From: an uncultured delta proteobacterium
Lineage (GTDB): Bacteria > Desulfobacterota > Desulfovibrionia > Desulfovibrionales > Desulfovibrionaceae
Assembly (NCBI GenBank): GCA_900079685.1
Contig: LT599018.1
Coordinates: 675,012-739,011 of the forward strand
Length of the DNA stretch: 64,000 bases
Direction: 5' to 3'
Numbering within the stretch: position 1 is the first letter of the stretch; every line of letters begins with the position of its first letter. Positions 1 through 64,000 of the stretch are shown here, piece after piece. The translations under genes were made by a program, and so were the position numbers. The notes under the pieces were generated by a model, which was not told the origin of the DNA, ran no database searches, and saw only the letters and a list, made by a program, of their open reading frames with translations.

Positions 1-518
1 CGGAAGCAGGCGCGGCGCAGCCGCAAGAAGTCCCTGCGGCGCAGGGGGCCTCTGCGTCTGAATATTTCCCCGGCATGACGGTGCGGTATACGGCATGGGA
101 CAAGAACGGCACCGTGCTCGAGGTGGACAGCCGCCGGAAAAAGGTGCGGCTGGATCTTTCCGGGGTCACCGTCTGGGTGGACATGGCGGATTGCGTCCCC
201 ACCCAGGCAAAGGAACGCAGCGCCGGAGTGCCGCACGTTCCCGCCCAGGCCGCGCCGGGAAAATACGCCTCCGGCAACAGTGTACGCCTTGACCTTAGAG
301 GCATGCGTGCTGATATTGCTATAACGGAACTTGAACGTTTTCTGGATGCCGCTATAATGAATGGCCGCACGGAATTGGAAATTTTGCACGGACGGGGTAC
401 CGGGGCTTTACGCCGCGAAGTCCACGCCTTTTTGAAAAACTACCCGCCGGCGGCTTCCTTTGCCGTCGCCCCTGAAGATCAGGGAGGCGACGGGGTGACA
501 TGCATTGTGTTGAAATAG
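1..518 (+). CDS. mutS2: MutS2 family protein, C-terminal part with Smr domain (5' end outside window)
   Basis: The frame is open from base 3, so the gene begins upstream and only about 171 C-terminal residues are visible. They hold a short beta-rich segment (VRYTAWDKNGTVLEVDSRRK) and then an Smr endonuclease domain with the LDLRGMR motif and the HGRGTGALR loop, both hallmarks of Smr domains. In the MutS2 family this C-terminal domain is a nicking nuclease; the ATPase part would lie outside the window. MutS2 proteins act in suppressing recombination or in rescue of collided ribosomes. dnaG starts 15 bases after the stop, which suggests co-transcription. A stand-alone Smr protein cannot be excluded from this fragment, but the linker before the domain favours MutS2. 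Confidence 0.85.
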   Translation, partial: EAGAAQPQEVPAAQGASASEYFPGMTVRYTAWDKNGTVLEVDSRRKKVRLDLSGVTVWVDMADCVPTQAKERSAGVPHVPAQAAPGKYASGNSVRLDLRGMRADIAITELERFLDAAIMNGRTELEILHGRGTGALRREVHAFLKNYPPAASFAVAPEDQGGDGVTCIVLK

Positions 519-533
519 CCTTGGAGGCATAAG

Positions 534-2328
534 GTGAGCGGGGCATATTCAGGAAGGTCCGCCACGCGGGAAATCAAGGCGCGGTTGAATATCGCGGATG
601 TTGTCCGGCGGTACGTCAACTTGCAGCGCCATGGGAACCGCTGGGTGGCGCCGTGTCCTTTTCACCAGGAAACAAAACCGTCGTTTTCCGTGAACGAGGA
701 AGAAGGGTTTTTCCATTGTTTCGGGTGCCAGGCCTCGGGCGATCTTTTTGATTTTTACGCGCGCATCAACGGTCTGGAATTCCGGGAAGCACTGGAACAG
801 CTGGCCGAGGAAACCGGCGTCAAGCTGGAGAGCTTCAAGGGAAAAGGTGAGGGCCACGGCGAAGCGACGCAGGAACGCCGGACGTTCCTGAAAATGTATG
901 AGCTCGCGGCCGGGTACTACGCGCGAAACCTCGCGAGCGAAGACGCCAAAGAGTGCAGGGCCTATATTGCCAAACGCCGCCTTGCGCCGGAAATAATCGA
1001 AAGCTTCGGCCTCGGCTGGAGCTCGCGCGGCTGGCAGGGGCTCGCGGATACGCTGCGCCGGGCGGGGTTCCCCGCCGATGGCGCGGTGAAGGCGGGGCTC
1101 CTCAGCCCTTCGGACAGAGGCTCGCCCTACGACCGGTTCCGGGGGAGGCTCATGTTCCCCATCCGGAGCCTGACCGGGCATGTTATCGCGTTCGGCGGGC
1201 GTATCATCAATCCGGATGAAGATGCGGCGAAATACATAAACAGTGCTGATTCGCCGATTTACAAAAAGGGCGATCACCTGTACGGACTATTTCAGGCGCG
1301 GCGGACGATCAGCGCGAAAAAGTCCGCCATGCTGACCGAAGGCTACATGGACGTGCTTACCCTGCACCAGTATGGGTATACCAACGCCTGCGGCGTTCTG
1401 GGCACGGCGCTCACGCCGGAGCAGGTAAAGCGTCTCGGGGGGTTTTCTTCCACGCTGGAGCTGTTGTTCGACGGCGACGGGCCCGGCCGCAAGGCCGCCT
1501 TGCGCGGGGTGGAGATGGCCGTCGCGAAAGGCATGCGCTGCCGCGTCGTGCTGATGCCCGAGGGTGAGGATATCGACAGCCTGCTGCACGATTCCGGGCC
1601 GGAGGCGTTTGAGGCCCTGCGGGAATCGGCCCCGGACGGACTGGATTTTTGCATCCGCATGCTGCAGGCGGAATCGCCGCGCGATGCGGTTGCATGGGTG
1701 AAAAATTTTCTGCGCCAGGTTGAATTGCCGGAACTGTTGCCCGGCTATCTTTCCAAGCTGGCGCGCGGACTTGAGCTGGACGAAGCTATTCTGCGGCAAA
1801 GCCTTCCCGGCATGGAGAGGGCGGCGCGGCAGCCTGTTCCGTCCGCAGCGCCCGTCGCGGCGGCCCAGGCCGTCATGACGAGGCCCCTCGCGGGGCAGGA
1901 ACATCTTCCCGACCGCGGGCTGGAAGCGGAACTTATCCGGTATGTGGTGCGCAACCCGCACCATCTGCCGGTACTGCGGGATCACGGGGCCGAACTGCTG
2001 TTCGGCACGGGTTTTTTCCGCGAAATGTGGGCGCACATCAACGCGTGCGCGCCCGGATACGAAGCGAATGATATTTTCAGCCGTTTGACCGATACGCATA
2101 AAGAGTTCTGGGTGGTTACCCGCATGCACGCGCCATCCCCCCTCACAGACGACGGGGCGGAAACAGCGAGAAAAGAACAGGAACTCACGGAAATCTGCGA
2201 ACGGCTGGACAATATCGGCGCCGAGCGGCAGGGCAGGAACTGCCTTGCGGCCATCCGGCAGACAAGTTCGGGTGACGATTTTGATGAAGAGCTGTTACAG
2301 GCTCTGACGGAAACAGTGCGGAGGAAAC

Positions 2329-2342
<14 letters not shown>
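534..2342 (+). CDS. dnaG: DNA primase
   Basis: 602-aa primase that makes RNA primers for replication. The N-terminal CHC2 zinc finger is visible with C41, H44, C62 and C65. The catalytic TOPRIM domain follows, with E269 in LTEGYMDVL and the D313/D315 pair in [11 protein letters not shown]. The C-terminal ~150 residues match the helicase-binding region in position but are less conserved. The start is GTG at 534, supported by a GGAGG six bases upstream. The 3' end overlaps rpoD by 14 bases, the classical primase-sigma factor pairing (without rpsU here), so initiation of replication and transcription factors are translationally linked. Length is normal for the family. Confidence 0.97.
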
Positions 2343-4101
<1,759 letters not shown>

Positions 4102-4107
4102 AGCAAC

Positions 4108-4139
4108 GGGGGAAGGGCGAACCTTCCCCCTCTTTTTTC
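4108..4139 (+). terminator. Intrinsic terminator after rpoD
   Basis: Nine-bp stem GGGGGAAGG / CCTTCCCCC with a GCGAA-type loop, followed at once by TCTTTTTTC. It begins seven bases after the rpoD stop. Confidence 0.9.
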
Positions 4140-4163
4140 GGCCCGCTTTCCATCGGGCAGACC

Positions 4164-4188
4164 ACCCTCGCAAGAGGGTGTTTTGTTT
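4164..4188 (+). terminator. Second terminator-like hairpin downstream of rpoD
   Basis: Six-bp stem ACCCTC / GAGGGT closed by a GNRA-type GCAA loop and followed by GTTTTGTTT. It is weaker than the first hairpin and lies 25 bases beyond it. Confidence 0.55.
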
Positions 4189-4194
4189 CGCGGG

Positions 4195-4221
4195 AAAAAT
4201 ATTCCCCAGGAATATTTTTTG
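4195..4221 (+). terminator. Third hairpin, AT-rich, downstream of rpoD
   Basis: Perfect 11-bp inverted repeat AAAAATATTCC / GGAATATTTTT with a 3-base CCA spacer, ending in Ts. It lies about 50 bases before the start of the next gene. It could act as a weak terminator or as a protein-binding palindrome. Confidence 0.4.
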
Positions 4222-4270
4222 CACGGCATCCCTTGCCGGAACAATATTCCTAACCGTAAGGGAGGCACCC

Positions 4271-4744
4271 ATGTATTTGGACGGTATCCTCAGCACCGGA
4301 TATACATCCCAGGCCCTCGCGAACAGCGCGAACAAAAAGCAGGAAGAAGAGGAATCATCCTTGCCGCTCTCCTGGGGCAAGGACACGGTCAGTTTTTCCC
4401 AGGAAGCTCTCGCCGCGCAGCGGGCGCAAGCGGCGAACAAGCAGGGCGCGGAAGATAAGGCTGAAGGGGATGAAACCGCCGCCGCGTTCGCCAAGTACAT
4501 GAAAAAAGCTCGCGGCGAGGAGTCTGAAACCAGCGCGGACCCGGTGGAACAACTGGAAAAGTTAAAGGAACGGTTGCAAAAACTGACGGAGCAAAAGGCG
4601 CAGGTCGCAACGGAAGAAGGGGCTTCGGAGGCGGCCAAACAGGGCAAAATGGAAGCGCTGGATGCTGAAATAAATCAGGTGATAACTCAGATTGCCGAGT
4701 TGTCGGCGCAAATAGCGAAAACAGGAAGCCAGGGCGCGGCCTGA
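4271..4744 (+). CDS. Small coiled-coil protein of unknown function
   Basis: 157-aa protein, rich in Glu, Lys, Ala and Gln. The N-terminal 30 residues (MYLDGILSTGYTSQAL) are less charged. Residues ~95-150 have heptad-like spacing of Leu, Ile and Ala (VEQLEKLKERLQKLTEQKAQ), suggesting a coiled coil. There is no signal peptide or membrane segment. The ATG at 4271 is chosen because GGGAGG stands seven bases before it; the frame is open further upstream but runs through the rpoD terminators. It is a monocistronic gene between terminators. I do not recognise a function. The FlxA-like family is a possible relative by composition only. Confidence 0.75.
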   Translation: MYLDGILSTGYTSQALANSANKKQEEEESSLPLSWGKDTVSFSQEALAAQRAQAANKQGAEDKAEGDETAAAFAKYMKKARGEESETSADPVEQLEKLKERLQKLTEQKAQVATEEGASEAAKQGKMEALDAEINQVITQIAELSAQIAKTGSQGAA

Positions 4745-4760
4745 TGCGGGAAAAATGGAA

Positions 4761-4810
4761 ACAACAAAAAGCCTTTGCGCCATCATGATGACGCGAAGGC
4801 TTTTTGTTGT
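4761..4810. terminator. Bidirectional terminator between convergent genes
   Basis: Fifteen-bp stem (4761-4775 with 4796-4810) containing A5 on one side and T5 on the other, so it can serve the coiled-coil gene on the plus strand and malic enzyme on the minus strand. Confidence 0.8.
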
Positions 4811-4827
4811 GGCGTAAGGAGCGGTAG

Positions 4828-6147
<1,320 letters not shown>

Positions 6148-6171
6148 AAACTCCTCCTCACGGATCAAAAC

Positions 6172-6200
6172 AGAATGGTAGCACAATGTAGCATTCTACC
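6172..6200. promoter_or_regulatory. Possible operator at the maeB promoter
   Basis: The hexamer GTAGCA occurs twice exactly ten bases apart (6178 and 6188). It is framed by AGAATG/CATTCT (6172-6177 and 6192-6197) and GGTAG/CTACC inverted repeats. The block overlaps the predicted -10 box and the start of the transcript. This is an inference from symmetry only. Confidence 0.35.
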
Positions 6201-6220
6201 AAAGGAGGAAAAGGATGCAA
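6193..6220 (-). promoter_or_regulatory. Candidate sigma-70 promoter of maeB
   Basis: Reads TTGCAT, 16-base spacer, TAGAAT on the minus strand, about 45-70 bases before the maeB ATG. Confidence 0.5.
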
Positions 6221-6260
6221 CGATTCTCATCATCGACTTGCAGCTATCACGGCGTTTATC

Positions 6261-7457
6261 TTACCGGGAGTTCCGCCAGAGAAAGGCGAGCACGGCAAAA
6301 AGAGCCGCGCACAACATATAGACGGCGTTGATTCCGAGAAACGCGTTCATTCCGTAAGCGATCAGCGGGCCGAGGGCGGAGCCGACATCCGTCATGAGGG
6401 CGTAATGCATCAAAACGGCCCGGCCGCCCTTGGCCGAAGCCGAGCCGGAAGCGGCGGTATCTGCAAGGGTGGTCAGGGCCGTGGCGCTCAGTTGAAACCC
6501 CAGGATACAGCAGAACCAGAGTGCCAGGGGCAGGGGTGCGGCCAGAGCGGCAAAGAAAAGAGCGCCGCCAAACAGCGCCGCCCCGAGCATGCGCTGCCCC
6601 CCGTACCGGCTGTCGGCCATTCTGCCGACCAGGGGGGCGAGCCACGGTTCCCACGCCCAGCGCAGAGCCTGGAAAAACCCGCTCACCGTGGCCGCGCCAA
6701 GGAGAAATCCCAGAAAGGAGACCGTGCCGCCGGTATGCACCTCTATCAGGCGGCTTAAGGTGGAAGCGACCACCCCTTGCAGGGCCAGCGCCACGATGCC
6801 GCCGCTGACGATGAGCCGGAGCAGCCCGCGGTCGTTGGCGATCAGCGTAAACCCGCTACGAAGGCTGATATCCGAGCCGCACTCCCGGTCATCCGGCAGG
6901 CTTTTGGGAATATAAAAAAGGGTGAGGAACAAGGCCACAAGGCCGGCCGAGGCAAAGATACAGGCCGTCACGCGGATGCCGACCATGTCCGCGAGTATCC
7001 CGCCGGTCAGCATGCCCACAAGGTTTCCCAGCCGGAACAGGCCGTTGTAGAGACCGGTCATGTGGCCCCTGTTGGCCGGTGTTGCAAGGCGCAGGATACA
7101 AAAAAGCGACCCCAGGCGCAACAGTGCCCAGGCGACCCCCCAGACGCAGCGGGCAAGGATCCAGCCGCCGAAGCTGTCGATGACGCCGTACGATGTTGTT
7201 GTGGCGATCGCGAGAACAACGGCGATGAGAATGCCGGTCCGCTCGCTGATATGGCGGTAGAAAAATCCGATGCAGGGGTTGAGCGGCAACCGCACTATCC
7301 GGTTGACGGCCAGAACGGCCCCGACTTCCCACAAAGAAGCAAGACCGGCTTCCTCATAGTGAACCGGGAGAACAATATAGAGCATGGCGGCGCCGAAAAG
7401 GCAGAACGCCGTGATGAGAGCGAAGATGATAATGTGGCGTTTGTCGGAAAGCGGCAT
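6261..7457 (-). CDS. Major facilitator superfamily transporter
   Basis: 398-aa membrane protein with about 12 hydrophobic segments starting at HIIIFALITAFCLFGAAMLY. A charged central loop after six segments (YIPKSLPDDRECGSDISLRS) is the usual MFS halving point. Family-like features include RGHMTGLYNGLFRLGNLVG in TM4-TM5. The start at 7457 (MPLSDKRH) has AGGA eight bases upstream; the longer in-frame extension would run across the fumarase terminator. Substrate is not readable. Position between malic enzyme and the frd-fum operon makes an organic acid tempting, but this is guilt by association; a drug/sugar-type MFS is equally possible. Confidence 0.8.
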   Translation of the reverse strand: MPLSDKRHIIIFALITAFCLFGAAMLYIVLPVHYEEAGLASLWEVGAVLAVNRIVRLPLNPCIGFFYRHISERTGILIAVVLAIATTTSYGVIDSFGGWILARCVWGVAWALLRLGSLFCILRLATPANRGHMTGLYNGLFRLGNLVGMLTGGILADMVGIRVTACIFASAGLVALFLTLFYIPKSLPDDRECGSDISLRSGFTLIANDRGLLRLIVSGGIVALALQGVVASTLSRLIEVHTGGTVSFLGFLLGAATVSGFFQALRWAWEPWLAPLVGRMADSRYGGQRMLGAALFGGALFFAALAAPLPLALWFCCILGFQLSATALTTLADTAASGSASAKGGRAVLMHYALMTDVGSALGPLIAYGMNAFLGINAVYMLCAALFAVLAFLWRNSR

Positions 7458-7510
7458 GCGTCGTCCTGTTTGGATGACTGTATACCGTTTTCGGCCGTGC
7501 CGCCATACTG

Positions 7511-7540
7511 TAAAAGCCTCCCGGAAATCCGGGAGGCTTT
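7511..7540 (-). terminator. Terminator of the frd-fum operon
   Basis: Twelve-bp stem AAAGCCTCCCGG / CCGGGAGGCTTT with a short loop; on the minus strand it is followed by TTTTAC. It lies just after the fumarase beta stop. Confidence 0.85.
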
Positions 7541-7566
7541 CGTGTTTCGGCCACTGATGGAGCGGG

Positions 7567-8121
7567 TTACAGCCCGGCAGCCTTGAGGTCCGGCTGGACG
7601 TACAACTCGCCGCCGACGGAATCGTTGATGACAAGCAGGGGGAAGTCTTCCACCCGGAGCCTGCGTAACGCTTCCGGCCCCATTTCGGGGAAGGCGATGA
7701 CCTCGGCCTCCTTGATGCAGTTGGAGAGCAACGCGCCCGCGCCGCCGGTGGCGCCGAAGTACACCGCGCCGTATTCCTTCATGGCGTCGCGCACGGGCTG
7801 AGCGCGCTGGCCCTTGCCGATGCTGCCCTTCACGCCGAGAGAGTAAAGCCTCGGCGCGAAGGAATCCATGCGGTAGCTGGTGGTCGGCCCGGCGGACCCG
7901 ATGGGCCGTCCCGGAGGCGGGGGCGTGGGGCCGACGTAGTAGATGACCGCGCCTTTGAGGTCAAAGGGCAGCGTCTTGCCTTCGTCAAGCAACGCCACGA
8001 GCTTTTTGTGCGCCGCATCGCGGGCCGTGTAGATCGTGCCGGAAAGCAGCACGATATCGCCCGCGCGGAGCTTTTTGGCGTCCGCGTCGGAAAGGGGAGC
8101 CGTCAGTTTGTATTCGGCCAT
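7567..8121 (-). CDS. Class I fumarate hydratase, beta (C-terminal) subunit
   Basis: 184-aa subunit of the two-subunit, [4Fe-4S]-dependent fumarase, which interconverts fumarate and malate. Typical motifs are GDIVLLSGTIYTARDAAHKK, GPTPPPPGRPIGSAGPTTS, RMD and KGQR. The ATG at 8121 overlaps the alpha-subunit stop (TAATG), so the two are translationally coupled and probably made in equal amounts. The related L(+)-tartrate dehydratase beta subunit has the same fold. The operon with fumarate reductase makes fumarase the better assignment. Confidence 0.92.
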   Translation of the reverse strand: MAEYKLTAPLSDADAKKLRAGDIVLLSGTIYTARDAAHKKLVALLDEGKTLPFDLKGAVIYYVGPTPPPPGRPIGSAGPTTSYRMDSFAPRLYSLGVKGSIGKGQRAQPVRDAMKEYGAVYFGATGGAGALLSNCIKEAEVIAFPEMGPEALRRLRVEDFPLLVINDSVGGELYVQPDLKAAGL

Positions 8122-8972
8122 TACAGTTCCACCTCCTCGTGCCGCGCGGAATGGCACTGGATGTTCACCGCCAGGGGCAGGCTCGCGATGTGGCAGGGGG
8201 TCACCAGCATCTTGACCGCAAGGCAGGTGGTCTTGCCGCCAAGGCCCATGGGGCCGATGCCGAGCTTGTTGATGGCATCGAGCAGTTCCGCTTCTTTCGC
8301 CGCGGTGTCCGGGTCCGGATTCACGTCGTCAAGTTTGCGCAACAGGGCTTTCTTGGCGAGCAGGGCGGAATACTCGAAGGTGCCGCCGATCCCGATGCCC
8401 ACGATGATGGGCGGACAGGGGTTGGAACGCGATTCCGCCACCCGCTGGATGACGAATTTTTTCACGCCTTCCCAGCCTTCCGCCGGGGCGAGCATGGTCA
8501 CGCGGGACATGTTTTCCGCGCCGCCGCCCTTGGCCATCAGGTATATCCTGACCTTGTTCCCCGGCACGATGGAGTAATGGATGACGGCCGGGGTGTTGTC
8601 CTTGGTGTTGGCGCGGGTGAAGGGATCGTTGGCGGATTTGCGCAGGTATCCTTCCTCGTAACCCTGGCGGACGCCTTCGTTGATGGCGTCGGTCATGTCG
8701 CCACCCACGATATGCGCGTCCTGGCCGATTTCCACGAACAGCACGGCAAGGCCGGTATCCTGGCACAGCGGCAGGCCGGTTTTCTCGGCCAGCGCGATGT
8801 TTTCCTCCAATTGGCGGAACACCTCAACGGCGGCGGGGTTGGTTTCCCGCTTGGCCCCGGCGGCGATGCAGCGCTTGACGTCATCCGGCAGATACCGGTT
8901 GGCGTGCACGCACATGCCGCGTACGGCCTTGGTTACTTCCTGCGCCTCAATCGAGCGGATTGTGGAAGACAT
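8121..8972 (-). CDS. Class I fumarate hydratase, alpha (N-terminal) subunit
   Basis: 283-aa catalytic subunit. Three cysteines placed as iron-sulfur ligands are visible: C in GLPLCQDTGL, C in RSNPCPPIIVG and C in GLGGKTTCLAVK. The family motif NIQCHSARHEEVEL ends the protein. It pairs with the downstream beta subunit. GAGGAG precedes the ATG at 8972, although the first 26 bases overlap the end of frdB. Fumarase placed directly behind fumarate reductase gives a malate-to-fumarate-to-succinate module. Like other class I fumarases it should be oxygen-sensitive, consistent with an anaerobe. Confidence 0.93.
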   Translation of the reverse strand: MSSTIRSIEAQEVTKAVRGMCVHANRYLPDDVKRCIAAGAKRETNPAAVEVFRQLEENIALAEKTGLPLCQDTGLAVLFVEIGQDAHIVGGDMTDAINEGVRQGYEEGYLRKSANDPFTRANTKDNTPAVIHYSIVPGNKVRIYLMAKGGGAENMSRVTMLAPAEGWEGVKKFVIQRVAESRSNPCPPIIVGIGIGGTFEYSALLAKKALLRKLDDVNPDPDTAAKEAELLDAINKLGIGPMGLGGKTTCLAVKMLVTPCHIASLPLAVNIQCHSARHEEVEL

Positions 8973-9777
8973 CGTCCAATCTCCTCTTCACAGCGCCTGG
9001 AAGCACCTTCTGGATGCCCGGAATGATCTTGTTGCTGAACACGGCGGGAATGTACTGTTTGATGGCGGTGATGCCCATCTTGCGCCGCAGGTAGCCGAGC
9101 TGGTTCTGCAACGGGAGGTTTTTGGGGCAGACGTCTTCACAGGCGAGGAGGCCCATGCAGCCGAAAATGCCCATGTCGTTGCCGACGATGTCAAAGTACT
9201 GCTGCTCGGTCCGCTCGTCGCGCGGGTCCACGATAAAGCGGGCGATGCGGTTCAGGGACGCCGCGCCCATGAAGTCTTCCCGCATGCGGGCCGTGCCGCA
9301 GGCCGAGATGCAGCAGCCGCACTCGATGCAGCGCTCCAGTTCGTAGATCTGCTCGGCAACGGCATTTTCCATGCGTTCTTCTTCTTTGGTGGGGTCCACG
9401 ACCTTGTTGGTGTGGATCCAGGATTCCGTCTTCTGGTACATTTCGCGGAACCACACGCCCGTATCAACGGCCAGGTCGCCGATCAGCTTGAAGATCGGCA
9501 GGGGGTGCAGCACGATCTTTTCGGGATGGTCTTTGGTCTGGGTCTGGCAGGCCAGGCCCGGTTTGCCGTTGATGACCATGGCGCACGAGCCGCAGATGCC
9601 CGCGCGGCAGCAGAAGTCAAAGATCAGGCTGGGGTCCTGCTCTTCGCGCAGACGGTTCAGCGCGATAAACAGGGTCATTTTGTCCGTTTCTTCCAGGAAG
9701 AAGGTCTGCATGTGCGGAACGGACTTGGAATCCTGGGGATTATAGCGGAATATTTCGAATTGCAGTTTCCTGCCCAT
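8947..9777 (-). CDS. frdB: Fumarate reductase iron-sulfur subunit
   Basis: 276-aa electron-transfer subunit. The N-terminal ferredoxin domain has the [2Fe-2S] motif CRAGICGSCAM plus a distal Cys (GLAC). The C-terminal domain has CIECGCCISACGT and CMGLLACEDVCPKNLP for the [4Fe-4S] and [3Fe-4S] clusters. The start at 9777 (MGRKLQFEIFRYNP) has GAGGTG upstream. It carries electrons from the haem b subunit FrdC to flavin in FrdA. It overlaps fumA by 26 bases, which locks fumarase into this operon. Confidence 0.96.
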   Translation of the reverse strand: MGRKLQFEIFRYNPQDSKSVPHMQTFFLEETDKMTLFIALNRLREEQDPSLIFDFCCRAGICGSCAMVINGKPGLACQTQTKDHPEKIVLHPLPIFKLIGDLAVDTGVWFREMYQKTESWIHTNKVVDPTKEEERMENAVAEQIYELERCIECGCCISACGTARMREDFMGAASLNRIARFIVDPRDERTEQQYFDIVGNDMGIFGCMGLLACEDVCPKNLPLQNQLGYLRRKMGITAIKQYIPAVFSNKIIPGIQKVLPGAVKRRLDDVFHNPLD

Positions 9778-9793
9778 GTTGCACCTCGGATCG

Positions 9794-11653
9794 CTACGCG
9801 TTCTTTTTGATGGTTCTAGCTTCGACCATGGCAGGGTCGGCCGGGATGGTTTTCGCATGTCCGTAGCCGCGGTCGCCCGGAGGCAGTTCAAAGACCGGGG
9901 AGGCGTCCTCGTACTTGAGGTCGGGCATGTCCGCGCCTTCTTTCCAGTAAGCCAGGGTGCGGCTGAGCCAGTCGCGGTCGTTCCGTTCGGGGTAGTCCTC
10001 ACGGTTGTGGCTGCCGCGCGATTCCTTCCGTTCCAGGGCCGCCTTGGCGATGCACAGGGCGAGCTTGACCTGACCTTCGATCTTGAGGGCGGCCGCCAGT
10101 TCGTGGTTCACGCCGAGGCCGTCGGACACGAGGCCGACTTTCCGGGCGCGGGCGAGGGTTTCCTGCAGAACGCCGACGCAACGGGAAAGGCCCTTTTCAT
10201 CACGGAACACGAAGCAGTCCTGCATAAGGGCCTGCTGCATGGCTTCACGCACTTCGTAGACCTTTTCGCGGCCGTTCGTGCCGTTAATGAGGCCTTTGAT
10301 GCGCTCTTCCTGCTTTTTAGCGGCGTCCGCCGCTTCCTTGGTGCCGAACTTGACGTCGTAGCCTTCCAGGAATTCGGCAATTTTCTTGCCAATAATGCCG
10401 CCGGCGACGACTGTTTCCGCCAGGGAGTTGCCGCCCAGGCGGTTGAAACCGTGCATGTCCCAGCAGGCGGCTTCGCCTGCGGAGAACAAGCCTTTGAGGC
10501 CGTATGCGGCGCCGTCCTTGTTGGTCCGGATGCCGGACATGGTGTAGTGCTGGGTCGGCCGCACGGGAATGAGCTGCACGCGCGGGTCAATGCCGAGGAA
10601 GTGTTTACAGATTTCGTCCACTTCGCGGAGTTTGGTGGAGATGTGCTTGTCGCCGAGGTGGCGGATGTCGAGCCAGAGGTGCTCGCCGTTGGGGCTCTTC
10701 ACGCCCTTGCCGGCGCGCATGTGCTCGGTCATGCGGCGGGAGACGACGTCGCGGGAGGCGAGTTCCTGCTTTTCCGGTTCGTAAATCTGCATGAACCGTT
10801 CTTCATTGACGTCGAGGAGGGTGCCGCCGTCGCCACGGCAGCCTTCGGTCACCAGAATGTCCGTGGGCACGATGCCCGTCGGGTGGAACTGGATGGCCTC
10901 GGGGTTGCCGACAGGCACGACGCCCGTATCCATGGCGATGATATGCCCGCCGCCTTCGCAGATGACCGCGTTGGTGGTGTTTTTGTACAGACGGCCGAAG
11001 CCGCCGGTGGCAATGGCGGTCGCCTTGGCGCGGAAGATTTCCAATTCGCCGGTGCGGAGAGAGCGCACAACGGCGCCGGTACAGACTTTGCCGTCATGGA
11101 TGAGCGCGATGGCTTCGCGGCGGTCCATAACCTTGATGCCGAGCATGGCGGCGTGGTTGTCCAGGGTGCACATGACCGCGTGGCCCGTGCCGTCCGAGGT
11201 GTAGCAGGTACGCCATTTGGCGGTGCCGCCGAAAGAGCGGGCCATGATAAGCCCCTCATTTTCCTTTTTTTCTTCTTTTTCGTAGCGTTCGCCGGCTTTG
11301 TAGTAGTAGTCCTTGCCCGCTTCAACGCGGTTCCAGGGCACGCCCCAGGCCGCCAGCTGGCGCATTTCAATGGGGGCGTTGTCGGCGAAGAGCCGGGCCA
11401 CTTCCTGGTCGCAGCCCCAGTCGGAGCCTTTGACGGTATCCGCGAAGTGCACGTCGGGGTTGTCGCCTTCGCCCATGACGCTGTTGCCGAGCGCCGCCTG
11501 CATGCCGCCCTGGGCGGCGGAGGAGTGGGACCGGCGGGCCGGGACGATGGAAAGCACAACGACGTCAAAACCTTTGGTGGCGGCCTCAACAGCCATCCGC
11601 TCACCGGCGAGGCCGGCGCCAATGACAAGAAGGTCTGAAATATAGGTTTGCAT
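9794..11653 (-). CDS. frdA: Fumarate reductase flavoprotein subunit
   Basis: 619-aa FAD-containing catalytic subunit of quinol:fumarate reductase. The dinucleotide-binding GAGLAGERMAVEA is near the N-terminus. H43 in RRSHSSAAQGGMQAALG is the covalent FAD attachment site, at the same number as in Wolinella. Further motifs are TGGFGRLYKNTTNA, QFHPTGIVPTDILVTEGCRG and HGFNRLGGNSLAE. It lies between frdC and frdB with short spacers. The subunit order C-A-B is that of epsilon- and deltaproteobacterial enzymes. Reverse action as succinate dehydrogenase is possible. Confidence 0.97.
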   Translation of the reverse strand: MQTYISDLLVIGAGLAGERMAVEAATKGFDVVVLSIVPARRSHSSAAQGGMQAALGNSVMGEGDNPDVHFADTVKGSDWGCDQEVARLFADNAPIEMRQLAAWGVPWNRVEAGKDYYYKAGERYEKEEKKENEGLIMARSFGGTAKWRTCYTSDGTGHAVMCTLDNHAAMLGIKVMDRREAIALIHDGKVCTGAVVRSLRTGELEIFRAKATAIATGGFGRLYKNTTNAVICEGGGHIIAMDTGVVPVGNPEAIQFHPTGIVPTDILVTEGCRGDGGTLLDVNEERFMQIYEPEKQELASRDVVSRRMTEHMRAGKGVKSPNGEHLWLDIRHLGDKHISTKLREVDEICKHFLGIDPRVQLIPVRPTQHYTMSGIRTNKDGAAYGLKGLFSAGEAACWDMHGFNRLGGNSLAETVVAGGIIGKKIAEFLEGYDVKFGTKEAADAAKKQEERIKGLINGTNGREKVYEVREAMQQALMQDCFVFRDEKGLSRCVGVLQETLARARKVGLVSDGLGVNHELAAALKIEGQVKLALCIAKAALERKESRGSHNREDYPERNDRDWLSRTLAYWKEGADMPDLKYEDASPVFELPPGDRGYGHAKTIPADPAMVEARTIKKNA

Positions 11654-11667
11654 GGTTACTCCTTCAA

Positions 11668-12315
11668 TCAGGCCAGCGTTAAGAAACGGATGATGGTCAG
11701 GAGGCCCACGACCATGAACAGGGCAAACAGGATGAGTTCAGCGCGTTTCGCTTTGGGGCGGGTGCCGGAGGAGATGATCCCCCACTTGACGCCGATGCGG
11801 TAGAAGCCGACGGAAACGTGCATTTCCACCATGGGCAGCAGGATGAGGTAGAACATGGTCCAGCCGGGCTTGGACATACGGGCCGCGGATTTCAGCGCGC
11901 CGATGGGCAGGTCGTTGAGCACCACCCACATGTGGATGCCGCCCATAATCAGGATAATCATGGCCGTGCCGGCCTGGACGAGCCAGAGCCAGGTGTCTCT
12001 GTGTTTCAGGAGTTTGGCGTGGGACCAGATGGTTTTCTGGTCAGTGGCCTTGAAGGGCATTTTGCGGGCGGCCAGGACGAAGTGGACCAAGAAAATACAG
12101 AAGATAACGGGGCCGCCGATTTGGGCCATGAAGGTGGCCTCAAAGAACCAGGCAATGGCGTCCATCAGTTTGGGAGACAGTATGACCGATGAGACCAGGA
12201 TCATATGGCTCCACATGAAGAGAATCAGAGTTGCGCCTGAAAGCATCTGAATCCAGTCCAGAAAGGCGTCGCGCCGGCCGGGGCGGGTCAGGTGCATGGT
12301 CGCATCGACTGCCAT
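11668..12315 (-). CDS. frdC: Fumarate reductase di-haem cytochrome b subunit
   Basis: 215-aa membrane anchor with five hydrophobic segments. Four histidines are placed as ligands for two haems: H37 (WSHM), H78 (FLVHF), H128 (GGIHMW) and H166 (VEMHVSVGFY). E59 and E164 occupy the same spacing to H37 and H166 as Glu-66 and Glu-180 of Wolinella FrdC, the residues known there for menaquinol oxidation and compensatory proton transfer. The ATG has AGGAGGG just upstream. It is the first gene of a five-gene operon ending with fumarase beta. Confidence 0.95.
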   Translation of the reverse strand: MAVDATMHLTRPGRRDAFLDWIQMLSGATLILFMWSHMILVSSVILSPKLMDAIAWFFEATFMAQIGGPVIFCIFLVHFVLAARKMPFKATDQKTIWSHAKLLKHRDTWLWLVQAGTAMIILIMGGIHMWVVLNDLPIGALKSAARMSKPGWTMFYLILLPMVEMHVSVGFYRIGVKWGIISSGTRPKAKRAELILFALFMVVGLLTIIRFLTLA

Positions 12316-12454
12316 GGTACCCTCCTAACAAGGTTAACTGTGAAAAAAATGACGCGTTGCCGCGTTATGCCCTTAAACGGTTCCACTGGGATACGGCACC
12401 CCAACGTATAGCGCGCATTACGGACGCGGCAATGATTTCCCGCGCCGGTCGTGA

Positions 12455-12483
12455 AATTAAGCACAAGTACGGTAAAAAAGCAA
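12455..12483 (-). promoter_or_regulatory. Candidate sigma-70 promoter of the frd-fum operon
   Basis: TTGCTT, 17-base spacer, TTAATT on the minus strand, about 140 bases before frdC. The region 12316-12595 between frdC and pbpC is noticeably AT-rich and holds no convincing gene. Confidence 0.45.
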
Positions 12484-12545
12484 CCAATACTTACCAATTA
12501 TTGAAAAATTACAATACGGCACAGATTCCACTATATTCCGTATAG

Positions 12546-12584
12546 CAAAAAAAAAAGAGAACAAGAAGAACTATTTGAAATAGT
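12546..12584 (-). terminator. Weak terminator-like site after pbpC
   Basis: On the minus strand a 6-bp hairpin ACTATT/AATAGT (12570-12584) is followed, 13 bases later, by a run of ten Ts. The stem is short and AT-rich, so termination here is uncertain. Confidence 0.35.
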
Positions 12585-12595
12585 GAAAGTTAAAA

Positions 12596-14887
12596 CTAGA
12601 ACGAATGCAGTTCAAGCGGGCGCGGCTCCTTCGCCAACACGTCGATAACGCTGAATGTTGTGAACGCGGTGTTCCCGTGCTCGTCCACCAGGGAAAGCCG
12701 GTGTTTTCCCGGCTTCAAGGGCCAGAGGAGCGCCTCTCCCTTTTCCTGCGCGCCGAAAAACTCCTGGTTGATGAACCAGTAAACCTTGCCCTGAGCGCCC
12801 TCGCAGGTCAAGGCAATCTGCTGTTGTTCGGCGTGGGGCGTCAGGAAAAACCGCATGCCGGGCTGCGGCAGCGTGATATCGATCCGCTCCTTGCGGGCCA
12901 CGCTGGTGTCCGGGGCATTGGCGTACGACTCCAGTTCCGGCGGCAGCACGGTCTGGAGTATGCCGTCCCGTACCGTATGCATGGGGCAGGGGATTGTCCG
13001 GGAAACGTCCCGGATGAGCCAGGCCTGTTTGCGGCTCGGACAAAAGGGCGTGGCCGGCGCGCCGGAAAGAGCGCAGGCCGTGAACCGCTCAAGGCCGGGC
13101 GGGGGGGAATACCACGCGGCGTCTTTTTTATTATAAGGAATGTCCCTGAGAATGCGGAGCGCCAGCGGCGCGGCCACGGGAAGCCCGCTCAAGGCCGGAT
13201 GGGGCAGGCCCTGGGGATCGCCGAGCCAGACGGTTACCGTGTGTTTCGGGGTATAGGCGGCGGTCCAGGCGTCGCGCAGGCCGTAGGAAGTCCCGGTTTT
13301 GAACGCCACCATCCGCCCCTGTTCCCTGAAGGCTTCACGCAGGACCGGGGACATGCGCCCGGTATCGCGCAGGCTTTCCGCCACGAGGAAGGCCGCCGGA
13401 GCGGAAAAGAGCCGCTGTTCCCCAAGCCTGCCGGGATTTGAAGACGCGTCCAGCGCCGTCAGGGGGCGGTAAACGCCGAGGGTTGCCAGGGAGGCAAAGG
13501 CCTGCATGGTCTGGAGAAGGGTGACTTCACAGCCGCCGAGGGCCAGGGAGTCACCGTAATGGCTGCCGGATTTCGTCAGCAGGGAGAAGCCGAGGGTGCG
13601 CAAAAACTGGATGACCGGTTCGTTCCCGGCCCGGCGGAGCACCCTGACGGCGGGGGCGTTCAGGGAATTCGCCAAGGCGAACTCCACGGTTACTGGCCCC
13701 CTGTACTGCCGGTCGTAATTGCGCGGCGCCATGCCCGCGAACGAAAGCGGGGTATCCGCCACAAGGGTGGCGGGCACGATATTTCCTTGCTCCATGGCCA
13801 GCAGATAGACAAAGGGTTTCAGAACGGATCCCGGAGAGCGGGGGGCGTTGCCGCAATCCACCCATTGCGTTTGCGCGCCGAGGTCGAACCGGGCGTTGCC
13901 CACATAGGCGAGCAGCGCGCCGGTCGCGTTGTCCATAATGCCGCCCGCCCCCGTGACGTTGGCGGGGAAGGAGGTAAGGGCGTCGTCGATTCCTTGCTCA
14001 AGCATCGCTTGAAGGAAAGGGTCCAGCGTGGTTTTGACCGGGGAAGAGCCTTGATGCCAGTATCCGGCCGGAAGGCCGCGCAGGGCGAAATCCGCATAGT
14101 GACGGAACCGTTGCGGGATGGCGCCGCGGCGTTCCGGGAGTTTTTCCAGAACGGCCATGGCAACGTCCCCAGCCGGGGCGAGATCGCGGTCCTGCAGCCG
14201 TTCCAGAATACTGTTGCGCCGCTCCAGGATCATTTCCGGGTTTCTGTCCGGCCTGTACAGGGAAGGGCCGCGCAACATGCCGATAAGCATGGCGGATTCC
14301 GCCAGGGAAAGTTCTTCCGCCCGCTTGCCGAAATAGCTCCGGGCGGCGGCTTCCACACCGCGCACGGGGCCGCCGAAAGGGGCCCTGTTCAGATAGAGCT
14401 CGAGAATCTTTTCCTTGGGCAGGCTCCACTCCAGTTTTATGGCCTGGGCGAATTCAAGAGCCTTGTTTTTCAGGCTCCGTTCCCGGGGATAGGTCAGGCG
14501 GATTACTTGACTGGTGATGGTGGACGCCCCGGAGACGACGGAGCCGGAACGCAGGTTCTGCACGGCGGCCCGGGCCAGGGCGAAGACGTCGATGCCGAAG
14601 TGGCTGTAAAAACGCCGGTCCTCCACGTCCATGGCGACGGCGGGGAGCCATTTCCCCATGCGGGAAAGGGGGATGGGCAGGCAGAATTCTTCGTTGGCGG
14701 AAAGGCGGGCATGAAAAAGATCGCCGTTTTTATCCAGCAGCGCCGGGGATACGGACCAGGTGACCGCGTCGGGCAAAGGGGAGGGCACGCCGAACACGAG
14801 CAGGCCCAGCAAAAGACAACCGATTGCCGCTGGAATGACGAGCAGCCGGAAAGCGGTCCGGCGGGTGCGGAGACGAAACATTTTCAT
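12596..14887 (-). CDS. pbpC: Penicillin-binding protein 1C (bifunctional transglycosylase/transpeptidase)
   Basis: 763-aa class A PBP-like protein. An N-terminal membrane anchor (residues ~14-33) is followed by a GT51 transglycosylase domain with EDRRFYSHFGID and GASTITSQV and the KIEW-like helix. The transpeptidase domain has SPGSVLKPF (SxxK), SLN (SxN) and KTGTS. The final ~100 residues form the BiPBP_C-type domain typical of PBP1C. It polymerises or remodels peptidoglycan at the periplasmic face. The usual alpha-2-macroglobulin partner gene (yfhM type) is not adjacent. The gene stands alone on the minus strand, divergent from hppA. Confidence 0.93.
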   Translation of the reverse strand: MKMFRLRTRRTAFRLLVIPAAIGCLLLGLLVFGVPSPLPDAVTWSVSPALLDKNGDLFHARLSANEEFCLPIPLSRMGKWLPAVAMDVEDRRFYSHFGIDVFALARAAVQNLRSGSVVSGASTITSQVIRLTYPRERSLKNKALEFAQAIKLEWSLPKEKILELYLNRAPFGGPVRGVEAAARSYFGKRAEELSLAESAMLIGMLRGPSLYRPDRNPEMILERRNSILERLQDRDLAPAGDVAMAVLEKLPERRGAIPQRFRHYADFALRGLPAGYWHQGSSPVKTTLDPFLQAMLEQGIDDALTSFPANVTGAGGIMDNATGALLAYVGNARFDLGAQTQWVDCGNAPRSPGSVLKPFVYLLAMEQGNIVPATLVADTPLSFAGMAPRNYDRQYRGPVTVEFALANSLNAPAVRVLRRAGNEPVIQFLRTLGFSLLTKSGSHYGDSLALGGCEVTLLQTMQAFASLATLGVYRPLTALDASSNPGRLGEQRLFSAPAAFLVAESLRDTGRMSPVLREAFREQGRMVAFKTGTSYGLRDAWTAAYTPKHTVTVWLGDPQGLPHPALSGLPVAAPLALRILRDIPYNKKDAAWYSPPPGLERFTACALSGAPATPFCPSRKQAWLIRDVSRTIPCPMHTVRDGILQTVLPPELESYANAPDTSVARKERIDITLPQPGMRFFLTPHAEQQQIALTCEGAQGKVYWFINQEFFGAQEKGEALLWPLKPGKHRLSLVDEHGNTAFTTFSVIDVLAKEPRPLELHSF

Positions 14888-15196
14888 GGTAGTGAGGCGA
14901 GGGTATCCTTAAAAGAAAGAGAGATACAGCAGAGCGGAAGATACGCATAGCCGGGCGGTTTTGCAAGATCGGACAAAGAGCGGGAAAAATATTTCCGTTA
15001 GAATTTTGCCACCGGAAAATTTTATGGGAAAATGCGGTAAAAGCGTGGTGAATATGGCCACGTTCCGTTGACAATCACCATGGGGCGGTTTATACAGCCA
15101 CGTTTGTCAACAAAAGTCGTACCGGGGCCGCATGGTTTTGTCCGCGGCTCAAGGCTTCCGTTTCACTTCCAAACCGTCCCAAGAGGGAGAAACGTC
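14888..15196. other. Intergenic region between pbpC and hppA (309 bp)
   Basis: No gene is supported here. The right half holds the hppA promoter. A 7-bp inverted repeat GTTGACA/TGTCAAC (15067-15073 and 15106-15112) brackets the promoter. The octamer GCCACGTT occurs twice, before and after it. The left half is AT-rich and must contain the pbpC promoter on the minus strand, but no box is clear. Confidence 0.5.
15068..15096 (+). promoter_or_regulatory. Strong sigma-70 promoter of hppA
   Basis: Consensus TTGACA, exactly 17 bases, then TATACA. It implies a leader of about 95 bases before the hppA ATG. Confidence 0.75.
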
Positions 15197-17272
15197 ATGG
15201 CAGTCATAGGCCTCTTGTTCGCGCTGGCCTGCGCGGGATTTGCAATTTTCTTCGGCGTAAAATCCAGTAAAGAAATACTGGCCCTGCCCGCGGGCGACGC
15301 CCGCATGCAGGAAATCGCCAGTGCGATTCAGGAAGGCGCCAGCGCCTACCTCCAGCGGCAGTACAAGACGATTGCCATGGTGGGAGCGGGCCTGTTCATG
15401 CTCCTGTGGGTTGCCCTCGGCTTCGGCACGGCGTTCGGCTTCGCGCTTGGCGCGGCCCTTTCCGGCGCCGCCGGGTTCATCGGCATGAACGTTTCCGTCC
15501 GCGCCAACGTGCGCACCACGGAAGCCGCCAAAACCGGCCTTTCCGCCGCGCTTGACGTTGCCTTTAAGGGCGGCGCCATCACGGGCTTCCTGGTCGTCGG
15601 CCTCGGCCTTGCCGGTGTGGCCGGGTATTTCTTCCTGCTCTATATTTTCAGCGGCGCTTCCCCGGTCGACGTCATCAAGCCCCTGGTGGGCCTTGGCTTC
15701 GGCGGCTCCCTGATTTCCATCTTCGCCCGTCTCGGCGGCGGCATCTTCACCAAAGGCGCTGACGTCGGCGCCGACCTCGTGGGCAAGGTGGAAGCCGGCA
15801 TCCCCGAAGACGACCCCCGCAACCCCGCTGTTATCGCCGACAACGTGGGCGACAACGTGGGCGACTGCGCGGGCATGGCTGCCGACCTGTTTGAAACTTA
15901 CGCCGTGACCATTATCGCCACCATGCTGCTCGGCGCGCTGATGATTAAAGGCTCCGAAGCCAGCGCCGCCGTGTATCCCCTGGTGCTGGGCGGCTTCTCC
16001 ATCATCGCGTCCGTTATCGGCTGCCGGTTTGTGAAAATCGGCGAAGACCAGAAAATCATGAAAGCCCTCTACAAGGGCCTTATCGTTGCCGGCGGCGTCG
16101 CCCTGGTCGGCTTCTACCCCATTACGGTCATGTTCATGCCCGACAACGCTCTGAGCGCCTCCATGGGCGTGGCCACCGGCGCGCATGCGCGTCTGTATGG
16201 TTCCGCGCTGATCGGCCTTGCCCTGACCGGCATCCTGGTCTGGATCACCGAATATTACACCTCCACCGAGTTCAAGCCCGTGAAAGGCCTTGCCGCCGCC
16301 TCCCAGACGGGACACGGCACCAACATCATCGCGGGGCTCGCCCTGTCCATGCGTTCCACGGCGCTGCCGGTTCTGGCGGTCTGCTTCAGCATTTACGCCG
16401 CCTACATGCTGGCGGGCCTTTACGGCATCGCCATTGCCGCCACAGCCATGCTTTCCATGACCGGCATTGTCGTCGCCATTGACGCTTACGGCCCCATCAC
16501 GGACAACGCCGGCGGCATCGCCGAGATGGCGGAACTGCCTGACTCCGTCCGCGCGGTCACCGACCCCCTGGACGCGGTGGGCAACACCACCAAGGCCGTG
16601 ACCAAGGGCTATGCTATCGGTTCCGCCGGTCTGGCCGCCCTGGTTCTGTTCGCGGACTATACCCACGCGCTGGAAGCCGCCGGGCGGCACATCAGCTTTG
16701 ACCTTTCCAACCCGGCCGTCATCATCGGCCTGTTCATCGGCGGCATGGTTCCCTACATTTTCGGCGCCATGGCCATGGAAGCCGTGGGCCGGGCCGCCGG
16801 TTCCGTCGTGATCGAAGTGCGCCGCCAGTTCCGCGAAATCGCGGGCATCATGGAAGGCACCGCCAAGCCCGACTACTCCCGTTCCGTTGACATGCTGACC
16901 CAGGCCGCCATCAAGGAAATGATCGTTCCGTCCATTCTGCCGGTGCTGGTGCCCATCGTGGTTGGCCTCGGCATCCGCTGGCTCATGGGTCCGGACGCGG
17001 GCGTCCAGGCTCTGGGCGGCGTGCTGATGGGTTCCATCATCACCGGTATCTTCGTGGCCGTTTCCATGACCACCGGCGGCGGCGCCTGGGATAACGCCAA
17101 GAAGTACATTGAAGACGACAACTTCGGCGGCAAGGGTTCCGAAACCCACAAAGCGGCCGTCACCGGCGACACGGTCGGCGATCCCTACAAGGATACCGCC
17201 GGTCCTGCCATTAACCCGCTGATTAAGATCATCAACATCGTGGCGCTGCTTATCGTGCCCCTGCTGGTCTAA
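15197..17272 (+). CDS. hppA: Membrane-bound proton-pumping pyrophosphatase, K+-independent type
   Basis: 691-aa integral membrane protein with about 16 hydrophobic segments that couples PPi hydrolysis to proton export. Substrate-site motifs are visible: [20 protein letters not shown], the Asp-rich [19 protein letters not shown] and, near the C-terminus, [18 protein letters not shown]. In the ion-selectivity segment [17 protein letters not shown], Lys and the Thr three residues later are the pair that marks K+-independent H+-PPases (K+-dependent forms have Ala and Gly). The start at 15197 is chosen because GAGGGAGA stands just upstream; the longer open frame would begin inside the promoter. 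Confidence 0.95.
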
Positions 17273-17292
17273 ACCGGGTTTGATCCGAGTTG

Positions 17293-17331
17293 AAAGCCCC
17301 CGTTCCTGCCGGAGCGGGGGCTTTGTTTTTC
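17293..17331 (+). terminator. Terminator after hppA
   Basis: Ten-bp stem AAAGCCCCCG / CGGGGGCTTT with a 12-base loop, followed by GTTTTT. Confidence 0.9.
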
Positions 17332-17388
17332 CGGTGTTTTTCAGTATAGACGCGGAAGTGAATCGACACGCCAACAATCGGAAAAAAC

Positions 17389-17784
17389 ATGGAAACGCTT
17401 ACGATCCAGACCAGGGCCCGCGCGGAAATGATCCCGGTCACATCCCTGCTGCGGGAGCTTGTGCGCCGTAAAGACTGGCAAACGGGCGCGCTTCTGGTCT
17501 ATTGCCCGCATACCACGGCGGGCCTGACCATCAATGAAAACGCCGATCCGGACGTGCAGCGGGACATGACCGCCTTCATGAACGCGCTCGTGCCGCAGCG
17601 GGGCGACTTCCGGCACGGGGAGGGCAACAGCGACGCCCACATCAAGACGAGCCTCTTCGGGCCGCACGTCATGCTGATCGTGGAAGAGGGCACCATACGC
17701 CTCGGCACCTGGCAGGGAGTGTATTTTTGCGAATGGGACGGCCCGCGCAACCGGACGTTATGGGCGCAGTTTCTCCCCGGATGA
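17389..17784 (+). CDS. yjbQ: YjbQ family protein (UPF0047)
   Basis: 131-aa protein of the compact YjbQ fold. Conserved motifs are CPHTTAGLTINENADPDV, NSDAHIKTSLFGP and the Gln/Trp-rich end LGTWQGVYFCEWDGPRNR. The clustered His, Asn and Asp residues form the putative metal/active site. In E. coli YjbQ has been linked to a secondary thiamine-phosphate synthase activity, but the true role is unsettled. Its last 27 bases overlap the 3' end of the convergent nucleotidyltransferase gene. The Shine-Dalgarno is weak. Confidence 0.85.
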   Translation: METLTIQTRARAEMIPVTSLLRELVRRKDWQTGALLVYCPHTTAGLTINENADPDVQRDMTAFMNALVPQRGDFRHGEGNSDAHIKTSLFGPHVMLIVEEGTIRLGTWQGVYFCEWDGPRNRTLWAQFLPG

Positions 17785-18909
17785 AAGGGCCTGTTTCAGC
17801 ACGCGGACGCGCAGGCGGCGCAGCTCTGCCGCGGACTTCGGCCCCTTGTCGCGCCATTCCTCGGGCAAGGTGACGGCGAGTATGGTCTGCATATCCCGCG
17901 TCATTGTTTCCCGTAAGGAACCGTCACCGGAATCGGCGGCGACCAGCGCGGTAAAGGGCGCGGCAAGGCGGCTGGCGGCAAGGGCGTGCAGGAGATCAAC
18001 CTTGGTCCCGGGGCGGAGAACGGCATATTGTCCCGCCTTCATATGCAGGGACGCGGCAAGACGGCCGGCCTTTTCCCACAGTCCGGGCAGGCGCAGCCTC
18101 CGGGCGAGTTCCCCGGCCAGCGCTTCGCCCCGCAGTTCATGCCCGATATGGCGGGGCAGGGTTTCCGGCGGTGTCGTCACTTTGCCCAGATCGTGGCACA
18201 GCCCCATCCAGACGGCCAGAGCCCGGTCTTTTTCCGGCAGAGGCATGGCGGCTATCGCGTCCATGACCTTTGTGGTGTGCTCGAGCACGCTCTTGTCGTC
18301 GTGATACTTGGCAGGCCCTGCCGGGATGGCGTTTCCCGTTTCCAAAGGGGAAAACCAGGGGACCAGGGCGTCCGCCGCCGCAAGAGCGCGGATGAAATTG
18401 CCGGGCGCGTGTCCTGCCATGGCCTTCATGCATTCCTTGCCCACCCGCTCGGCGGCGACAGTGCGGAAGTGCTCATGCCCGGCGGCTTCCCGCATCCGGT
18501 CCGTCGTTTCCGGAGCGATGGAAAAGCCGGGCAGGGCGGCGGCAAACCGGGCGGCGCGGAAAACCCGGACCGGATCGCGTAAAAAAGCCGTTGGGGACGC
18601 ATGGCGGATTATTCCGTCCCGCAGGTCGGAAAATGTCGTCGGCAGCGCGTGCAGCATGCCGTTTTCGTCAAGCAGGAGCGCGTTTATGGTGCAATCGCGC
18701 GCCAGAAGATCTTCTGCTATAGTGCCCAGCAGCGGTACATGGTCGCGCCCGTCAATAATATAGGTAACGGCGGTTTTTCCCACCTTGGGAGCGTTTTCAT
18801 GGAAACGGGCCGTTTCCTCCGGGGAACCGTCAAAAACGATGTCGAACTCCGTGGGCGACCGGCCCAGCAACATGTCGCGGACTGCGCCGCCTGCAAGAAA
18901 ATACCGCAT
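17758..18909 (-). CDS. cca: Class II tRNA nucleotidyltransferase with HD domain (CCA- or CC-adding)
   Basis: 383-aa enzyme with E. coli Cca-like organisation. The head domain has GGAVRDMLLGR, the second carboxylate motif LLARDCTINALLL and FLRDPVRVFRAARF. A C-terminal HD domain has CHDLGKVTTPPE. The metal motif normally written DxD reads E21-F-D23 here, so the first Asp is Glu. A second nucleotidyltransferase with a different architecture lies at 36105-38837, so this one may add only CC. ATG 18909 is used; a TTG six bases upstream is an alternative. Only 27 bases separate it from the divergent biotin ligase gene. Confidence 0.85.
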   Translation of the reverse strand: MRYFLAGGAVRDMLLGRSPTEFDIVFDGSPEETARFHENAPKVGKTAVTYIIDGRDHVPLLGTIAEDLLARDCTINALLLDENGMLHALPTTFSDLRDGIIRHASPTAFLRDPVRVFRAARFAAALPGFSIAPETTDRMREAAGHEHFRTVAAERVGKECMKAMAGHAPGNFIRALAAADALVPWFSPLETGNAIPAGPAKYHDDKSVLEHTTKVMDAIAAMPLPEKDRALAVWMGLCHDLGKVTTPPETLPRHIGHELRGEALAGELARRLRLPGLWEKAGRLAASLHMKAGQYAVLRPGTKVDLLHALAASRLAAPFTALVAADSGDGSLRETMTRDMQTILAVTLPEEWRDKGPKSAAELRRLRVRVLKQALSSGEKLRP

Positions 18910-18936
18910 GCCCAACCATACAAGGACTCCCGCCGG

Positions 18937-19785
18937 ATGCCAATGAAAGAACGTTTTTTCCCCATACCGCTGGAACAGAAACTGACCGCCGCCGACGGCT
19001 CGCGCCTCGCGGCCCCGTTGACGCCGGAAGACGCCGCCTCCCTGGAGTTCGTCCCGGAGCGCCCGTGCGTCGCGCCCGTGTACGTTGCCGGGGTGTGTTC
19101 CTCGACGTTCGATGTAGCCTGGGAGCTGTGCAAAACCCATGACATGCCGCCGTGGTCCGCCGTTCTTGCCGCCTCCCAGACGAGCGGCAGAGGGCAGTTG
19201 CGCCGGGAATGGGTTTCCCCTCCGGGCAATCTGTACGTTTCCTTTTTCCTGCCCCCGGATATGGGCCGCCTGGAAAACATGGCCCCGCTCGCTGTGGGAT
19301 ATTGCATCCATTGCGCGTTGCGGGACATGGGCATTACGACGCGCCTCAAATGGCCCAACGATTTGTTGCTGTGCGAGGGCGGAAAAGAGGGAAAGTTCGG
19401 GGGGCTGCTCCTGGAGGAACGGAAAAACCGTTTTTTGGCCGGGCTGGGGCTGAACCTTCGCAACGCGCCGGAAGAAGCGGCCATGCGTCAAAACAGGGCG
19501 GTTCCGGCAGTTTCCCTGTCCGGTTTCAACGGCTCGGCCTTCACGTTCTGGCTGGAATTGGCGGAACGCATGCGGGATGCCCATGCGCGGGAGATAGCGG
19601 GCGCGTCCCGTGACCTTCTTCGTCAACGGGTGGAACGTTCCCTCGCCTGGGTGGGGCGGCCCGTGTACGCCGAAGAACCGGGACTGCACGGACGGCTTTA
19701 CGGGCTTGACGCTGACGGCTCCCTGTTGCTGCAAACGGATGCGGGGCTCGCTGCCGTGAATTCCGGCAGTATAAGCCCCGCATAA
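18937..19785 (+). CDS. birA: Biotin--[acetyl-CoA-carboxylase] ligase
   Basis: 282-aa biotin protein ligase, which activates biotin as biotinyl-AMP and transfers it to carboxylase lysines. The catalytic domain shows SQTSGRGQLRREW (GRGRxxR-like), KWPNDLLL and GGLLLEER. A small C-terminal SH3-like domain (LYGLDADGSLLLQTDAGLAA) completes it. There is no N-terminal winged helix, so it should not repress transcription as E. coli BirA does. ATG 18937 is chosen because AAGGA lies ten bases upstream; MKERFF six bases later is possible. Its promoter must overlap the divergent cca gene. Confidence 0.9.
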   Translation: MPMKERFFPIPLEQKLTAADGSRLAAPLTPEDAASLEFVPERPCVAPVYVAGVCSSTFDVAWELCKTHDMPPWSAVLAASQTSGRGQLRREWVSPPGNLYVSFFLPPDMGRLENMAPLAVGYCIHCALRDMGITTRLKWPNDLLLCEGGKEGKFGGLLLEERKNRFLAGLGLNLRNAPEEAAMRQNRAVPAVSLSGFNGSAFTFWLELAERMRDAHAREIAGASRDLLRQRVERSLAWVGRPVYAEEPGLHGRLYGLDADGSLLLQTDAGLAAVNSGSISPA

Positions 19786-19813
19786 ACAGACTGTTGCGAG
19801 TGCAGGGTAAAAT

Positions 19814-21250
19814 CTAGCGTCTTCTGCCGCGCTGCGGCGCGGGCGCGGGCTTGGCCGCCGGTTTTCTTTCTTCCGTGGGCGCGGGGGCCGTCTGCACCGT
19901 CTGCGCGGCCTGGGGCATTTCCGGCGCGGGCGCTCCGGCCTCCTTCAAGCGATCCGTGATGTTGTCGCGGATCCATTTGGGGTCCAGCCACTCGATGGGG
20001 GAAACTTCCAGGCCGGAAATCAGGATGCCGAAATGCAGGTGGTCGCCGACGGCCATGCCGGTCGCGCCCGTGCGGCCCAAGATTTGCCCGCGCGTTACCC
20101 GCTGCCCGGTCTCCACGGAAATTTCAGATAAGTGCGAGTAAAGGCTTTGCAGGCCAAGGCCGTGGTCCAGCACCACCACGTTACCGTATATGCCGAGATA
20201 GTCGGCGAACACGACAACGCCGTCGTTGCCCGCGGGCACCGGGCTCCGCGCGAGGGAGGCGAGATCGAGCCCGAGGTGCGTTGCCTCCACGTCCTGCTTC
20301 ACGTCGTTGTACAGATAGGTCCTGTGCTCGGCAAACCCGGCCCGGACCGCGGCGTTGGGCAGCGGCAGGAAGGCGTCGTTCCAGAGAGCCTTTGGCGCGG
20401 ACTTCTGCCCGACTTCCAGGAGCTTCGCGGCATTGGCCTGCCGCAGCTCGCCGTTGACCTTGTTAAACAGGGTCAACGGGTCGGTGATGTCGGGATAAAA
20501 CGCTCTGAACTCCGGCAGTTTCAGTTCAAAAAAACGGTCGTTGATCTTGACGGTATCGGTTTTGAAACGGTGTTTGATGCGATAGAGAGGAACGCGGGTT
20601 TCACTTTTATTGCCCGCAAAGTCGGTTACCACGAGATACGGCTGGTAATCCTTGTCCTCCATATAGTACGGGAAAGGGAAAAAGCAGATGTAATCGCCGT
20701 TTTCCTGCTGATACCCCGGAAAATACTTGTCATTGACCCTGATTCCCGAAGCTTCCACATCACGGGAGATCTTGTAGGAAACGCAGCTGCTCCCGCCGCG
20801 CCGCACATAAGGGTAGGACGTATTGATCGTCACCTTGGGCGGGGTGGTATCCATGGTCATGGCATATTCTTTGGTGGTCGAATTGCCCTGGCCGAACCCT
20901 GCGAAAGACGCGTCAGCCGCGTTGATTACCAAGGTGAAGGCCCCGTCGCGCAGGAAGGTGTCCTTGAACGCGAACTCGGCGGTCTGCATGCCGGCTTTAT
21001 CGGAATACACATTTTTCGCCAGCACTTGCGTCTGCGAATTTTTGCGGACCGTCACCGTGATGGAGCGGATGCCCGACTCCTTGTCCGTGGCCACCACGGA
21101 CAGTTTCTGGCCGGGGGTGACGACCTTGGCCTCCGGCACAAGGCTGAGCTCCGGGGGAGTGGTGTCTTTGAAGAGAAAATAGCCCGTACCGGCGACAAGA
21201 CCTATAACGACGGCACCGATGCAGAAGATCGGCGAAAAGGGAAGACGCAT
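19814..21250 (-). CDS. M23 family metallopeptidase, membrane-anchored
   Basis: 478-aa envelope protein. An N-terminal signal-anchor (residues ~7-27) is followed by ~250 residues of beta-rich Ig-like segments (two TTPP repeats near residues 30 and 140). A C-terminal LytM/M23 domain has the zinc motifs HLGLDL and HLHFG and the core [21 protein letters not shown]. The HxxxD and HxH ligands are intact, so it should be an active peptidoglycan endopeptidase. The last ~45 residues are Pro/Ala-rich and end in RGRRR. It is divergent from pcm. The substrate bond is not readable. Confidence 0.88.
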
Positions 21251-21412
21251 GGTTGTGATCCTTGGATAAAAAGCTGTTCAGGTCTTTTTGCATACTTTGC
21301 GAGCCAACACAAGGGCGCAGGGGGATTTTTCCCCCAATTCAAGCATCTGATTGACTTGCGGGAGAAAATCTGGTCTTCATCCTCATGGCCGAATCCAAAA
21401 CACACAAAAACC

Positions 21413-22063
21413 ATGCAGCATAACGCGCAAAAAATCAGCCGCGACAGAATGGTCCGGGAGCAAATCGCAGGCAGAGGCATCCGCGATGCCGCCGTGCTGC
21501 GCGCCATGGGATCCGTCCCCCGGCATCTTTTTGTTGATGAAGCGCTCGTTTCCCAGGCCTACGGCGACCATCCCCTGCCCATCGGGTATGGGCAGACCAT
21601 CTCCCAGCCCTATGTCGTCGCTCTTATGTCGGAACTGCTGGAAGCGGAAAAAGGCATGCGCGTTCTGGAGATCGGCACGGGGTCGGGCTATCAGGCCGCC
21701 GTCCTGGACGCCATGGGGCTTGATGTGTATACGGTGGAGCGGTTGCGCGGGTTATATTTTAAAACAAGCAGCCTTCTCATGCGGCTGCGGTTGCTCTCCA
21801 TCCGCATGAAGCTCGATGACGGCACCCTCGGCTGGCCCGAGGCTGGCCCGTATGACCGGATAATCGTCACCGCCGGCGGCCCGGAAGTGCCGGAACCGCT
21901 TATTGCCCAACTGGCCGACCCCGGCATCATGGTCATCCCGGTCGGGCCGGAAAGAGCCTCGCAAAAGCTGGTTCAGGTCCGCAAGCAGGGGGGCAGGGTG
22001 AACATGGATACCAAAAACGCCGTAACCTTCGTTGACCTTGTGGGCAAGCACGGCTGGCTGTAA
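21413..22063 (+). CDS. pcm: Protein-L-isoaspartate O-methyltransferase
   Basis: 216-aa SAM-dependent enzyme that repairs isoaspartyl residues. It has the N-terminal PCMT motif [33 protein letters not shown], the SAM motif [15 protein letters not shown], and [17 protein letters not shown]. The start at 21413 (MQHNAQK) has no clear Shine-Dalgarno; an internal ATG at 21449 begins exactly at the conserved region. It is followed 27 bases later by mrp. Confidence 0.93.
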
Positions 22064-22090
22064 TTTACTGTAACGGTTCAAGGAAGATAT

Positions 22091-22966
22091 ATGGCTGACT
22101 GTTCCCCTTCATCCAAATGCGGCACATCCGCCGCCTGTTCCGGGTGCGCGTCCGCTCCCGCCCCCATTGAAACCGCCAAAACCCGGGCCATCAAAAAAAC
22201 GCTGAGCGGCATCCGCAACACGCTGTTTGTCATGAGCGGCAAGGGGGGCGTCGGTAAAAGCGCGGTCACGGTCAACCTTGCCGTTGCTCTCGCGAACAGC
22301 GGCCTGAACGTCGGCATTCTCGATGTCGACATGCACGGCCCCAGCGTTCCTTCCCTCCTGGGCCTTCAGGATCATCTCACACCCAAGGATGAAGAAACGC
22401 TCATTCCCGCCCGTTACCAGGACAAAATAGCCGTGGTATCCATGGATTCGCTCCTGCAGGACCGGGATACCGCCATCATCTGGCGCGGTCCCAAAAAAAC
22501 GGCGGCCATCCACCAGTTTATATCCTCCGTCGCCTGGGGTGACCTTGACGTGCTCCTGATAGATTCCCCCCCGGGAACCGGTGACGAGCATCTCGCGGTT
22601 CTGCAGGCCATCCCCGGGGCGCGGTGCGTCATGGTCACGACGCCGCAGGAGATCTCGCTCGCGGACGTGCGCAAGGCGCTGCACTTTCTTGAGCGGATCC
22701 ATGCGGACCTTCTCGGCATTGTCGAAAACATGAGCGGTTTGTCCTGTCCCCACTGCGGCGGCAATATTGATCTGTTTTCTTCCGGCGGGGGGGAGGCGCT
22801 CGCGAGAAACAAAAATATCCCGTTTCTCGGGCGCGTTCCCATTGACCCTGCCATGCTCGTTGCCGCGGACAGCAAGCGGCCGATAGTGGATTTGCCCGGT
22901 GATTTTCCCGCCAAGAAAGCGTTCATGGATATCGCTCACGTAATAAAAGGCAAGCTTTTACTATAA
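22091..22966 (+). CDS. mrp: Mrp/NBP35 family iron-sulfur cluster carrier ATPase
   Basis: 291-aa P-loop ATPase with the deviant Walker A GKGGVGKSAV, DVDMHGPS and DSPPGTGDEH. Near the C-terminus SCPHCGG gives the CxxC used for a bridging [4Fe-4S] cluster. The N-terminus carries C4, C10, C16 and C19, resembling the NBP35-type N-terminal cluster motif and absent from short Mrp proteins. It probably assembles or transfers Fe-S clusters, fitting a genome rich in Fe-S enzymes. The ATG has AAGGAAG upstream. Confidence 0.92.
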   Translation: MADCSPSSKCGTSAACSGCASAPAPIETAKTRAIKKTLSGIRNTLFVMSGKGGVGKSAVTVNLAVALANSGLNVGILDVDMHGPSVPSLLGLQDHLTPKDEETLIPARYQDKIAVVSMDSLLQDRDTAIIWRGPKKTAAIHQFISSVAWGDLDVLLIDSPPGTGDEHLAVLQAIPGARCVMVTTPQEISLADVRKALHFLERIHADLLGIVENMSGLSCPHCGGNIDLFSSGGGEALARNKNIPFLGRVPIDPAMLVAADSKRPIVDLPGDFPAKKAFMDIAHVIKGKLLL

Positions 22967-23114
22967 AAAACATACATGGCCGGCTCAAAAGGCGAACGTT
23001 CTTTGTGTGATCGGTTATTTCCGGATTGCGCTCTTCACGCGCATATCGTAATGTCGTATGGATTCATGCATGTAACCGCATCATTGATTTCCAAGCCAGG
23101 CAGGATAGGGTACC

Positions 23115-23687
23115 ATGAGGATTTTGAACCTTCCGAACAAAATAACGCTCAGCCGTATTTTGATGGTTCCCATCATCGTCGTCCTTCTGTATTTCGAAAA
23201 TAAGTACACCTGCCTTCTTGCGTGCGCCGGGTTCATCCTTGCCTCGGCGACCGACCTGGTGGACGGGCATATCGCCCGGCGTTCCAACATGGTTACCAGC
23301 TTTGGGAAATTTCTCGATCCCCTTGCCGACAAGGTTCTCATTTCATCCGTTCTGGTCATGCTGGTCGCCCTGAACCGGGTCGCGGCATGGATAACGATAG
23401 TCATCATCTGCCGTGAGCTTATTATCACCGGGCTGCGGGCAATCGCTTCCGACGAGGGGGTTGTTATCGCGGCGGATACCTTCGGCAAATGGAAAACCAT
23501 CTTGCAGATGCTCGCGCTGGTTCCGCTCGTCCTGCATTACCCGTGGTTCGGGATTAACCCCGTGCCGCTAGGCCAGTTTTTGCTTTACATAGCGGTTGCA
23601 CTCACGGTATTTTCAGGAGTGAATTATTTACATACCTTCCATCGGCATTGGCTGGGACAGCAAAAAACTTTCGGCTCATCCGACTGA
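23115..23687 (+). CDS. pgsA: CDP-diacylglycerol--glycerol-3-phosphate 3-phosphatidyltransferase
   Basis: 190-aa integral membrane enzyme making phosphatidylglycerol phosphate. The CDP-alcohol phosphotransferase signature is complete: DLVDGHIAR, then SFGKFLDPLADKVL with the spaced Asp residues. There are about five hydrophobic helices. AGGATAGGG precedes the ATG. It is first in a tight set with a small ORF, an FtsB-like gene and a TPR gene. Confidence 0.93.
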   Translation: MRILNLPNKITLSRILMVPIIVVLLYFENKYTCLLACAGFILASATDLVDGHIARRSNMVTSFGKFLDPLADKVLISSVLVMLVALNRVAAWITIVIICRELIITGLRAIASDEGVVIAADTFGKWKTILQMLALVPLVLHYPWFGINPVPLGQFLLYIAVALTVFSGVNYLHTFHRHWLGQQKTFGSSD

Positions 23688-23705
23688 AACAACAGGGAGG
23701 GCGCC

Positions 23706-23978
23706 ATGACTTCAGTCCCTCGGTTGCATTTACGGCTTCGCAGCTGCCTCCAGGCCATACTTGACCTTGAGCCGGAGCTGAAAAATATCCAGGCCGCTGA
23801 ACCGTTATTGACGGAACTTACCGTTCTCAAGGAAATTTATAACAAGCTTGAAACGCTTTTCATCCAAGAAGAAGATGTAAAGCGGATAGAAGCAGCCACA
23901 GCCAGCTTTTTTGAGGAACTTAAAGGAAGCATCAAGCAGGACGGCGTGACGCGATCCGAGCAAAGGTTTTTGCAATAA
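23706..23978 (+). CDS. Small conserved protein of unknown function
   Basis: 90-aa, soluble, mostly helical protein with many Leu and Glu (LEPELKNIQAAEPLLTEL, IEAATASFFEELKG). It has no signal, Cys or known motif. A strong GGGAGG precedes the ATG. It begins 18 bases after pgsA and ends 2 bases before the FtsB-like gene, so it is almost certainly translated in one operon with them. A role next to division/envelope genes is suggested by position only. Confidence 0.75.
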   Translation: MTSVPRLHLRLRSCLQAILDLEPELKNIQAAEPLLTELTVLKEIYNKLETLFIQEEDVKRIEAATASFFEELKGSIKQDGVTRSEQRFLQ

Positions 23979-23980
23979 CT

Positions 23981-24307
23981 ATGTCGTGGCAAAGAGTTTT
24001 TGTCGGTTTTTCTTTGGCTATCAATGGCATTTTGATATACAGCCTTATCTGGGGAGGCCAGGGGTTACAGGCGTACCGCAACCTTAAAGAACAGCATCAG
24101 GTTTTGGAGGAGCGGATAAAAGATCTTGATGCGAAGAACGTTGCTTTGAGCCGTGAGATCCGCCTGCTGCAATCCGACGAAAAATACCAGGAAAAGATTA
24201 TCCGCAACCGGTTTAATTTTGTAAAAGACAACGAAATACTCTATATTTTCCCCGAGTCCCAGGATACGGCCAAAACAGGAGCCGGGTCGCATGAAACAAA
24301 AGATTGA
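23981..24307 (+). CDS. FtsB/DivIC-like septum formation initiator
   Basis: 108-aa bitopic protein. A single N-terminal transmembrane helix (VFVGFSLAINGILIYSLIWG) is followed by a coiled coil (YRNLKEQHQVLEERIKDLDAKN). A short segment with YQEKIIRNRFNFVKDNEILY resembles the ERxAR region of FtsB. FtsB-type proteins form the FtsQBL complex at the division site. It overlaps the next gene by 17 bases. Similarity is structural rather than by long identity, so the symbol is left blank. Confidence 0.78.
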   Translation: MSWQRVFVGFSLAINGILIYSLIWGGQGLQAYRNLKEQHQVLEERIKDLDAKNVALSREIRLLQSDEKYQEKIIRNRFNFVKDNEILYIFPESQDTAKTGAGSHETKD

Positions 24308-25163
24308 GTGGTACAGAGAAGTCCTTGAAATTGAGCCCAATTCCAAGATTTTCTTTCCCCTTGCCCGCATGTTGGCCAAAGACGGCCGGCCCGATGAAGC
24401 CATTGCCGTTTTGCGCCAGGGGGTAGGGCGCCATCCCGATCATGTGGAAGCGCGGCTTTTTCTTGCGGAACTTTTGTATTCGTCCGGCAAAGCCATCGAA
24501 TTGCAACAGGAAGTTGCGGTTTTGAGCGTTTTGTTCAAAAATTATCCCGGATTCTGGCGAGCCTGGGGGGAACGTCTCTTTGATGAAGAGAGCACCCGCG
24601 ATGCCGGCCTTGCCGCTATTTTTCTGGCGGCTTTCTTGCAAAATCTGCCCGTTTCCTGGGCCGGCGTCATTGAGCACGGCCTGAAAAACCTTGTGGGCGG
24701 CAGCCCCGCCCGTCCTTCCGCCACGGTCGCGGAAACGTATCCCCTTGCAGCGTCCGCGGCAAGCCTGGAGCCGGATCTGGAAGCCATTGCGGAAATGCTC
24801 CCCGCGGCGGCCGCGCCCGCGACACGGCAGGAAGGTTCAATTCCCGCCACTCTTCGGGAACCTTCCCCGGAACCTTCCTATGACGAAAACGAGGACGAAA
24901 CGGATGAACCCATAACGTTGCGCACCCGCAGCATGGCCGATGTTTTGGCCGAGCAGGGCGACGTTGCGGGAGCGCTGGATATTTACGCCGAATTGCTGGC
25001 CGCGGCGAGTTCCGAGGCCGTCAAAAAAGACCTCAAAGCCAGAATGGACGCCTTGGCAGGCGCGCCTCAGGGCGGAGAAAGCGACGCGCAAGCGTCCAAA
25101 GAGGAAAAAAAGGATTGGTTGGCTGTGCTTGCCCAGCGTTTGGAGGCGAGGTCACTACAATAA
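24291..25163 (+). CDS. Tetratricopeptide-repeat protein
   Basis: 290-aa protein. The N-terminal half has TPR-like helices (IFFPLARMLAKDGRPDEAI, ARLFLAELLYSSGKA). An acidic, Ala/Pro-rich linker follows (residues ~140-205), and a final TPR-like pair (SMADVLAEQGDVAGALDIYA) with a charged tail. No signal peptide, so probably cytoplasmic. The start lies inside the FtsB-like gene. Partner proteins cannot be named. The operon suggests cell-division or envelope assembly. Confidence 0.75.
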   Translation: MKQKIEWYREVLEIEPNSKIFFPLARMLAKDGRPDEAIAVLRQGVGRHPDHVEARLFLAELLYSSGKAIELQQEVAVLSVLFKNYPGFWRAWGERLFDEESTRDAGLAAIFLAAFLQNLPVSWAGVIEHGLKNLVGGSPARPSATVAETYPLAASAASLEPDLEAIAEMLPAAAAPATRQEGSIPATLREPSPEPSYDENEDETDEPITLRTRSMADVLAEQGDVAGALDIYAELLAAASSEAVKKDLKARMDALAGAPQGGESDAQASKEEKKDWLAVLAQRLEARSLQ

Positions 25164-25248
25164 CAACCCCTAGACCGGTGCAAAGACATGGACGCGCCTT
25201 TGGGGCAGCGTCTGTTCACGTGCCGGTTTGTTTTGCTCAGGAGTCACC

Positions 25249-26277
25249 GTGCATCGCTATTTTTTCCTGTTGACCGCGGCATGCATTTTAGCGCTTACCG
25301 GCTGCCGCACCCCCCAGACCGTCAAAGACGCCTGGAAGGGTACCCGCTCGTATTATTATGAGTACCTGAACACCCCCGCCCGGCTGAACCTGGACGACAA
25401 GGGCAACGTCCAAGACTATGAGGCCGCGCTCGGCATGGCCATTTCCGACTTTGACGTGCAATTGCAGGAACTTGAACGCGCGCTGCAAAACAGTGACCTA
25501 AGCCCGGATGCTGAATGGGTCGCCACCATGACCTCCCGTTTCCCCTGGCTGTCCGGGGTGGCGTTGGCCGACAATGAGGGCATTCCCCGCGCGAAGATTC
25601 CGCCGAACTTCCCCAAGCCGTTCGAGATCGGCAGCCTCCTCGAGGTTGACCCCAAGCAGCAGCTTAAAGATCTGCGCTCCTTCGTGCAGAATGATCCTCT
25701 CGGCCCGGAAATTTATATCGGGAACCCGGTCTATGCCGGAGCGGATTTCAGGGGCGTCATTACCGTCCACTTTGACCCCAGGACGCTTCTCGCCCGTACG
25801 GGAGACGCCGCCCAGGTGGTGATCGCGGGGCCGGACGGCATCCTGTGGCCCGGCATTTACGATCCCGCCGCGATACCCATCGCCGGTGTGGACTGGGCGG
25901 AGCGGGTAAAGAGCGATATCTCCGGGATTGAACGCAACGATTTGGGGGCGTTTTACTGGATCTGCCGCTATATCGGCAACCTGCCGCTGATTTATGCGAT
26001 ACGGATACAAGGCGAATTTCCGCTGCAAGAAGAAAACCTGCGCGGCCTCGCGGAGGCCAACGCCCTGGCCATCGGCCCCGTTGACCTCTCCAGGCTGGTG
26101 CCGCCCCCGGACGCGGAAATGCCCGGGCGGACGCAGGAAGCGGCGCAAACGCCGGAGACCCTTGACCCCGGAACACCCCCTGCGGAAATTTCGCCGGACG
26201 GCCACAATTCTCCCCTGGCGGACCCTGTTCCGTCCGGAGAGGACAGCCGGCAGGGCGGGACACCATTGTTGGAATAA
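25249..26277 (+). CDS. Predicted lipoprotein, possibly with a Cache-like sensor fold
   Basis: 342-aa protein starting at GTG 25249, chosen because AGGAG lies five bases upstream. Residues 1-19 are a lipoprotein signal ending in the lipobox LTGC, so Cys19 would be lipidated. The mature part has a helical segment, then a region ([20 protein letters not shown] ... [15 protein letters not shown]) reminiscent of periplasmic Cache/PDC sensors, and a Pro-rich C-terminal tail. It is followed 14 bases later by fbp. The Cache resemblance is an impression from sequence pattern; the function is unknown. Confidence 0.7.
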
Positions 26278-26291
26278 TACAGGAGGTTCGC

Positions 26292-27296
26292 ATGCGCCAG
26301 ATTACAGTAACAGAACACCTTCTTCTGCATCAGAAAAAGTCTCCCGCGGCAACGGGCACGTTTACGCATATGCTCAACGACCTCATCCTTGCCGCGAAGC
26401 TGATAAACCGCAGCGTCAACAAGGCGGGCCTGCTTGATATCCTTGGCGGCACCGGCGAGATGAACGTGCAGGGCGAGGCGGTTCAGAAACTGGACGATTA
26501 TGCCAACAGGGCGCTCATCCACCGCATGGAACGCAGCGGAACGCTGTGCGCGCTGGCCTCCGAGGAGAACGCCGACTTTATCCCCGTGTCGCAAAAGTAC
26601 ACCAAAGGGGACTATATCCTGATTTTTGACCCGCTTGACGGGTCGAGCAACATTGACGTCAACATCAACGTCGGCACCATTTTTTCAATTCTGCGGCGGA
26701 AAAGCCCGTCGGACCACGACGTTTCCTATGAGCAGGATATCCTGCAACCCGGGATACAGCAGGTCGCGGCGGGGTATTTTCTCTACGGCCCGTCCACCAT
26801 GCTCGTTTACACCACGGGGCTTGGCGTGCACGGCTTCACGCTTGATCCCACCGTCGGCGAATTCCTTCTCTCCCACCCCAATATGCAGATGAAGCCGCGC
26901 GGGAAGTACTACTCGATCAACGAGGGCAACCACTTGTATTGGGACGAGCCGACCCAGAAGGGCGTCGCGTATTTCAAAGGCAAGGAGAACGCCCACGGCG
27001 CTCCGTATACCCAGCGGTATGTCGGCTCCCTGGTGGCGGACTTTCACCGCACGCTGCTGTATGGCGGTATTTTCATGTACCCCATGGACTACAAGCAGCC
27101 CGAGAAGCCCCGCGGCAAGCTGCGCCTGTTGTGCGAGGCTTCCCCTCTGGCGTTTGTGGCGGAACAGGCCGGCGGCGCCGCAAGCGACGGACGCCAGCGC
27201 ATCCTCGACATAGTGCCGCAGACCCTGCATGAAAGGGTGCCCCTGTTCATTGGTTCCAAGCAGGACGTGGAATCCGCGACCGCGTATTATCGATAA
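26292..27296 (+). CDS. fbp: Fructose-1,6-bisphosphatase class I
   Basis: 334-aa gluconeogenic enzyme hydrolysing fructose-1,6-bisphosphate. The metal-binding signature [16 protein letters not shown] is intact. Other family motifs are SEENADF (as [10 protein letters not shown]), YSINEGN and the C-terminal [22 protein letters not shown] is placed eight bases before the ATG. It fits an organism that builds sugars from C2-C4 acids. Terminated by a hairpin that runs up to the next gene. Confidence 0.96.
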
Positions 27297-27309
27297 CGTT
27301 CAACCATCC

Positions 27310-27369
27310 GCGCCCGTCCCGCTAGAGGCAGTTCAAGAGTAAAATGCTCCAGCGGACGGGCGCTTTTTT
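27310..27369 (+). terminator. Terminator after fbp, abutting tsaD
   Basis: Thirteen-bp stem with one bulged C (27310-27323 with 27351-27363), a 27-base loop, then six Ts ending at 27369, only six bases before the tsaD ATG. Confidence 0.75.
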
Positions 27370-27375
27370 GTGCCT

Positions 27376-28419
27376 ATGTTGTGTCTCGGAATAGAAACAT
27401 CGTGTGATGAAACCGCGTTGGCCCTGGTCGATGACGGCCGCGTGGCCGCATCCGTCATGTCCAGCCAGGCGGACCTGCACGCGCTTTTCGGCGGCGTTGT
27501 GCCGGAACTTGCCTCACGCGAGCACGGAAGGCTCATCGGGCCTCTGTTTGATCTGCTTCTTCAGAAAGCGGCTATTCCCTCCCAGGCGATAGATACCGTC
27601 GCGTTTGCCCGGGGCCCCGGCCTTCTGGGAAGCCTCCTGGTCGGCGCGGCGTTTGCCAAGGGGCTGGCGGTGGGGCTGGCGAGGCCCGTTATCGGCGTCA
27701 ACCATTTGCATGCGCATCTCCTGGCGGCCGGAATTGATAACGAGTTGCGGTTTCCCGCTCTGGGGCTATTGGTTTCCGGCGGGCACACCCATATTTACCG
27801 CATCCGTTCCCCCAGAGATTTCGTTCCTTTGGGCCGGACGATTGATGACGCCGCGGGGGAGGCTTTTGACAAGGTCGGAAAACTTCTGGGCCTGCCGTAT
27901 CCGGCGGGACGCCTGATAGACGATATGGCCCGCCGGGGAACCCCTGTTCCCGGCCTTTTGCGCTGCCCGTATATGGATAACGACAACCTTGATTTCAGTT
28001 TCAGCGGTTTGAAGACGGCCGCGGCGACCATTATAAAAAATACTCCCGGATTGGTTTGCAAACCGGGAGAAGAGCCGGGCGGCGACACGCTCGATTTCTG
28101 CGCATCTTTGCAGGAGGCCATCGCCCTGACATTACAACGGAAATTTGCCCGCGCCCTGGACCGGGAGCCGGGCATCCGCTCCCTGGTCGTTGCCGGCGGC
28201 GTTGCCGCGAACAGCGCGGTGCGGCAGGCAATGACCCGGCTGGCTGAAGAGCATGGCCTGCCCGTGGCCATACCGTCTCCGCTTCTGTGCACGGATAACG
28301 GCAGCATGGTGGCCTATGCGGGCTGGCTTCTGGCGAGAGAAGGAGGGCGGCACGACCTTCGGGTTTCCTGCATCCCCCGGGGCATCCCCATCCCCGATGA
28401 CGTGATGTATCCGGAATGA
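27376..28419 (+). CDS. tsaD: tRNA N6-adenosine threonylcarbamoyltransferase
   Basis: 347-aa ASKHA-fold enzyme completing t6A37 of ANN-decoding tRNAs. Features include [15 protein letters not shown], the metal-binding histidines in NHLHAHLLA, the GGHTHIYRI loop, [20 protein letters not shown] and [12 protein letters not shown] near the end. ATG 27376 is used; GTG two codons upstream is an alternative. Neither has a visible Shine-Dalgarno and both sit right behind the fbp terminator. Confidence 0.95.
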
Positions 28420-28483
28420 CGGCAAGCGGCCCGGTTTGCTCCGGCACCGCGTCAGGTCCATCCCGCAAACGCATAATCCGATC

Positions 28484-28512
28484 TTGACAGTAGGGTGTTG
28501 CGTGCCTAGTAT
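28484..28512 (+). promoter_or_regulatory. Sigma-70 promoter of trxA
   Basis: Consensus TTGACA, 17 bases, TAGTAT, about 100 bases before the trxA ATG. Confidence 0.75.
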
Positions 28513-28611
28513 CCGCTGTACACCCCCGGCAAATCGATACCGCGTATCGTGCCGGAGGGCACTGCAAAAAAAGTTCCCGTAATGTCATTACGGCACAAGG
28601 AGTTCATCATT

Positions 28612-28929
28612 ATGGCGACCAACGTTTCCGATAACGATTTTGATGCTGTTGTTCTCAAATCTTCCATTCCGGTTCTTGTTGATTTTTGGGCTCCCTGGTG
28701 CGGCCCGTGCCGTGCGGTTGGCCCTATCGTTGAGGAGCTTGCCGCCGAATATGCCGGCAAGGTGCTTGTCGCGAAAATGAACGTGGACGAAAACCCGGCA
28801 ACCCCCGGGAAATACGGAATCCGCGCAATTCCTTGCTTTATCCTGTTCAAGAACGGCCAGGTCGTTGACCAGATTACGGGCGCGGGAACCAAAAACGGCT
28901 TCAAAGACTTGATCGCTAAAGCCCTGTAA
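28612..28929 (+). CDS. trxA: Thioredoxin
   Basis: 105-aa thioredoxin with the WCGPC redox site ([14 protein letters not shown]), the cis-Pro loop IRAIPCF and normal length. An extra Cys directly follows the cis-Pro. AAGGAG upstream supports ATG 28612. It has its own strong promoter and terminator, so it is monocistronic and likely well expressed. Confidence 0.96.
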
Positions 28930-28938
28930 AACACACGT

Positions 28939-28972
28939 ACCGGCGGGCGCGCAATACGTCCGCCGGTTTTTT
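28939..28972 (+). terminator. Terminator after trxA
   Basis: Eight-bp stem ACCGGCGG / CCGCCGGT followed by TTTTT. Confidence 0.9.
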
Positions 28973-29053
28973 GCACCGGAAATTTGCGGATGCGGAGCAG
29001 TACCTGACCCGTGTCGAATCCAGCAAGCCTGTAACCTCAAGAAGAGTAGCTAC

Positions 29054-29782
29054 ATGCGAACGCTCATCCGCTTCATGTTGGCGGCCGTCCTGGTCACAAG
29101 CCTTTCGGGCTGTGGCATTATTGACTATTTCTATTTGCCTGTCCCTGAAGAAACAGCTCAGGAGCTTTTTGAAGCCGGCAATGATTCCATGCGCGAGAAG
29201 GACTACTCGTCGGCCATTTATTTCTATACCAAACTCAAGGATACATACCAGTTCAGCCCGTATACCATAGAGGCGGAACTGAGCCTTGCGGACGCCTACT
29301 TTCTGGACGGAGAGTGGGCCGCGGCCATAGATTCCTATAAGGAATTTGAAAGCCTGCACCCCCGCCACGAAGCGATTCCCTATGTTTTGTACAATATCGG
29401 CATGGCCAGCAGGCATATGTACCGGTCCATAGACCGGCCCATAACGCCCATCGAAGACGCTTACTCGTACTTCAAGCGGATCAGCGAGGCGTATCCCGAT
29501 TCGGAGTACGCCGAAGAGGCGCGCGTAAAGATGGTGGAATGCCGCAAGCTTATGGCGGAACATGAATTGTATATCGCGGATTTCTATTACCGCGCGGGTA
29601 AATACGGTTCCGCCTGGGCCCGTTACAAAAACCTCGTGGAACAATTCAAGGACGTGCCGGATATTTACACGCACGCCGAAGAAAAAGGCCAGGCCGCGTT
29701 CATCCGGCACAGAGAAAGCCAGGCCGAGGAAACCAGGGAAAACCGAGAAGGCTCCTGGAAACAGTGGTTTAACTGGCTGTAG
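29054..29782 (+). CDS. bamD: Outer membrane assembly lipoprotein BamD
   Basis: 242-aa lipoprotein. The signal peptide ends with the lipobox LSGC (Cys20). The mature protein consists of TPR-like helical pairs ([24 protein letters not shown]-type spacing, [20 protein letters not shown]). This is the BamD/YfiO fold, which with BamA inserts beta-barrel proteins in the outer membrane. The tail ends in a Trp-rich WKQWFNWL. The Shine-Dalgarno (AAGAAGAG) is distant. It confirms a Gram-negative envelope. Confidence 0.9.
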
Positions 29783-29793
29783 GCAATTTCCAT

Positions 29794-29842
29794 AAAAACA
29801 CGAAGTCCCCGCGGATGGCCTCCGCGGGGACTTCGTGTTTTT
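29794..29842. terminator. Bidirectional terminator between bamD and a 4-TM protein gene
   Basis: Perfect 22-bp stem with a 5-base loop; A-run on the left and T-run on the right allow termination from both sides. Confidence 0.92.
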
Positions 29843-29850
29843 GCCGCCGG

Positions 29851-30261
29851 TTATTTTCTTTTTACCACGGGCTGGGCAAAAAAGTATTGGGCCAAAATAA
29901 TGCACGATACGCCATACACGGCGGCAAGGCCGAAAAGGACCAGGTGGGCGGGAAAGAAGACATTCATCATTATGGGCATGCAGGCCAGGACGAGGGCCAG
30001 CAAAGAACAGAAAAAAATCCCGGGCACAAACAGCACGCGAACCGTTGTTGCCAGCCAGAACGCAAACGATCCTACCAGCATGGGGGCTGCAACCGCCACG
30101 GCGAAAAACCGTTCGGGCGTCATGCCGGAAGTGGCGGATGCATGTAAAAAAAACGTGATGCCGAGAATGGCTGCCGCATAAAGAAACAAAAGTCCATGGA
30201 CCATCCGGAAGATGGAAACGGCGGCGGGAATCCGGTTGCAGTCGGTTTTGGTGTTGAACAT
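29851..30261 (-). CDS. Small four-helix integral membrane protein, unknown
   Basis: 136-aa protein with four hydrophobic segments, beginning with MVHGLLFLYAAAILGITFFL and ending in a short basic tail VVKRK. No motif tells its function. ATG 30261 is preferred to an upstream TTG 54 bases away, though neither has a strong ribosome site. It lies alone after the folK-racemase-YHS genes, with ~200 bases between them. Confidence 0.65.
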   Translation of the reverse strand: MFNTKTDCNRIPAAVSIFRMVHGLLFLYAAAILGITFFLHASATSGMTPERFFAVAVAAPMLVGSFAFWLATTVRVLFVPGIFFCSLLALVLACMPIMMNVFFPAHLVLFGLAAVYGVSCIILAQYFFAQPVVKRK

Positions 30262-30464
30262 GACCAGACAAAAGTACCGGGCATTGGAAAAAAAGCAAGT
30301 CCCGGACGTACTCAAAATTACGTTAGGGCAGAAGGCCGGGCGTCGGCGTTTTCCGGCAACTTTCTTATTCCAATTTGTCCCATAATGTAAATTATGTTAA
30401 CTTTCATTTAGAAACGCGAAAAAAAACGCATGGCGTTTGCTATGCGCCCCAATGTCTTTTTACA

Positions 30465-30785
30465 TTATTCCGGATTTTCTTTATCCAGTTCAATGGCGGC
30501 TGTTTTCTTTTCCGGTATATTTCGCCCTGTGGCGCGCAATTTTTCCAAAAATGCATCCCGGCATTCGTAACTGCAAAAACGGTGAACCTCGGCCCCGTCA
30601 CGCACACTGACGCTTGAAGCCACGTCCACGTAAGCGCCGCAGACCGGGTCCTTCACCATGTCACTGCTTGGTTCCTGCCGCCGTTTTTCTTCCGTGGTTT
30701 TCCTGTCCGCCGCCCGCTTGTGTATTTCATTGGTCACCAATTTATATAAAATGAAGGCGACCACGCCGATAATTAGCCAACGCAT
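30465..30785 (-). CDS. YHS-domain membrane-anchored protein
   Basis: 106-aa protein. An N-terminal transmembrane helix (MRWLIIGVVAFILYKLV) and a charged linker lead to a YHS/TRASH-like motif: DPVCGAYVD ... HRFCSYECRDAFL. Its spaced cysteines suggest metal binding. This N-terminal-anchor plus YHS type is widespread in proteobacteria but uncharacterised. It starts 22 bases after the racemase stop and has AGGAG upstream, so it is probably the last gene of the folK-racemase operon. Confidence 0.8.
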   Translation of the reverse strand: MRWLIIGVVAFILYKLVTNEIHKRAADRKTTEEKRRQEPSSDMVKDPVCGAYVDVASSVSVRDGAEVHRFCSYECRDAFLEKLRATGRNIPEKKTAAIELDKENPE

Positions 30786-30807
30786 AGTTTCTCCTTAAAT
30801 CACCCTT

Positions 30808-31518
30808 TCACCGTTGGTACGCACTCCCGTAAATCGCCCGCAAGCAGGCGTCGGACAAGGCGCCGAGGCTGGACACGGAACGTTCGGCAGGCAACCCGGA
30901 CGCGTCATACGCAAGGGGCAGTTCGGTGCAGGCCGTCGCGATATCTATATTTTCCCGTTGCCACAGCTCTTCGACAATTTTCCGCATGCAAACGCCGGAT
31001 TCCGGCATGTTACCGGCTTTTACCAACGTCAGGGCCTCGGTGACCCTTTTTTGCATCTCCGGCGTGACCTCACGAAAATCGTACCCTATCTTCCGGGCAT
31101 ATTGCTGGTAGATGCCGGTATTGCACGTGGCTTCCGTCGCCAGGAGCCAGGCCCCTTTCGGGCTCTGCCGCCGGCAGGCGGCAACGGTCTCTTCCACAAT
31201 ATGCAAAAGCGGTACAGGCAGGTCATCCCGGAAGCTGTCGATAAAAATATGGGCGGTATTGCATGGTACAGCGAGGTAGTCGACGCCCCATCCGGCAATG
31301 GTGAACAGGTCTTTCCGCAACCGTTCCGTGGGGTCCGGCCCCGTGCCGGCGACAGCCGCCGTCCGGTCCGGGATATGCGGGTCGGACAGCATGTAGATAA
31401 TAGGGTGCTCCTGGTCGCGCTGCGCCGGAGCCTTTACCGCGAGCAGACGCATGAATTCCGCGCCCGCCGCCGGTCCCATGCCGCCGAGAATACCTAAAGT
31501 TTTACTTGGACTTTCCAT
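30808..31518 (-). CDS. Aspartate/glutamate racemase family protein
   Basis: 236-aa PLP-independent racemase fold. GILGGMGPAAG marks the N-terminal half. The two catalytic cysteines are present in VPCNTAHIF and ATACTELPLAY, so it should be active. It most resembles aspartate racemase rather than MurI; broad-specificity racemases of the RacX/YgeA group are also possible. The start at 31518 (MESPSKTLG) overlaps folK by 17 bases. The link with folK is probably only transcriptional. Confidence 0.87.
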   Translation of the reverse strand: MESPSKTLGILGGMGPAAGAEFMRLLAVKAPAQRDQEHPIIYMLSDPHIPDRTAAVAGTGPDPTERLRKDLFTIAGWGVDYLAVPCNTAHIFIDSFRDDLPVPLLHIVEETVAACRRQSPKGAWLLATEATCNTGIYQQYARKIGYDFREVTPEMQKRVTEALTLVKAGNMPESGVCMRKIVEELWQRENIDIATACTELPLAYDASGLPAERSVSSLGALSDACLRAIYGSAYQR

Positions 31519-32035
31519 GTTTCCCGTCTTCCTGAAAAATGGTGTGTTCCACCACGCTATAGTGGAGTTTTGCAAGGCAAGCCGCGAGCGGCTCACCACC
31601 GGGCAAGCAAAGGGAGGGGGCTATTTCCAGAAGCGGCACCAGCACAAACGCCCTTTCGGCCATGCGCGGATGCGGCACGGATACCCGTTCTTCCGTGCAC
31701 ACAATATCGCCGAATAACAAAAGGTCAAGGTCGATGGCGCGCGGCCCGAAGCGCCGGGACGCGTCGCGGACCCTCCCGAGTTCATGCTCCAGCCGCAACA
31801 TGCCGTCCAGAAACGTTGCCGCCGTTATGCCGGACTCGCACGCCAGGGATGCCGCCTGGTTCATAAACCACGGCTGGTCCGCGTCCCCCTGAGGTTCCGT
31901 CCGGTACATGCCGGAGACCGCGAGAACGCTGACGCCGGGCCATTCCCCCATGCGCGCGAGGGCTTGGGAGAACCGTCCGGCCTCCCCTCCCGTGTTGCCG
32001 CCAAGGCTGATGTACGCAATCGTCGCGTTTTTCAT
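31502..32035 (-). CDS. folK: 2-amino-4-hydroxy-6-hydroxymethyldihydropteridine pyrophosphokinase
   Basis: 177-aa HPPK of folate synthesis. Motifs are AYISLGGNTG, YRTEPQG, the diagnostic RRFGPRAIDLDLLLFGD and VPHPRMAERAFVLVPLLEIAP. GGGAGAA precedes ATG 32035. First gene of a minus-strand operon with racemase and YHS protein. Divergent from xerD by 48 bases. Confidence 0.94.
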   Translation of the reverse strand: MKNATIAYISLGGNTGGEAGRFSQALARMGEWPGVSVLAVSGMYRTEPQGDADQPWFMNQAASLACESGITAATFLDGMLRLEHELGRVRDASRRFGPRAIDLDLLLFGDIVCTEERVSVPHPRMAERAFVLVPLLEIAPSLCLPGGEPLAACLAKLHYSVVEHTIFQEDGKHGKSK

Positions 32036-32083
32036 TTTCTCCCTACCCCTTGCCCTCATGCGGGATAATGCGTACCACGAAGC

Positions 32084-33025
32084 ATGGCCGAACAACAGAA
32101 CGATATGATGCCGGACGCGGACCATGCGGCGGACATGCCGGTTCATCCGGTTGCGGAGGGGTACCTGCAACACCTGCTGGTGGAAAAAGGACTCTCGGAA
32201 AATACGTTGACCGCGTATGCAAACGACCTTTCGGATTTTCTTTCCTTTCTCGCCAACCGTTCTTTCCCGCTTGAAGACGTCACGGACCAGACGCTGTTTT
32301 TGTATATCGTCGATGTCCGCCGCCTGGGGCTGTCCGGCAGAAGCCTTGCCCGCAGGCTTTCCGCTCTGCGCGGGCTTTTTTCCTTTGCCTGCCGGGAAAA
32401 GGTGTTTACAGCCAACCCGGCGGAGTTTCTGGAAAACCCCAAATTCACCCGGTCCCTGCCCGAAGTGTTGACCAGGGAGGAAATGGCGGCCGTCCTGAAC
32501 AGCCCGGATATCGGAGATCGCCTGGGCTTTCGCGACCGCACCATGCTTGAAATGTTATACGCATGCGGGCTCAGGGCCTCGGAACTTGTGGGGCTGCACG
32601 CCCTGCATTTTGACCCCGGCACCAATGTGCTGCGCGTGTTCGGCAAGGGGGCCAAGGAACGGCTGGTGCCGGTCCATGCGGAAGCCGTTGGGTTTCTCTC
32701 CGATTATATTGCCCACTGGCGTCCCCTGTTTTCTCCCAAGGAACCCGCCCTCTTCCTGAACCGTTCCGGCAAGGGGCTTTCCCGGGTTGCGCTGTGGAAA
32801 ATCGTGCAGCGGCATGTGCAAAAAGCCGGAATTCTCAGGCCGATTTCACCGCATACCTTCCGCCATTCCTTTGCCACGCACCTTCTGGAGGGCGGCGCGG
32901 ATCTGCGCTCCGTGCAGCTTCTCCTGGGCCATGCCGACATCAGCGCGACGGAAATATATACCCATGTGCAGGCTGAGCGTCTGGCCCAGACGCATAAAAA
33001 ATACCACCCGCGTTCCGGGGGGTAA
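32084..33025 (+). CDS. xerD: Tyrosine recombinase XerD
   Basis: 313-aa site-specific recombinase for chromosome dimer resolution at dif. The N-terminal SAM-like core-binding domain has YLQHLLVEKGLSENTLTAYA. The catalytic domain shows R in CGLRASELVGL, HTFRHSFATHLLEGG, LLGHADI and the nucleophile Tyr in TEIYTHV. The N-terminus is ~20 residues longer than usual; ATG 32105 or 32108 may be the real start. No partner XerC or mobile element is nearby, so it is the housekeeping enzyme. Confidence 0.92.
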   Translation: MAEQQNDMMPDADHAADMPVHPVAEGYLQHLLVEKGLSENTLTAYANDLSDFLSFLANRSFPLEDVTDQTLFLYIVDVRRLGLSGRSLARRLSALRGLFSFACREKVFTANPAEFLENPKFTRSLPEVLTREEMAAVLNSPDIGDRLGFRDRTMLEMLYACGLRASELVGLHALHFDPGTNVLRVFGKGAKERLVPVHAEAVGFLSDYIAHWRPLFSPKEPALFLNRSGKGLSRVALWKIVQRHVQKAGILRPISPHTFRHSFATHLLEGGADLRSVQLLLGHADISATEIYTHVQAERLAQTHKKYHPRSGG

Positions 33026-33045
33026 GTCATAATCCGATTTTCCCG

Positions 33046-34284
33046 TTACTTTTGCGGGAACCATTCCTGTAGTTTCGCGGCAAACGCTTGTTCCAGCACC
33101 GGTTCGCCGTCACGCCTGAAGCGTTGCCGGATTTCCTGTACCGCGTTCAGGGCAAGAGCCCGGTCGGTTGTATACTGCATCATGATGTTCAGATGCTTTT
33201 CCGCCGTTCCCAGCCATGGCGTTTCCCCGGCAAAGGGCGCAAGCCGCAGCAAATCCCGGTACCGGGAAACCAGGGGTTCTATTTCCGTCAGTTCCGCCCG
33301 GAAGCGGACCGCCTCCGCGTACAGCTTCTCCCGCTCAAGGCTTTGGGCCAGCACCTCGCGGCCGTGAATCCAAAACGGATGCTCCTGCGTCAGGCGCAGC
33401 CATGCCGGGGCATCCCCCCCCTGGGCTTTTTCCGTGACAGCAACTTCATCTTTTTCTTTAAGGTTGATGCCGATTGTCAGCAAATCGCTGATAAAGATTG
33501 AAAAACCATCACGTAAGGCATGGTGGTGGATATCCGTGTACACATCCGCGCCGCACCGCCCGGTGAAAATCGCCCCGTTGTGGTCGTCGCCGTCCTTTCT
33601 GCCCGGTGTCTGGCTTTCCAGGTGGTAAATGCGCGAAGCCGCAACACAGCGCAACGTGCCGCCGCGCCGCCTCACCTGCACGCACAGGTCAAGGTCTTCA
33701 AAGCCGTTGCGGTACTCCTCAAAAAATTCGCCGCATTCTCTGAAAAAATCCGCCCGGATCATCAGGGCCGCGCCGGTAATGGCCTGGAGTTCCCGTTTTT
33801 TGAAAATCACCGGATGATCGGCGGGAAAATGCTGGTACAGATGGAACGGCCCGCGGGTTCCGTAGCCCACGCCCAAATGTTGTACGCTGCCGTCTTCATA
33901 TAAAAGCAGCGGCCCCACGGCCGAGGAATCGCCGTCCTCGCGCAGGGCTTCCAGGAGCGGCGGCAACCAGCCGGGCGTCAGTATGGTGTCGTTATTGAGA
34001 AAAAACAGCACGGGCGATATGGCCGCGCGCGCTCCCGCGTTACAGGCCGGGCCGAAATTTTTGTTTTCCGGAAAGACGACGGCGGAAAATCGTTTCCCAA
34101 ACAGGCTGGAGCCGTAGGGAGCAAGCTCGGTTGCCGTCGCGTCGGAAGAGCCGTTATCCACTACGATGACTTCCAGGTCGTGCCCGGCGGTATGCTCGCG
34201 CAGACTTGCCAGACAAGCCCTGGTGAGTTCCCATTTATTAAAAACAGGGATAACGACGCTGCATTCCGGAACGCGTGGCTGCAT
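33046..34284 (-). CDS. Family 2 glycosyltransferase
   Basis: 412-aa protein. The N-terminal GT-A domain has CSVVIPVFNKWELTRACL, VIVVDNGSSDATA, NFGPACNAGA and the NNDT metal/sugar motif (FFLNNDTILTPGW). Then EEYRNGFEDLDLCVQVRRRG, typical of rhamnosyl/galactosyl-type GT2 enzymes. The C-terminal ~150 residues are helical. Start 34284 (MQPRVPE) is chosen because GGAG lies seven bases upstream. There is no polysaccharide cluster around it, so sugar and acceptor are unknown. Convergent with xerD. Confidence 0.85.
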   Translation of the reverse strand: MQPRVPECSVVIPVFNKWELTRACLASLREHTAGHDLEVIVVDNGSSDATATELAPYGSSLFGKRFSAVVFPENKNFGPACNAGARAAISPVLFFLNNDTILTPGWLPPLLEALREDGDSSAVGPLLLYEDGSVQHLGVGYGTRGPFHLYQHFPADHPVIFKKRELQAITGAALMIRADFFRECGEFFEEYRNGFEDLDLCVQVRRRGGTLRCVAASRIYHLESQTPGRKDGDDHNGAIFTGRCGADVYTDIHHHALRDGFSIFISDLLTIGINLKEKDEVAVTEKAQGGDAPAWLRLTQEHPFWIHGREVLAQSLEREKLYAEAVRFRAELTEIEPLVSRYRDLLRLAPFAGETPWLGTAEKHLNIMMQYTTDRALALNAVQEIRQRFRRDGEPVLEQAFAAKLQEWFPQK

Positions 34285-34370
34285 GGACGGTCTCCGGCCT
34301 TGCCCGATTGGGCCGGGCAAGGCCATGTGGATTATGCCGCAGGGTACTGTTTTCTTTACGGTGCCGTCAA

Positions 34371-34498
34371 CAGTCGCGGCTCAGTTTGCTCTGATACTGC
34401 GTCAGGCTCACCCCGTGCGAAGCTCATGTATGTCTTGATACACTTCGCTCCGCCCGGAGTTCGCCTTCCTTGTCTGAGGCCAAACTGAGCCACGACTG
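34371..34498 (-). ncRNA. Structured intergenic element, copy A (unrecognised RNA or repeat)
   Basis: An 18-base outer arm (34371-34388) pairs with 34481-34498. On the minus strand all 18 pairs form, one as G-U; on the plus strand that position is a C-A mismatch. Inside lies a 74-base core (34399-34472) that recurs at 49623-49695 with 68 identical positions. The core folds as GGC-GA-ACUCCG against CGGGGU-GA-GCC (tandem G-A pairs), topped by GCGAAG/CUUCGC and UGUAU/AUACA hairpins. It sits between thiC and the glycosyltransferase gene, both on the minus strand. No T-run follows, so it is not a plain terminator. Confidence 0.7.
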
Positions 34499-34507
34499 AC
34501 TATAGGT

Positions 34508-35800
34508 TCAGGCGGTTTTGGGTTCCTCGCGGCGCAGCATTTTGACGGCGCAGAACTCGCCGCACATGGCGCAGACTTCCTCGTTGGCGTGTTCCGCGCG
34601 TTTTGTGCAGACCACAGCCGCGTCAATGGCGGCCTCCTGCATGGCTTTCCAGTCAAGGTTTTTGCGGGCGAGGGACATGGCGTTTTCCCGCGCAAGGGCC
34701 TGCGGGCGGCCCAGGGCGACCTCCCCGGCCTGCGCGGCGATGCGGGACGCCATGACCCCGGCGCGCACGTCTTCCTTGTCCGGCAGAGTCAAATGTTCCG
34801 CCGGCGTGAGGTAGCACAAGAAGTCCACCCCGGCCCGGACAGCCGTGGCCCCGCCGATGGCACCGGCGATATGATCGTACCCGGGGCAGGAATCGATGAC
34901 CAGGGGGCCGAGCACATACAACGGCGCACCCTTGCTGGCGGCCTTGATGCCGCGGATCTGGGCTTCCACCTCATGCAGGCGGACATGGCCGGGGCCCTCG
35001 ATCATGCACTGCACGCCGGCTTTAAGGCCCTGCTGGGCCAGGCGGCCGAGCATGATGACCTCTTCCCACTGGGCCGGGTCGCCCGCGTCGGAGCCCGCGC
35101 CGGGCCGCAATCCGTCGCCGAGGGAGAGCGTCACGTTGTGTTTGCGGGAAATGGCGAGAATCCTTTCATAGTCCGTCAGGAGCGGGTTTTCCTTTTTATG
35201 GGTGCGCATCCAGCGCGCAAGGATGGACCCGCCACGCGAGACGATCCCCATGGTCCGGCCACCCTCTTCCGAGGCCCAGGCCGCCGCCCGTTCGGTAATG
35301 CCGCAATGCACGGTCATGAAGTCAACGCCCTGTTCGGCCTGCATTTCGATTTCCTCGAAAAGCTCCTCCGGGGCAATGCCCGCCGGGTCTTTACCCGCGT
35401 TGATGTACCGCTGGGCGACGGCGTACAGGGGAACGGTTCCGATCGGGCGCGGGCAGGCGGCGAGCATGGCTTTACGGATAACGGCCAGATCCCCGGCGAT
35501 GGAAAGGTCCATGATCGTGTCCGCCCCGGCGGCCAGGGCCACGGCCAATTTGTCGATTTCCTCCTCGTGCGTGCTGCGCATGGGGGACGTGCCGATATTG
35601 GCGTTTACCTTGACCCTCGCGGGCTGGCCCACGAGGATGGGCGCAAGATCGGGGTGGTTCGGGTTGCCGAGCAGCACCATGGTGCCGCCTTCAACGGCCT
35701 GCCGGATCGCGTCGGGGCTGAGCCCTTCATCACGGGTCAGGGTTTGGGCGTGTTCGGCGAAAACGCGGGACAAAGCGTCATTTTGGGAAAAAACAGACAT
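34508..35800 (-). CDS. thiC: Phosphomethylpyrimidine synthase ThiC
   Basis: 430-aa radical-SAM enzyme converting aminoimidazole ribotide to HMP phosphate in thiamine synthesis. The C-terminal cluster motif CAMCGEFC (CxxCxxxxC) is intact. Other signatures are KVNANIGTSP, MTVHCGIT, SRGGSI and EGPGHVRLHE. The length is that of short ThiC proteins lacking the extra N-terminal domain. A TPP riboswitch upstream separates it from the benzimidazole-forming paralogues (BzaA/B/F). ATG 35800 has AGGA seven bases upstream. Confidence 0.96.
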   Translation of the reverse strand: MSVFSQNDALSRVFAEHAQTLTRDEGLSPDAIRQAVEGGTMVLLGNPNHPDLAPILVGQPARVKVNANIGTSPMRSTHEEEIDKLAVALAAGADTIMDLSIAGDLAVIRKAMLAACPRPIGTVPLYAVAQRYINAGKDPAGIAPEELFEEIEMQAEQGVDFMTVHCGITERAAAWASEEGGRTMGIVSRGGSILARWMRTHKKENPLLTDYERILAISRKHNVTLSLGDGLRPGAGSDAGDPAQWEEVIMLGRLAQQGLKAGVQCMIEGPGHVRLHEVEAQIRGIKAASKGAPLYVLGPLVIDSCPGYDHIAGAIGGATAVRAGVDFLCYLTPAEHLTLPDKEDVRAGVMASRIAAQAGEVALGRPQALARENAMSLARKNLDWKAMQEAAIDAAVVCTKRAEHANEEVCAMCGEFCAVKMLRREEPKTA

Positions 35801-35896
35801 GCTGCATCCTTTTGGGGACGCGCGCACACAAGCAGGAATGCCCGGCTGTGGGGGAATCTTTCTGGGAGTGTTTCAATGATTCCGGCAATCAGCGGC

Positions 35897-35999
35897 AACT
35901 ATCCCTACGGCAGTATGAGCTGCGTCAGGTTCAAAGGGTCTGGGAGAAATTCCCACTCTCAGCCCGCTCCAGACAGTGTCTGGCGGACCCCCCTTAGTT
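35897..35999 (-). promoter_or_regulatory. TPP riboswitch (THI element) upstream of thiC
   Basis: On the minus strand: a P1 arm AACTA (35995-35999) that pairs with TAGTT (35897-35901), the pyrimidine-sensor CTGAGAG motif, and the pyrophosphate-sensor CCTTTGAACCTGA followed by a hairpin and CGTAGGGA. All are canonical TPP aptamer blocks. No clear terminator lies between it and thiC, so control is probably at translation. About 97 bases separate it from the ATG. Confidence 0.93.
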
Positions 36000-36010
36000 G
36001 GTACCGGATG

Positions 36011-36039
36011 GCTATACGCCAGGTTGCGATTTTATGCAA
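36011..36039 (-). promoter_or_regulatory. Sigma-70 promoter of thiC
   Basis: TTGCAT, 17 bases, TATAGC on the minus strand. The predicted start of transcription falls a few bases before the riboswitch P1 arm. Confidence 0.65.
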
Positions 36040-36069
36040 ACGCTTGTTTTCCAGAGGGTAAGCTCCTTC

Positions 36070-36098
36070 TTGCGTCCGGGTGCGCGGCAGGCTATAGT
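36070..36098 (+). promoter_or_regulatory. Sigma-70 promoter of the DHH-CBS-nucleotidyltransferase gene
   Basis: TTGCGT, 17 bases, TATAGT. Counting seven bases past the -10 box reaches the A of the ATG at 36105, which predicts a leaderless messenger. Confidence 0.6.
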
Positions 36099-36104
36099 CG
36101 CCCA

Positions 36105-38837
36105 ATGCACGTCACTCCCCCTGAAAAGCCCTGCCCCAGTATCGTTATTACGTCCCACAGCAACGCCGACTACGACGCGCTCGCTTCCATGGTCGCCGCC
36201 GGAAAGCTTTACCCGGGCGCAGTTCTCATAGCTCCCTCCGTGCAGGAGCGGCAGGAGTCGCATTATTTCGCGGACAGCATCGCCTATCTTTTCAACTTGC
36301 AGCAGGCCAAGGACGTGGATTTTTCCAACGTGACCACGCTCGTTGTGGTCGATACGCGCCAGCCGTCCCGCATTCCCCAGGTTGCGGCCGTTCTGGGCAA
36401 GCCCGGCCTCGCCGTGCATGTGTACGACCATCATCCGGACACGCCGGAAGACCTGAAAGGGGAAGTCACTGTCGTCAAACAGTGGGGTTCCACCACGACC
36501 ATAATAACGGAACTCCTGCGGGAAAAAAACATCTCCGTTTCCCCGGACGAGGCGACCATGCTGGGCCTGGGCATATACGAGGATACGGGCTCCTTCACCT
36601 TTTCCTCGACCACGCCGCACGACTTCACGGCTGCCGCCTGGCTGCGCGAACGGCATATGGACGTGGACATCATCGGCGAATTGGTCAGCCACGACCTTAC
36701 CCGCGAACAGCTGGACGTGCTGAACATCCTGCTCGAATCCGCGACGTCCCATGACATCAAGGGCATTACAATCGTCATCGCCCAGGCCTCGCTGGATGTG
36801 TTCCTCGGCGATTTTGCCCTTCTCGCCCATAAAATGATGGATATGGAAAACATCAAGGTGCTGTTCGCCACCGCCAGAATGGGCGACCGCGTGCAGGTGG
36901 TGGCCCGGAGCCGCCACCCGGACGTGGACGTGAGCCGCATTTGCTCCGCCTTCGGCGGCGGCGGGCATTCCTACGCGGCGTCCGCTTCGGTAAAGGATAA
37001 AACCCTGGCCGAGGTCAAGGCGGAAATACTCGCCCTTTTGATGGGCTCGGTCAACCCGCACATGACCGTGGGCGACCACATGACGAGCCCCGCCAAAACC
37101 GTCGCGGCGGACCAGACCCTGACGGAAGCCGAGGACATCATGAACCGCTATGGATTAAAGGCGGTTCCGGTCGTCAAACCGCAAACGCTCTCCTGCGTGG
37201 GGTACCTTGAACAGCAGACGGCGGCGCGGGCCGTGGCCCACGGCCTGGGAAAACTGCCGGTTTCCGAGTATATGCACCGCAACGTTCTGACGGTGTCGCC
37301 GGACTCCACCCTGTTCCCGGCCATGAACATCATTCTGACGCAACGCCAGCGCCTGGTCCCGGTCATCAGCAACGACCAGGTGATCGGCGTCCTCACCCGG
37401 ACGGACGTCGTGCGGCTGCTGCTTGAGGATCATTCCCTGCGTATTCCGGAGGGAGATCCCCTCTCCGCTCCGGCGCGTGAAAAAAATATCCGCCAGCAGC
37501 TCGAGGAAAGGCTCCCGGAAGAATACGTCGATCTGCTGCGCCTGGCGGGCAGACTCGGTGACGAGCTCGGCTGTTCCGTGTACGCTGTCGGCGGGTTCGT
37601 CCGCGATCTTTTGATGAACCGCCCCAACCTTGATGTGGACCTCAGCGTCGAAGGCGACGGCATCAGCTTTGCCGGGGCCCTTGCAAAAAAACTCGGGGGC
37701 AGGGTCAGGCCGCACCAGAAGTTCAAAACCGCCGTGGTCGCCTTTACCAACGGCCAGGGACGGCAGATGCGCGTGGATGTGGCAACGGCCCGGCTTGAGT
37801 ATTACGAGCACCCCGGCGCGTTGCCCACGGTTGAACTTTCCTCCATCAAAATGGACCTTTTCCGGCGCGATTTTACCATCAACGCCCTGGCCGTGCAGGT
37901 CAACGAAGACCGGTTCGGCGTTCTGGTGGACCCCTTCGGCGCGCAACGCGACATGAAGGAAAAGAGCCTGAACATCCTGCACTCGCTCAGCTTTATCGAG
38001 GACCCGACCCGCATCCTCCGGGCTATCCGGTTCGAGACGCGGTTCCAGTTCCGCCTCGGCGCGCAGACGGAACGGTTGATAAAAAACGCCCTGCAGCTGA
38101 AGATGCTGGAAAAAATATCCCCGAGCCGCCTTTTCAACGAACTCAACCACATCTTTGACGAGAAGGACGCCGCCGCCTGCCTTGAGCGCATGGAAGAATT
38201 CGGCATTTTGAAAATCATCCACCCGCTGATGGAGCTTTCCCCTTCCAAAACGGCGTTGCTGCATGAAAACCAGTCCGTTCTGGCGTGGTATTCGCGGCTG
38301 TACGCCGGCAAGGAACCGGAGCGCTGGGTGCTGTTTCTATACGGCCTGACCCGGAACGGCAAATATCCCGTGGTCAACGAGGTTTTGGAACGCCTGGGCG
38401 TGACTCAGCGCATGAAGCGCGAATTTCTGCGCCTGCGCGAATCGATCCGCCAGGCCCAGATACAGCTCCCCCGCTGGAAAAAGGACGACGCCAGCATGAG
38501 CGGGCTGTACGCCACCCTTTCCCGCATACCGGTCGAAGGGATACTCTTGCTCATGGCCCTGTATCATGATGACGACCTGACCAAAAACCTGTCGTACTAC
38601 CTCACGCGGATGCATATGGAAAAACCGGATATAACCGGTGAAGATCTCAAAACGATCGGCGTCCCGCCGAGCCCGCTCTATACGGCCATTCTGGAAGAGG
38701 TGCTGGCGGCGAAGCTGGACGGCAAGGCCCCCTCGCGCGACGACCAGTTGCGCCTGGCGGAAACCATCTATATGAAGACATGCGAGGAAACGGTCCGCCA
38801 ACATGCCGTGGACGACCTGCTTGACGGAAGAACGTAG
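36105..38837 (+). CDS. DHH-CBS-CBS-tRNA nucleotidyltransferase fusion (probable A-adding enzyme)
   Basis: 910-aa protein of three modules. Residues ~10-320 form a DHH/DHHA1 phosphoesterase (HSNADYDALASM, VVVDTRQPS, VYDHHPDTP, GIYEDTGSF, GGGGHSYAAS). Two CBS motifs follow at ~320-445. From ~490 there is a class II nucleotidyltransferase head (VGGFVRDLLMNRPNLDVDL, RRDFTINALA, FIEDPTRILRAIRFETRF) and a helical tail. In Geobacter and Aquifex-like bacteria such genes encode the A-adding half of a split CCA system. With the enzyme at 17758-18909 the same division is likely here. No Shine-Dalgarno precedes ATG 36105; DHH motif residues are intact. Confidence 0.88.
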   Translation: MHVTPPEKPCPSIVITSHSNADYDALASMVAAGKLYPGAVLIAPSVQERQESHYFADSIAYLFNLQQAKDVDFSNVTTLVVVDTRQPSRIPQVAAVLGKPGLAVHVYDHHPDTPEDLKGEVTVVKQWGSTTTIITELLREKNISVSPDEATMLGLGIYEDTGSFTFSSTTPHDFTAAAWLRERHMDVDIIGELVSHDLTREQLDVLNILLESATSHDIKGITIVIAQASLDVFLGDFALLAHKMMDMENIKVLFATARMGDRVQVVARSRHPDVDVSRICSAFGGGGHSYAASASVKDKTLAEVKAEILALLMGSVNPHMTVGDHMTSPAKTVAADQTLTEAEDIMNRYGLKAVPVVKPQTLSCVGYLEQQTAARAVAHGLGKLPVSEYMHRNVLTVSPDSTLFPAMNIILTQRQRLVPVISNDQVIGVLTRTDVVRLLLEDHSLRIPEGDPLSAPAREKNIRQQLEERLPEEYVDLLRLAGRLGDELGCSVYAVGGFVRDLLMNRPNLDVDLSVEGDGISFAGALAKKLGGRVRPHQKFKTAVVAFTNGQGRQMRVDVATARLEYYEHPGALPTVELSSIKMDLFRRDFTINALAVQVNEDRFGVLVDPFGAQRDMKEKSLNILHSLSFIEDPTRILRAIRFETRFQFRLGAQTERLIKNALQLKMLEKISPSRLFNELNHIFDEKDAAACLERMEEFGILKIIHPLMELSPSKTALLHENQSVLAWYSRLYAGKEPERWVLFLYGLTRNGKYPVVNEVLERLGVTQRMKREFLRLRESIRQAQIQLPRWKKDDASMSGLYATLSRIPVEGILLLMALYHDDDLTKNLSYYLTRMHMEKPDITGEDLKTIGVPPSPLYTAILEEVLAAKLDGKAPSRDDQLRLAETIYMKTCEETVRQHAVDDLLDGRT

Positions 38838-39003
38838 TTGCGGTCCCCGGCTCCGGCGTGTAAAAACCGGAGCGCTGGAGCAACGTCATTGCAGACGCTC
38901 GCGTCCGCGTTTAACGGCGGGCGGCGGTCCCGCCGCCGGAGCATGCAACCTTTAAGGGACCGTGTTCTATGATTTTCGCAAGTGTGAATAATTGAGGATG
39001 CAT
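38838..39003. other. Intergenic region with two GC-rich hairpins
   Basis: GCTCCGG/CCGGAGC (38850-38873) and a GGCGGCGG/CCGCCGCC repeat (38920-38937). Neither has a T-run, so they are not intrinsic terminators. No gene is seen. Confidence 0.4.
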
Positions 39004-39501
39004 ATGGATATCTTGTGGTCCCCCTGGCGCATGCAGTATATTCTCGGCCCCAAACCGGACGAATGCGTTTTCTGCCTTCCGGCGGAGGCGGATGCGAGTG
39101 AGGACGCGGAGCGCCTTGTGCTGCACCGTGGAAAAACGGCCTTTGTTATCATGAACAAATATCCGTATAATGCCGGACATCTCCTGGTGGTACCGTTCCG
39201 CCATACCATGGACTATTGCGGCTTGACGGAAGAAGAGCGCGCTGAAATTTTCGCCCTCAGCCAACTGTGCGTGACGGTTCTGGAAACTGCCTCGCGCCCG
39301 CAGGGCTTCAACCTGGGGTTCAACCTGGGGGAAGCCGCCGGAGCCGGGGTGAAGGGGCATATCCACATGCACGTCGTTCCGCGCTGGAACGGCGATTCCT
39401 CCTTTATCGCGGTGCTGGGCGATGTCCGCTCGCTCCCCGAGCATCTGGAGAGAACGTACGCCAGGCTGAAACCTGTTTTTGAGGAATTGACGCATCCTTA
39501 G
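39004..39501 (+). CDS. HIT family nucleotide hydrolase/phosphorylase
   Basis: 165-aa histidine-triad protein with the HxHxH active site GHIHMHVVPRW and an N-terminal CVFC motif likely to bind zinc. The opening (ILWSPWRMQYI) is typical of the AP4A-phosphorylase-like HIT subgroup found in actinobacteria and deltaproteobacteria. It should cleave Ap4A-type or AMP-conjugate substrates. ATG 39004 is chosen over ATG 38998 because GAGG stands six bases before it. Confidence 0.88.
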   Translation: MDILWSPWRMQYILGPKPDECVFCLPAEADASEDAERLVLHRGKTAFVIMNKYPYNAGHLLVVPFRHTMDYCGLTEEERAEIFALSQLCVTVLETASRPQGFNLGFNLGEAAGAGVKGHIHMHVVPRWNGDSSFIAVLGDVRSLPEHLERTYARLKPVFEELTHP

Positions 39502-39600
39502 TACAAAGGATACAAGGATACATAGCATTGAAAACCGGCGGCCAACCGGGGGTTGCCGCTCCATGAAAGTATAACTACAGCCCACCTACAGGAGGCAGGC

Positions 39601-39963
39601 ATGCGTTTTTTGAAGGCACTTTGGCTGACGGTTTTCTTCTTCTGTTCCCTCATCTTTTTTATTCAGAACAACGACGTATTGTCGCAAAAGATGACCCTCA
39701 AATTTGACTTCTACTATTTCGACTACGTCTGGACGAACACGGCCGTGCCCTTCTTCTTTGTCATCCTGGTGGCGTTCGTCGCCGGGGCCCTGGTGACGCT
39801 GGGGTACCTCGTCATGGACAGAATGCGCCTGAAAATGGAACTTAGCCGCTGCCGCCGGGTTGTCCGCAAGCAGGAAAAAGAGCTGAAAAAACTGCGGTCC
39901 ATTCCGCTGGAACCCACGCCGATTCCCGAACTTCCCGAAGCGGAAAAGACCAACGCCGCGTAA
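39601..39963 (+). CDS. lapA: LapA-domain membrane protein
   Basis: 120-aa protein with two transmembrane helices (residues ~5-22 and ~47-70) and a basic cytoplasmic tail with a short coiled coil (VVRKQEKELKKL), the layout of LapA/YciS. AGGAGG precedes ATG 39601. lapB follows, so this is the lapAB pair that regulates lipopolysaccharide synthesis in E. coli by controlling LpxC turnover. Function here is inferred from that pairing. Confidence 0.85.
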   Translation: MRFLKALWLTVFFFCSLIFFIQNNDVLSQKMTLKFDFYYFDYVWTNTAVPFFFVILVAFVAGALVTLGYLVMDRMRLKMELSRCRRVVRKQEKELKKLRSIPLEPTPIPELPEAEKTNAA

Positions 39964-39980
39964 AAGTTTTCATGTTTTAT

Positions 39981-40011
39981 TCCCGCGTCCGGCACTCCGC
40001 TGGACGCGGGA
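39981..40011. repeat. Perfect 10-bp hairpin between lapA and lapB
   Basis: TCCCGCGTCC / GGACGCGGGA with an 11-base loop. No T-run follows; it may stabilise the upstream message or attenuate lapB. Confidence 0.5.
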
Positions 40012-40065
40012 CTGTTCCCCCCACTGTCCCTCGGGGTAAAAACTGTCTTTGGAGAGGAGAATGCC

Positions 40066-41214
40066 GTGGCTTTTCTGAGAGCCTTACAGTCCCTTTTCAG
40101 AAAACAGGCCCCTCCCGTCCGGCCGGGCGAAGGTGAACGGCCAGCCTACAGAGACACCCTTTCCGTCATCAACGACCTTTCCCGCCTTGTCCGGAACGAC
40201 CCCGAAGCCGTCGATATTTACCTCGCGCTCGGCAACCTCTTCCGGGCGCAGGGCGATATCGAACGCGCGGTGTTAATCCGGGAAGGCCTCATCGCGCGGC
40301 CCAGCCTGAACACCCAGTTCAAGGCCCGGGCCTATTTCGAACTCGGGCAGGATTATTACCGCGCGGGCGTCGTGGACCGCGCGCTGGCGGCGTTCCGCGA
40401 AGCCGCCAGGCTTGGCTATTCGCAGAGCGCCGTCACGGCCGAGCTCGCGGATCTGTTCGCCTATGCCGGAGATTTTGAAAAAGCCGCCGATGAATACGGC
40501 CGCTTGAAGCATTATTTGGCTCAGGCTCATTACCTTGTGCGGCAGGCCAGGGAATTTTTCGACACCGGGGACACGGCCAAAACCGAGAAGCTGCTGAAGC
40601 GGGCGTTAAAACTCTATCCCAGCTCCGTTGAGGCTTGGAACGAAAGCATCCGCATGGCGATCCTGGCCAAATCCGCGCGCAAGGCCGGCGCGCTTCTGGA
40701 GCGGGCCCTCGACCGCGTGGCCCCGCACCTGCGCTTTCTCCTTCTGGATGCGTTGCTCGAAACTCTGGCGGAACCTGCCGCTCCCTCCCTCACAACCAGC
40801 GAGGCGGACGGCGGTACCGCCAGGCCGGACCCGGCGCCGTTCGTCCGGGAGGTTTGCGAGGCCGTCATCCCGATACTGGAAAAGCAGGACCCGCATATTC
40901 TTATCCACTACTACGGCGCGTTGCTGTTGCAGCGCGCGGGCGATGCCGACAACGTGGACGTGTGGCTGGCGAAAGCCCTGGTCGTGCAGCCCCACTTCTG
41001 GGCGGCCCGCTTGCAGTCCCTTGCTCTGTCGGTGCAAAAACACGAGCTTCCCCCGGTCGTCGGCATGCAGGTCACCTACCTTGCCGACGAGCTCAAGCAT
41101 ATCTCGCGCTTTGTCTGCACGGTCTGCGGCTTCCGTGAAAAACGGGTCTTTTACCGCTGCCGGCGTTGCGGCAGCTGGCATTCCCTTGCGTTCCGCCTCT
41201 CCCTCCAGCAATAA
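40066..41214 (+). CDS. lapB: LapB-like TPR protein with rubredoxin-type zinc/iron domain
   Basis: 382-aa protein. A run of TPR units (AVDIYLALGNLFRAQGDIER, AYFELGQDYYRAGVVDRALA, AELADLFAYAGDFEKAADEY) precedes a C-terminal four-cysteine domain, FVCTVCGF ... YRCRRCGSWHS, which is the LapB/YciM rubredoxin-like metal site. Unlike E. coli LapB there is no hydrophobic N-terminal anchor (it starts MAFLRALQSLFRKQ and turns Pro/charged). Start is GTG 40066 with GAGGAG upstream. It probably works with the LapA protein in lipopolysaccharide control. Confidence 0.87.
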   Translation: MAFLRALQSLFRKQAPPVRPGEGERPAYRDTLSVINDLSRLVRNDPEAVDIYLALGNLFRAQGDIERAVLIREGLIARPSLNTQFKARAYFELGQDYYRAGVVDRALAAFREAARLGYSQSAVTAELADLFAYAGDFEKAADEYGRLKHYLAQAHYLVRQAREFFDTGDTAKTEKLLKRALKLYPSSVEAWNESIRMAILAKSARKAGALLERALDRVAPHLRFLLLDALLETLAEPAAPSLTTSEADGGTARPDPAPFVREVCEAVIPILEKQDPHILIHYYGALLLQRAGDADNVDVWLAKALVVQPHFWAARLQSLALSVQKHELPPVVGMQVTYLADELKHISRFVCTVCGFREKRVFYRCRRCGSWHSLAFRLSLQQ

Positions 41215-41234
41215 GAAACTCCCTGTGATGCTCC

Positions 41235-44003
41235 ATGATTGACACACCTTCTCCCGATATGCCCCGGCAGGAATCCGGCCCGGACGATTCTTCGCAACAG
41301 CCGCAAAAATTGACGCCCATGTTCGCGCAATACATGAACATCAAGGCGGAATACCCGGATGCCCTGCTCTTTTACCGCATGGGCGACTTCTACGAACTCT
41401 TCTTTGAAGATGCGCACACCGCAGCCCGCGAATTGCAGATAACCCTGACCTCCCGCAACCCCGGCAACGAAAATGCCGTGCCCATGTGCGGCGTGCCGCA
41501 CCATGCGGCGGAAAACTACCTCGCCGTTCTTCTGGACAAGGGCTACAAGGTCGCGGTCTGTGAACAGATAGAAGACCCCAAAACCGCCAAGGGTTTGGTC
41601 AAACGCGCCGTCACCCGGGTGCTCACGCCGGGCACCGTGGTTGAGGATTCCGGCCTTGAGGCCAAGGGGCACAACTATCTCGGCGCCATATACTGGGACG
41701 AAGCCAAGGGCAGCGGCGGGTTTGCCTGGGTGGATTATTCCACCGGTGAGTGGTCCGGGCTGTTCAGTAAGCGGGTCGCCGACCTTTGGCAATGGGTGCT
41801 GAAACTTTCACCCCGCGAATTGCTCATCCCCGATTTCGCCGAGGAGGATTTCCGCCTCCCGGAAGGCGTTCGCCTGGGCGGCATAACGCCTGTCAGGGTC
41901 CCTGCCCGGAGCTTTTTCGACGCCAAACGCGGGGCGGAAAAAATCCTCCAGGTGCAGAACGTGGCGGAACTCGGCGCGCTCGGCCTTGAAGATAAGGACG
42001 CGCTCGTCAGGGCGTGCGGCGCCCTCGTCTCCTACCTTATCCAGACCCAGAAGCACGACCTCTCCCACCTCAAACCGTTTGTGCCCCTCTCTTTGGGCAA
42101 ACATCTCGTCATTGACGAAATTTCCGAGCGCAACCTGGAAATATTCCGCCGCCTTGACGGTAAAAAGGGCCAGGGGACGCTCAGCCACGTCCTGGATTTC
42201 ACCCTGACGCCCATGGGCGGCAGAATGCTTGAGGAGCGCCTCCGTCATCCGTGGCGCGAAATTGCCCCGATTGAGGAAACCCAGGACGCCGTATCGTACC
42301 TCCTGTCCGGTGAGGGCTTACGTGAACGGCTCCGGACCGCGCTGTCCTCTGTCTACGACCTGGAACGCCTCTCCACGCGCATCTGCCTGAACCGCACGTC
42401 CCCCAAGGATTTTGTGGCGCTGCGCCAAAGCCTTGCCTCGCTCCCTCTTGTCAGGGACGCGCTCTGCTCGTCGGCGTCCTCCGGGGTATACGCCACGGCG
42501 GACGAGGCTTCCGGCCATGCCCTGCCGTCCGCGATCGCCAGGATTCTCGACCAGTGGGACGACCTTGCAGATTACGCGGCTCTCCTGCACAAGGCCGTTG
42601 CGGACAACCCGCCGCACGTCATTACCGAGGGCGGGCTGTTCAAGCCGGGATTTCACCGGGACCTCGACGAACTGCTTGACCTTGCGGAGCACGGGGAGCA
42701 GAAGCTCCAGGAACTGCTGGCAAAAGAGCAGGAAGAGACGGGCGTTGCCAAGCTCCGCCTCGGTTTTAACCGTGTTTTCGGCTACTATTTTGAAACGAGC
42801 CGCTCCCAGAGTGAAAATTTGCCCGAACGGTTCCTGCGCCGCCAAAGCCTGGCCAATGCCGAGCGTATGATTACCCCGGAGTTGAAAGAGTTGGAGGAGC
42901 GAATCCTGTCCGCTTCCGAGCGGCGGAAAAGCCTGGAATATGCCCTTTTTCAGGAGCTGCGCGACACGCTTGCCAAAGCCCGCCCGCGCATTCTCTTCAT
43001 GGGCGGCCTTCTGGCGGTGCTGGATTACTGGCAATCCCTCGCGGAAGCCGCCCGGCGCTGGAACTGGACAAAACCCCGCGTGCACGACGGGACGGATATC
43101 GTCATCCGCGAAGGCAGGCACCCCGTGGTGGAAGCGGTCCAGGGCAAGGCCAATTTTATCCCTAATGATTTGCGGATGGACGAAGCGCGCCGCCTCATCC
43201 TGATAACCGGCCCCAACATGGCGGGCAAATCCACGGTTCTGCGCCAGACGGCGCTCATGGTCATCCTGGCGCAGATGGGGTCTTTCGTGCCGGCGGCGGA
43301 AGCGGCCATCGGGCTAGCGGACCGCATTTTTTCACGCGTGGGGGCATCGGACAATCTTTCCCAGGGCCAGAGCACCTTTATGGTGGAGATGATGGAAACG
43401 GCCCGCATCCTCCGCCAGGCCGGTAAAAAAAGCCTTGTCATTCTGGATGAAATCGGTCGGGGAACCAGCACCTTTGACGGCATGGCCCTTGCCTGGGCCG
43501 TTGTGGAAGAACTGGTCAGACGCGGCAAGGGGGCGGTCCGCACCCTGTTCGCGACGCACTACCACGAGCTGACGGCTCTTGAAGGGCGGCTGCCCGGCGT
43601 GCACAACATGAATATCGCCATCCGCGAATGGGGCGGGGAAATCGTCTTTTTGCGCCGCCTCGTGCCGGGCCCGGCGGACAAAAGCTATGGGATCGAAGTC
43701 GCCCGCCTTGCCGGGGTGCCGCAGAGCGTTGTGCAGCGGGCGCGGCAAATTCTGGAAGCGCTGGAAAAAAACCGCGCCGCGGCAAGCGGCAGGGAGACGG
43801 CGAGGGCCATGGAACAACTCCTGCCGGGTTTTACCGCCCCGGAAATAAAAGAGCCGGAAACGCTGCTTCCCGAATCTTTCACTTCCCTTCCGCACCCCTT
43901 GCTTGTTACACTGCGCGATCTTGATCCCGCCCACATCACGCCGATGCGGGCCCTGGAACTCATCAACGAATGGAAACTGTTATGGGGATCCTCAGACCAA
44001 TGA
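41235..44003 (+). CDS. mutS: DNA mismatch repair protein MutS
   Basis: 922-aa mismatch-recognition ATPase. Domain I carries the mismatch-reading FYE motif (MGDFYELFFEDAH). Connector, lever and clamp domains follow. The ATPase domain begins near residue 650 with GPNMAGKSTVLRQ, then SQGQSTFMVEM, LDEIGRGTSTFDG and ATHYHEL. The N-terminus has ~25 extra polar residues. The stop overlaps the next gene (ATGA). Unlike MutS2 at the start of the window, this has the mismatch-binding domain, so the genome carries both paralogues. Confidence 0.97.
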   Translation: MIDTPSPDMPRQESGPDDSSQQPQKLTPMFAQYMNIKAEYPDALLFYRMGDFYELFFEDAHTAARELQITLTSRNPGNENAVPMCGVPHHAAENYLAVLLDKGYKVAVCEQIEDPKTAKGLVKRAVTRVLTPGTVVEDSGLEAKGHNYLGAIYWDEAKGSGGFAWVDYSTGEWSGLFSKRVADLWQWVLKLSPRELLIPDFAEEDFRLPEGVRLGGITPVRVPARSFFDAKRGAEKILQVQNVAELGALGLEDKDALVRACGALVSYLIQTQKHDLSHLKPFVPLSLGKHLVIDEISERNLEIFRRLDGKKGQGTLSHVLDFTLTPMGGRMLEERLRHPWREIAPIEETQDAVSYLLSGEGLRERLRTALSSVYDLERLSTRICLNRTSPKDFVALRQSLASLPLVRDALCSSASSGVYATADEASGHALPSAIARILDQWDDLADYAALLHKAVADNPPHVITEGGLFKPGFHRDLDELLDLAEHGEQKLQELLAKEQEETGVAKLRLGFNRVFGYYFETSRSQSENLPERFLRRQSLANAERMITPELKELEERILSASERRKSLEYALFQELRDTLAKARPRILFMGGLLAVLDYWQSLAEAARRWNWTKPRVHDGTDIVIREGRHPVVEAVQGKANFIPNDLRMDEARRLILITGPNMAGKSTVLRQTALMVILAQMGSFVPAAEAAIGLADRIFSRVGASDNLSQGQSTFMVEMMETARILRQAGKKSLVILDEIGRGTSTFDGMALAWAVVEELVRRGKGAVRTLFATHYHELTALEGRLPGVHNMNIAIREWGGEIVFLRRLVPGPADKSYGIEVARLAGVPQSVVQRARQILEALEKNRAAASGRETARAMEQLLPGFTAPEIKEPETLLPESFTSLPHPLLVTLRDLDPAHITPMRALELINEWKLLWGSSDQ

Positions 44004-44467
44004 AACAACGCGCTCTTCACCGTTACAGCCTTTTCGCCGGTCTTCTCTGCGTCAGCGTGTTCGCCGCCTTTCTGCTCGGCGGGTGCGGCAAGTCCGGCAT
44101 GCCCTCGCCGAAAAAAACGCAGGACACGTTCACCATCACCGGGCACGCGCTGACTCCCATGGGCGACTGCGTCGTCGCGCGGGGTACGGTCAGCGGCGCC
44201 ATCCAGAACGTGGAATTCCTCACCCTTGAAGTCGCGCCCATCGAATCCTACGACGATTGCCCGGGCTGCCCCTTTGTGCCGCGCGAGTATGGCGAATTTA
44301 CGGCCTACGACGCCCAGCTTGATGAAAAAACCGGGCAGTTCATGTTCTCTTTCTGCCCCGCATCCGGCGCCCCCATGTACCGCTGGCGCCTTGTCGGGAA
44401 GAACGCCTTCCGCGGGCTCCCGTTCGCGACGACCACACCGCGGGTCATGGTTATGCCGCAACAATAG
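44000..44467 (+). CDS. Predicted lipoprotein, unknown
   Basis: 155-aa protein beginning at an ATG that overlaps the mutS stop (ATGA). An N-terminal signal of ~30 residues ends in the lipobox LLGGC. The mature domain is beta-rich with a CPGCP motif (DDCPGCPFVPREYGEF) and two further Cys, suggesting a disulfide-stabilised fold. Translationally coupled to mutS, perhaps by chance of compaction. I do not recognise the family. Confidence 0.72.
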   Translation: MKQRALHRYSLFAGLLCVSVFAAFLLGGCGKSGMPSPKKTQDTFTITGHALTPMGDCVVARGTVSGAIQNVEFLTLEVAPIESYDDCPGCPFVPREYGEFTAYDAQLDEKTGQFMFSFCPASGAPMYRWRLVGKNAFRGLPFATTTPRVMVMPQQ

Positions 44468-44492
44468 CGGTTCCAGAACAACACGGCAGACA

Positions 44493-44530
44493 AGCCGCGG
44501 CAGCCATCCGGCGCCGCGGCTCTTTATTCT
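44493..44530 (+). terminator. Terminator after mutS-lipoprotein
   Basis: Eight-bp stem AGCCGCGG / CCGCGGCT, 13-base loop, then CTTTATTCTT. The T tract is imperfect. Confidence 0.65.
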
Positions 44531-44598
44531 TAAAATTCTGTTATTTCAGAAAGATGTAGCCGTTTTGCATATCTTTTTCCTGTTTTCTAAAAAAAGTC

Positions 44599-44628
44599 TT
44601 GCAAAGGATCCCACTCTTTGTTTATATA
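44599..44628 (+). promoter_or_regulatory. Candidate promoter of the S24-type regulator gene
   Basis: TTGCAA, 18 bases, TATATA within an AT-rich stretch, ending 23 bases before the predicted ATG. Confidence 0.45.
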
Positions 44629-44651
44629 AAGCAACAAGGATGGTGAACGGC

Positions 44652-45341
44652 ATGGTAATCCCTTTTGACGCCTTTTTCCGCAGGGTTGCGGAAAGTACGG
44701 ACATCGCGACGCAGATGGACCTGGCGCGCGCGCTCGGGGTTAACCGTTCGGCCATAACCCAGGCCAAACTCAGGGATGCCGTCCCGTCCAAATGGATACT
44801 GGCGCTTTCCCGCCGCTACGGCATTTCCCCGGACTGGCTCGAATTCGGCACAAAAGCGCCGGAGCATCAACGGACGCCCCAGCGTGAACAGCGCCCTCCC
44901 CTTGCCCTGCCGGACGTTTCCCTCGAAACCGTTTTGGTTCCCAAGGTGCGGGCCACGCTGTGCGCGGGCGGCGGGTCTCTGGAGCTAGAGGCCGTGCCGG
45001 TTTCCGAACACCCTCTTCCGCGCGCCTGGCTCTCCCGGATGGGACAGCCAAACGCCATGGTGTTCATGGACGTTATCGGCAACAGTATGGAACCGGGCAT
45101 ACGCGACGGGGATATGGTGCTTGTGGATCAATCGCGCACGGAAATGGCGGCCAAGACGGTCCTCGCGGTCGGCTATGAGGATGCCATTTTTATAAAACGG
45201 CTGGAAAAACGATCAAACGGCCTTGCCATGCTTTCCGACAACCCGGAATACGGGCCGGTGGAAATCGCCGGGGATGAACTGGCTTCGTTCAGAGTCATCG
45301 GCAAGGTCGTATGGCTCTGCCGCGACTGCCGGTACGCCTGA
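44652..45341 (+). CDS. XRE-type repressor with S24/LexA-like C-terminal domain
   Basis: 229-aa regulator. The N-terminal helix-turn-helix (ATQMDLARALGVNRSAITQA) is followed by a linker and a C-terminal S24 domain. The catalytic Ser lies in VIGNSMEPGIRDGDMVLVD and the Lys in DAIFIKRLEK, so RecA-triggered or other self-cleavage is possible. A scissile Ala/Cys-Gly is plausible at TLCAGGG. ATG 44652 is chosen because GGTGA is just upstream. No prophage surrounds it, so it is likely a chromosomal stress regulator. Targets are unknown. Confidence 0.82.
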   Translation: MVIPFDAFFRRVAESTDIATQMDLARALGVNRSAITQAKLRDAVPSKWILALSRRYGISPDWLEFGTKAPEHQRTPQREQRPPLALPDVSLETVLVPKVRATLCAGGGSLELEAVPVSEHPLPRAWLSRMGQPNAMVFMDVIGNSMEPGIRDGDMVLVDQSRTEMAAKTVLAVGYEDAIFIKRLEKRSNGLAMLSDNPEYGPVEIAGDELASFRVIGKVVWLCRDCRYA

Positions 45342-45457
45342 CCGGCGTCATACGGTTTCGGGCTTTTGGGAACCTACATGCCGCATTATGCGGCCGGGCA
45401 TGATGCGCCTTTATTTTTTTGCCAAACATGTTAACTTTTATATACAAGGAGTCTGTC

Positions 45458-45619
45458 ATGCAACAACGTTTTTGCTCATGCGGTGCCGGGGTCTGGGTAC
45501 GCTACTTTTTCGCCAACGCGTTCTGGCTGGCCTTTTTCTATCGCGGCGACGGCGGCGATATCAGCACGACTGTCTGCCCCAAATGCGGCCGCGCGCTGGA
45601 TATTGAGCACCTTCGCTAG
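45458..45619 (+). CDS. Small zinc-ribbon protein
   Basis: 53-aa peptide with CSCG near the N-terminus and CPKCGRALD near the C-terminus, a likely four-Cys zinc ribbon. AAGGAG precedes ATG 45458. It lies between the S24 regulator and a GyrI-like gene, 28 bases before the latter. Function unknown. Confidence 0.7.
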   Translation: MQQRFCSCGAGVWVRYFFANAFWLAFFYRGDGGDISTTVCPKCGRALDIEHLR

Positions 45620-45647
45620 AAAACACGTAACCTATCCAGGAGAGCTT

Positions 45648-46139
45648 ATGGTTTCAGTCAGCATCGTCACGCGCCCGTCCCTTTCTCTCATCGGTATGCG
45701 GGTAAGAACATCCATGGCCGACGCGCAACGGGATTGCGGGGCGTTATGGCATACCACCTTCTGTCCGCGCATGGACGAGCTTGCGGCTCTGGGGAACGGG
45801 GACAGTTACGGCGTTTCGTGGGGAGTTGATTACGAGGCCGGAATTTTCGACTATTGGGCCGCGATGCCCGCCCCTCCGGACGTTTCCGCGCCTGCCGGAA
45901 TGGCCCGGACAGAGCTGCCGGAAGGGTTGTACGCCGAGCTCGCGGTTCCGTCCCTGGCCGATCTGCCCGCGTCATATGCGGCCATATACGAGGAGTGGCT
46001 TCCCCGCCAAAAGGAATATGCTCCAAATTTTCAGGCGCCTGCGTATGAATTATATAAAAATGATTATAATATAACTGGTTCACTTATGCTCTATTGCCCG
46101 CTTAAATGCAATGATCTCTCCAGGATAAATAAACTCTAG
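45648..46139 (+). CDS. GyrI-like (AraC effector-binding) small-molecule-binding protein
   Basis: 163-aa stand-alone SHS2/GyrI-like domain. It opens VSIVTRPSLSLIGMRVRTSM, has SYGVSWGVDYEAGIFDYWAA in the middle, and the family end LYKNDYNITGSLMLYCPLK. Such proteins bind drugs or inhibit gyrase (SbmC). The last ~80 bases are very AT-rich compared with the rest of the gene but still encode family-typical residues. CAGGAG lies seven bases before ATG 45648. Confidence 0.78.
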   Translation: MVSVSIVTRPSLSLIGMRVRTSMADAQRDCGALWHTTFCPRMDELAALGNGDSYGVSWGVDYEAGIFDYWAAMPAPPDVSAPAGMARTELPEGLYAELAVPSLADLPASYAAIYEEWLPRQKEYAPNFQAPAYELYKNDYNITGSLMLYCPLKCNDLSRINKL

Positions 46140-46230
46140 AGAAAAATCGTTGCGGTATGTACGGATTCCGCATTGGTTGTACTGTGCTTGTGTACTATAG
46201 GCTTTGTCTGGAAATAGAATGTTACGGCTG

Positions 46231-46263
46231 AAAAAGGACGTTCCGCTATAGCGGAACGTCCTT
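46231..46263. terminator. Hairpin between the GyrI-like gene and tRNA-Leu
   Basis: Thirteen-bp stem AAGGACGTTCCGC / GCGGAACGTCCTT with a TATA loop; on the minus strand it is followed by TTTTT-like sequence. Could terminate either neighbour; about 90 bases from the plus-strand gene. Confidence 0.6.
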
Positions 46264-46345
46264 GAATATTTATGTTTTGCAAAGCCCTTCCTGAGAAAAC
46301 AAAAAAGCGATACCGCGTCATCTTTTTCATGGTTGGCATGCACAT

Positions 46346-46379
46346 AAAAACGTCCGCAAAACAGTGTTTTGCGGACGTT
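46346..46379 (-). terminator. Terminator after tRNA-Leu
   Basis: Fourteen-bp stem AACGTCCGCAAAAC / GTTTTGCGGACGTT with a 3-base loop, followed by a T-run on the minus strand, seven bases beyond the tRNA 3' end. Confidence 0.88.
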
Positions 46380-46385
46380 CTATCA

Positions 46386-46472
46386 TGGTGCGCTAGGTGG
46401 GACTCGAACCCACACAGCCTTGCGGCCACAAGGCCCTCAACCTTGCGTGTCTACCAATTCCACCACCAGCGC
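46386..46472 (-). tRNA. tRNA-Leu (anticodon GAG)
   Basis: 87 nt including an encoded CCA. Acceptor GCGCTGG pairs with CTAGCGC-side bases; the anticodon arm is CAAGG-TTGAGGG-CCTTG; a long class II variable arm (GTGGCCGCAAGGCTGTG region) and the GGTTCGAGTCC T-arm are present. It lies eight bases after the secG stop, the same order (secG-tRNA-Leu GAG) as in E. coli. Confidence 0.95.
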
Positions 46473-46480
46473 GTTACAAG

Positions 46481-46795
46481 CTATTGCCCGGCGGGTTTCC
46501 CTGCGGGCGCGGTGGGAGCAGGAACGGCATCTTCAAGCTGCACGCTCGGCACGACCGATTCCATGGGTTTGCGTTCCGTGGTGGCGATATTGTAGCCAAG
46601 AGAGGTGACCACGAAGCCGATGGCCACACACATGGTCAGTTTGGCCAGAATGCCCCCGGCTCCGGAACCGCCGAACAGCGACGAACTTCCGCCGCCGAAA
46701 ATAACGCCCATGCCTTCCTTCCCGGACTGCAACAGCACCAGGATGACAAGAAAGACACAGATTACTATGTGCGCGGTCAAAATAATAGTTTCCAA
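46481..46795 (-). CDS. secG: Preprotein translocase subunit SecG
   Basis: 104-aa inner-membrane protein with two helices (IILTAHIVICVFLVILVLLQ and KLTMCVAIGFVVTSLGY) joined by the Gly/Ser-rich SecG loop GVIFGGGSSSLFGG. The Pro/Ala C-terminal tail is common in the family. Between tpiA and tRNA-Leu in one transcript. Confidence 0.95.
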   Translation of the reverse strand: METIILTAHIVICVFLVILVLLQSGKEGMGVIFGGGSSSLFGGSGAGGILAKLTMCVAIGFVVTSLGYNIATTERKPMESVVPSVQLEDAVPAPTAPAGKPAGQ

Positions 46796-46825
46796 AATAG
46801 TTCTCCTGAACGGGCGTCGTAACGA

Positions 46826-47578
46826 TCAAGCCAACACGATCCGCCGCATGCTCGCGGCATCCAAAGAAGCACCGCCTACCAGGACTCCGTCCACATTGTC
46901 AAGCGTTATGATTTCCGGGGTGTTGTCCGGCTTCACGCTTCCGCCGTACAAAATGCGGATGGATGTGCCCTGTTTGGGGAAACGCTCAACCAGCAGTTTG
47001 CGGACAAGGGCATGCGTTTCAAGAATTTCCGCTGGCCCGGCAACCTTGCCCGTGCCGATGGCCCAGACAGGCTCGTAGGCGATGGCGAGGTCGTTTTCGG
47101 AAACGGCGTTGTCAACTTCCGCGAGTCCCTTGGTGAGTTGCTCGCGCAAAACGCTTTCAAGTTTGCCCGCTTCCCTTTGTTCCAGGGTCTCGCCGATGCA
47201 GAGGGTAACCTTGAGCCCCTGCTTCAGGGCAAACGCCGTTTTTTTGCCGATGAACTCGCTGCTTTCATGAAAAAGCGCGCGGCGTTCCGAGTGGCCGGTC
47301 AATACATGGGTGCAGCCGGCGTCGCGGAGCATGGCCGGGGAGATTTCCCCCGTGAAGGCGCCGTGGTCTTCCGAATAAACATTCTGCCCGCCCAGGGAAA
47401 ACCCGGTTTTGCCCTCGAACTCTTTCGCGCAATCGGCAAGAACCGTATACGGCGCGAAAATAACCACTTCCCTGTCGGCGGGTATGGCCGCAAGAGAGGC
47501 GATAAGCGTTGCGGCGCTTTCACGGGCTTCCGCGCGGGTTTTATGCATTTTCCAGTTGGCGGCCATCATTTTTTTCAC
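46826..47578 (-). CDS. tpiA: Triose-phosphate isomerase
   Basis: 250-aa glycolytic/gluconeogenic enzyme. Catalytic Lys in MAANWKMHK, His in LTGHSERR and Glu in [12 protein letters not shown] are all present, as is the phosphate loop YGGSVKPDN. Start is GTG 47578 because GGAGGAG lies upstream at proper distance; ATG nine bases later would remove two basic residues. First gene of tpiA-secG-tRNA-Leu. Confidence 0.96.
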
Positions 47579-47715
47579 GGCGTTTCTCCTCCGTGTCATC
47601 GACACGCGAAATTCTTCATTACGTCACAGCAGCAAGGGCATATACAGGTATTTTGAACCAAAATCAATTAAATAAGAAAATCGGCGGAGGCCGGCGGCGA
47701 ACACAGCCGGGAACC

Positions 47716-48186
47716 TTATTCCGCCGGAGCAAGGGAACGGGCAAGGACCAGCGCATCTTCTCCGGTATCGTGGTAATACCCGCTCCGCACGCCCACCTGC
47801 GAAAAACCCAGCGCGTGATACAGCGCAAGAGCCGGGGCGTTGGAAACGCGCACCTCAAGGATCGCCTGCGTCACGCCGAGCCGCGCCGCCGCTTCCAGCG
47901 CAAGGCGCAGCAGCTTCTTTCCTATCCCCAGGCAGCGGAACGGCGCGGCAACGGCAATATTGTACACTTCCATCTCGCCGATGGAATGCTGCACCGAGAC
48001 GGCGATGTACCCGGCAAGCGCGTCGCCGCGAAAAGCGCCGAAAAGCGTGCAACCGCCCTGCCGCAGGATGGCCCGGTATTGATCGGCGGTCCAGGGCGTT
48101 GGAAAGCAGGCCGTCTCCAGCGCGGCGACCGCGTCGAGATCGTCTTCCGTCAATTGCCTATAAAGGAGACCGCTTGTTTTCATCAT
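47716..48186 (-). CDS. rimI: RimI-like N-acetyltransferase
   Basis: 156-aa GNAT enzyme that acetylates the N-terminus of ribosomal protein S18 in E. coli. Motifs are EVYNIAVAAPFRCLGIGKKL (acetyl-CoA loop) and ILEVRVSNAPALALYHALGF. The EVYNIAV and NxxAxxLY patterns place it with RimI rather than other GNATs. Divergent from the Nudix-like gene by 60 bases. Confidence 0.88.
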   Translation of the reverse strand: MMKTSGLLYRQLTEDDLDAVAALETACFPTPWTADQYRAILRQGGCTLFGAFRGDALAGYIAVSVQHSIGEMEVYNIAVAAPFRCLGIGKKLLRLALEAAARLGVTQAILEVRVSNAPALALYHALGFSQVGVRSGYYHDTGEDALVLARSLAPAE

Positions 48187-48246
48187 CCGGAACAGCTACA
48201 CTTTGCCGCCATCAAACGACGTCTTGAAGGATAAGCCTTATCTGCC

Positions 48247-48795
48247 ATGCCGAGAACGCCTCACAAAAAGAACCTCCCTCCTGTCGTTGACGGGGTCATC
48301 GAAGTCCTGGACGACGAGGGAAAACCGCTGCTTATCATGCCGCAGGGCCAGGCCCTCCGGCAGAAGCTGCGGCACCATACGGTTCTGGTATGCCTGCGCA
48401 ACGCACGGGGGCATATCTTTCTGCATAAAAAAACGGCCGCGGGTTCCGGCGACGCGCAAGGGGAAGCCTGGCTTCCCGCGGCGCACGGCCGGGTGGTTGC
48501 CGGAGAATCACGCTACGGGGCCGGAATACGCCTGCTGGACCACGTGTTCGGCATTTCCGGCGTGGAACTGTTTGAGGCGGCCACCTTCAAACAGCCGGCA
48601 GGGGGCCTTGCCGGCAATGCCGTGACAACGTTGCTCCTCACAGCAAAAACATCGATCATCCCCCGGCTGCGCGACCAGGAGGCCTCGGACGGCATCTTCG
48701 TGGACCGGGAAGAATTCCGGGCCATCATGCGCGACTACCCGCACATGGTCACCCCTCTCTGGAGCCTTGCCCTGCCCTACTTTTTCGCCCGGTAA
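48247..48795 (+). CDS. Nudix-fold protein with degenerate catalytic box
   Basis: 182-aa protein. The N-terminal VLDDEGKPLLIMPQGQALRQ and HTVLVCLRNARGHIFLHKK are those of the IDI-type/YfcD Nudix group. The Nudix box aligns at GRVVAGE (Gx5E) but continues SRYGAGIRLLDHVFGI, so the catalytic REUxEExGU has lost its glutamates (R-L-L-D-H-V-F-G-I). It is therefore probably not a metal-dependent hydrolase, or works differently. Its stop abuts that of the convergent suhB with no spacer. Confidence 0.72.
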   Translation: MPRTPHKKNLPPVVDGVIEVLDDEGKPLLIMPQGQALRQKLRHHTVLVCLRNARGHIFLHKKTAAGSGDAQGEAWLPAAHGRVVAGESRYGAGIRLLDHVFGISGVELFEAATFKQPAGGLAGNAVTTLLLTAKTSIIPRLRDQEASDGIFVDREEFRAIMRDYPHMVTPLWSLALPYFFAR

Positions 48796-49584
48796 TCAGC
48801 CGTTTTCGCCGTCCATGAGGTCTTGCAGGGCGGCGTGTATTTTTCCGTTGGTGGCAAGGATATCCTGGTGCGCCAAGGAAAAGGCCGAGCCGTCCATCCT
48901 GGTCACGCTGCCGCCCGCTTCCCGGACGAGCAGCCAGCCCGCGGCGACATCCCAGGGGCGCAAACAGCGTTCGTAATACCCTTCATAGTGTCCGGCAGCT
49001 ACGTATGCCAGGTCCAGAGAAGCCGCGCCGCAGCGCCGCACCCCCTGCGACCGGGCAAGCACCTTGCCCATCCGGCATAAAATGCCGGGCAGCTCCCCTT
49101 CCATGGAATAGGGAAAGCCCGTGGCGATCAGGGAATCAACCATGTCCCGCGTTGTGGAAACGGAAAGGGGAACGCCGTCCTGGTGGGCGCCCCCGCCTTT
49201 CACGGCGGTAAAACAGGCGCCGAGCAACGGGGCGTTGATGACGCCGAGCGCGATATCATTGTCCCGCCAGAGGCCGATGGAGGTCGCCACGAACGGATGG
49301 CCGTGGGCAAAATTGGTAGTGCCGTCAACCGGATCAATGACCCAGGTGTTTTCCTGCAGAACGGCGTCCGGAGAGCTTTCCTCGGCAAGGAAGTGCGATC
49401 CCGGCAGCACGTCCGCCAGTTTTTCCCGGAGAAAACGCTCCACCGCGACGTCCGTGGCCGTGACCAGATCGATACGTCCTTTATGGTGAATGTCCCTGGG
49501 TTTGCGCGCGTGGTCGCATAGTATTGCGCCGGCTTCGCGGGCGACGGCGACGACGTCGGCCAGAAGGGCCTGCAAATCAAGCAT
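48796..49584 (-). CDS. suhB: Inositol monophosphatase family protein (SuhB-like)
   Basis: 262-aa Mg2+-dependent phosphatase. Metal motifs: AEESS, WVIDPVDGTTNFAHG and the C-terminal RPWDVAAGWLLVREAGG. It may dephosphorylate inositol-1-phosphate or act on the transcription machinery like E. coli SuhB. It is transcribed downstream of mreB with a structured repeat between. Confidence 0.9.
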   Translation of the reverse strand: MLDLQALLADVVAVAREAGAILCDHARKPRDIHHKGRIDLVTATDVAVERFLREKLADVLPGSHFLAEESSPDAVLQENTWVIDPVDGTTNFAHGHPFVATSIGLWRDNDIALGVINAPLLGACFTAVKGGGAHQDGVPLSVSTTRDMVDSLIATGFPYSMEGELPGILCRMGKVLARSQGVRRCGAASLDLAYVAAGHYEGYYERCLRPWDVAAGWLLVREAGGSVTRMDGSAFSLAHQDILATNGKIHAALQDLMDGENG

Positions 49585-49595
49585 GGGGTATCCAG

Positions 49596-49721
49596 GATTA
49601 ATGGTCTTTTTGCCCCCTGGCCGCGTCAGGCTCGCTCCGTGCGAAGCTCATGTATGTCCTGATACACTTCGCTTCGCCCGGACTCGCCTTCCTTGCCAGA
49701 AGACAAAAATCCTCATTAATC
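49596..49721 (-). ncRNA. Structured intergenic element, copy B (unrecognised RNA or repeat)
   Basis: Second copy of the element at 34371-34498; the core is 49623-49695. The enclosing arms differ wholly from copy A. GATTAATG (49596-49603) pairs with CATTAATC (49714-49721), and 49608-49621 pairs with 49695-49708. As minus-strand RNA the 14-bp inner arm is fully paired with three G-U wobbles; these would be A-C mismatches on the plus strand. Inside, a tandem G-A helix and GCGAAG/CUUCGC hairpin repeat copy A, with an A-U to G-C swap next to the G-A pairs. It lies between mreB and suhB, both minus strand. Confidence 0.7.
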
Positions 49722-49726
49722 ATTTT

Positions 49727-50749
49727 TTAGTTGATGTACACGCTGCCGTAGCGTTTCTTGTCGTCCAGGGTCCGCCCCGTCCCCCGCACCACGGTCGTCA
49801 GCGGGTCGTCATCGAGGGTGACTTTGAGGCCGGTATCCGCGGTAATCAGCGCATCAAGCCCCTTGAGCAACCCGCCGCCCCCGGCAAGCAGCATGCCGTT
49901 GCTGCCGATATCGGCGGCCAGTTCCGGCGGTGTTTTTTCCAACGCTTTGCGGATGGCCGTGACAATGGCGCGAACCGGCTCGGCCAGCGCTTCGCGGATA
50001 TGCCCGTCGGTGATGCGGACGCTTTGCGGGGTGCCGGTTACGAGGTTTTTGCCCGCAACCTCCGCCACGAGCTGTTCCTGCAAGGGATAGGCGGACCCGA
50101 CGGCCATTTTGATGCGTTCGGCCATGTTCTCGCCAATGAGCAACTGGAATTCGTCCTGAAAAAACCGCTGCACGGCCGTGTTCATGGCGTCTCCCGCCAT
50201 GCGGACGGATTCAGCATACGCGATGGCGGAAAGGGAAATGACAGCCACCTCCGTCGTGCCGCCGCCGATATCCACGACCATATTGCCGAGCGGCTCATGG
50301 ATGGGAAGCCCCGCGCCGATGGCCGCGGCCATGGGCTCCTCTATAAGATGGACGTTGTTGGAGCCCGCCTGCTGCGCGGATTCGATGACAGCGCGTTTTT
50401 CAACCTGCGTGATGCCGGTGGGAACACAGATGACAATATTGGGCCGGGCAATATTAAACCCGGAAATGACCTTTTTGATGAAGTACGCAATCATTTGCCG
50501 GGTTACTTCAAAGTCCGCGATAACCCCGTCGCGCATGGGCCTGACGGCCTGTATGCGTTTGGGGGTACGGCCGAGAAATTCCTTGGCCTCGCGCCCGACG
50601 GCAAGAACATGCCCCCGTTCCGCATCAAGCGCGACAACGGAAGGCTCGTTCAGCACAATGCCGTTATTTTTCGTGTAGAGCAAAGTGTTGGCGGTCCCCA
50701 AATCCATTGCCAGATCTTTGCCGAGAAAACTGAACAGGTTACGAAACAT
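49727..50749 (-). CDS. mreB: Rod shape-determining protein MreB
   Basis: 340-aa bacterial actin. Signatures: KDLAMDLGTANTLLY (phosphate 1), VVDIGGGTTEVAVISL (phosphate 2), GSNNVHLIEEPMAAAIGAGL and the adenosine loop LLAGGGGLLKGLD. It forms membrane-associated filaments guiding lateral cell-wall synthesis and indicates a rod-shaped or curved cell. The start at 50749 (MFRNLFSFLGKD) has GGGGA upstream. MreC/D and RodA are not adjacent in this window. Confidence 0.96.
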   Translation of the reverse strand: MFRNLFSFLGKDLAMDLGTANTLLYTKNNGIVLNEPSVVALDAERGHVLAVGREAKEFLGRTPKRIQAVRPMRDGVIADFEVTRQMIAYFIKKVISGFNIARPNIVICVPTGITQVEKRAVIESAQQAGSNNVHLIEEPMAAAIGAGLPIHEPLGNMVVDIGGGTTEVAVISLSAIAYAESVRMAGDAMNTAVQRFFQDEFQLLIGENMAERIKMAVGSAYPLQEQLVAEVAGKNLVTGTPQSVRITDGHIREALAEPVRAIVTAIRKALEKTPPELAADIGSNGMLLAGGGGLLKGLDALITADTGLKVTLDDDPLTTVVRGTGRTLDDKKRYGSVYIN

Positions 50750-50864
50750 GGTATCCCCGTTTAGACTCAGATGTTGAACGACTCCCCCGAAGATATACCC
50801 TTGAGCCGCAAGAGCGCAAACAAAAAGTACACAGGCGGCGCTTCTCCGTAATGGAAAAACGCCC

Positions 50865-51992
50865 CTATTCTTCCGGCTCCAGTTCCTGCCGGTTGTGTTC
50901 GTATTGGCTCCGCAATTCCGTGGCGGCGGCGGAAACGTCGCGCAGCCTGCATTTGATGTACAGGTTTTCCAGAAACAGCGCCAAATGTTCCGAGGCCATC
51001 CGGACAAAATCCTGGGTGTCCTCGGTGATGGGCAGAGGCGATTCTTTCGCAAGGCACAGCACGCCGCGTGTTTTGCGCTGCATCTGGAGCGGCAGCGCCA
51101 TGACCGTTTGAAACTGCGGCGTCGTCACGCCTTTGCCGAACAGGGACGACTCCGGCATGCCGCCCGGGGCGTTGCTGAAAAGAGCCTCGCCGTTCCGGCA
51201 GACCCAGCCGATGGCCCCGCTGTTTACGGAAAAAGCCGGCGCCTGCATGCGCGGTTTCCAGACCAGCGGCGCGGTTTCCCCTTCGACCACATATTGGTTC
51301 GCGGCCGTATCGTTGTAGCAGAATACGCCATAGTCACAGCCCGTGGCGGACACCATCAGGCCGAGGAACTCGCGCAGGAAGTCGGCCCAGCGGGAATGGC
51401 GGCGGCGGAGCGTGTACACCTCTTTCAGCGCGCTGTAATACTCCCCTATGGTATGCAGCGTCTTGCCCTTGCCGAAATTGGCCGACTGCTCCGCGATAAG
51501 CTGGGCGAAAAGGTGCAGGAGTTTTTGATCCTTGTCGGAAAAGGAATACTGGCGCTTGCTGTCGACGCACAGAACCCCCTGGCCGTCCGGAAGCGAACAC
51601 CCCATGAAGGCTTTGATGCGCAGCTCCTCATTCTCCTTATAATAGCCGAGATGGTTCTTGCGCTGGTCGAAATTGGGCACCAGAAGCGGCGCGTTGTTTT
51701 TTGCAATCCAGCCGACAAGCCCCTTGCCCGGCTCTATGACGGCAGCGGGGTCAATAAAGTCGCCCAGGCTGAATTTTCCGGCAAGCCGGAAGACGGTCCC
51801 CCCTCTGAACGGAGGATCCGCCAGGAAAAGGACCGTGGAATATGCGTCCAGCACGCTGCAAAGAGTGCCGAGCGTGTGGGTGTAAACGTTGCGGTGCATA
51901 ATGATCCACGATTCAAAAGGTATTTGCCCGGAAGGAACCGCCCCCCGTTCATCGAATACTTTAGGATTACAGCAGACCGGGGTATCTTTCAA
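50865..51992 (-). CDS. Protein with two GAF domains
   Basis: 375-aa, no signal peptide. Two GAF-like sensor domains are visible. The first (~residues 30-175) includes DPAAVIEPGKGLVGWIAKNN and GVLCVDSKRQYSFSDKDQ. The second (~205-345) includes AFSVNSGAIGWVCRNGEALF and GVLCLAKESPLPITEDTQ. A short coiled tail follows. No output domain is attached, so it may regulate by protein contact. It stands 115 bases upstream of mreB on the same strand. Confidence 0.82.
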   Translation of the reverse strand: MKDTPVCCNPKVFDERGAVPSGQIPFESWIIMHRNVYTHTLGTLCSVLDAYSTVLFLADPPFRGGTVFRLAGKFSLGDFIDPAAVIEPGKGLVGWIAKNNAPLLVPNFDQRKNHLGYYKENEELRIKAFMGCSLPDGQGVLCVDSKRQYSFSDKDQKLLHLFAQLIAEQSANFGKGKTLHTIGEYYSALKEVYTLRRRHSRWADFLREFLGLMVSATGCDYGVFCYNDTAANQYVVEGETAPLVWKPRMQAPAFSVNSGAIGWVCRNGEALFSNAPGGMPESSLFGKGVTTPQFQTVMALPLQMQRKTRGVLCLAKESPLPITEDTQDFVRMASEHLALFLENLYIKCRLRDVSAAATELRSQYEHNRQELEPEE

Positions 51993-52140
51993 CAGTTTCC
52001 GCCATCTTTGAAATCTTCCGGAAAATCATGGGGCAACGGGTTGCGGGACAATGCTTTTGCGCCGTGAACCGGGTTCTGGTCACAACGCGAAAAAACACGT
52101 ATGGTCCTGCTTGTGCAACCACATACGCCCGAGGCTTCCC

Positions 52141-52266
52141 ATGAGAATTCTCCCCGTATCCGTCTTGTTTTTTTGCATCTGCGTCCTATCTTTGACGGGC
52201 GCGGGCTGCCAGGTGAAGACCGGAGGAAGCGTGGAAACGGGCGTCGGCACCCATCATCGTCTATAG
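52141..52266 (+). CDS. Very small predicted lipoprotein
   Basis: 41-aa peptide. A hydrophobic signal (ILPVSVLFFCICVLSLTGAGC) ends in a lipobox-like GAGC and leaves a mature peptide of 19 residues rich in Gly, Thr and Val. GAGG lies six bases before ATG 52141. It is 27 bases upstream of hslV. Too short for homology; support comes from signal, lipobox and ribosome site. Confidence 0.6.
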   Translation: MRILPVSVLFFCICVLSLTGAGCQVKTGGSVETGVGTHHRL

Positions 52267-52293
52267 AGCAGACAACAGAAGAAGGAAAATTTC

Positions 52294-52857
52294 GTGGAGC
52301 TTAAAGGAACAACCATTCTTGCCATCCGCGATGCGAACGGCGTCGCTATTGCCGGTGACGGCCAGGTGACCATGGGCCAGGCCATCGTCATGAAACATAC
52401 CGCCCGGAAGGTGCGCAGGCTCCACTCCGGCAAGGTTATCGGCGGTTTTGCCGGTTCCACCGCGGATGCGTTCACGCTGTTCGAGCGGTTTGAAGCAAAG
52501 CTTGAAGAACACGGCGGCAGCCTGGTGCGCGCCGCCGTGGAAATGGCCAAGGACTGGAGAAAGGACAAGTACCTCCGTCATCTGGAAGCCATGCTCATCG
52601 TTGCGGACAGCGCGACGACCCTTATTTTGTCCGGCAACGGCGACGTCATCGAGCCCGATGACGGCATCGCGTCCATCGGCAGCGGCGGGCCCTACGCCCT
52701 TGCCGCGGCTCGCGCCCTGGTGGGCAATACGGACCTTGACGCGGAAAGCATCGCGCGCAAAGCCATGGCCATTGCCGCCGGCATCTGCGTGTACACCAAC
52801 ACGGCGCTCACCGTGGAAACCCTTGGCGGCACTGCCGGCGCCCCCAGTGACGGCTGA
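52294..52857 (+). CDS. hslV: ATP-dependent protease subunit HslV
   Basis: 187-aa proteasome-like peptidase. The catalytic Thr follows a short propeptide ([11 protein letters not shown]), and [12 protein letters not shown] and [15 protein letters not shown] are family motifs. Start is GTG 52294 with GAAGGA upstream. The ATPase partner gene hslU is not next to it; an overlapping ispE follows instead (11 bases shared). Confidence 0.95.
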
Positions 52858-53731
52858 GGCGAAAAGAGCCGCCGCGTCGCTGGTTGCCGGATGCAAGGTC
52901 AATCTTTCGCTCCGGATCACCGGCAGGCGGGAGGACGGCTACCACACGCTGGAGAGTGTTTTCTGGCCTCTGCCGGGTCCGTGCGACACCCTGACGGTGA
53001 CGCGCGCGGCCAAGGAAGGGCTGCGGTTTTCCTGCAGCGACGAAACGCTGGAATCGCCGGGCAACCTGGTCGTCAAGGCGTATAACGCGTTTGCCGCGGC
53101 AACGTCCTTCGCGCCCGGCCTTGCCGTTTTTCTGGACAAGCACATTCCCTACGGGGCGGGGCTCGGCGGCGGCAGTTCCAACGCGGCCGCCCTTCTGCTG
53201 TATTTGAACGCGCTGGCCCGCGAAGAAGGCGCGCCAAGCCTGGATGGTGCCGCTTTGGGAAAACTGGGCGCCCGCCTGGGCGCGGACGTGCCCTTTTTTT
53301 TTCAGAACACCCCTTGCCTCGTCCGCGGCATCGGGGACGTTCTTGAACCGCTGCCTCCTGATGCGGCGCACCGCTTTGCCGGGCTGCACCTGGTGCTTGT
53401 CTGCCCGAAGGTTCATGTTGCGACGGCGTGGGCCTTCGCGGCCTGGGATGAAAAACATCCCGCGTATACCTTGACAAACAGGGTCGAGAAAGATAGTAGT
53501 CCACTCGTTCGCGGGATACGGATTCAAAACGACCTTTCCCACGTTGTGTTCGAACGCTACCCCGAACTAAAAAAAACGCTTGCGCTGCTGCATGATTTCG
53601 ACGCGGACGCTGCCTCCATGAGTGGGAGTGGGGCAAGTCTTTTCGGACTCTATTCGGATGCGGACAATGCCGGAAAAGCCGCGCGGTTTTTTCTTGATAC
53701 GGGTGAACTGGTTTTTCACCATATCTTGTGA
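52847..53731 (+). CDS. ispE: 4-diphosphocytidyl-2-C-methyl-D-erythritol kinase
   Basis: 294-aa GHMP kinase of the MEP isoprenoid pathway. [20 protein letters not shown], the ATP loop [26 protein letters not shown] and [12 protein letters not shown] are diagnostic. No ATG suits; GTG 52847 inside the hslV end is the best start. tRNA-Gln begins eight bases after the stop, and prs follows, the common ispE-tRNA-Gln-prs order. Confidence 0.93.
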
Positions 53732-53738
53732 TTAATAC

Positions 53739-53814
53739 TGGGGTGTCGCCAAGTTGGTAAGGCAACGGGTTTTGGTCCCGTCATCCGAGGGTTCGAATCC
53801 TTCCGCCCCAGCCA
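53739..53814 (+). tRNA. tRNA-Gln (anticodon TTG)
   Basis: 76 nt including encoded CCA. Acceptor TGGGGTG pairs with CGCCCCA, anticodon arm ACGGG-TTTTGGT-CCCGT gives anticodon TTG, and GGTTCGAATCC is the T-arm. It is probably cut from the ispE-prs transcript. Confidence 0.96.
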
Positions 53815-53916
53815 TTCTTCAATTGTCCGGAAGCCGCGGGTATCTTTATGTATAACGCATCCAACGATTTTCCCTACTGGCTTCCCCTTCTTCAACCTTC
53901 ACTCTCGGAAAACTCC

Positions 53917-54855
<939 letters not shown>

Positions 54856-54918
54856 AAACAAAGGCACCCGTCAGCAACGGCGTAAACGTCATGGCTGAGG
54901 ATCGCAAAGGAGTTCACA

Positions 54919-55521
54919 ATGGCTGATTTCGCTACCATCACGGTTCAAAAACGTTCTTCCACCGGCAAAGGCGCCAACCGCCGCCTGCGCGCGCAAGGGA
55001 TCATCCCGGCCGTGTTTTACACCGCCAAGGGTGAAAGCGTGCCCATTCAGGTCGCGGAAGCGCCCCTGATGAAGCTTTTTGAAACCATGGGCCGCACCAC
55101 CGTCTTTAATGTGGAAATTGAGGACGGCGCCAAAAAGGAAACCCACCCTGCCCTCATCTGGGATATCGAATATTATCCCACCAAAAACCGCTTCCAGCAT
55201 GTGGACTTTTTCGGCGTTGACCTGAACAAGGAAATCAAAATCCGCGTTCCCCTGGCGTTCGTCGGCACGGCCAAAGGCGCCAAGCTCGGCGGCGTGCTTG
55301 AAACGTTCATGGAATTCATCGACCTTGTCGGCAAGCCTTTGTCCATCCCCAACAAACTCACGGTGGACATCACCAACCTTGAGCTTGCCCAGACCATGCG
55401 GGTCGCCGACCTGTCCATGCCCGAAGGCGTGCATCCGGCAACGGACGGCGCCCAGGCCATCCTCTTCCTGAGAGACAAGTCCGCCGGCGGCGATGACGAC
55501 GGCGAATCCTCCGAAAAATAA
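54919..55521 (+). CDS. rplY: 50S ribosomal protein L25 (Ctc/TL5 type)
   Basis: 200-aa protein with an N-terminal 5S rRNA-binding L25 domain (RSSTGKGANRRLRAQGIIPAV, HVDFFGVD) and a C-terminal TL5/Ctc beta domain, ending in an acidic tail. AAAGGAG precedes ATG 54919. Position between prs and pth is conserved in many proteobacteria. Confidence 0.95.
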   Translation: MADFATITVQKRSSTGKGANRRLRAQGIIPAVFYTAKGESVPIQVAEAPLMKLFETMGRTTVFNVEIEDGAKKETHPALIWDIEYYPTKNRFQHVDFFGVDLNKEIKIRVPLAFVGTAKGAKLGGVLETFMEFIDLVGKPLSIPNKLTVDITNLELAQTMRVADLSMPEGVHPATDGAQAILFLRDKSAGGDDDGESSEK

Positions 55522-55534
55522 ATGAGCTGATCTG

Positions 55535-55571
55535 GTGTCCGGCTTGTTTCGGCAAGCCGGACACTTTTTTT
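55535..55571 (+). terminator. Terminator after rplY
   Basis: Eleven-bp stem GTGTCCGGCTT / AAGCCGGACAC followed by seven Ts, 19 bases before pth. It may only attenuate expression of pth. Confidence 0.88.
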
Positions 55572-55589
55572 GTATTATATGAGAATGGT

Positions 55590-56198
55590 ATGGAAATCGG
55601 CGGTCTTTTTCTGGGGCTTGGCAACCCCGGCGCAACCTACGCGGGCACGCGCCACAATTTCGGCTTCATGGTGGCGGACGCCCTGCTTGAGGCCTGCCGC
55701 CGCAATGGGGACGTAACACCCCTCTCCGGCGGCAAAAAACGGTTCGAGGCCTGGAAGTGCCGCCTTCCCCTTGCCTCGCGGCCGTCCTGGATCATTGCCA
55801 AGCCGCAGACGTTCATGAACAAAAGCGGCGAAGCGGCCGTGACGCTTCTGCAATACTACCGTATTCCTCTGTCCGGGCTCGTCGTGGCCCACGACGAGTT
55901 GGACCTGCCGCTCGGGAAAATGCGTCTGAAAATCGGCGGCGGCGCCGCCGGGCATAACGGCATCCGCTCCATTGCCGAATGTCTGGGCTCTCCGGAATTT
56001 TACCGGCTTCGCCTGGGAATCGGCAAACCGGAAGGATACGACGTCACCTCCTATGTGCTTGGGCGATTTTCCGGGCAGGAGGCCCAAACCGTCTCGGAAA
56101 CGCTCCCCGCGGCGGTGGAAGGATTTTTCCGCCTCTGTTCGGGCGGCTTCAAAGAAGCGCAGCAATTCATCAACGGATTTACATCCTCTCCATTATAA
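55590..56198 (+). CDS. pth: Peptidyl-tRNA hydrolase
   Basis: 202-aa enzyme freeing tRNA from drop-off peptides. Catalytic His in YAGTRHNFGFMVADAL, Asn in KPQTFMNKSG, Asp in VVAHDELDLPLG, and the GGGAAGHNGIRSI loop are intact. Start ATG 55590 gives MEIGGLFLGLGNPG, with a weak GAGAA upstream. Confidence 0.95.
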   Translation: MEIGGLFLGLGNPGATYAGTRHNFGFMVADALLEACRRNGDVTPLSGGKKRFEAWKCRLPLASRPSWIIAKPQTFMNKSGEAAVTLLQYYRIPLSGLVVAHDELDLPLGKMRLKIGGGAAGHNGIRSIAECLGSPEFYRLRLGIGKPEGYDVTSYVLGRFSGQEAQTVSETLPAAVEGFFRLCSGGFKEAQQFINGFTSSPL

Positions 56199-56352
56199 TT
56201 TATTATTTGTTCTTAGAGTTTTTGTATTGGCTGACCTGCCGTTCGCTGCCGCACCGCGCCTCCGCCGATTCTCAAAAAACCCATTTGTAGACGAAACCCA
56301 TTCTTTTCGTTACATTATGAATCGTCGTTTTTTTTCCCCATAAGGAGTCTCT

Positions 56353-56871
56353 GTGTTCTCTCCCAACCAACTCGTTGTTTATCCGGCCCAAGGCGTGGGC
56401 AGGGTCGAACGCATCGAGCGCCAGGAAATTGGCGGGGTCGGCATGGAGCTGTATATCGTCCGCATTTTATCCAATAATATTACCCTGATGGTGCCTGTCC
56501 TTACCGCGAAAAACGTGGGGCTGCGCCCCTTGAGCGACAAAAAAAAGGCCAAGGCCGTGCTGGCGTCGCTTCAGGACAGGAGCAGTTTTACAGGCCATAT
56601 CGGCCAGAACTGGAACCGGCGGCACAGGGAATATTCGGAAAAGCTGAAAAGCGGCGATCTTGCCGATGTCTGCAATGTGCTGAAGGAACTCATCCTTATC
56701 AGCGGGGAAAAGGAGCTTTCCTTTGGCGAGCGCCGGCTCCAGGAACAGGCAATGGCTCTTGTAACTATTGAATTGGCTTGTATTTTGGATCAAGACGCGG
56801 ATGCGGTGAAAACGCTTGTGGAAAGTTATTTCGCTGATATAATGCAAAAAGACACGGCTGAAAGCGAATAA
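56353..56871 (+). CDS. CarD family transcription regulator (CdnL)
   Basis: 172-aa protein. The N-terminal RID domain (FSPNQLVVYPAQGVGRVERI ... MVPVLTAKNVGLRPLSD) binds RNA polymerase beta and a C-terminal helical DNA-binding domain has the NWNRRHREYSEKLKSGD motif. CarD/CdnL proteins stabilise open complexes at rRNA and housekeeping promoters. GTG 56353 with AAGGAG upstream. Next to rho. Confidence 0.9.
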   Translation: MFSPNQLVVYPAQGVGRVERIERQEIGGVGMELYIVRILSNNITLMVPVLTAKNVGLRPLSDKKKAKAVLASLQDRSSFTGHIGQNWNRRHREYSEKLKSGDLADVCNVLKELILISGEKELSFGERRLQEQAMALVTIELACILDQDADAVKTLVESYFADIMQKDTAESE

Positions 56872-57120
56872 TCTCTTGCCAATCGCCGCAAGGTACGGTA
56901 GTTAGCCCTAACTTGTCGGTTAACGGGCATTTCCCGGATCTTCAGCCTGTCGACACATGTAATCCCTACTTCTCCATTTGTTTCCAACAATCTGATTTAC
57001 GTCTATGGCTGTTTTTACAGTTATTGAGTGTGCCGCCACTCGGCACTCCCGGTATTTGCATCGGTCCCTTCTCTGAGGGCCGGTCTCCCCTTGGACCTTT
57101 CAATCCCTTCTCACAACATT
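56872..57120 (+). promoter_or_regulatory. rho leader region, possible autoregulatory attenuator
   Basis: About 250 bases without a gene. GTGCCG/CGGCAC forms a hairpin (57029-57045 area). The last ~70 bases before ATG are strikingly C- and T-rich and G-poor in stretches (TCTCCCCTTGG, TTTCAATCCCTTCTC), as expected of a rut site. E. coli rho is controlled by Rho-dependent attenuation in its leader; the same is inferred here. Confidence 0.4.
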
Positions 57121-58434
<1,314 letters not shown>

Positions 58435-58440
58435 AAAAAA

Positions 58441-58492
58441 CGCGTTCCACAAAAAAACTCCCGCAAAAGCGGGAGTTTTTTTGTGGAACGCG
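58441..58492. terminator. Bidirectional terminator between rho and GGDEF gene
   Basis: Perfect 24-bp stem with an AAAA loop, with A7 and T7 runs inside the arms. Confidence 0.9.
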
Positions 58493-58510
58493 GGTATGCA
58501 AAAGCGGGGT

Positions 58511-59572
58511 TCATGCCACGATGGGGACAAACGCCTTCTCCTCGTCCGGCCTGAACTCGACGGACGCGTCCCGGCCGGAGTTTTTGGCGTGGTACATGGC
58601 CCTATCCGCATTGTCCACGAGGTTTTCGAGATACGCCCCCTTCCACCGCTTGCTGGCGGCGGTCACCCCGGCGCTGAGCGTGATGTGCAGGCCGCTTTCC
58701 ATAACGTTTCCGTTTGCATCCCGTATCAAAAAGTTAAATTTCTTGATGAGATCGCAGCATTTTTTGGTAACCGCCGGCAACAGACCCGCATCCGGGCCTG
58801 AAACGACCAGTGCGAACTCTTCCCCGCCATAACGGGCCGCCAGGACATCGTTCCGGTCGCTAAATTCCTGCACGGCTTTTTTTAGATGGGAACCGACGAC
58901 CGCCAGAACCTGGTCGCCTATTCTGTGGCCGTGTTCGTCATTGAACCGCTTGAAATGGTCGATATCCAGCAAAGCCAGGGACAGGGGGCGCGACTCCGAC
59001 AGCCATTTATCAATGGCCCTCGCCATGAACTGGTCAAAACCGCGGCGGTTGGTGATTTTGGTAACACCGTCAAGAACGGCGATATCCTCAAGGTTGCGAA
59101 TATCGTCCTCAAGAAGATCTTTTACCCGGCTGAAGGCTTTGCGCAGCTTCATGATGGAGTCGTCACAGTCTCCGGAGCCCGATACGATGGAAACGCTTTC
59201 TTCTTCCAGGTTGTTGATGTCGCCGTAGCGGCTGGAAAGCATTTTCTGGAAACTCGCCACGGCGCTCGACGCTTCCCGCACCAGCGAGTCAACCTGGCCC
59301 CTGTACGGCTTAATCAGGATTTCGTGGTATTCCTTGAGAACCGCGCTCAGCCGTTCTTCCGAGTAGTCTTTTTTCTCTAGAATACCGGCCAGCAATACTT
59401 GAATGGCGATCTTTTGAGCGTCGGTAAGATCATGATAATCTTTTACTTCTCTGAAAAACAACAACATCGACCGCCAGTTCGATTCCGGAGGAACTCCGGC
59501 TCTGTCAAACATCTCAAAAAGAGTCAAGTATGTGTCTCTGCAGTCTACCGCCGCAGTAAAAGAATGTTTCAT
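58511..59572 (-). CDS. Diguanylate cyclase (GGDEF domain)
   Basis: 353-aa soluble protein. The N-terminal ~170 residues are helical with no known domain, then a linker coiled coil (SIMKLRKAFSRVKDLLEDDI) and a GGDEF domain with DIDHFKRFNDEHGH and the active-site RYGGEEF. The substrate motif is intact, so it should make c-di-GMP. The product-inhibition site RxxD five residues upstream is imperfect (R-N-D-V). Monocistronic; input signal unknown. Confidence 0.88.
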   Translation of the reverse strand: MKHSFTAAVDCRDTYLTLFEMFDRAGVPPESNWRSMLLFFREVKDYHDLTDAQKIAIQVLLAGILEKKDYSEERLSAVLKEYHEILIKPYRGQVDSLVREASSAVASFQKMLSSRYGDINNLEEESVSIVSGSGDCDDSIMKLRKAFSRVKDLLEDDIRNLEDIAVLDGVTKITNRRGFDQFMARAIDKWLSESRPLSLALLDIDHFKRFNDEHGHRIGDQVLAVVGSHLKKAVQEFSDRNDVLAARYGGEEFALVVSGPDAGLLPAVTKKCCDLIKKFNFLIRDANGNVMESGLHITLSAGVTAASKRWKGAYLENLVDNADRAMYHAKNSGRDASVEFRPDEEKAFVPIVA

Positions 59573-59683
59573 ACGGTTGCTTCAGCCTGGAGTAACAAGA
59601 TATACTTGTTTATTTTTAATAATTTATTCAGGAGGTGATTTTATATACCATACCATATTCACTGACCGTTGGAAAGCTTCTCC

Positions 59684-59784
59684 TTGCTTTTTCGGATTTT
59701 TTTCTTGAGCCGCAATACGGAAAAGCAAGAAGAAAACAAAATGTCGACATGCGACAGCGTGTTTGGTATGGTCCGGAAAAGCAA
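59684..59784 (+). promoter_or_regulatory. Leader of the desulfhydrase gene with alternative pairings
   Basis: TTGCTTTTTCG (59684-59694) can pair with either of two identical copies of CGGAAAAGCAA (59718-59728 and 59774-59784), eleven pairs with one U-G. The two structures exclude each other. The surrounding 290 bases (59573-59864) contain no convincing gene. Confidence 0.35.
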
Positions 59785-59864
59785 CAGGGATGCACCTTGC
59801 AGCCCTGCCGGCTGTCAGCCCGTTCCCCGCACCCATATGCGGATAACTTATCAGGAGGATGTGT

Positions 59865-60872
59865 ATGAACCTCGCCATTTTTCCCAGACGCGGCTACTTG
59901 CAGGGCCCTACCCCGATTGAAGCCGCCCCTTCTTTTTCCAAGGCCCTCGGCGGCAACGTCAATATCTACATAAAACGGGACGACATGCTTCCCGGAGCTG
60001 CGGGCGGCAACAAAACCCGCAAGCTTGACTTCTGCCTTGCCGACGCCCTTGGCCTTGGCGCGGATACCGTCATCACCTGCGGCGCCGTGCAGTCCAACCA
60101 CTGCCGCCTGACGCTCGCCTGGTCCGCCAAAGAGGGCATGGATTGCCATCTGGTTCTTGAAGAACGGGTCAAGGGCAGCTACAAGCCCGAAGCCTCCGGC
60201 AATAACTTCCTGTTCCAGCTCATGGGCGCCAAGAGCATCACGGTCGTTCCGGGCGGCACCGATATGGTGGCGGCCATGAACGACCTTGCTGAAAAGCTGA
60301 AAAAGGAAGGCCGCAAACCGTACATCATTCCGGGCGGCGCATCCAACCCCATCGGCGCCACCGGGTATGTGGCCTGCGCTCAGGAAATTCTGCAGCAGAC
60401 GTTCGAATCCGGCCTGAAAATAGACAGCATGGTCGTGCCCAGCGGCAGCGCCGGAACCCATGCGGGTATCGTTGTCGGCCTTATCGGCTGCCACGCCAAT
60501 ATCCCAGTTTACGGCATCAACGTCAGCCGCCCCCGCGAAAAGCAGGAACCCCTTGTCCACAAGCTTGCCGTTGCGACGGCGGAACGCGTCGGCGCCGGGG
60601 AAATCCCCGCGTCAGTGGTGGACTGCAACGGCGACTACGTGGGCGACGGCTACTCCCTGGTGACGGACAGCATGCTGGAAGCCGTGACGCTTCTCGCCCG
60701 GACGGAAGGCATCCTTCTGGACCCCGTTTATTCAGGGAAAGCCATGGCGGGGCTTGTCGACATGGTGCGCAAAGGCAAATTCGCCAAGGGTTCCAACGTT
60801 CTTTTCCTGCATACCGGCGGGTCTTCCGTCCTGTACGCCTACATGGAAGCGTTCCGCAAATCCTGGATCTAA
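59865..60872 (+). CDS. PLP-dependent D-cysteine desulfhydrase / L-cysteate sulfo-lyase family
   Basis: 335-aa fold-type II PLP enzyme. The PLP lysine lies in AAGGNKTRKLDF, with QSNHCRLTLAW and SGSAGTHAGIVVGL. The family includes DcyD (D-cysteine to pyruvate, H2S, ammonia), ACC deaminase and CuyA (L-cysteate to pyruvate, sulfite, ammonia). The segments VSRPREKQEPLVHKLA and GDYVGDGY resemble CuyA as I remember it more than E. coli DcyD. AGGAGG stands six bases before ATG 59865. No transporter or sulfite-reduction gene is adjacent. Either product, sulfide or sulfite, suits a sulfur-respiring organism. Confidence 0.82.
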   Translation: MNLAIFPRRGYLQGPTPIEAAPSFSKALGGNVNIYIKRDDMLPGAAGGNKTRKLDFCLADALGLGADTVITCGAVQSNHCRLTLAWSAKEGMDCHLVLEERVKGSYKPEASGNNFLFQLMGAKSITVVPGGTDMVAAMNDLAEKLKKEGRKPYIIPGGASNPIGATGYVACAQEILQQTFESGLKIDSMVVPSGSAGTHAGIVVGLIGCHANIPVYGINVSRPREKQEPLVHKLAVATAERVGAGEIPASVVDCNGDYVGDGYSLVTDSMLEAVTLLARTEGILLDPVYSGKAMAGLVDMVRKGKFAKGSNVLFLHTGGSSVLYAYMEAFRKSWI

Positions 60873-60932
60873 TCAACGTTGCCCCGCGTTTACCGTGGGG
60901 AGGCAAAAAGGGGGTACCCCCCATCCCCCGGC

Positions 60933-60960
60933 AGGGCGTCGATTGGCGCCCTATTTTTTT
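60933..60960 (+). terminator. Terminator after the desulfhydrase gene
   Basis: Stem AGGGCG / CGCCCT, 8-base loop, then A and seven Ts. Confidence 0.85.
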
Positions 60961-61206
60961 GCTCCAAAAGGCGCGCCGCCTTGAAAATATAGATTCTATA
61001 GTAATGGATTTTGCACGAAAATCGTCTATAATGGCATTACGTATGACATAATCGGCGAACACGCGGCTTCCCTGGAAAACGCCTGCCCTGCGCCGCCTCC
61101 GCCGGATATCGCGAATAAAATCATACCGGCGTGATATAATGCTGGAAATTTTCTAGAAAATATATAAACTTTGTGGTGGCAATATACGTATTTCCAGCAG
61201 GCTCCT
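60961..61206. other. AT-rich intergenic region with several small palindromes
   Basis: No gene is seen. It contains TATAGA-T-TCTATA (near 60989-61001), GATTTT/AAAATC (61007-61023) and the 14-bp palindrome ATTTTCTAGAAAAT (61147-61160), plus TATAAT at 61135-61140, which may be the -10 of the next gene though no -35 is convincing. Confidence 0.4.
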
Positions 61207-62937
61207 ATGAAAATCTCGTGGCGAAAGGCATTTACCAAGTCCTACCTTAAATGGGATGACCATTGGTCTGTGCGCGCGCCTGAAATACACAGTCTGGCGG
61301 AACTCAAAAACTTCCTGGACCTTGTCCACGTGCGGTTTTGCCTGCTCAAGCCCTACCTCGAAGTGCCGGATTACCCGCCCCTTGACCCCCGCGAACTGCT
61401 TCCGTCCTTTGATACCGACTTGTGGGAACACACGGGCATACCGGGGTTCAGCATGGTCGTTCTGGAACGGCCGCTCAATTATTTCCAGGAAGTCTTCCAG
61501 TACGACAATTTTCACCCCACGGGCCTTCCAGGCCAGGAACTGTCTGACAGCGCGCTGCTGAACCGCAACATGCAGACCATGCAGATGCGTCTTCCGCGCG
61601 TCATGCACGAGCCGCTACGCCAGGACTTCACGAAAAAGAACATAACCGACCTTGCGAACTACCCCGCCCTTCTCCCGTATCTGCTGGAGATGGACCGGGC
61701 GCAGGTCATGGGCATGCTGCCCGAATCGAGCCCCAAGCAGGGATTCTACCTTGCCGGTGTTTACGCATCCCTCCCGTCGGACCTGGATACGGAAATCAAG
61801 CGCTACGGTTTGCGCATCAACAAATTCGCCGTCGGCGACAACAAAATGTATGAGGCCAACCGCCACTTTGTGTACCAGCACCTGATGGAGCTGTACGGGT
61901 TCCCTGTCGCCTCCGAGCGGCGCACCTCTTCCGCCCTGTTCGCCAGGCGGCTGCACAAAATGGGCGAGCGGTTCCTGATCCGGGTTCTCGGCCAGTCCGA
62001 CAGGACCCTGACGACGCTCTGGAACGACAGCGCCAACCAGCTGTACCCCAAGGTGGAAAAAACCGCCCTGGTCGCCCTGGACCCGGATATGGAAGGGCTG
62101 GATGTCCTCAGGAAAGGCGGCTACCTCGTCGATACGGACAAAAACGTCGCCATCATCAGGGTCCGGTACCGCCAGCATACGTTCAATGCGGACAACGTGC
62201 GCCAGGAGCGCGCCCTTTCCGTGGAATCGCATGAGGTCATCCACCCCATAACAGGCATCCCCACCACCGAAGTGAACATTTTGCGCGACGGCGGCAACAT
62301 GTTCCTCCGCCTGAACGACATCGTGCGCGGCGAATATACCGGCCGGATTATTTATAAACGGAATGAAATCGTCGAAAACACGGATACCGAGGAAAAACGC
62401 CTCAAGTTCCTCTATGCCTGGCTCTCCAAACACCAGCGCCGCATGATCGGCTATGGCGACGAATTCTTCGGCAATATCAGCAGGATCCTTGACAGGTACC
62501 TGCACGCGCCGGAACATTACGAAGTGTTTGAAGCGCTCCACGACCTGCATTATGAGGTCATCGAAAAATTCAATTACATCCAGCAGGCCAGGAAAGTCCG
62601 CCTCCTCGAAGATTTGCGCGACAGAAACAGCAAATCCGGGCGGTTGTCCTACCACGCCATGCTTGCCAGCGTGATTGCGGAACTGCACGACCTGAAGTTT
62701 GAAATCGTCAGCTATTTCGACCCGCTGGTGGCCAGCATCATCACCATTGGGGAAAGCATCCTCAATGACCGGTACCTGCTGGCCAACTATATTGAGAAAA
62801 GAGACGACGCGCTCACCCCGAGAGGGATGGAAATCAAAAAAAGCTACCGCAAACTCGTCAGCCTTGTGGACGAGTTTAAAGCCATCCGCAAAACACGCAC
62901 TGAAATGCTGTCCCGGTACGCGCAAAGCGCGGACTGA
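61207..62937 (+). CDS. Large conserved-looking protein of unknown function
   Basis: 576-aa soluble protein I do not recognise. No signal peptide, transmembrane segment or Cys cluster. The first ~330 residues are mixed, with RAQVMGMLPESSPKQGFYLA and KFAVGDNKMYEANRHFVYQH. The middle has DGGNMFLRLNDIVRGEYTGR. The last ~170 residues are strongly helical and charged (EALHDLHYEVIEKFNYIQQA), suggesting a bundle or coiled coil. ATG 61207 has AGG seven bases before it. gcvT follows 38 bases later with its own ribosome site, so the two may be co-transcribed. Codon use matches its neighbours, so it is not obviously recent. Confidence 0.75.
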   Translation: MKISWRKAFTKSYLKWDDHWSVRAPEIHSLAELKNFLDLVHVRFCLLKPYLEVPDYPPLDPRELLPSFDTDLWEHTGIPGFSMVVLERPLNYFQEVFQYDNFHPTGLPGQELSDSALLNRNMQTMQMRLPRVMHEPLRQDFTKKNITDLANYPALLPYLLEMDRAQVMGMLPESSPKQGFYLAGVYASLPSDLDTEIKRYGLRINKFAVGDNKMYEANRHFVYQHLMELYGFPVASERRTSSALFARRLHKMGERFLIRVLGQSDRTLTTLWNDSANQLYPKVEKTALVALDPDMEGLDVLRKGGYLVDTDKNVAIIRVRYRQHTFNADNVRQERALSVESHEVIHPITGIPTTEVNILRDGGNMFLRLNDIVRGEYTGRIIYKRNEIVENTDTEEKRLKFLYAWLSKHQRRMIGYGDEFFGNISRILDRYLHAPEHYEVFEALHDLHYEVIEKFNYIQQARKVRLLEDLRDRNSKSGRLSYHAMLASVIAELHDLKFEIVSYFDPLVASIITIGESILNDRYLLANYIEKRDDALTPRGMEIKKSYRKLVSLVDEFKAIRKTRTEMLSRYAQSAD

Positions 62938-62975
62938 GCACCGTATCACCCTTCATTCGCCGCAAAGGAGCCCTC

Positions 62976-64000
62976 ATGACAGCCCTTCTCACAACGCCGC
63001 TTCACACGTGGCATGTGGCCCAAAAAGCCAAAATGGCCCCTTTCGCGGGCTGGGATATGCCCATACAGTACAAGGGAATCATCGCCGAGCACCTGCATAC
63101 CCGGGAAAAAGCCTCGCTCTTTGACATCTGCCACATGGGGGAATTCATCCTCAAGGGTCCCGGAGCCAAGGACGCTCTTGCCAAAGCCCTCACTCACAAC
63201 CTGGAAACGTTGAAGCCCGGCCGCTGCCGCTACGGCTTCCTGCTGGGTGAAGACGGCGGGATATGCGATGACCTGATCGTGTACTGCCTGGATACGGACC
63301 ACTACATGATCGTGGTCAATGCCGCCTGCCGCGCAAGCGATTACGCGGCCATAGCCTCCCGCCTTCCCGCCGGGCTTTCCTTACAGGACGTTTCCGACGA
63401 GACGGGCAAAATCGACCTCCAGGGCCCGGCCTCCCTTGCCGCCCTGGAACGGATACTGCCCGGCCCGTGGCGGCAGATGCCCTACTTCGGCCTTGTGCAG
63501 GCCGAATTTGACGACGCGCCCCTGCTTGTCAGCCGCACGGGCTATACCGGCGAACTCGGGTTCGAGCTGTACCTGCCCGCGTCAAAAGTCCTGGCGCTCT
63601 GGGAAGCCTGCCTTGCGGACCCCGACGTGGAACCGGCGGGCCTCGGCGCGCGCGACACCATCCGTCTGGAAGTGGGGCTGCCGCTGTACGGCCAGGACCT
63701 CGACACCCGCCACACGCCTGCGGAAGGCGGGTATGCAGGCATGCTGACGTCGGATGCGGCCTATATCGGCAAAGCGGGCGCCCTGACCGTGCGCGAAAAG
63801 CTTGTCGGCCTCTCCCTGGAAGGGCGCCGGAGCGCGCGCCACAACGACGAAGTGCTGTTGCACGGCAAAAAGGTCGGCATCGTCACCAGCGCCTCCTTTG
63901 CGCCGTCCCTCGGGCATGCGGTCGCTCTCGCCTATATCGCGGCGGAACACGCCGACGCGGAACAGTTCACCATTCTCGCGTCCAAGACCGAGCTGCCCGC
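62976..64000 (+). CDS. gcvT: Aminomethyltransferase, glycine cleavage T protein (3' end outside window)
   Basis: The frame runs open from ATG 62976 to the window end, giving 341 residues. AAAGGAG precedes the ATG. Motifs: MAPFAGWDMPIQYKGII, ASLFDICHMGEF, the folate-site VSRTGYTGELGFELYLP, AGLGARDTIRLEVGLPLYGQ and the C-terminal barrel beginning KLVGLSLEGRRSARHNDEVL. It transfers the methylene group of glycine from the H protein to tetrahydrofolate. Other gcv genes would be expected just downstream. Only ~20 residues appear to be missing. Confidence 0.94.
   Translation, partial: MTALLTTPLHTWHVAQKAKMAPFAGWDMPIQYKGIIAEHLHTREKASLFDICHMGEFILKGPGAKDALAKALTHNLETLKPGRCRYGFLLGEDGGICDDLIVYCLDTDHYMIVVNAACRASDYAAIASRLPAGLSLQDVSDETGKIDLQGPASLAALERILPGPWRQMPYFGLVQAEFDDAPLLVSRTGYTGELGFELYLPASKVLALWEACLADPDVEPAGLGARDTIRLEVGLPLYGQDLDTRHTPAEGGYAGMLTSDAAYIGKAGALTVREKLVGLSLEGRRSARHNDEVLLHGKKVGIVTSASFAPSLGHAVALAYIAAEHADAEQFTILASKTELP

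Follow-up and report, generated by a model that had tools for sequence, protein, structure and literature searches.

A large family of putative miniature transposons in Desulfobacterota with a conserved, strand-specific fold and differing ends

Bacterial non-autonomous miniature transposons (MITEs) such as Correia/NEMIS, ERIC, BOX/SPRITE, QMITE and Chunjie are, in the portion of a review that treats them, short, non-coding, intergenic and multicopy, with terminal inverted repeats, target duplications and predicted hairpin transcripts, and are moved in trans by insertion sequences (ISs); RNase III and RNase E act on Correia and ERIC transcripts (PMC10969869). The elements described here share this general build. 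As far as that portion of the review extends, they differ from the reviewed MITEs in that one strand-specific inner fold and its loops are kept under different terminal repeats, that target duplications come in two lengths, and that copies occur in many families of a phylum (PMC10969869). Chunjie, a MITE of Geobacter uraniireducens (178-235 bp), is alike in size range, copy number and intergenic position and, compared by its description in the review, may be a member of this family (PMC10969869). Abundant intergenic palindromes also characterize REPIN/RAYT systems, but the element is larger and has at least two end types and target duplications, and no intact RAYT gene was found in its own genome (compared with the part of PMC3733652 that describes these systems). 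The Tn3-derived mosaic elements termed TIMEs, likened here by their description in part of PMC4133298 only, are likewise miniature and form mosaics. Miniature transposons are usually regarded as products of deletion that have no content of their own; here it is the interior that evolution appears to have kept, on one strand and in many families of the phylum, while the ends were exchanged.

The window, a 64,000-nucleotide stretch of an uncultured delta proteobacterium genome, contains two copies of the element, A and B, with the following features:

34371..34498, minus strand: copy A, whole hairpin, with class-1 arms and without target duplication
34399..34472, minus strand: core of copy A, alpha type, conserved (BLAST alignment with copy B)
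34465..34472, minus strand: 5' half of the middle internal loop of copy A with flanking pairs, CAAGGAAG on the minus strand
34397..34405, minus strand: 3' half of the same loop with flanking pairs, CTGACGCAG on the minus strand
34473..34498, minus strand: 5' arm of copy A, class-1 terminal inverted repeat with a diverged tip (AGTCGTGGCTCA instead of GGTAGYGGCTCA)
34371..34398, minus strand: 3' arm of copy A
49596..49721, minus strand: copy B, whole hairpin, with class-2 arms
49623..49695, minus strand: core of copy B, conserved (BLAST alignment with copy A)
49585..49726, minus strand: mreB-suhB gap of 142 nt, containing copy B

BLAST aligned A and B at 88% over 86 columns, and a by-eye recount of the core gave 68 identities, 5 substitutions and 1 gap in 74 columns, the same figures as in an earlier, sequence-only reading of this DNA. 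That reading had also described arms that are unlike between the copies yet paired within each. Minus-strand folds agree, with 18 contiguous outer pairs in copy A and, in copy B, an outer run of 8 bp followed by a small internal loop and a 15-bp run; in the arms of B, the outermost part of the GGAAGCGCTGATTAATG repeat, present in fuller copies (L054, for example), is missing. On the minus strand, A folds with a z-score of -9.15 and B with one of -9.23, and none of 200 shuffles folded as well. As first stated, each copy lies between two minus-strand genes, A between a glycosyltransferase 2 gene and thiC, and B between the inositol monophosphatase gene suhB and mreB. Model R2 scored 98.4 bits for A (34378-34492) and 103 bits for B (49602-49715); these are the only two good matches in the window, a third (4795-4896) being weak (E 0.38). 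A stretch of 40 nt at 28426-28465 is 77.5% like an arm of A by BLAST and stands without the remaining element.

Beyond the window, BLAST with copy A gave 55 matches in the window's own 4.0-Mb genome, covariance model R1 gave 60 (E ≤ 1) and R2 gave 65 (E ≤ 1e-5; duplicates kept, reverse-strand echoes possible). An exact 26-base probe, in a search that leaves out the window's own and very near records, yielded ten stretches in three named assemblies (Desulfovibrio sp. OttesenSCG-928-A18, Desulfovibrio sp. Pc512_bin104 and Deltaproteobacteria bacterium Gx485_bin154). The covariance-model search of related genomes that had been proposed as a check found further copies, with R1 matches at E ≤ 0.01 in 22 of 59 genomes, the window's own included. 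G138, a single-contig genome of the same family as the window's genome, had 144 R2 matches at E ≤ 1e-5 with echoes kept. Across the Desulfovibrio-related genomes searched most closely, copy numbers ranged from about 10 to well over 100 per genome, and copies in the family are mostly about 115-200 bp long.

A strict loop pattern (CAAGGAAG-N45..75-CTGACGCAG) occurred in 62 of 297 genomes of the order, against five single hits of the reversed control (counted from the table), and in 50 of 395 genomes of the phylum (control, 4), a sample that shares 18 genomes of the order with the first. Eight genomes from five other families carried 9 to 54 hits each (G637, G485, G646, G492, G507, G526, G574 and G657). 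Since some single hits are chance coding sequence, these figures count pattern hits rather than confirmed elements. Diverged copies also escape the pattern, which hit G138 4 times, versus 144 model matches there.

Pairing within the element was assessed in two alignments. Alignment A1 comprises 24 copies with the alpha core (18 from the window's genome and six from two of the named assemblies) and contains 38 pairs, with 95.1% of cells paired and changes on both sides in 14 of the 38 (0 of 500 shuffles). Any long hairpin scores somewhat on R1, the reverse strand of one copy reaching 43 bits, and loop sequences were therefore used as well. Alignment A3 has 59 rows (56 distinct) of R1 hits from many genera, drawn from 57 of 80 sources, and replaced, through a stricter cut, alignment A2, whose 96 rows included reverse-strand echoes. 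In A3, 36 of 38 pairs changed on both sides (505 cells versus 129 in shuffles), and the covariation score was 0.640 versus 0.186 in shuffles. Sliding the partners left at most 51% of cells paired in A1 and at most 45% in A3. Compensatory changes, as expected of a structured RNA, are thus present in both alignments.

Constancy is greatest in the middle internal loop, CAAGGA opposite GACGCAG; from sequence and predicted folds, its inner part can be read as tandem G.A, with GA facing GA. The same arrangement can be read again close to the apex (GGGAGYGUAC / GUACUCGACC) and, for class 2, towards the outer end as well (GAGGAUUUUUG / CAAAAAGACC). Loop invariance in A3 is partly by construction, because 27 of its 59 rows were fetched by the exact loop pattern. 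Loci L084-L104 came by R1 alone, a model that itself contains the loop; among the 16 of these 21 loci that were aligned, both loop halves are exactly CAAGGAAG and CTGACGCAG in two, show few changes in ten, and take a variant AGGC / CAAC form in four (L088, L092, L096 and L103). A second loop lineage, CAAGGCGCGAGG.../...GAGCAACGCAGC or GAAGCAACGCAGC, has the same build and occurs in other genera (L405:587-698, L092 and L111).

The fold is specific to one strand. In all 24 own-genome copies the same strand folds better, by a mean of 17.3 kcal/mol with RNA and 7.3 kcal/mol with DNA parameters; the A1 consensus folds at -86.2 on this strand and -64.9 on the other. On the folding strand, A3 contains 126 G.U cells versus 23 A.C cells, a 5.5-fold excess. 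Because G.U and A.C would swap on the opposite strand, this excess, together with the uniform strand preference, points to selection on one strand, either as RNA or as single-stranded DNA. Taken with the double-sided changes, it makes selection on a fold well supported by the sequences, which upholds the initial argument that different sequences keeping the same pairing mark selection on structure.

Two rival accounts of this pairing have to be weighed. Template-switch correction is known for quasi-palindromes, and pairing could be kept by mutation alone if palindromes corrected themselves in this way while the core merely hitch-hiked. Arms that are unique to single copies yet paired would fit such a process, and it could mimic covariation in stems; it could not, however, mimic the loops, whose unpaired bases rank with the positions most conserved between genera, or the G.U excess, and the same strand folds better in all 24 copies. 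We therefore consider this account improbable. On the second account, the molecule that folds would be single-stranded DNA instead of RNA, for instance while the lagging strand is being replicated or the element excised. The strand asymmetry fits both equally well, since DNA energies favor the same strand in 24 of 24 copies. Orientation also follows chromosome position in G147, where the best 31 of 92 matches divide into 14 plus and 4 minus between 0.44 and 2.79 Mb and 0 plus and 13 minus elsewhere (0 of 200 permutations). This bias would fit a DNA-level role, but also gene strand or shared descent, the copies in G147 being possibly old or oriented by gene strand, and the same test in G138 gave no clear bias (14 of 200 permutations, with 58 listed of 144 matches). 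DDE transposons are not known to need a single-stranded DNA fold. On balance, a role as DNA is a serious contender but an unlikely one.

Evidence of mobility came from the flanks of the copies. In G138, 20 fetched loci contained 21 members of a single subfamily, and over 145 bp 15 of these have the same sequence. The 21 copies are flanked by TA/TA in 19 cases, GA/GA in one and CA/TA in one. Their ends, GGGTCTGTTAACACTAT and GGGCCTGTTAACGCTAT, match GGGCCTGTTAACACTA(A/T)TTG of an 828-bp IS in the window's genome and also GGACCTGTTAACACTAATTG / TGGCCTGTTAACACTATTTG of an IS in G138 itself. The 828-bp IS, which we take to belong to an IS5-like family, encodes a transposase matching Pfam DDE_Tnp_1; five copies compared were 99.9-100% identical, and the four shown sit at C-TA-G/A sites. 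It thus shares both the terminal repeat GGGCCTGTTAACACTA and the TA target with the G138 copies, and its end is also similar to GGGACTGTTCACACTA of L206; unlike the element, it has a transposase gene but no core, as L228-L231 and L200 contain no R2 match at E ≤ 1. An autonomous partner with matching ends is therefore present for GGGYCTGTTAACACTA ends; none was found in the own genome for the remaining class-2 ends, which are related but various and lie beside CTAG/CTAA and similar sequences, with CTAG on both sides of some copies (C1:2495635 and C2:526238). Compared by their ends, the insertion sequences L228-L231, L200 and L258 of G138, which come from two genera, are very similar.

Class-1 copies left a different trace. 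Exact 8-bp duplications (TCCGGCGG, CCTTATCA and CTGTTTTT) flank 3 of 24 copies, two of the 24 having been added by hand, versus 0 of 552 mismatched flank pairs; the other 21, A among them, have no exact 8-bp duplication. The copy at C1:2749848, which failed the end filter, has TTTTCCGG on both sides by eye. No target duplication was found at copies A and B themselves. Duplications of two lengths, 2 bp and 8 bp, imply transport of the same core by two or more kinds of transposase.

For copy B, an empty site is available. In G001, the only same-genus genome in the sample, the mreB-suhB gap measures 22 nt and lacks the copy, compared with 142 nt in the window's genome; mreB and suhB adjoin in many relatives, and none of the 11 relatives' gaps read contained a copy (R2 run on 27 loci). 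The sequence comparison thereby marks copy B as a lineage-specific insertion. The neighbor of thiC is not conserved, so copy A has no empty-site test.

The elements accordingly have the sequence features that define a MITE. They are short, lack a transposase gene and carry terminal inverted repeats; target site duplications accompany the G138 subfamily (2 bp) and class 1 (8 bp); and recent dispersal is evident from the 15 identical G138 copies and the empty gap in G001. The sequence-only reading had argued that the repeats are not MITEs, a view that these identical copies, both duplication lengths and the IS-matching ends overturn: the arms differ between copies because these carry terminal inverted repeats of different transposases.

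Two kinds of outer arm are common, class 1 (GGTAGYGGCTCAGTTTG..., as in A) and class 2 (...ATTAATGAGGATTTTTG... and relatives, as in B). Class-1 arms also surround other inner hairpins (L024, L028, L030-L035 and L042), and there are very short copies (L041, L194 and L203), which indicates that arms and cores have been combined freely. An initial motif scan allowing three mismatches was too noisy for use. The class-1 arm pattern, at three mismatches, gave 103+123 hits versus 136+144 in the reversed control and, since the control outscored it, only places with zero to two mismatches were taken as leads. Solo-arm places considered as candidates for an autonomous class-1 element (L038, L040 and L194-L207) turned out to hold short hairpins or single arms, or to be chance matches. 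A profile search of the window's genome, limited to PF01797 and PF01609, found no class-1 transposase.

The position of copies relative to genes, as called with a crude gene caller, bears on a further explanation, towards which the sequence-only reading leaned: that the element is a cis-acting structured RNA of mRNAs, such as a 3'-UTR element, terminator or stabilizer. Both A and B lie in sense behind a stop codon, at distances of 9 and 5 nt for the given ends and 15 and 11 nt for the model ends, and a strand-specific fold would suit this role. The shared sense orientation noted for A and B is thus correct for these two copies but does not hold across the family. At 55 places in the own genome, flanking genes were sense/sense in 16, antisense/antisense in 15, antisense/sense in 15 and sense/antisense in 5, with a further 2 within an open frame and 2 more at the end of a locus; the corresponding numbers for 63 copies in seven other genomes were 10, 23, 7 and 19, with 2 within an open frame and 2 incomplete. 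A cis RNA of mRNAs should be sense-biased, whereas tandem genes gave 16 sense versus 15 antisense and 10 versus 23, respectively, which argues against a 3'-UTR role. The same-genus genome, moreover, has no copy in the gap that B occupies, and neither A nor B has the T run of an intrinsic terminator, an identity that we rejected on this ground. We regard a cis-regulatory role as highly improbable. Among 22 places in the own genome with a convergent downstream gene, 14 have that gene's stop codon 8-15 nt past the model end, a spacing consistent with insertion into the stop codon's TA.

We also considered whether the element is one of the REP/REPIN-type palindromes that a RAYT (Y1) transposase mobilizes, because many intergenic palindromes per genome and class-1 arms that start with GGTAG recall such systems. 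Class-2 arms, however, lack GTAG, the 8-bp and 2-bp duplications point to DDE-type insertion, and the own genome has a single partial Y1 match (profile positions 80-121, in a 141-aa open frame), next to which BLAST found nothing element-like at E ≤ 0.01. Finding no intact Y1 gene in that genome, we rejected this identity; although a RAYT gene could be missing from a genome that is 95.4% complete, the REPIN explanation is barely credible. An IS200-like Y1 transposase fragment was seen at L053.

Searches for a described family agreed with the first impression that the element matches no named one: no Rfam family reached its gathering threshold at a copy. Rfam in the window returned the TPP riboswitch and two tRNAs only. 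For copy A, the only match at E ≤ 5 was CRISPR-DR29 (13.5 bits; threshold 39), and for 20 loci with a copy each, eight matches at E ≤ 0.5 all lay outside the copies, an FMN riboswitch alone being above threshold. Among the outcomes that had been named as fatal to a structured family, neither unpaired arms nor a terminator or REP match turned up: the arms of the copies read do pair, and Rfam gave no such match. Neither copy showed a promoter-like site, and the interior of neither yielded a terminator-like one; a terminator-like site at 49740-49754 (plus strand) lies outside copy B. Phage or plasmid cargo was rejected because BLAST at E ≤ 0.001, with A as the query for plasmids and B for phages, returned nothing. 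Viral contigs contained at least 120 loop-pattern stretches; among the 80 loci listed (L265-L344), five had a core at least 62% paired; none of the five was a long hairpin of this build, and we take them to be chance. The element's ends are presumably unlike integron attC sites. Similar deltaproteobacterial repeats end in ...CAGCAGCCTGCTAG; we recognized no paper on them, and no description of this element, in searches of open-licence PMC papers.

The finding itself is real and larger than first described: by sequence tests of mobility the element is a MITE, and what is new is what is conserved. Dispersed identical copies with target duplications, two end types, conserved pairing and internal loops, and strand asymmetry make it likely that A and B are members of an extensive family of non-autonomous MITEs with a conserved strand-specific fold and ends from different transposases. 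The outer arms would be terminal inverted repeats recognized by a transposase supplied in trans. Arms of one kind, like the ends of the 828-bp DDE IS, would enter TA and duplicate 2 bp, and those of the other kind (GGTAGYGGCTCA) would leave 8-bp duplications; over time, the element may swap ends to use whichever transposase is at hand.

A cut-and-paste transposase needs no inner hairpin, so a strand-specific fold with tandem G.A loops is probably kept for an RNA role. The element is probably transcribed, and its RNA would be bound or processed by a cell factor, aiding persistence or limiting cost. As a precedent, the part of the review on Correia and ERIC reports RNase action on their transcripts (PMC10969869), by analogy with which we propose that a protein binds or cuts the RNA. 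More tentatively, the family may be a phylum-wide RNA-centred parasite, in which a constant tandem-G.A RNA hairpin binding a cell factor has been carried by successive unrelated transposases through swapped terminal repeats; we put this forward as an idea that is somewhat less likely than not. A working RNA in such elements, a reader of the tandem G.A loops and the parasite's change of transposase can now be tested, and the model gives a ready annotation for many unlabelled intergenic hairpins in these genomes.

Further hairpins were seen near thiC in other genomes. Downstream of thiC, G011 has a weak R2 match (L390:1358-1462, 30 bits), and G009 (L391) has a hairpin of like build after the gene; these hairpins would stem either from more than one insertion at this gene end or from ancient copies that the genomes share. 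Upstream of thiC in the window, Rfam places the TPP riboswitch at 35885-36004 (minus strand, 66.3 bits), and the FMN riboswitch lies in G060 at L177:2329-2479 (minus strand, 110 bits).
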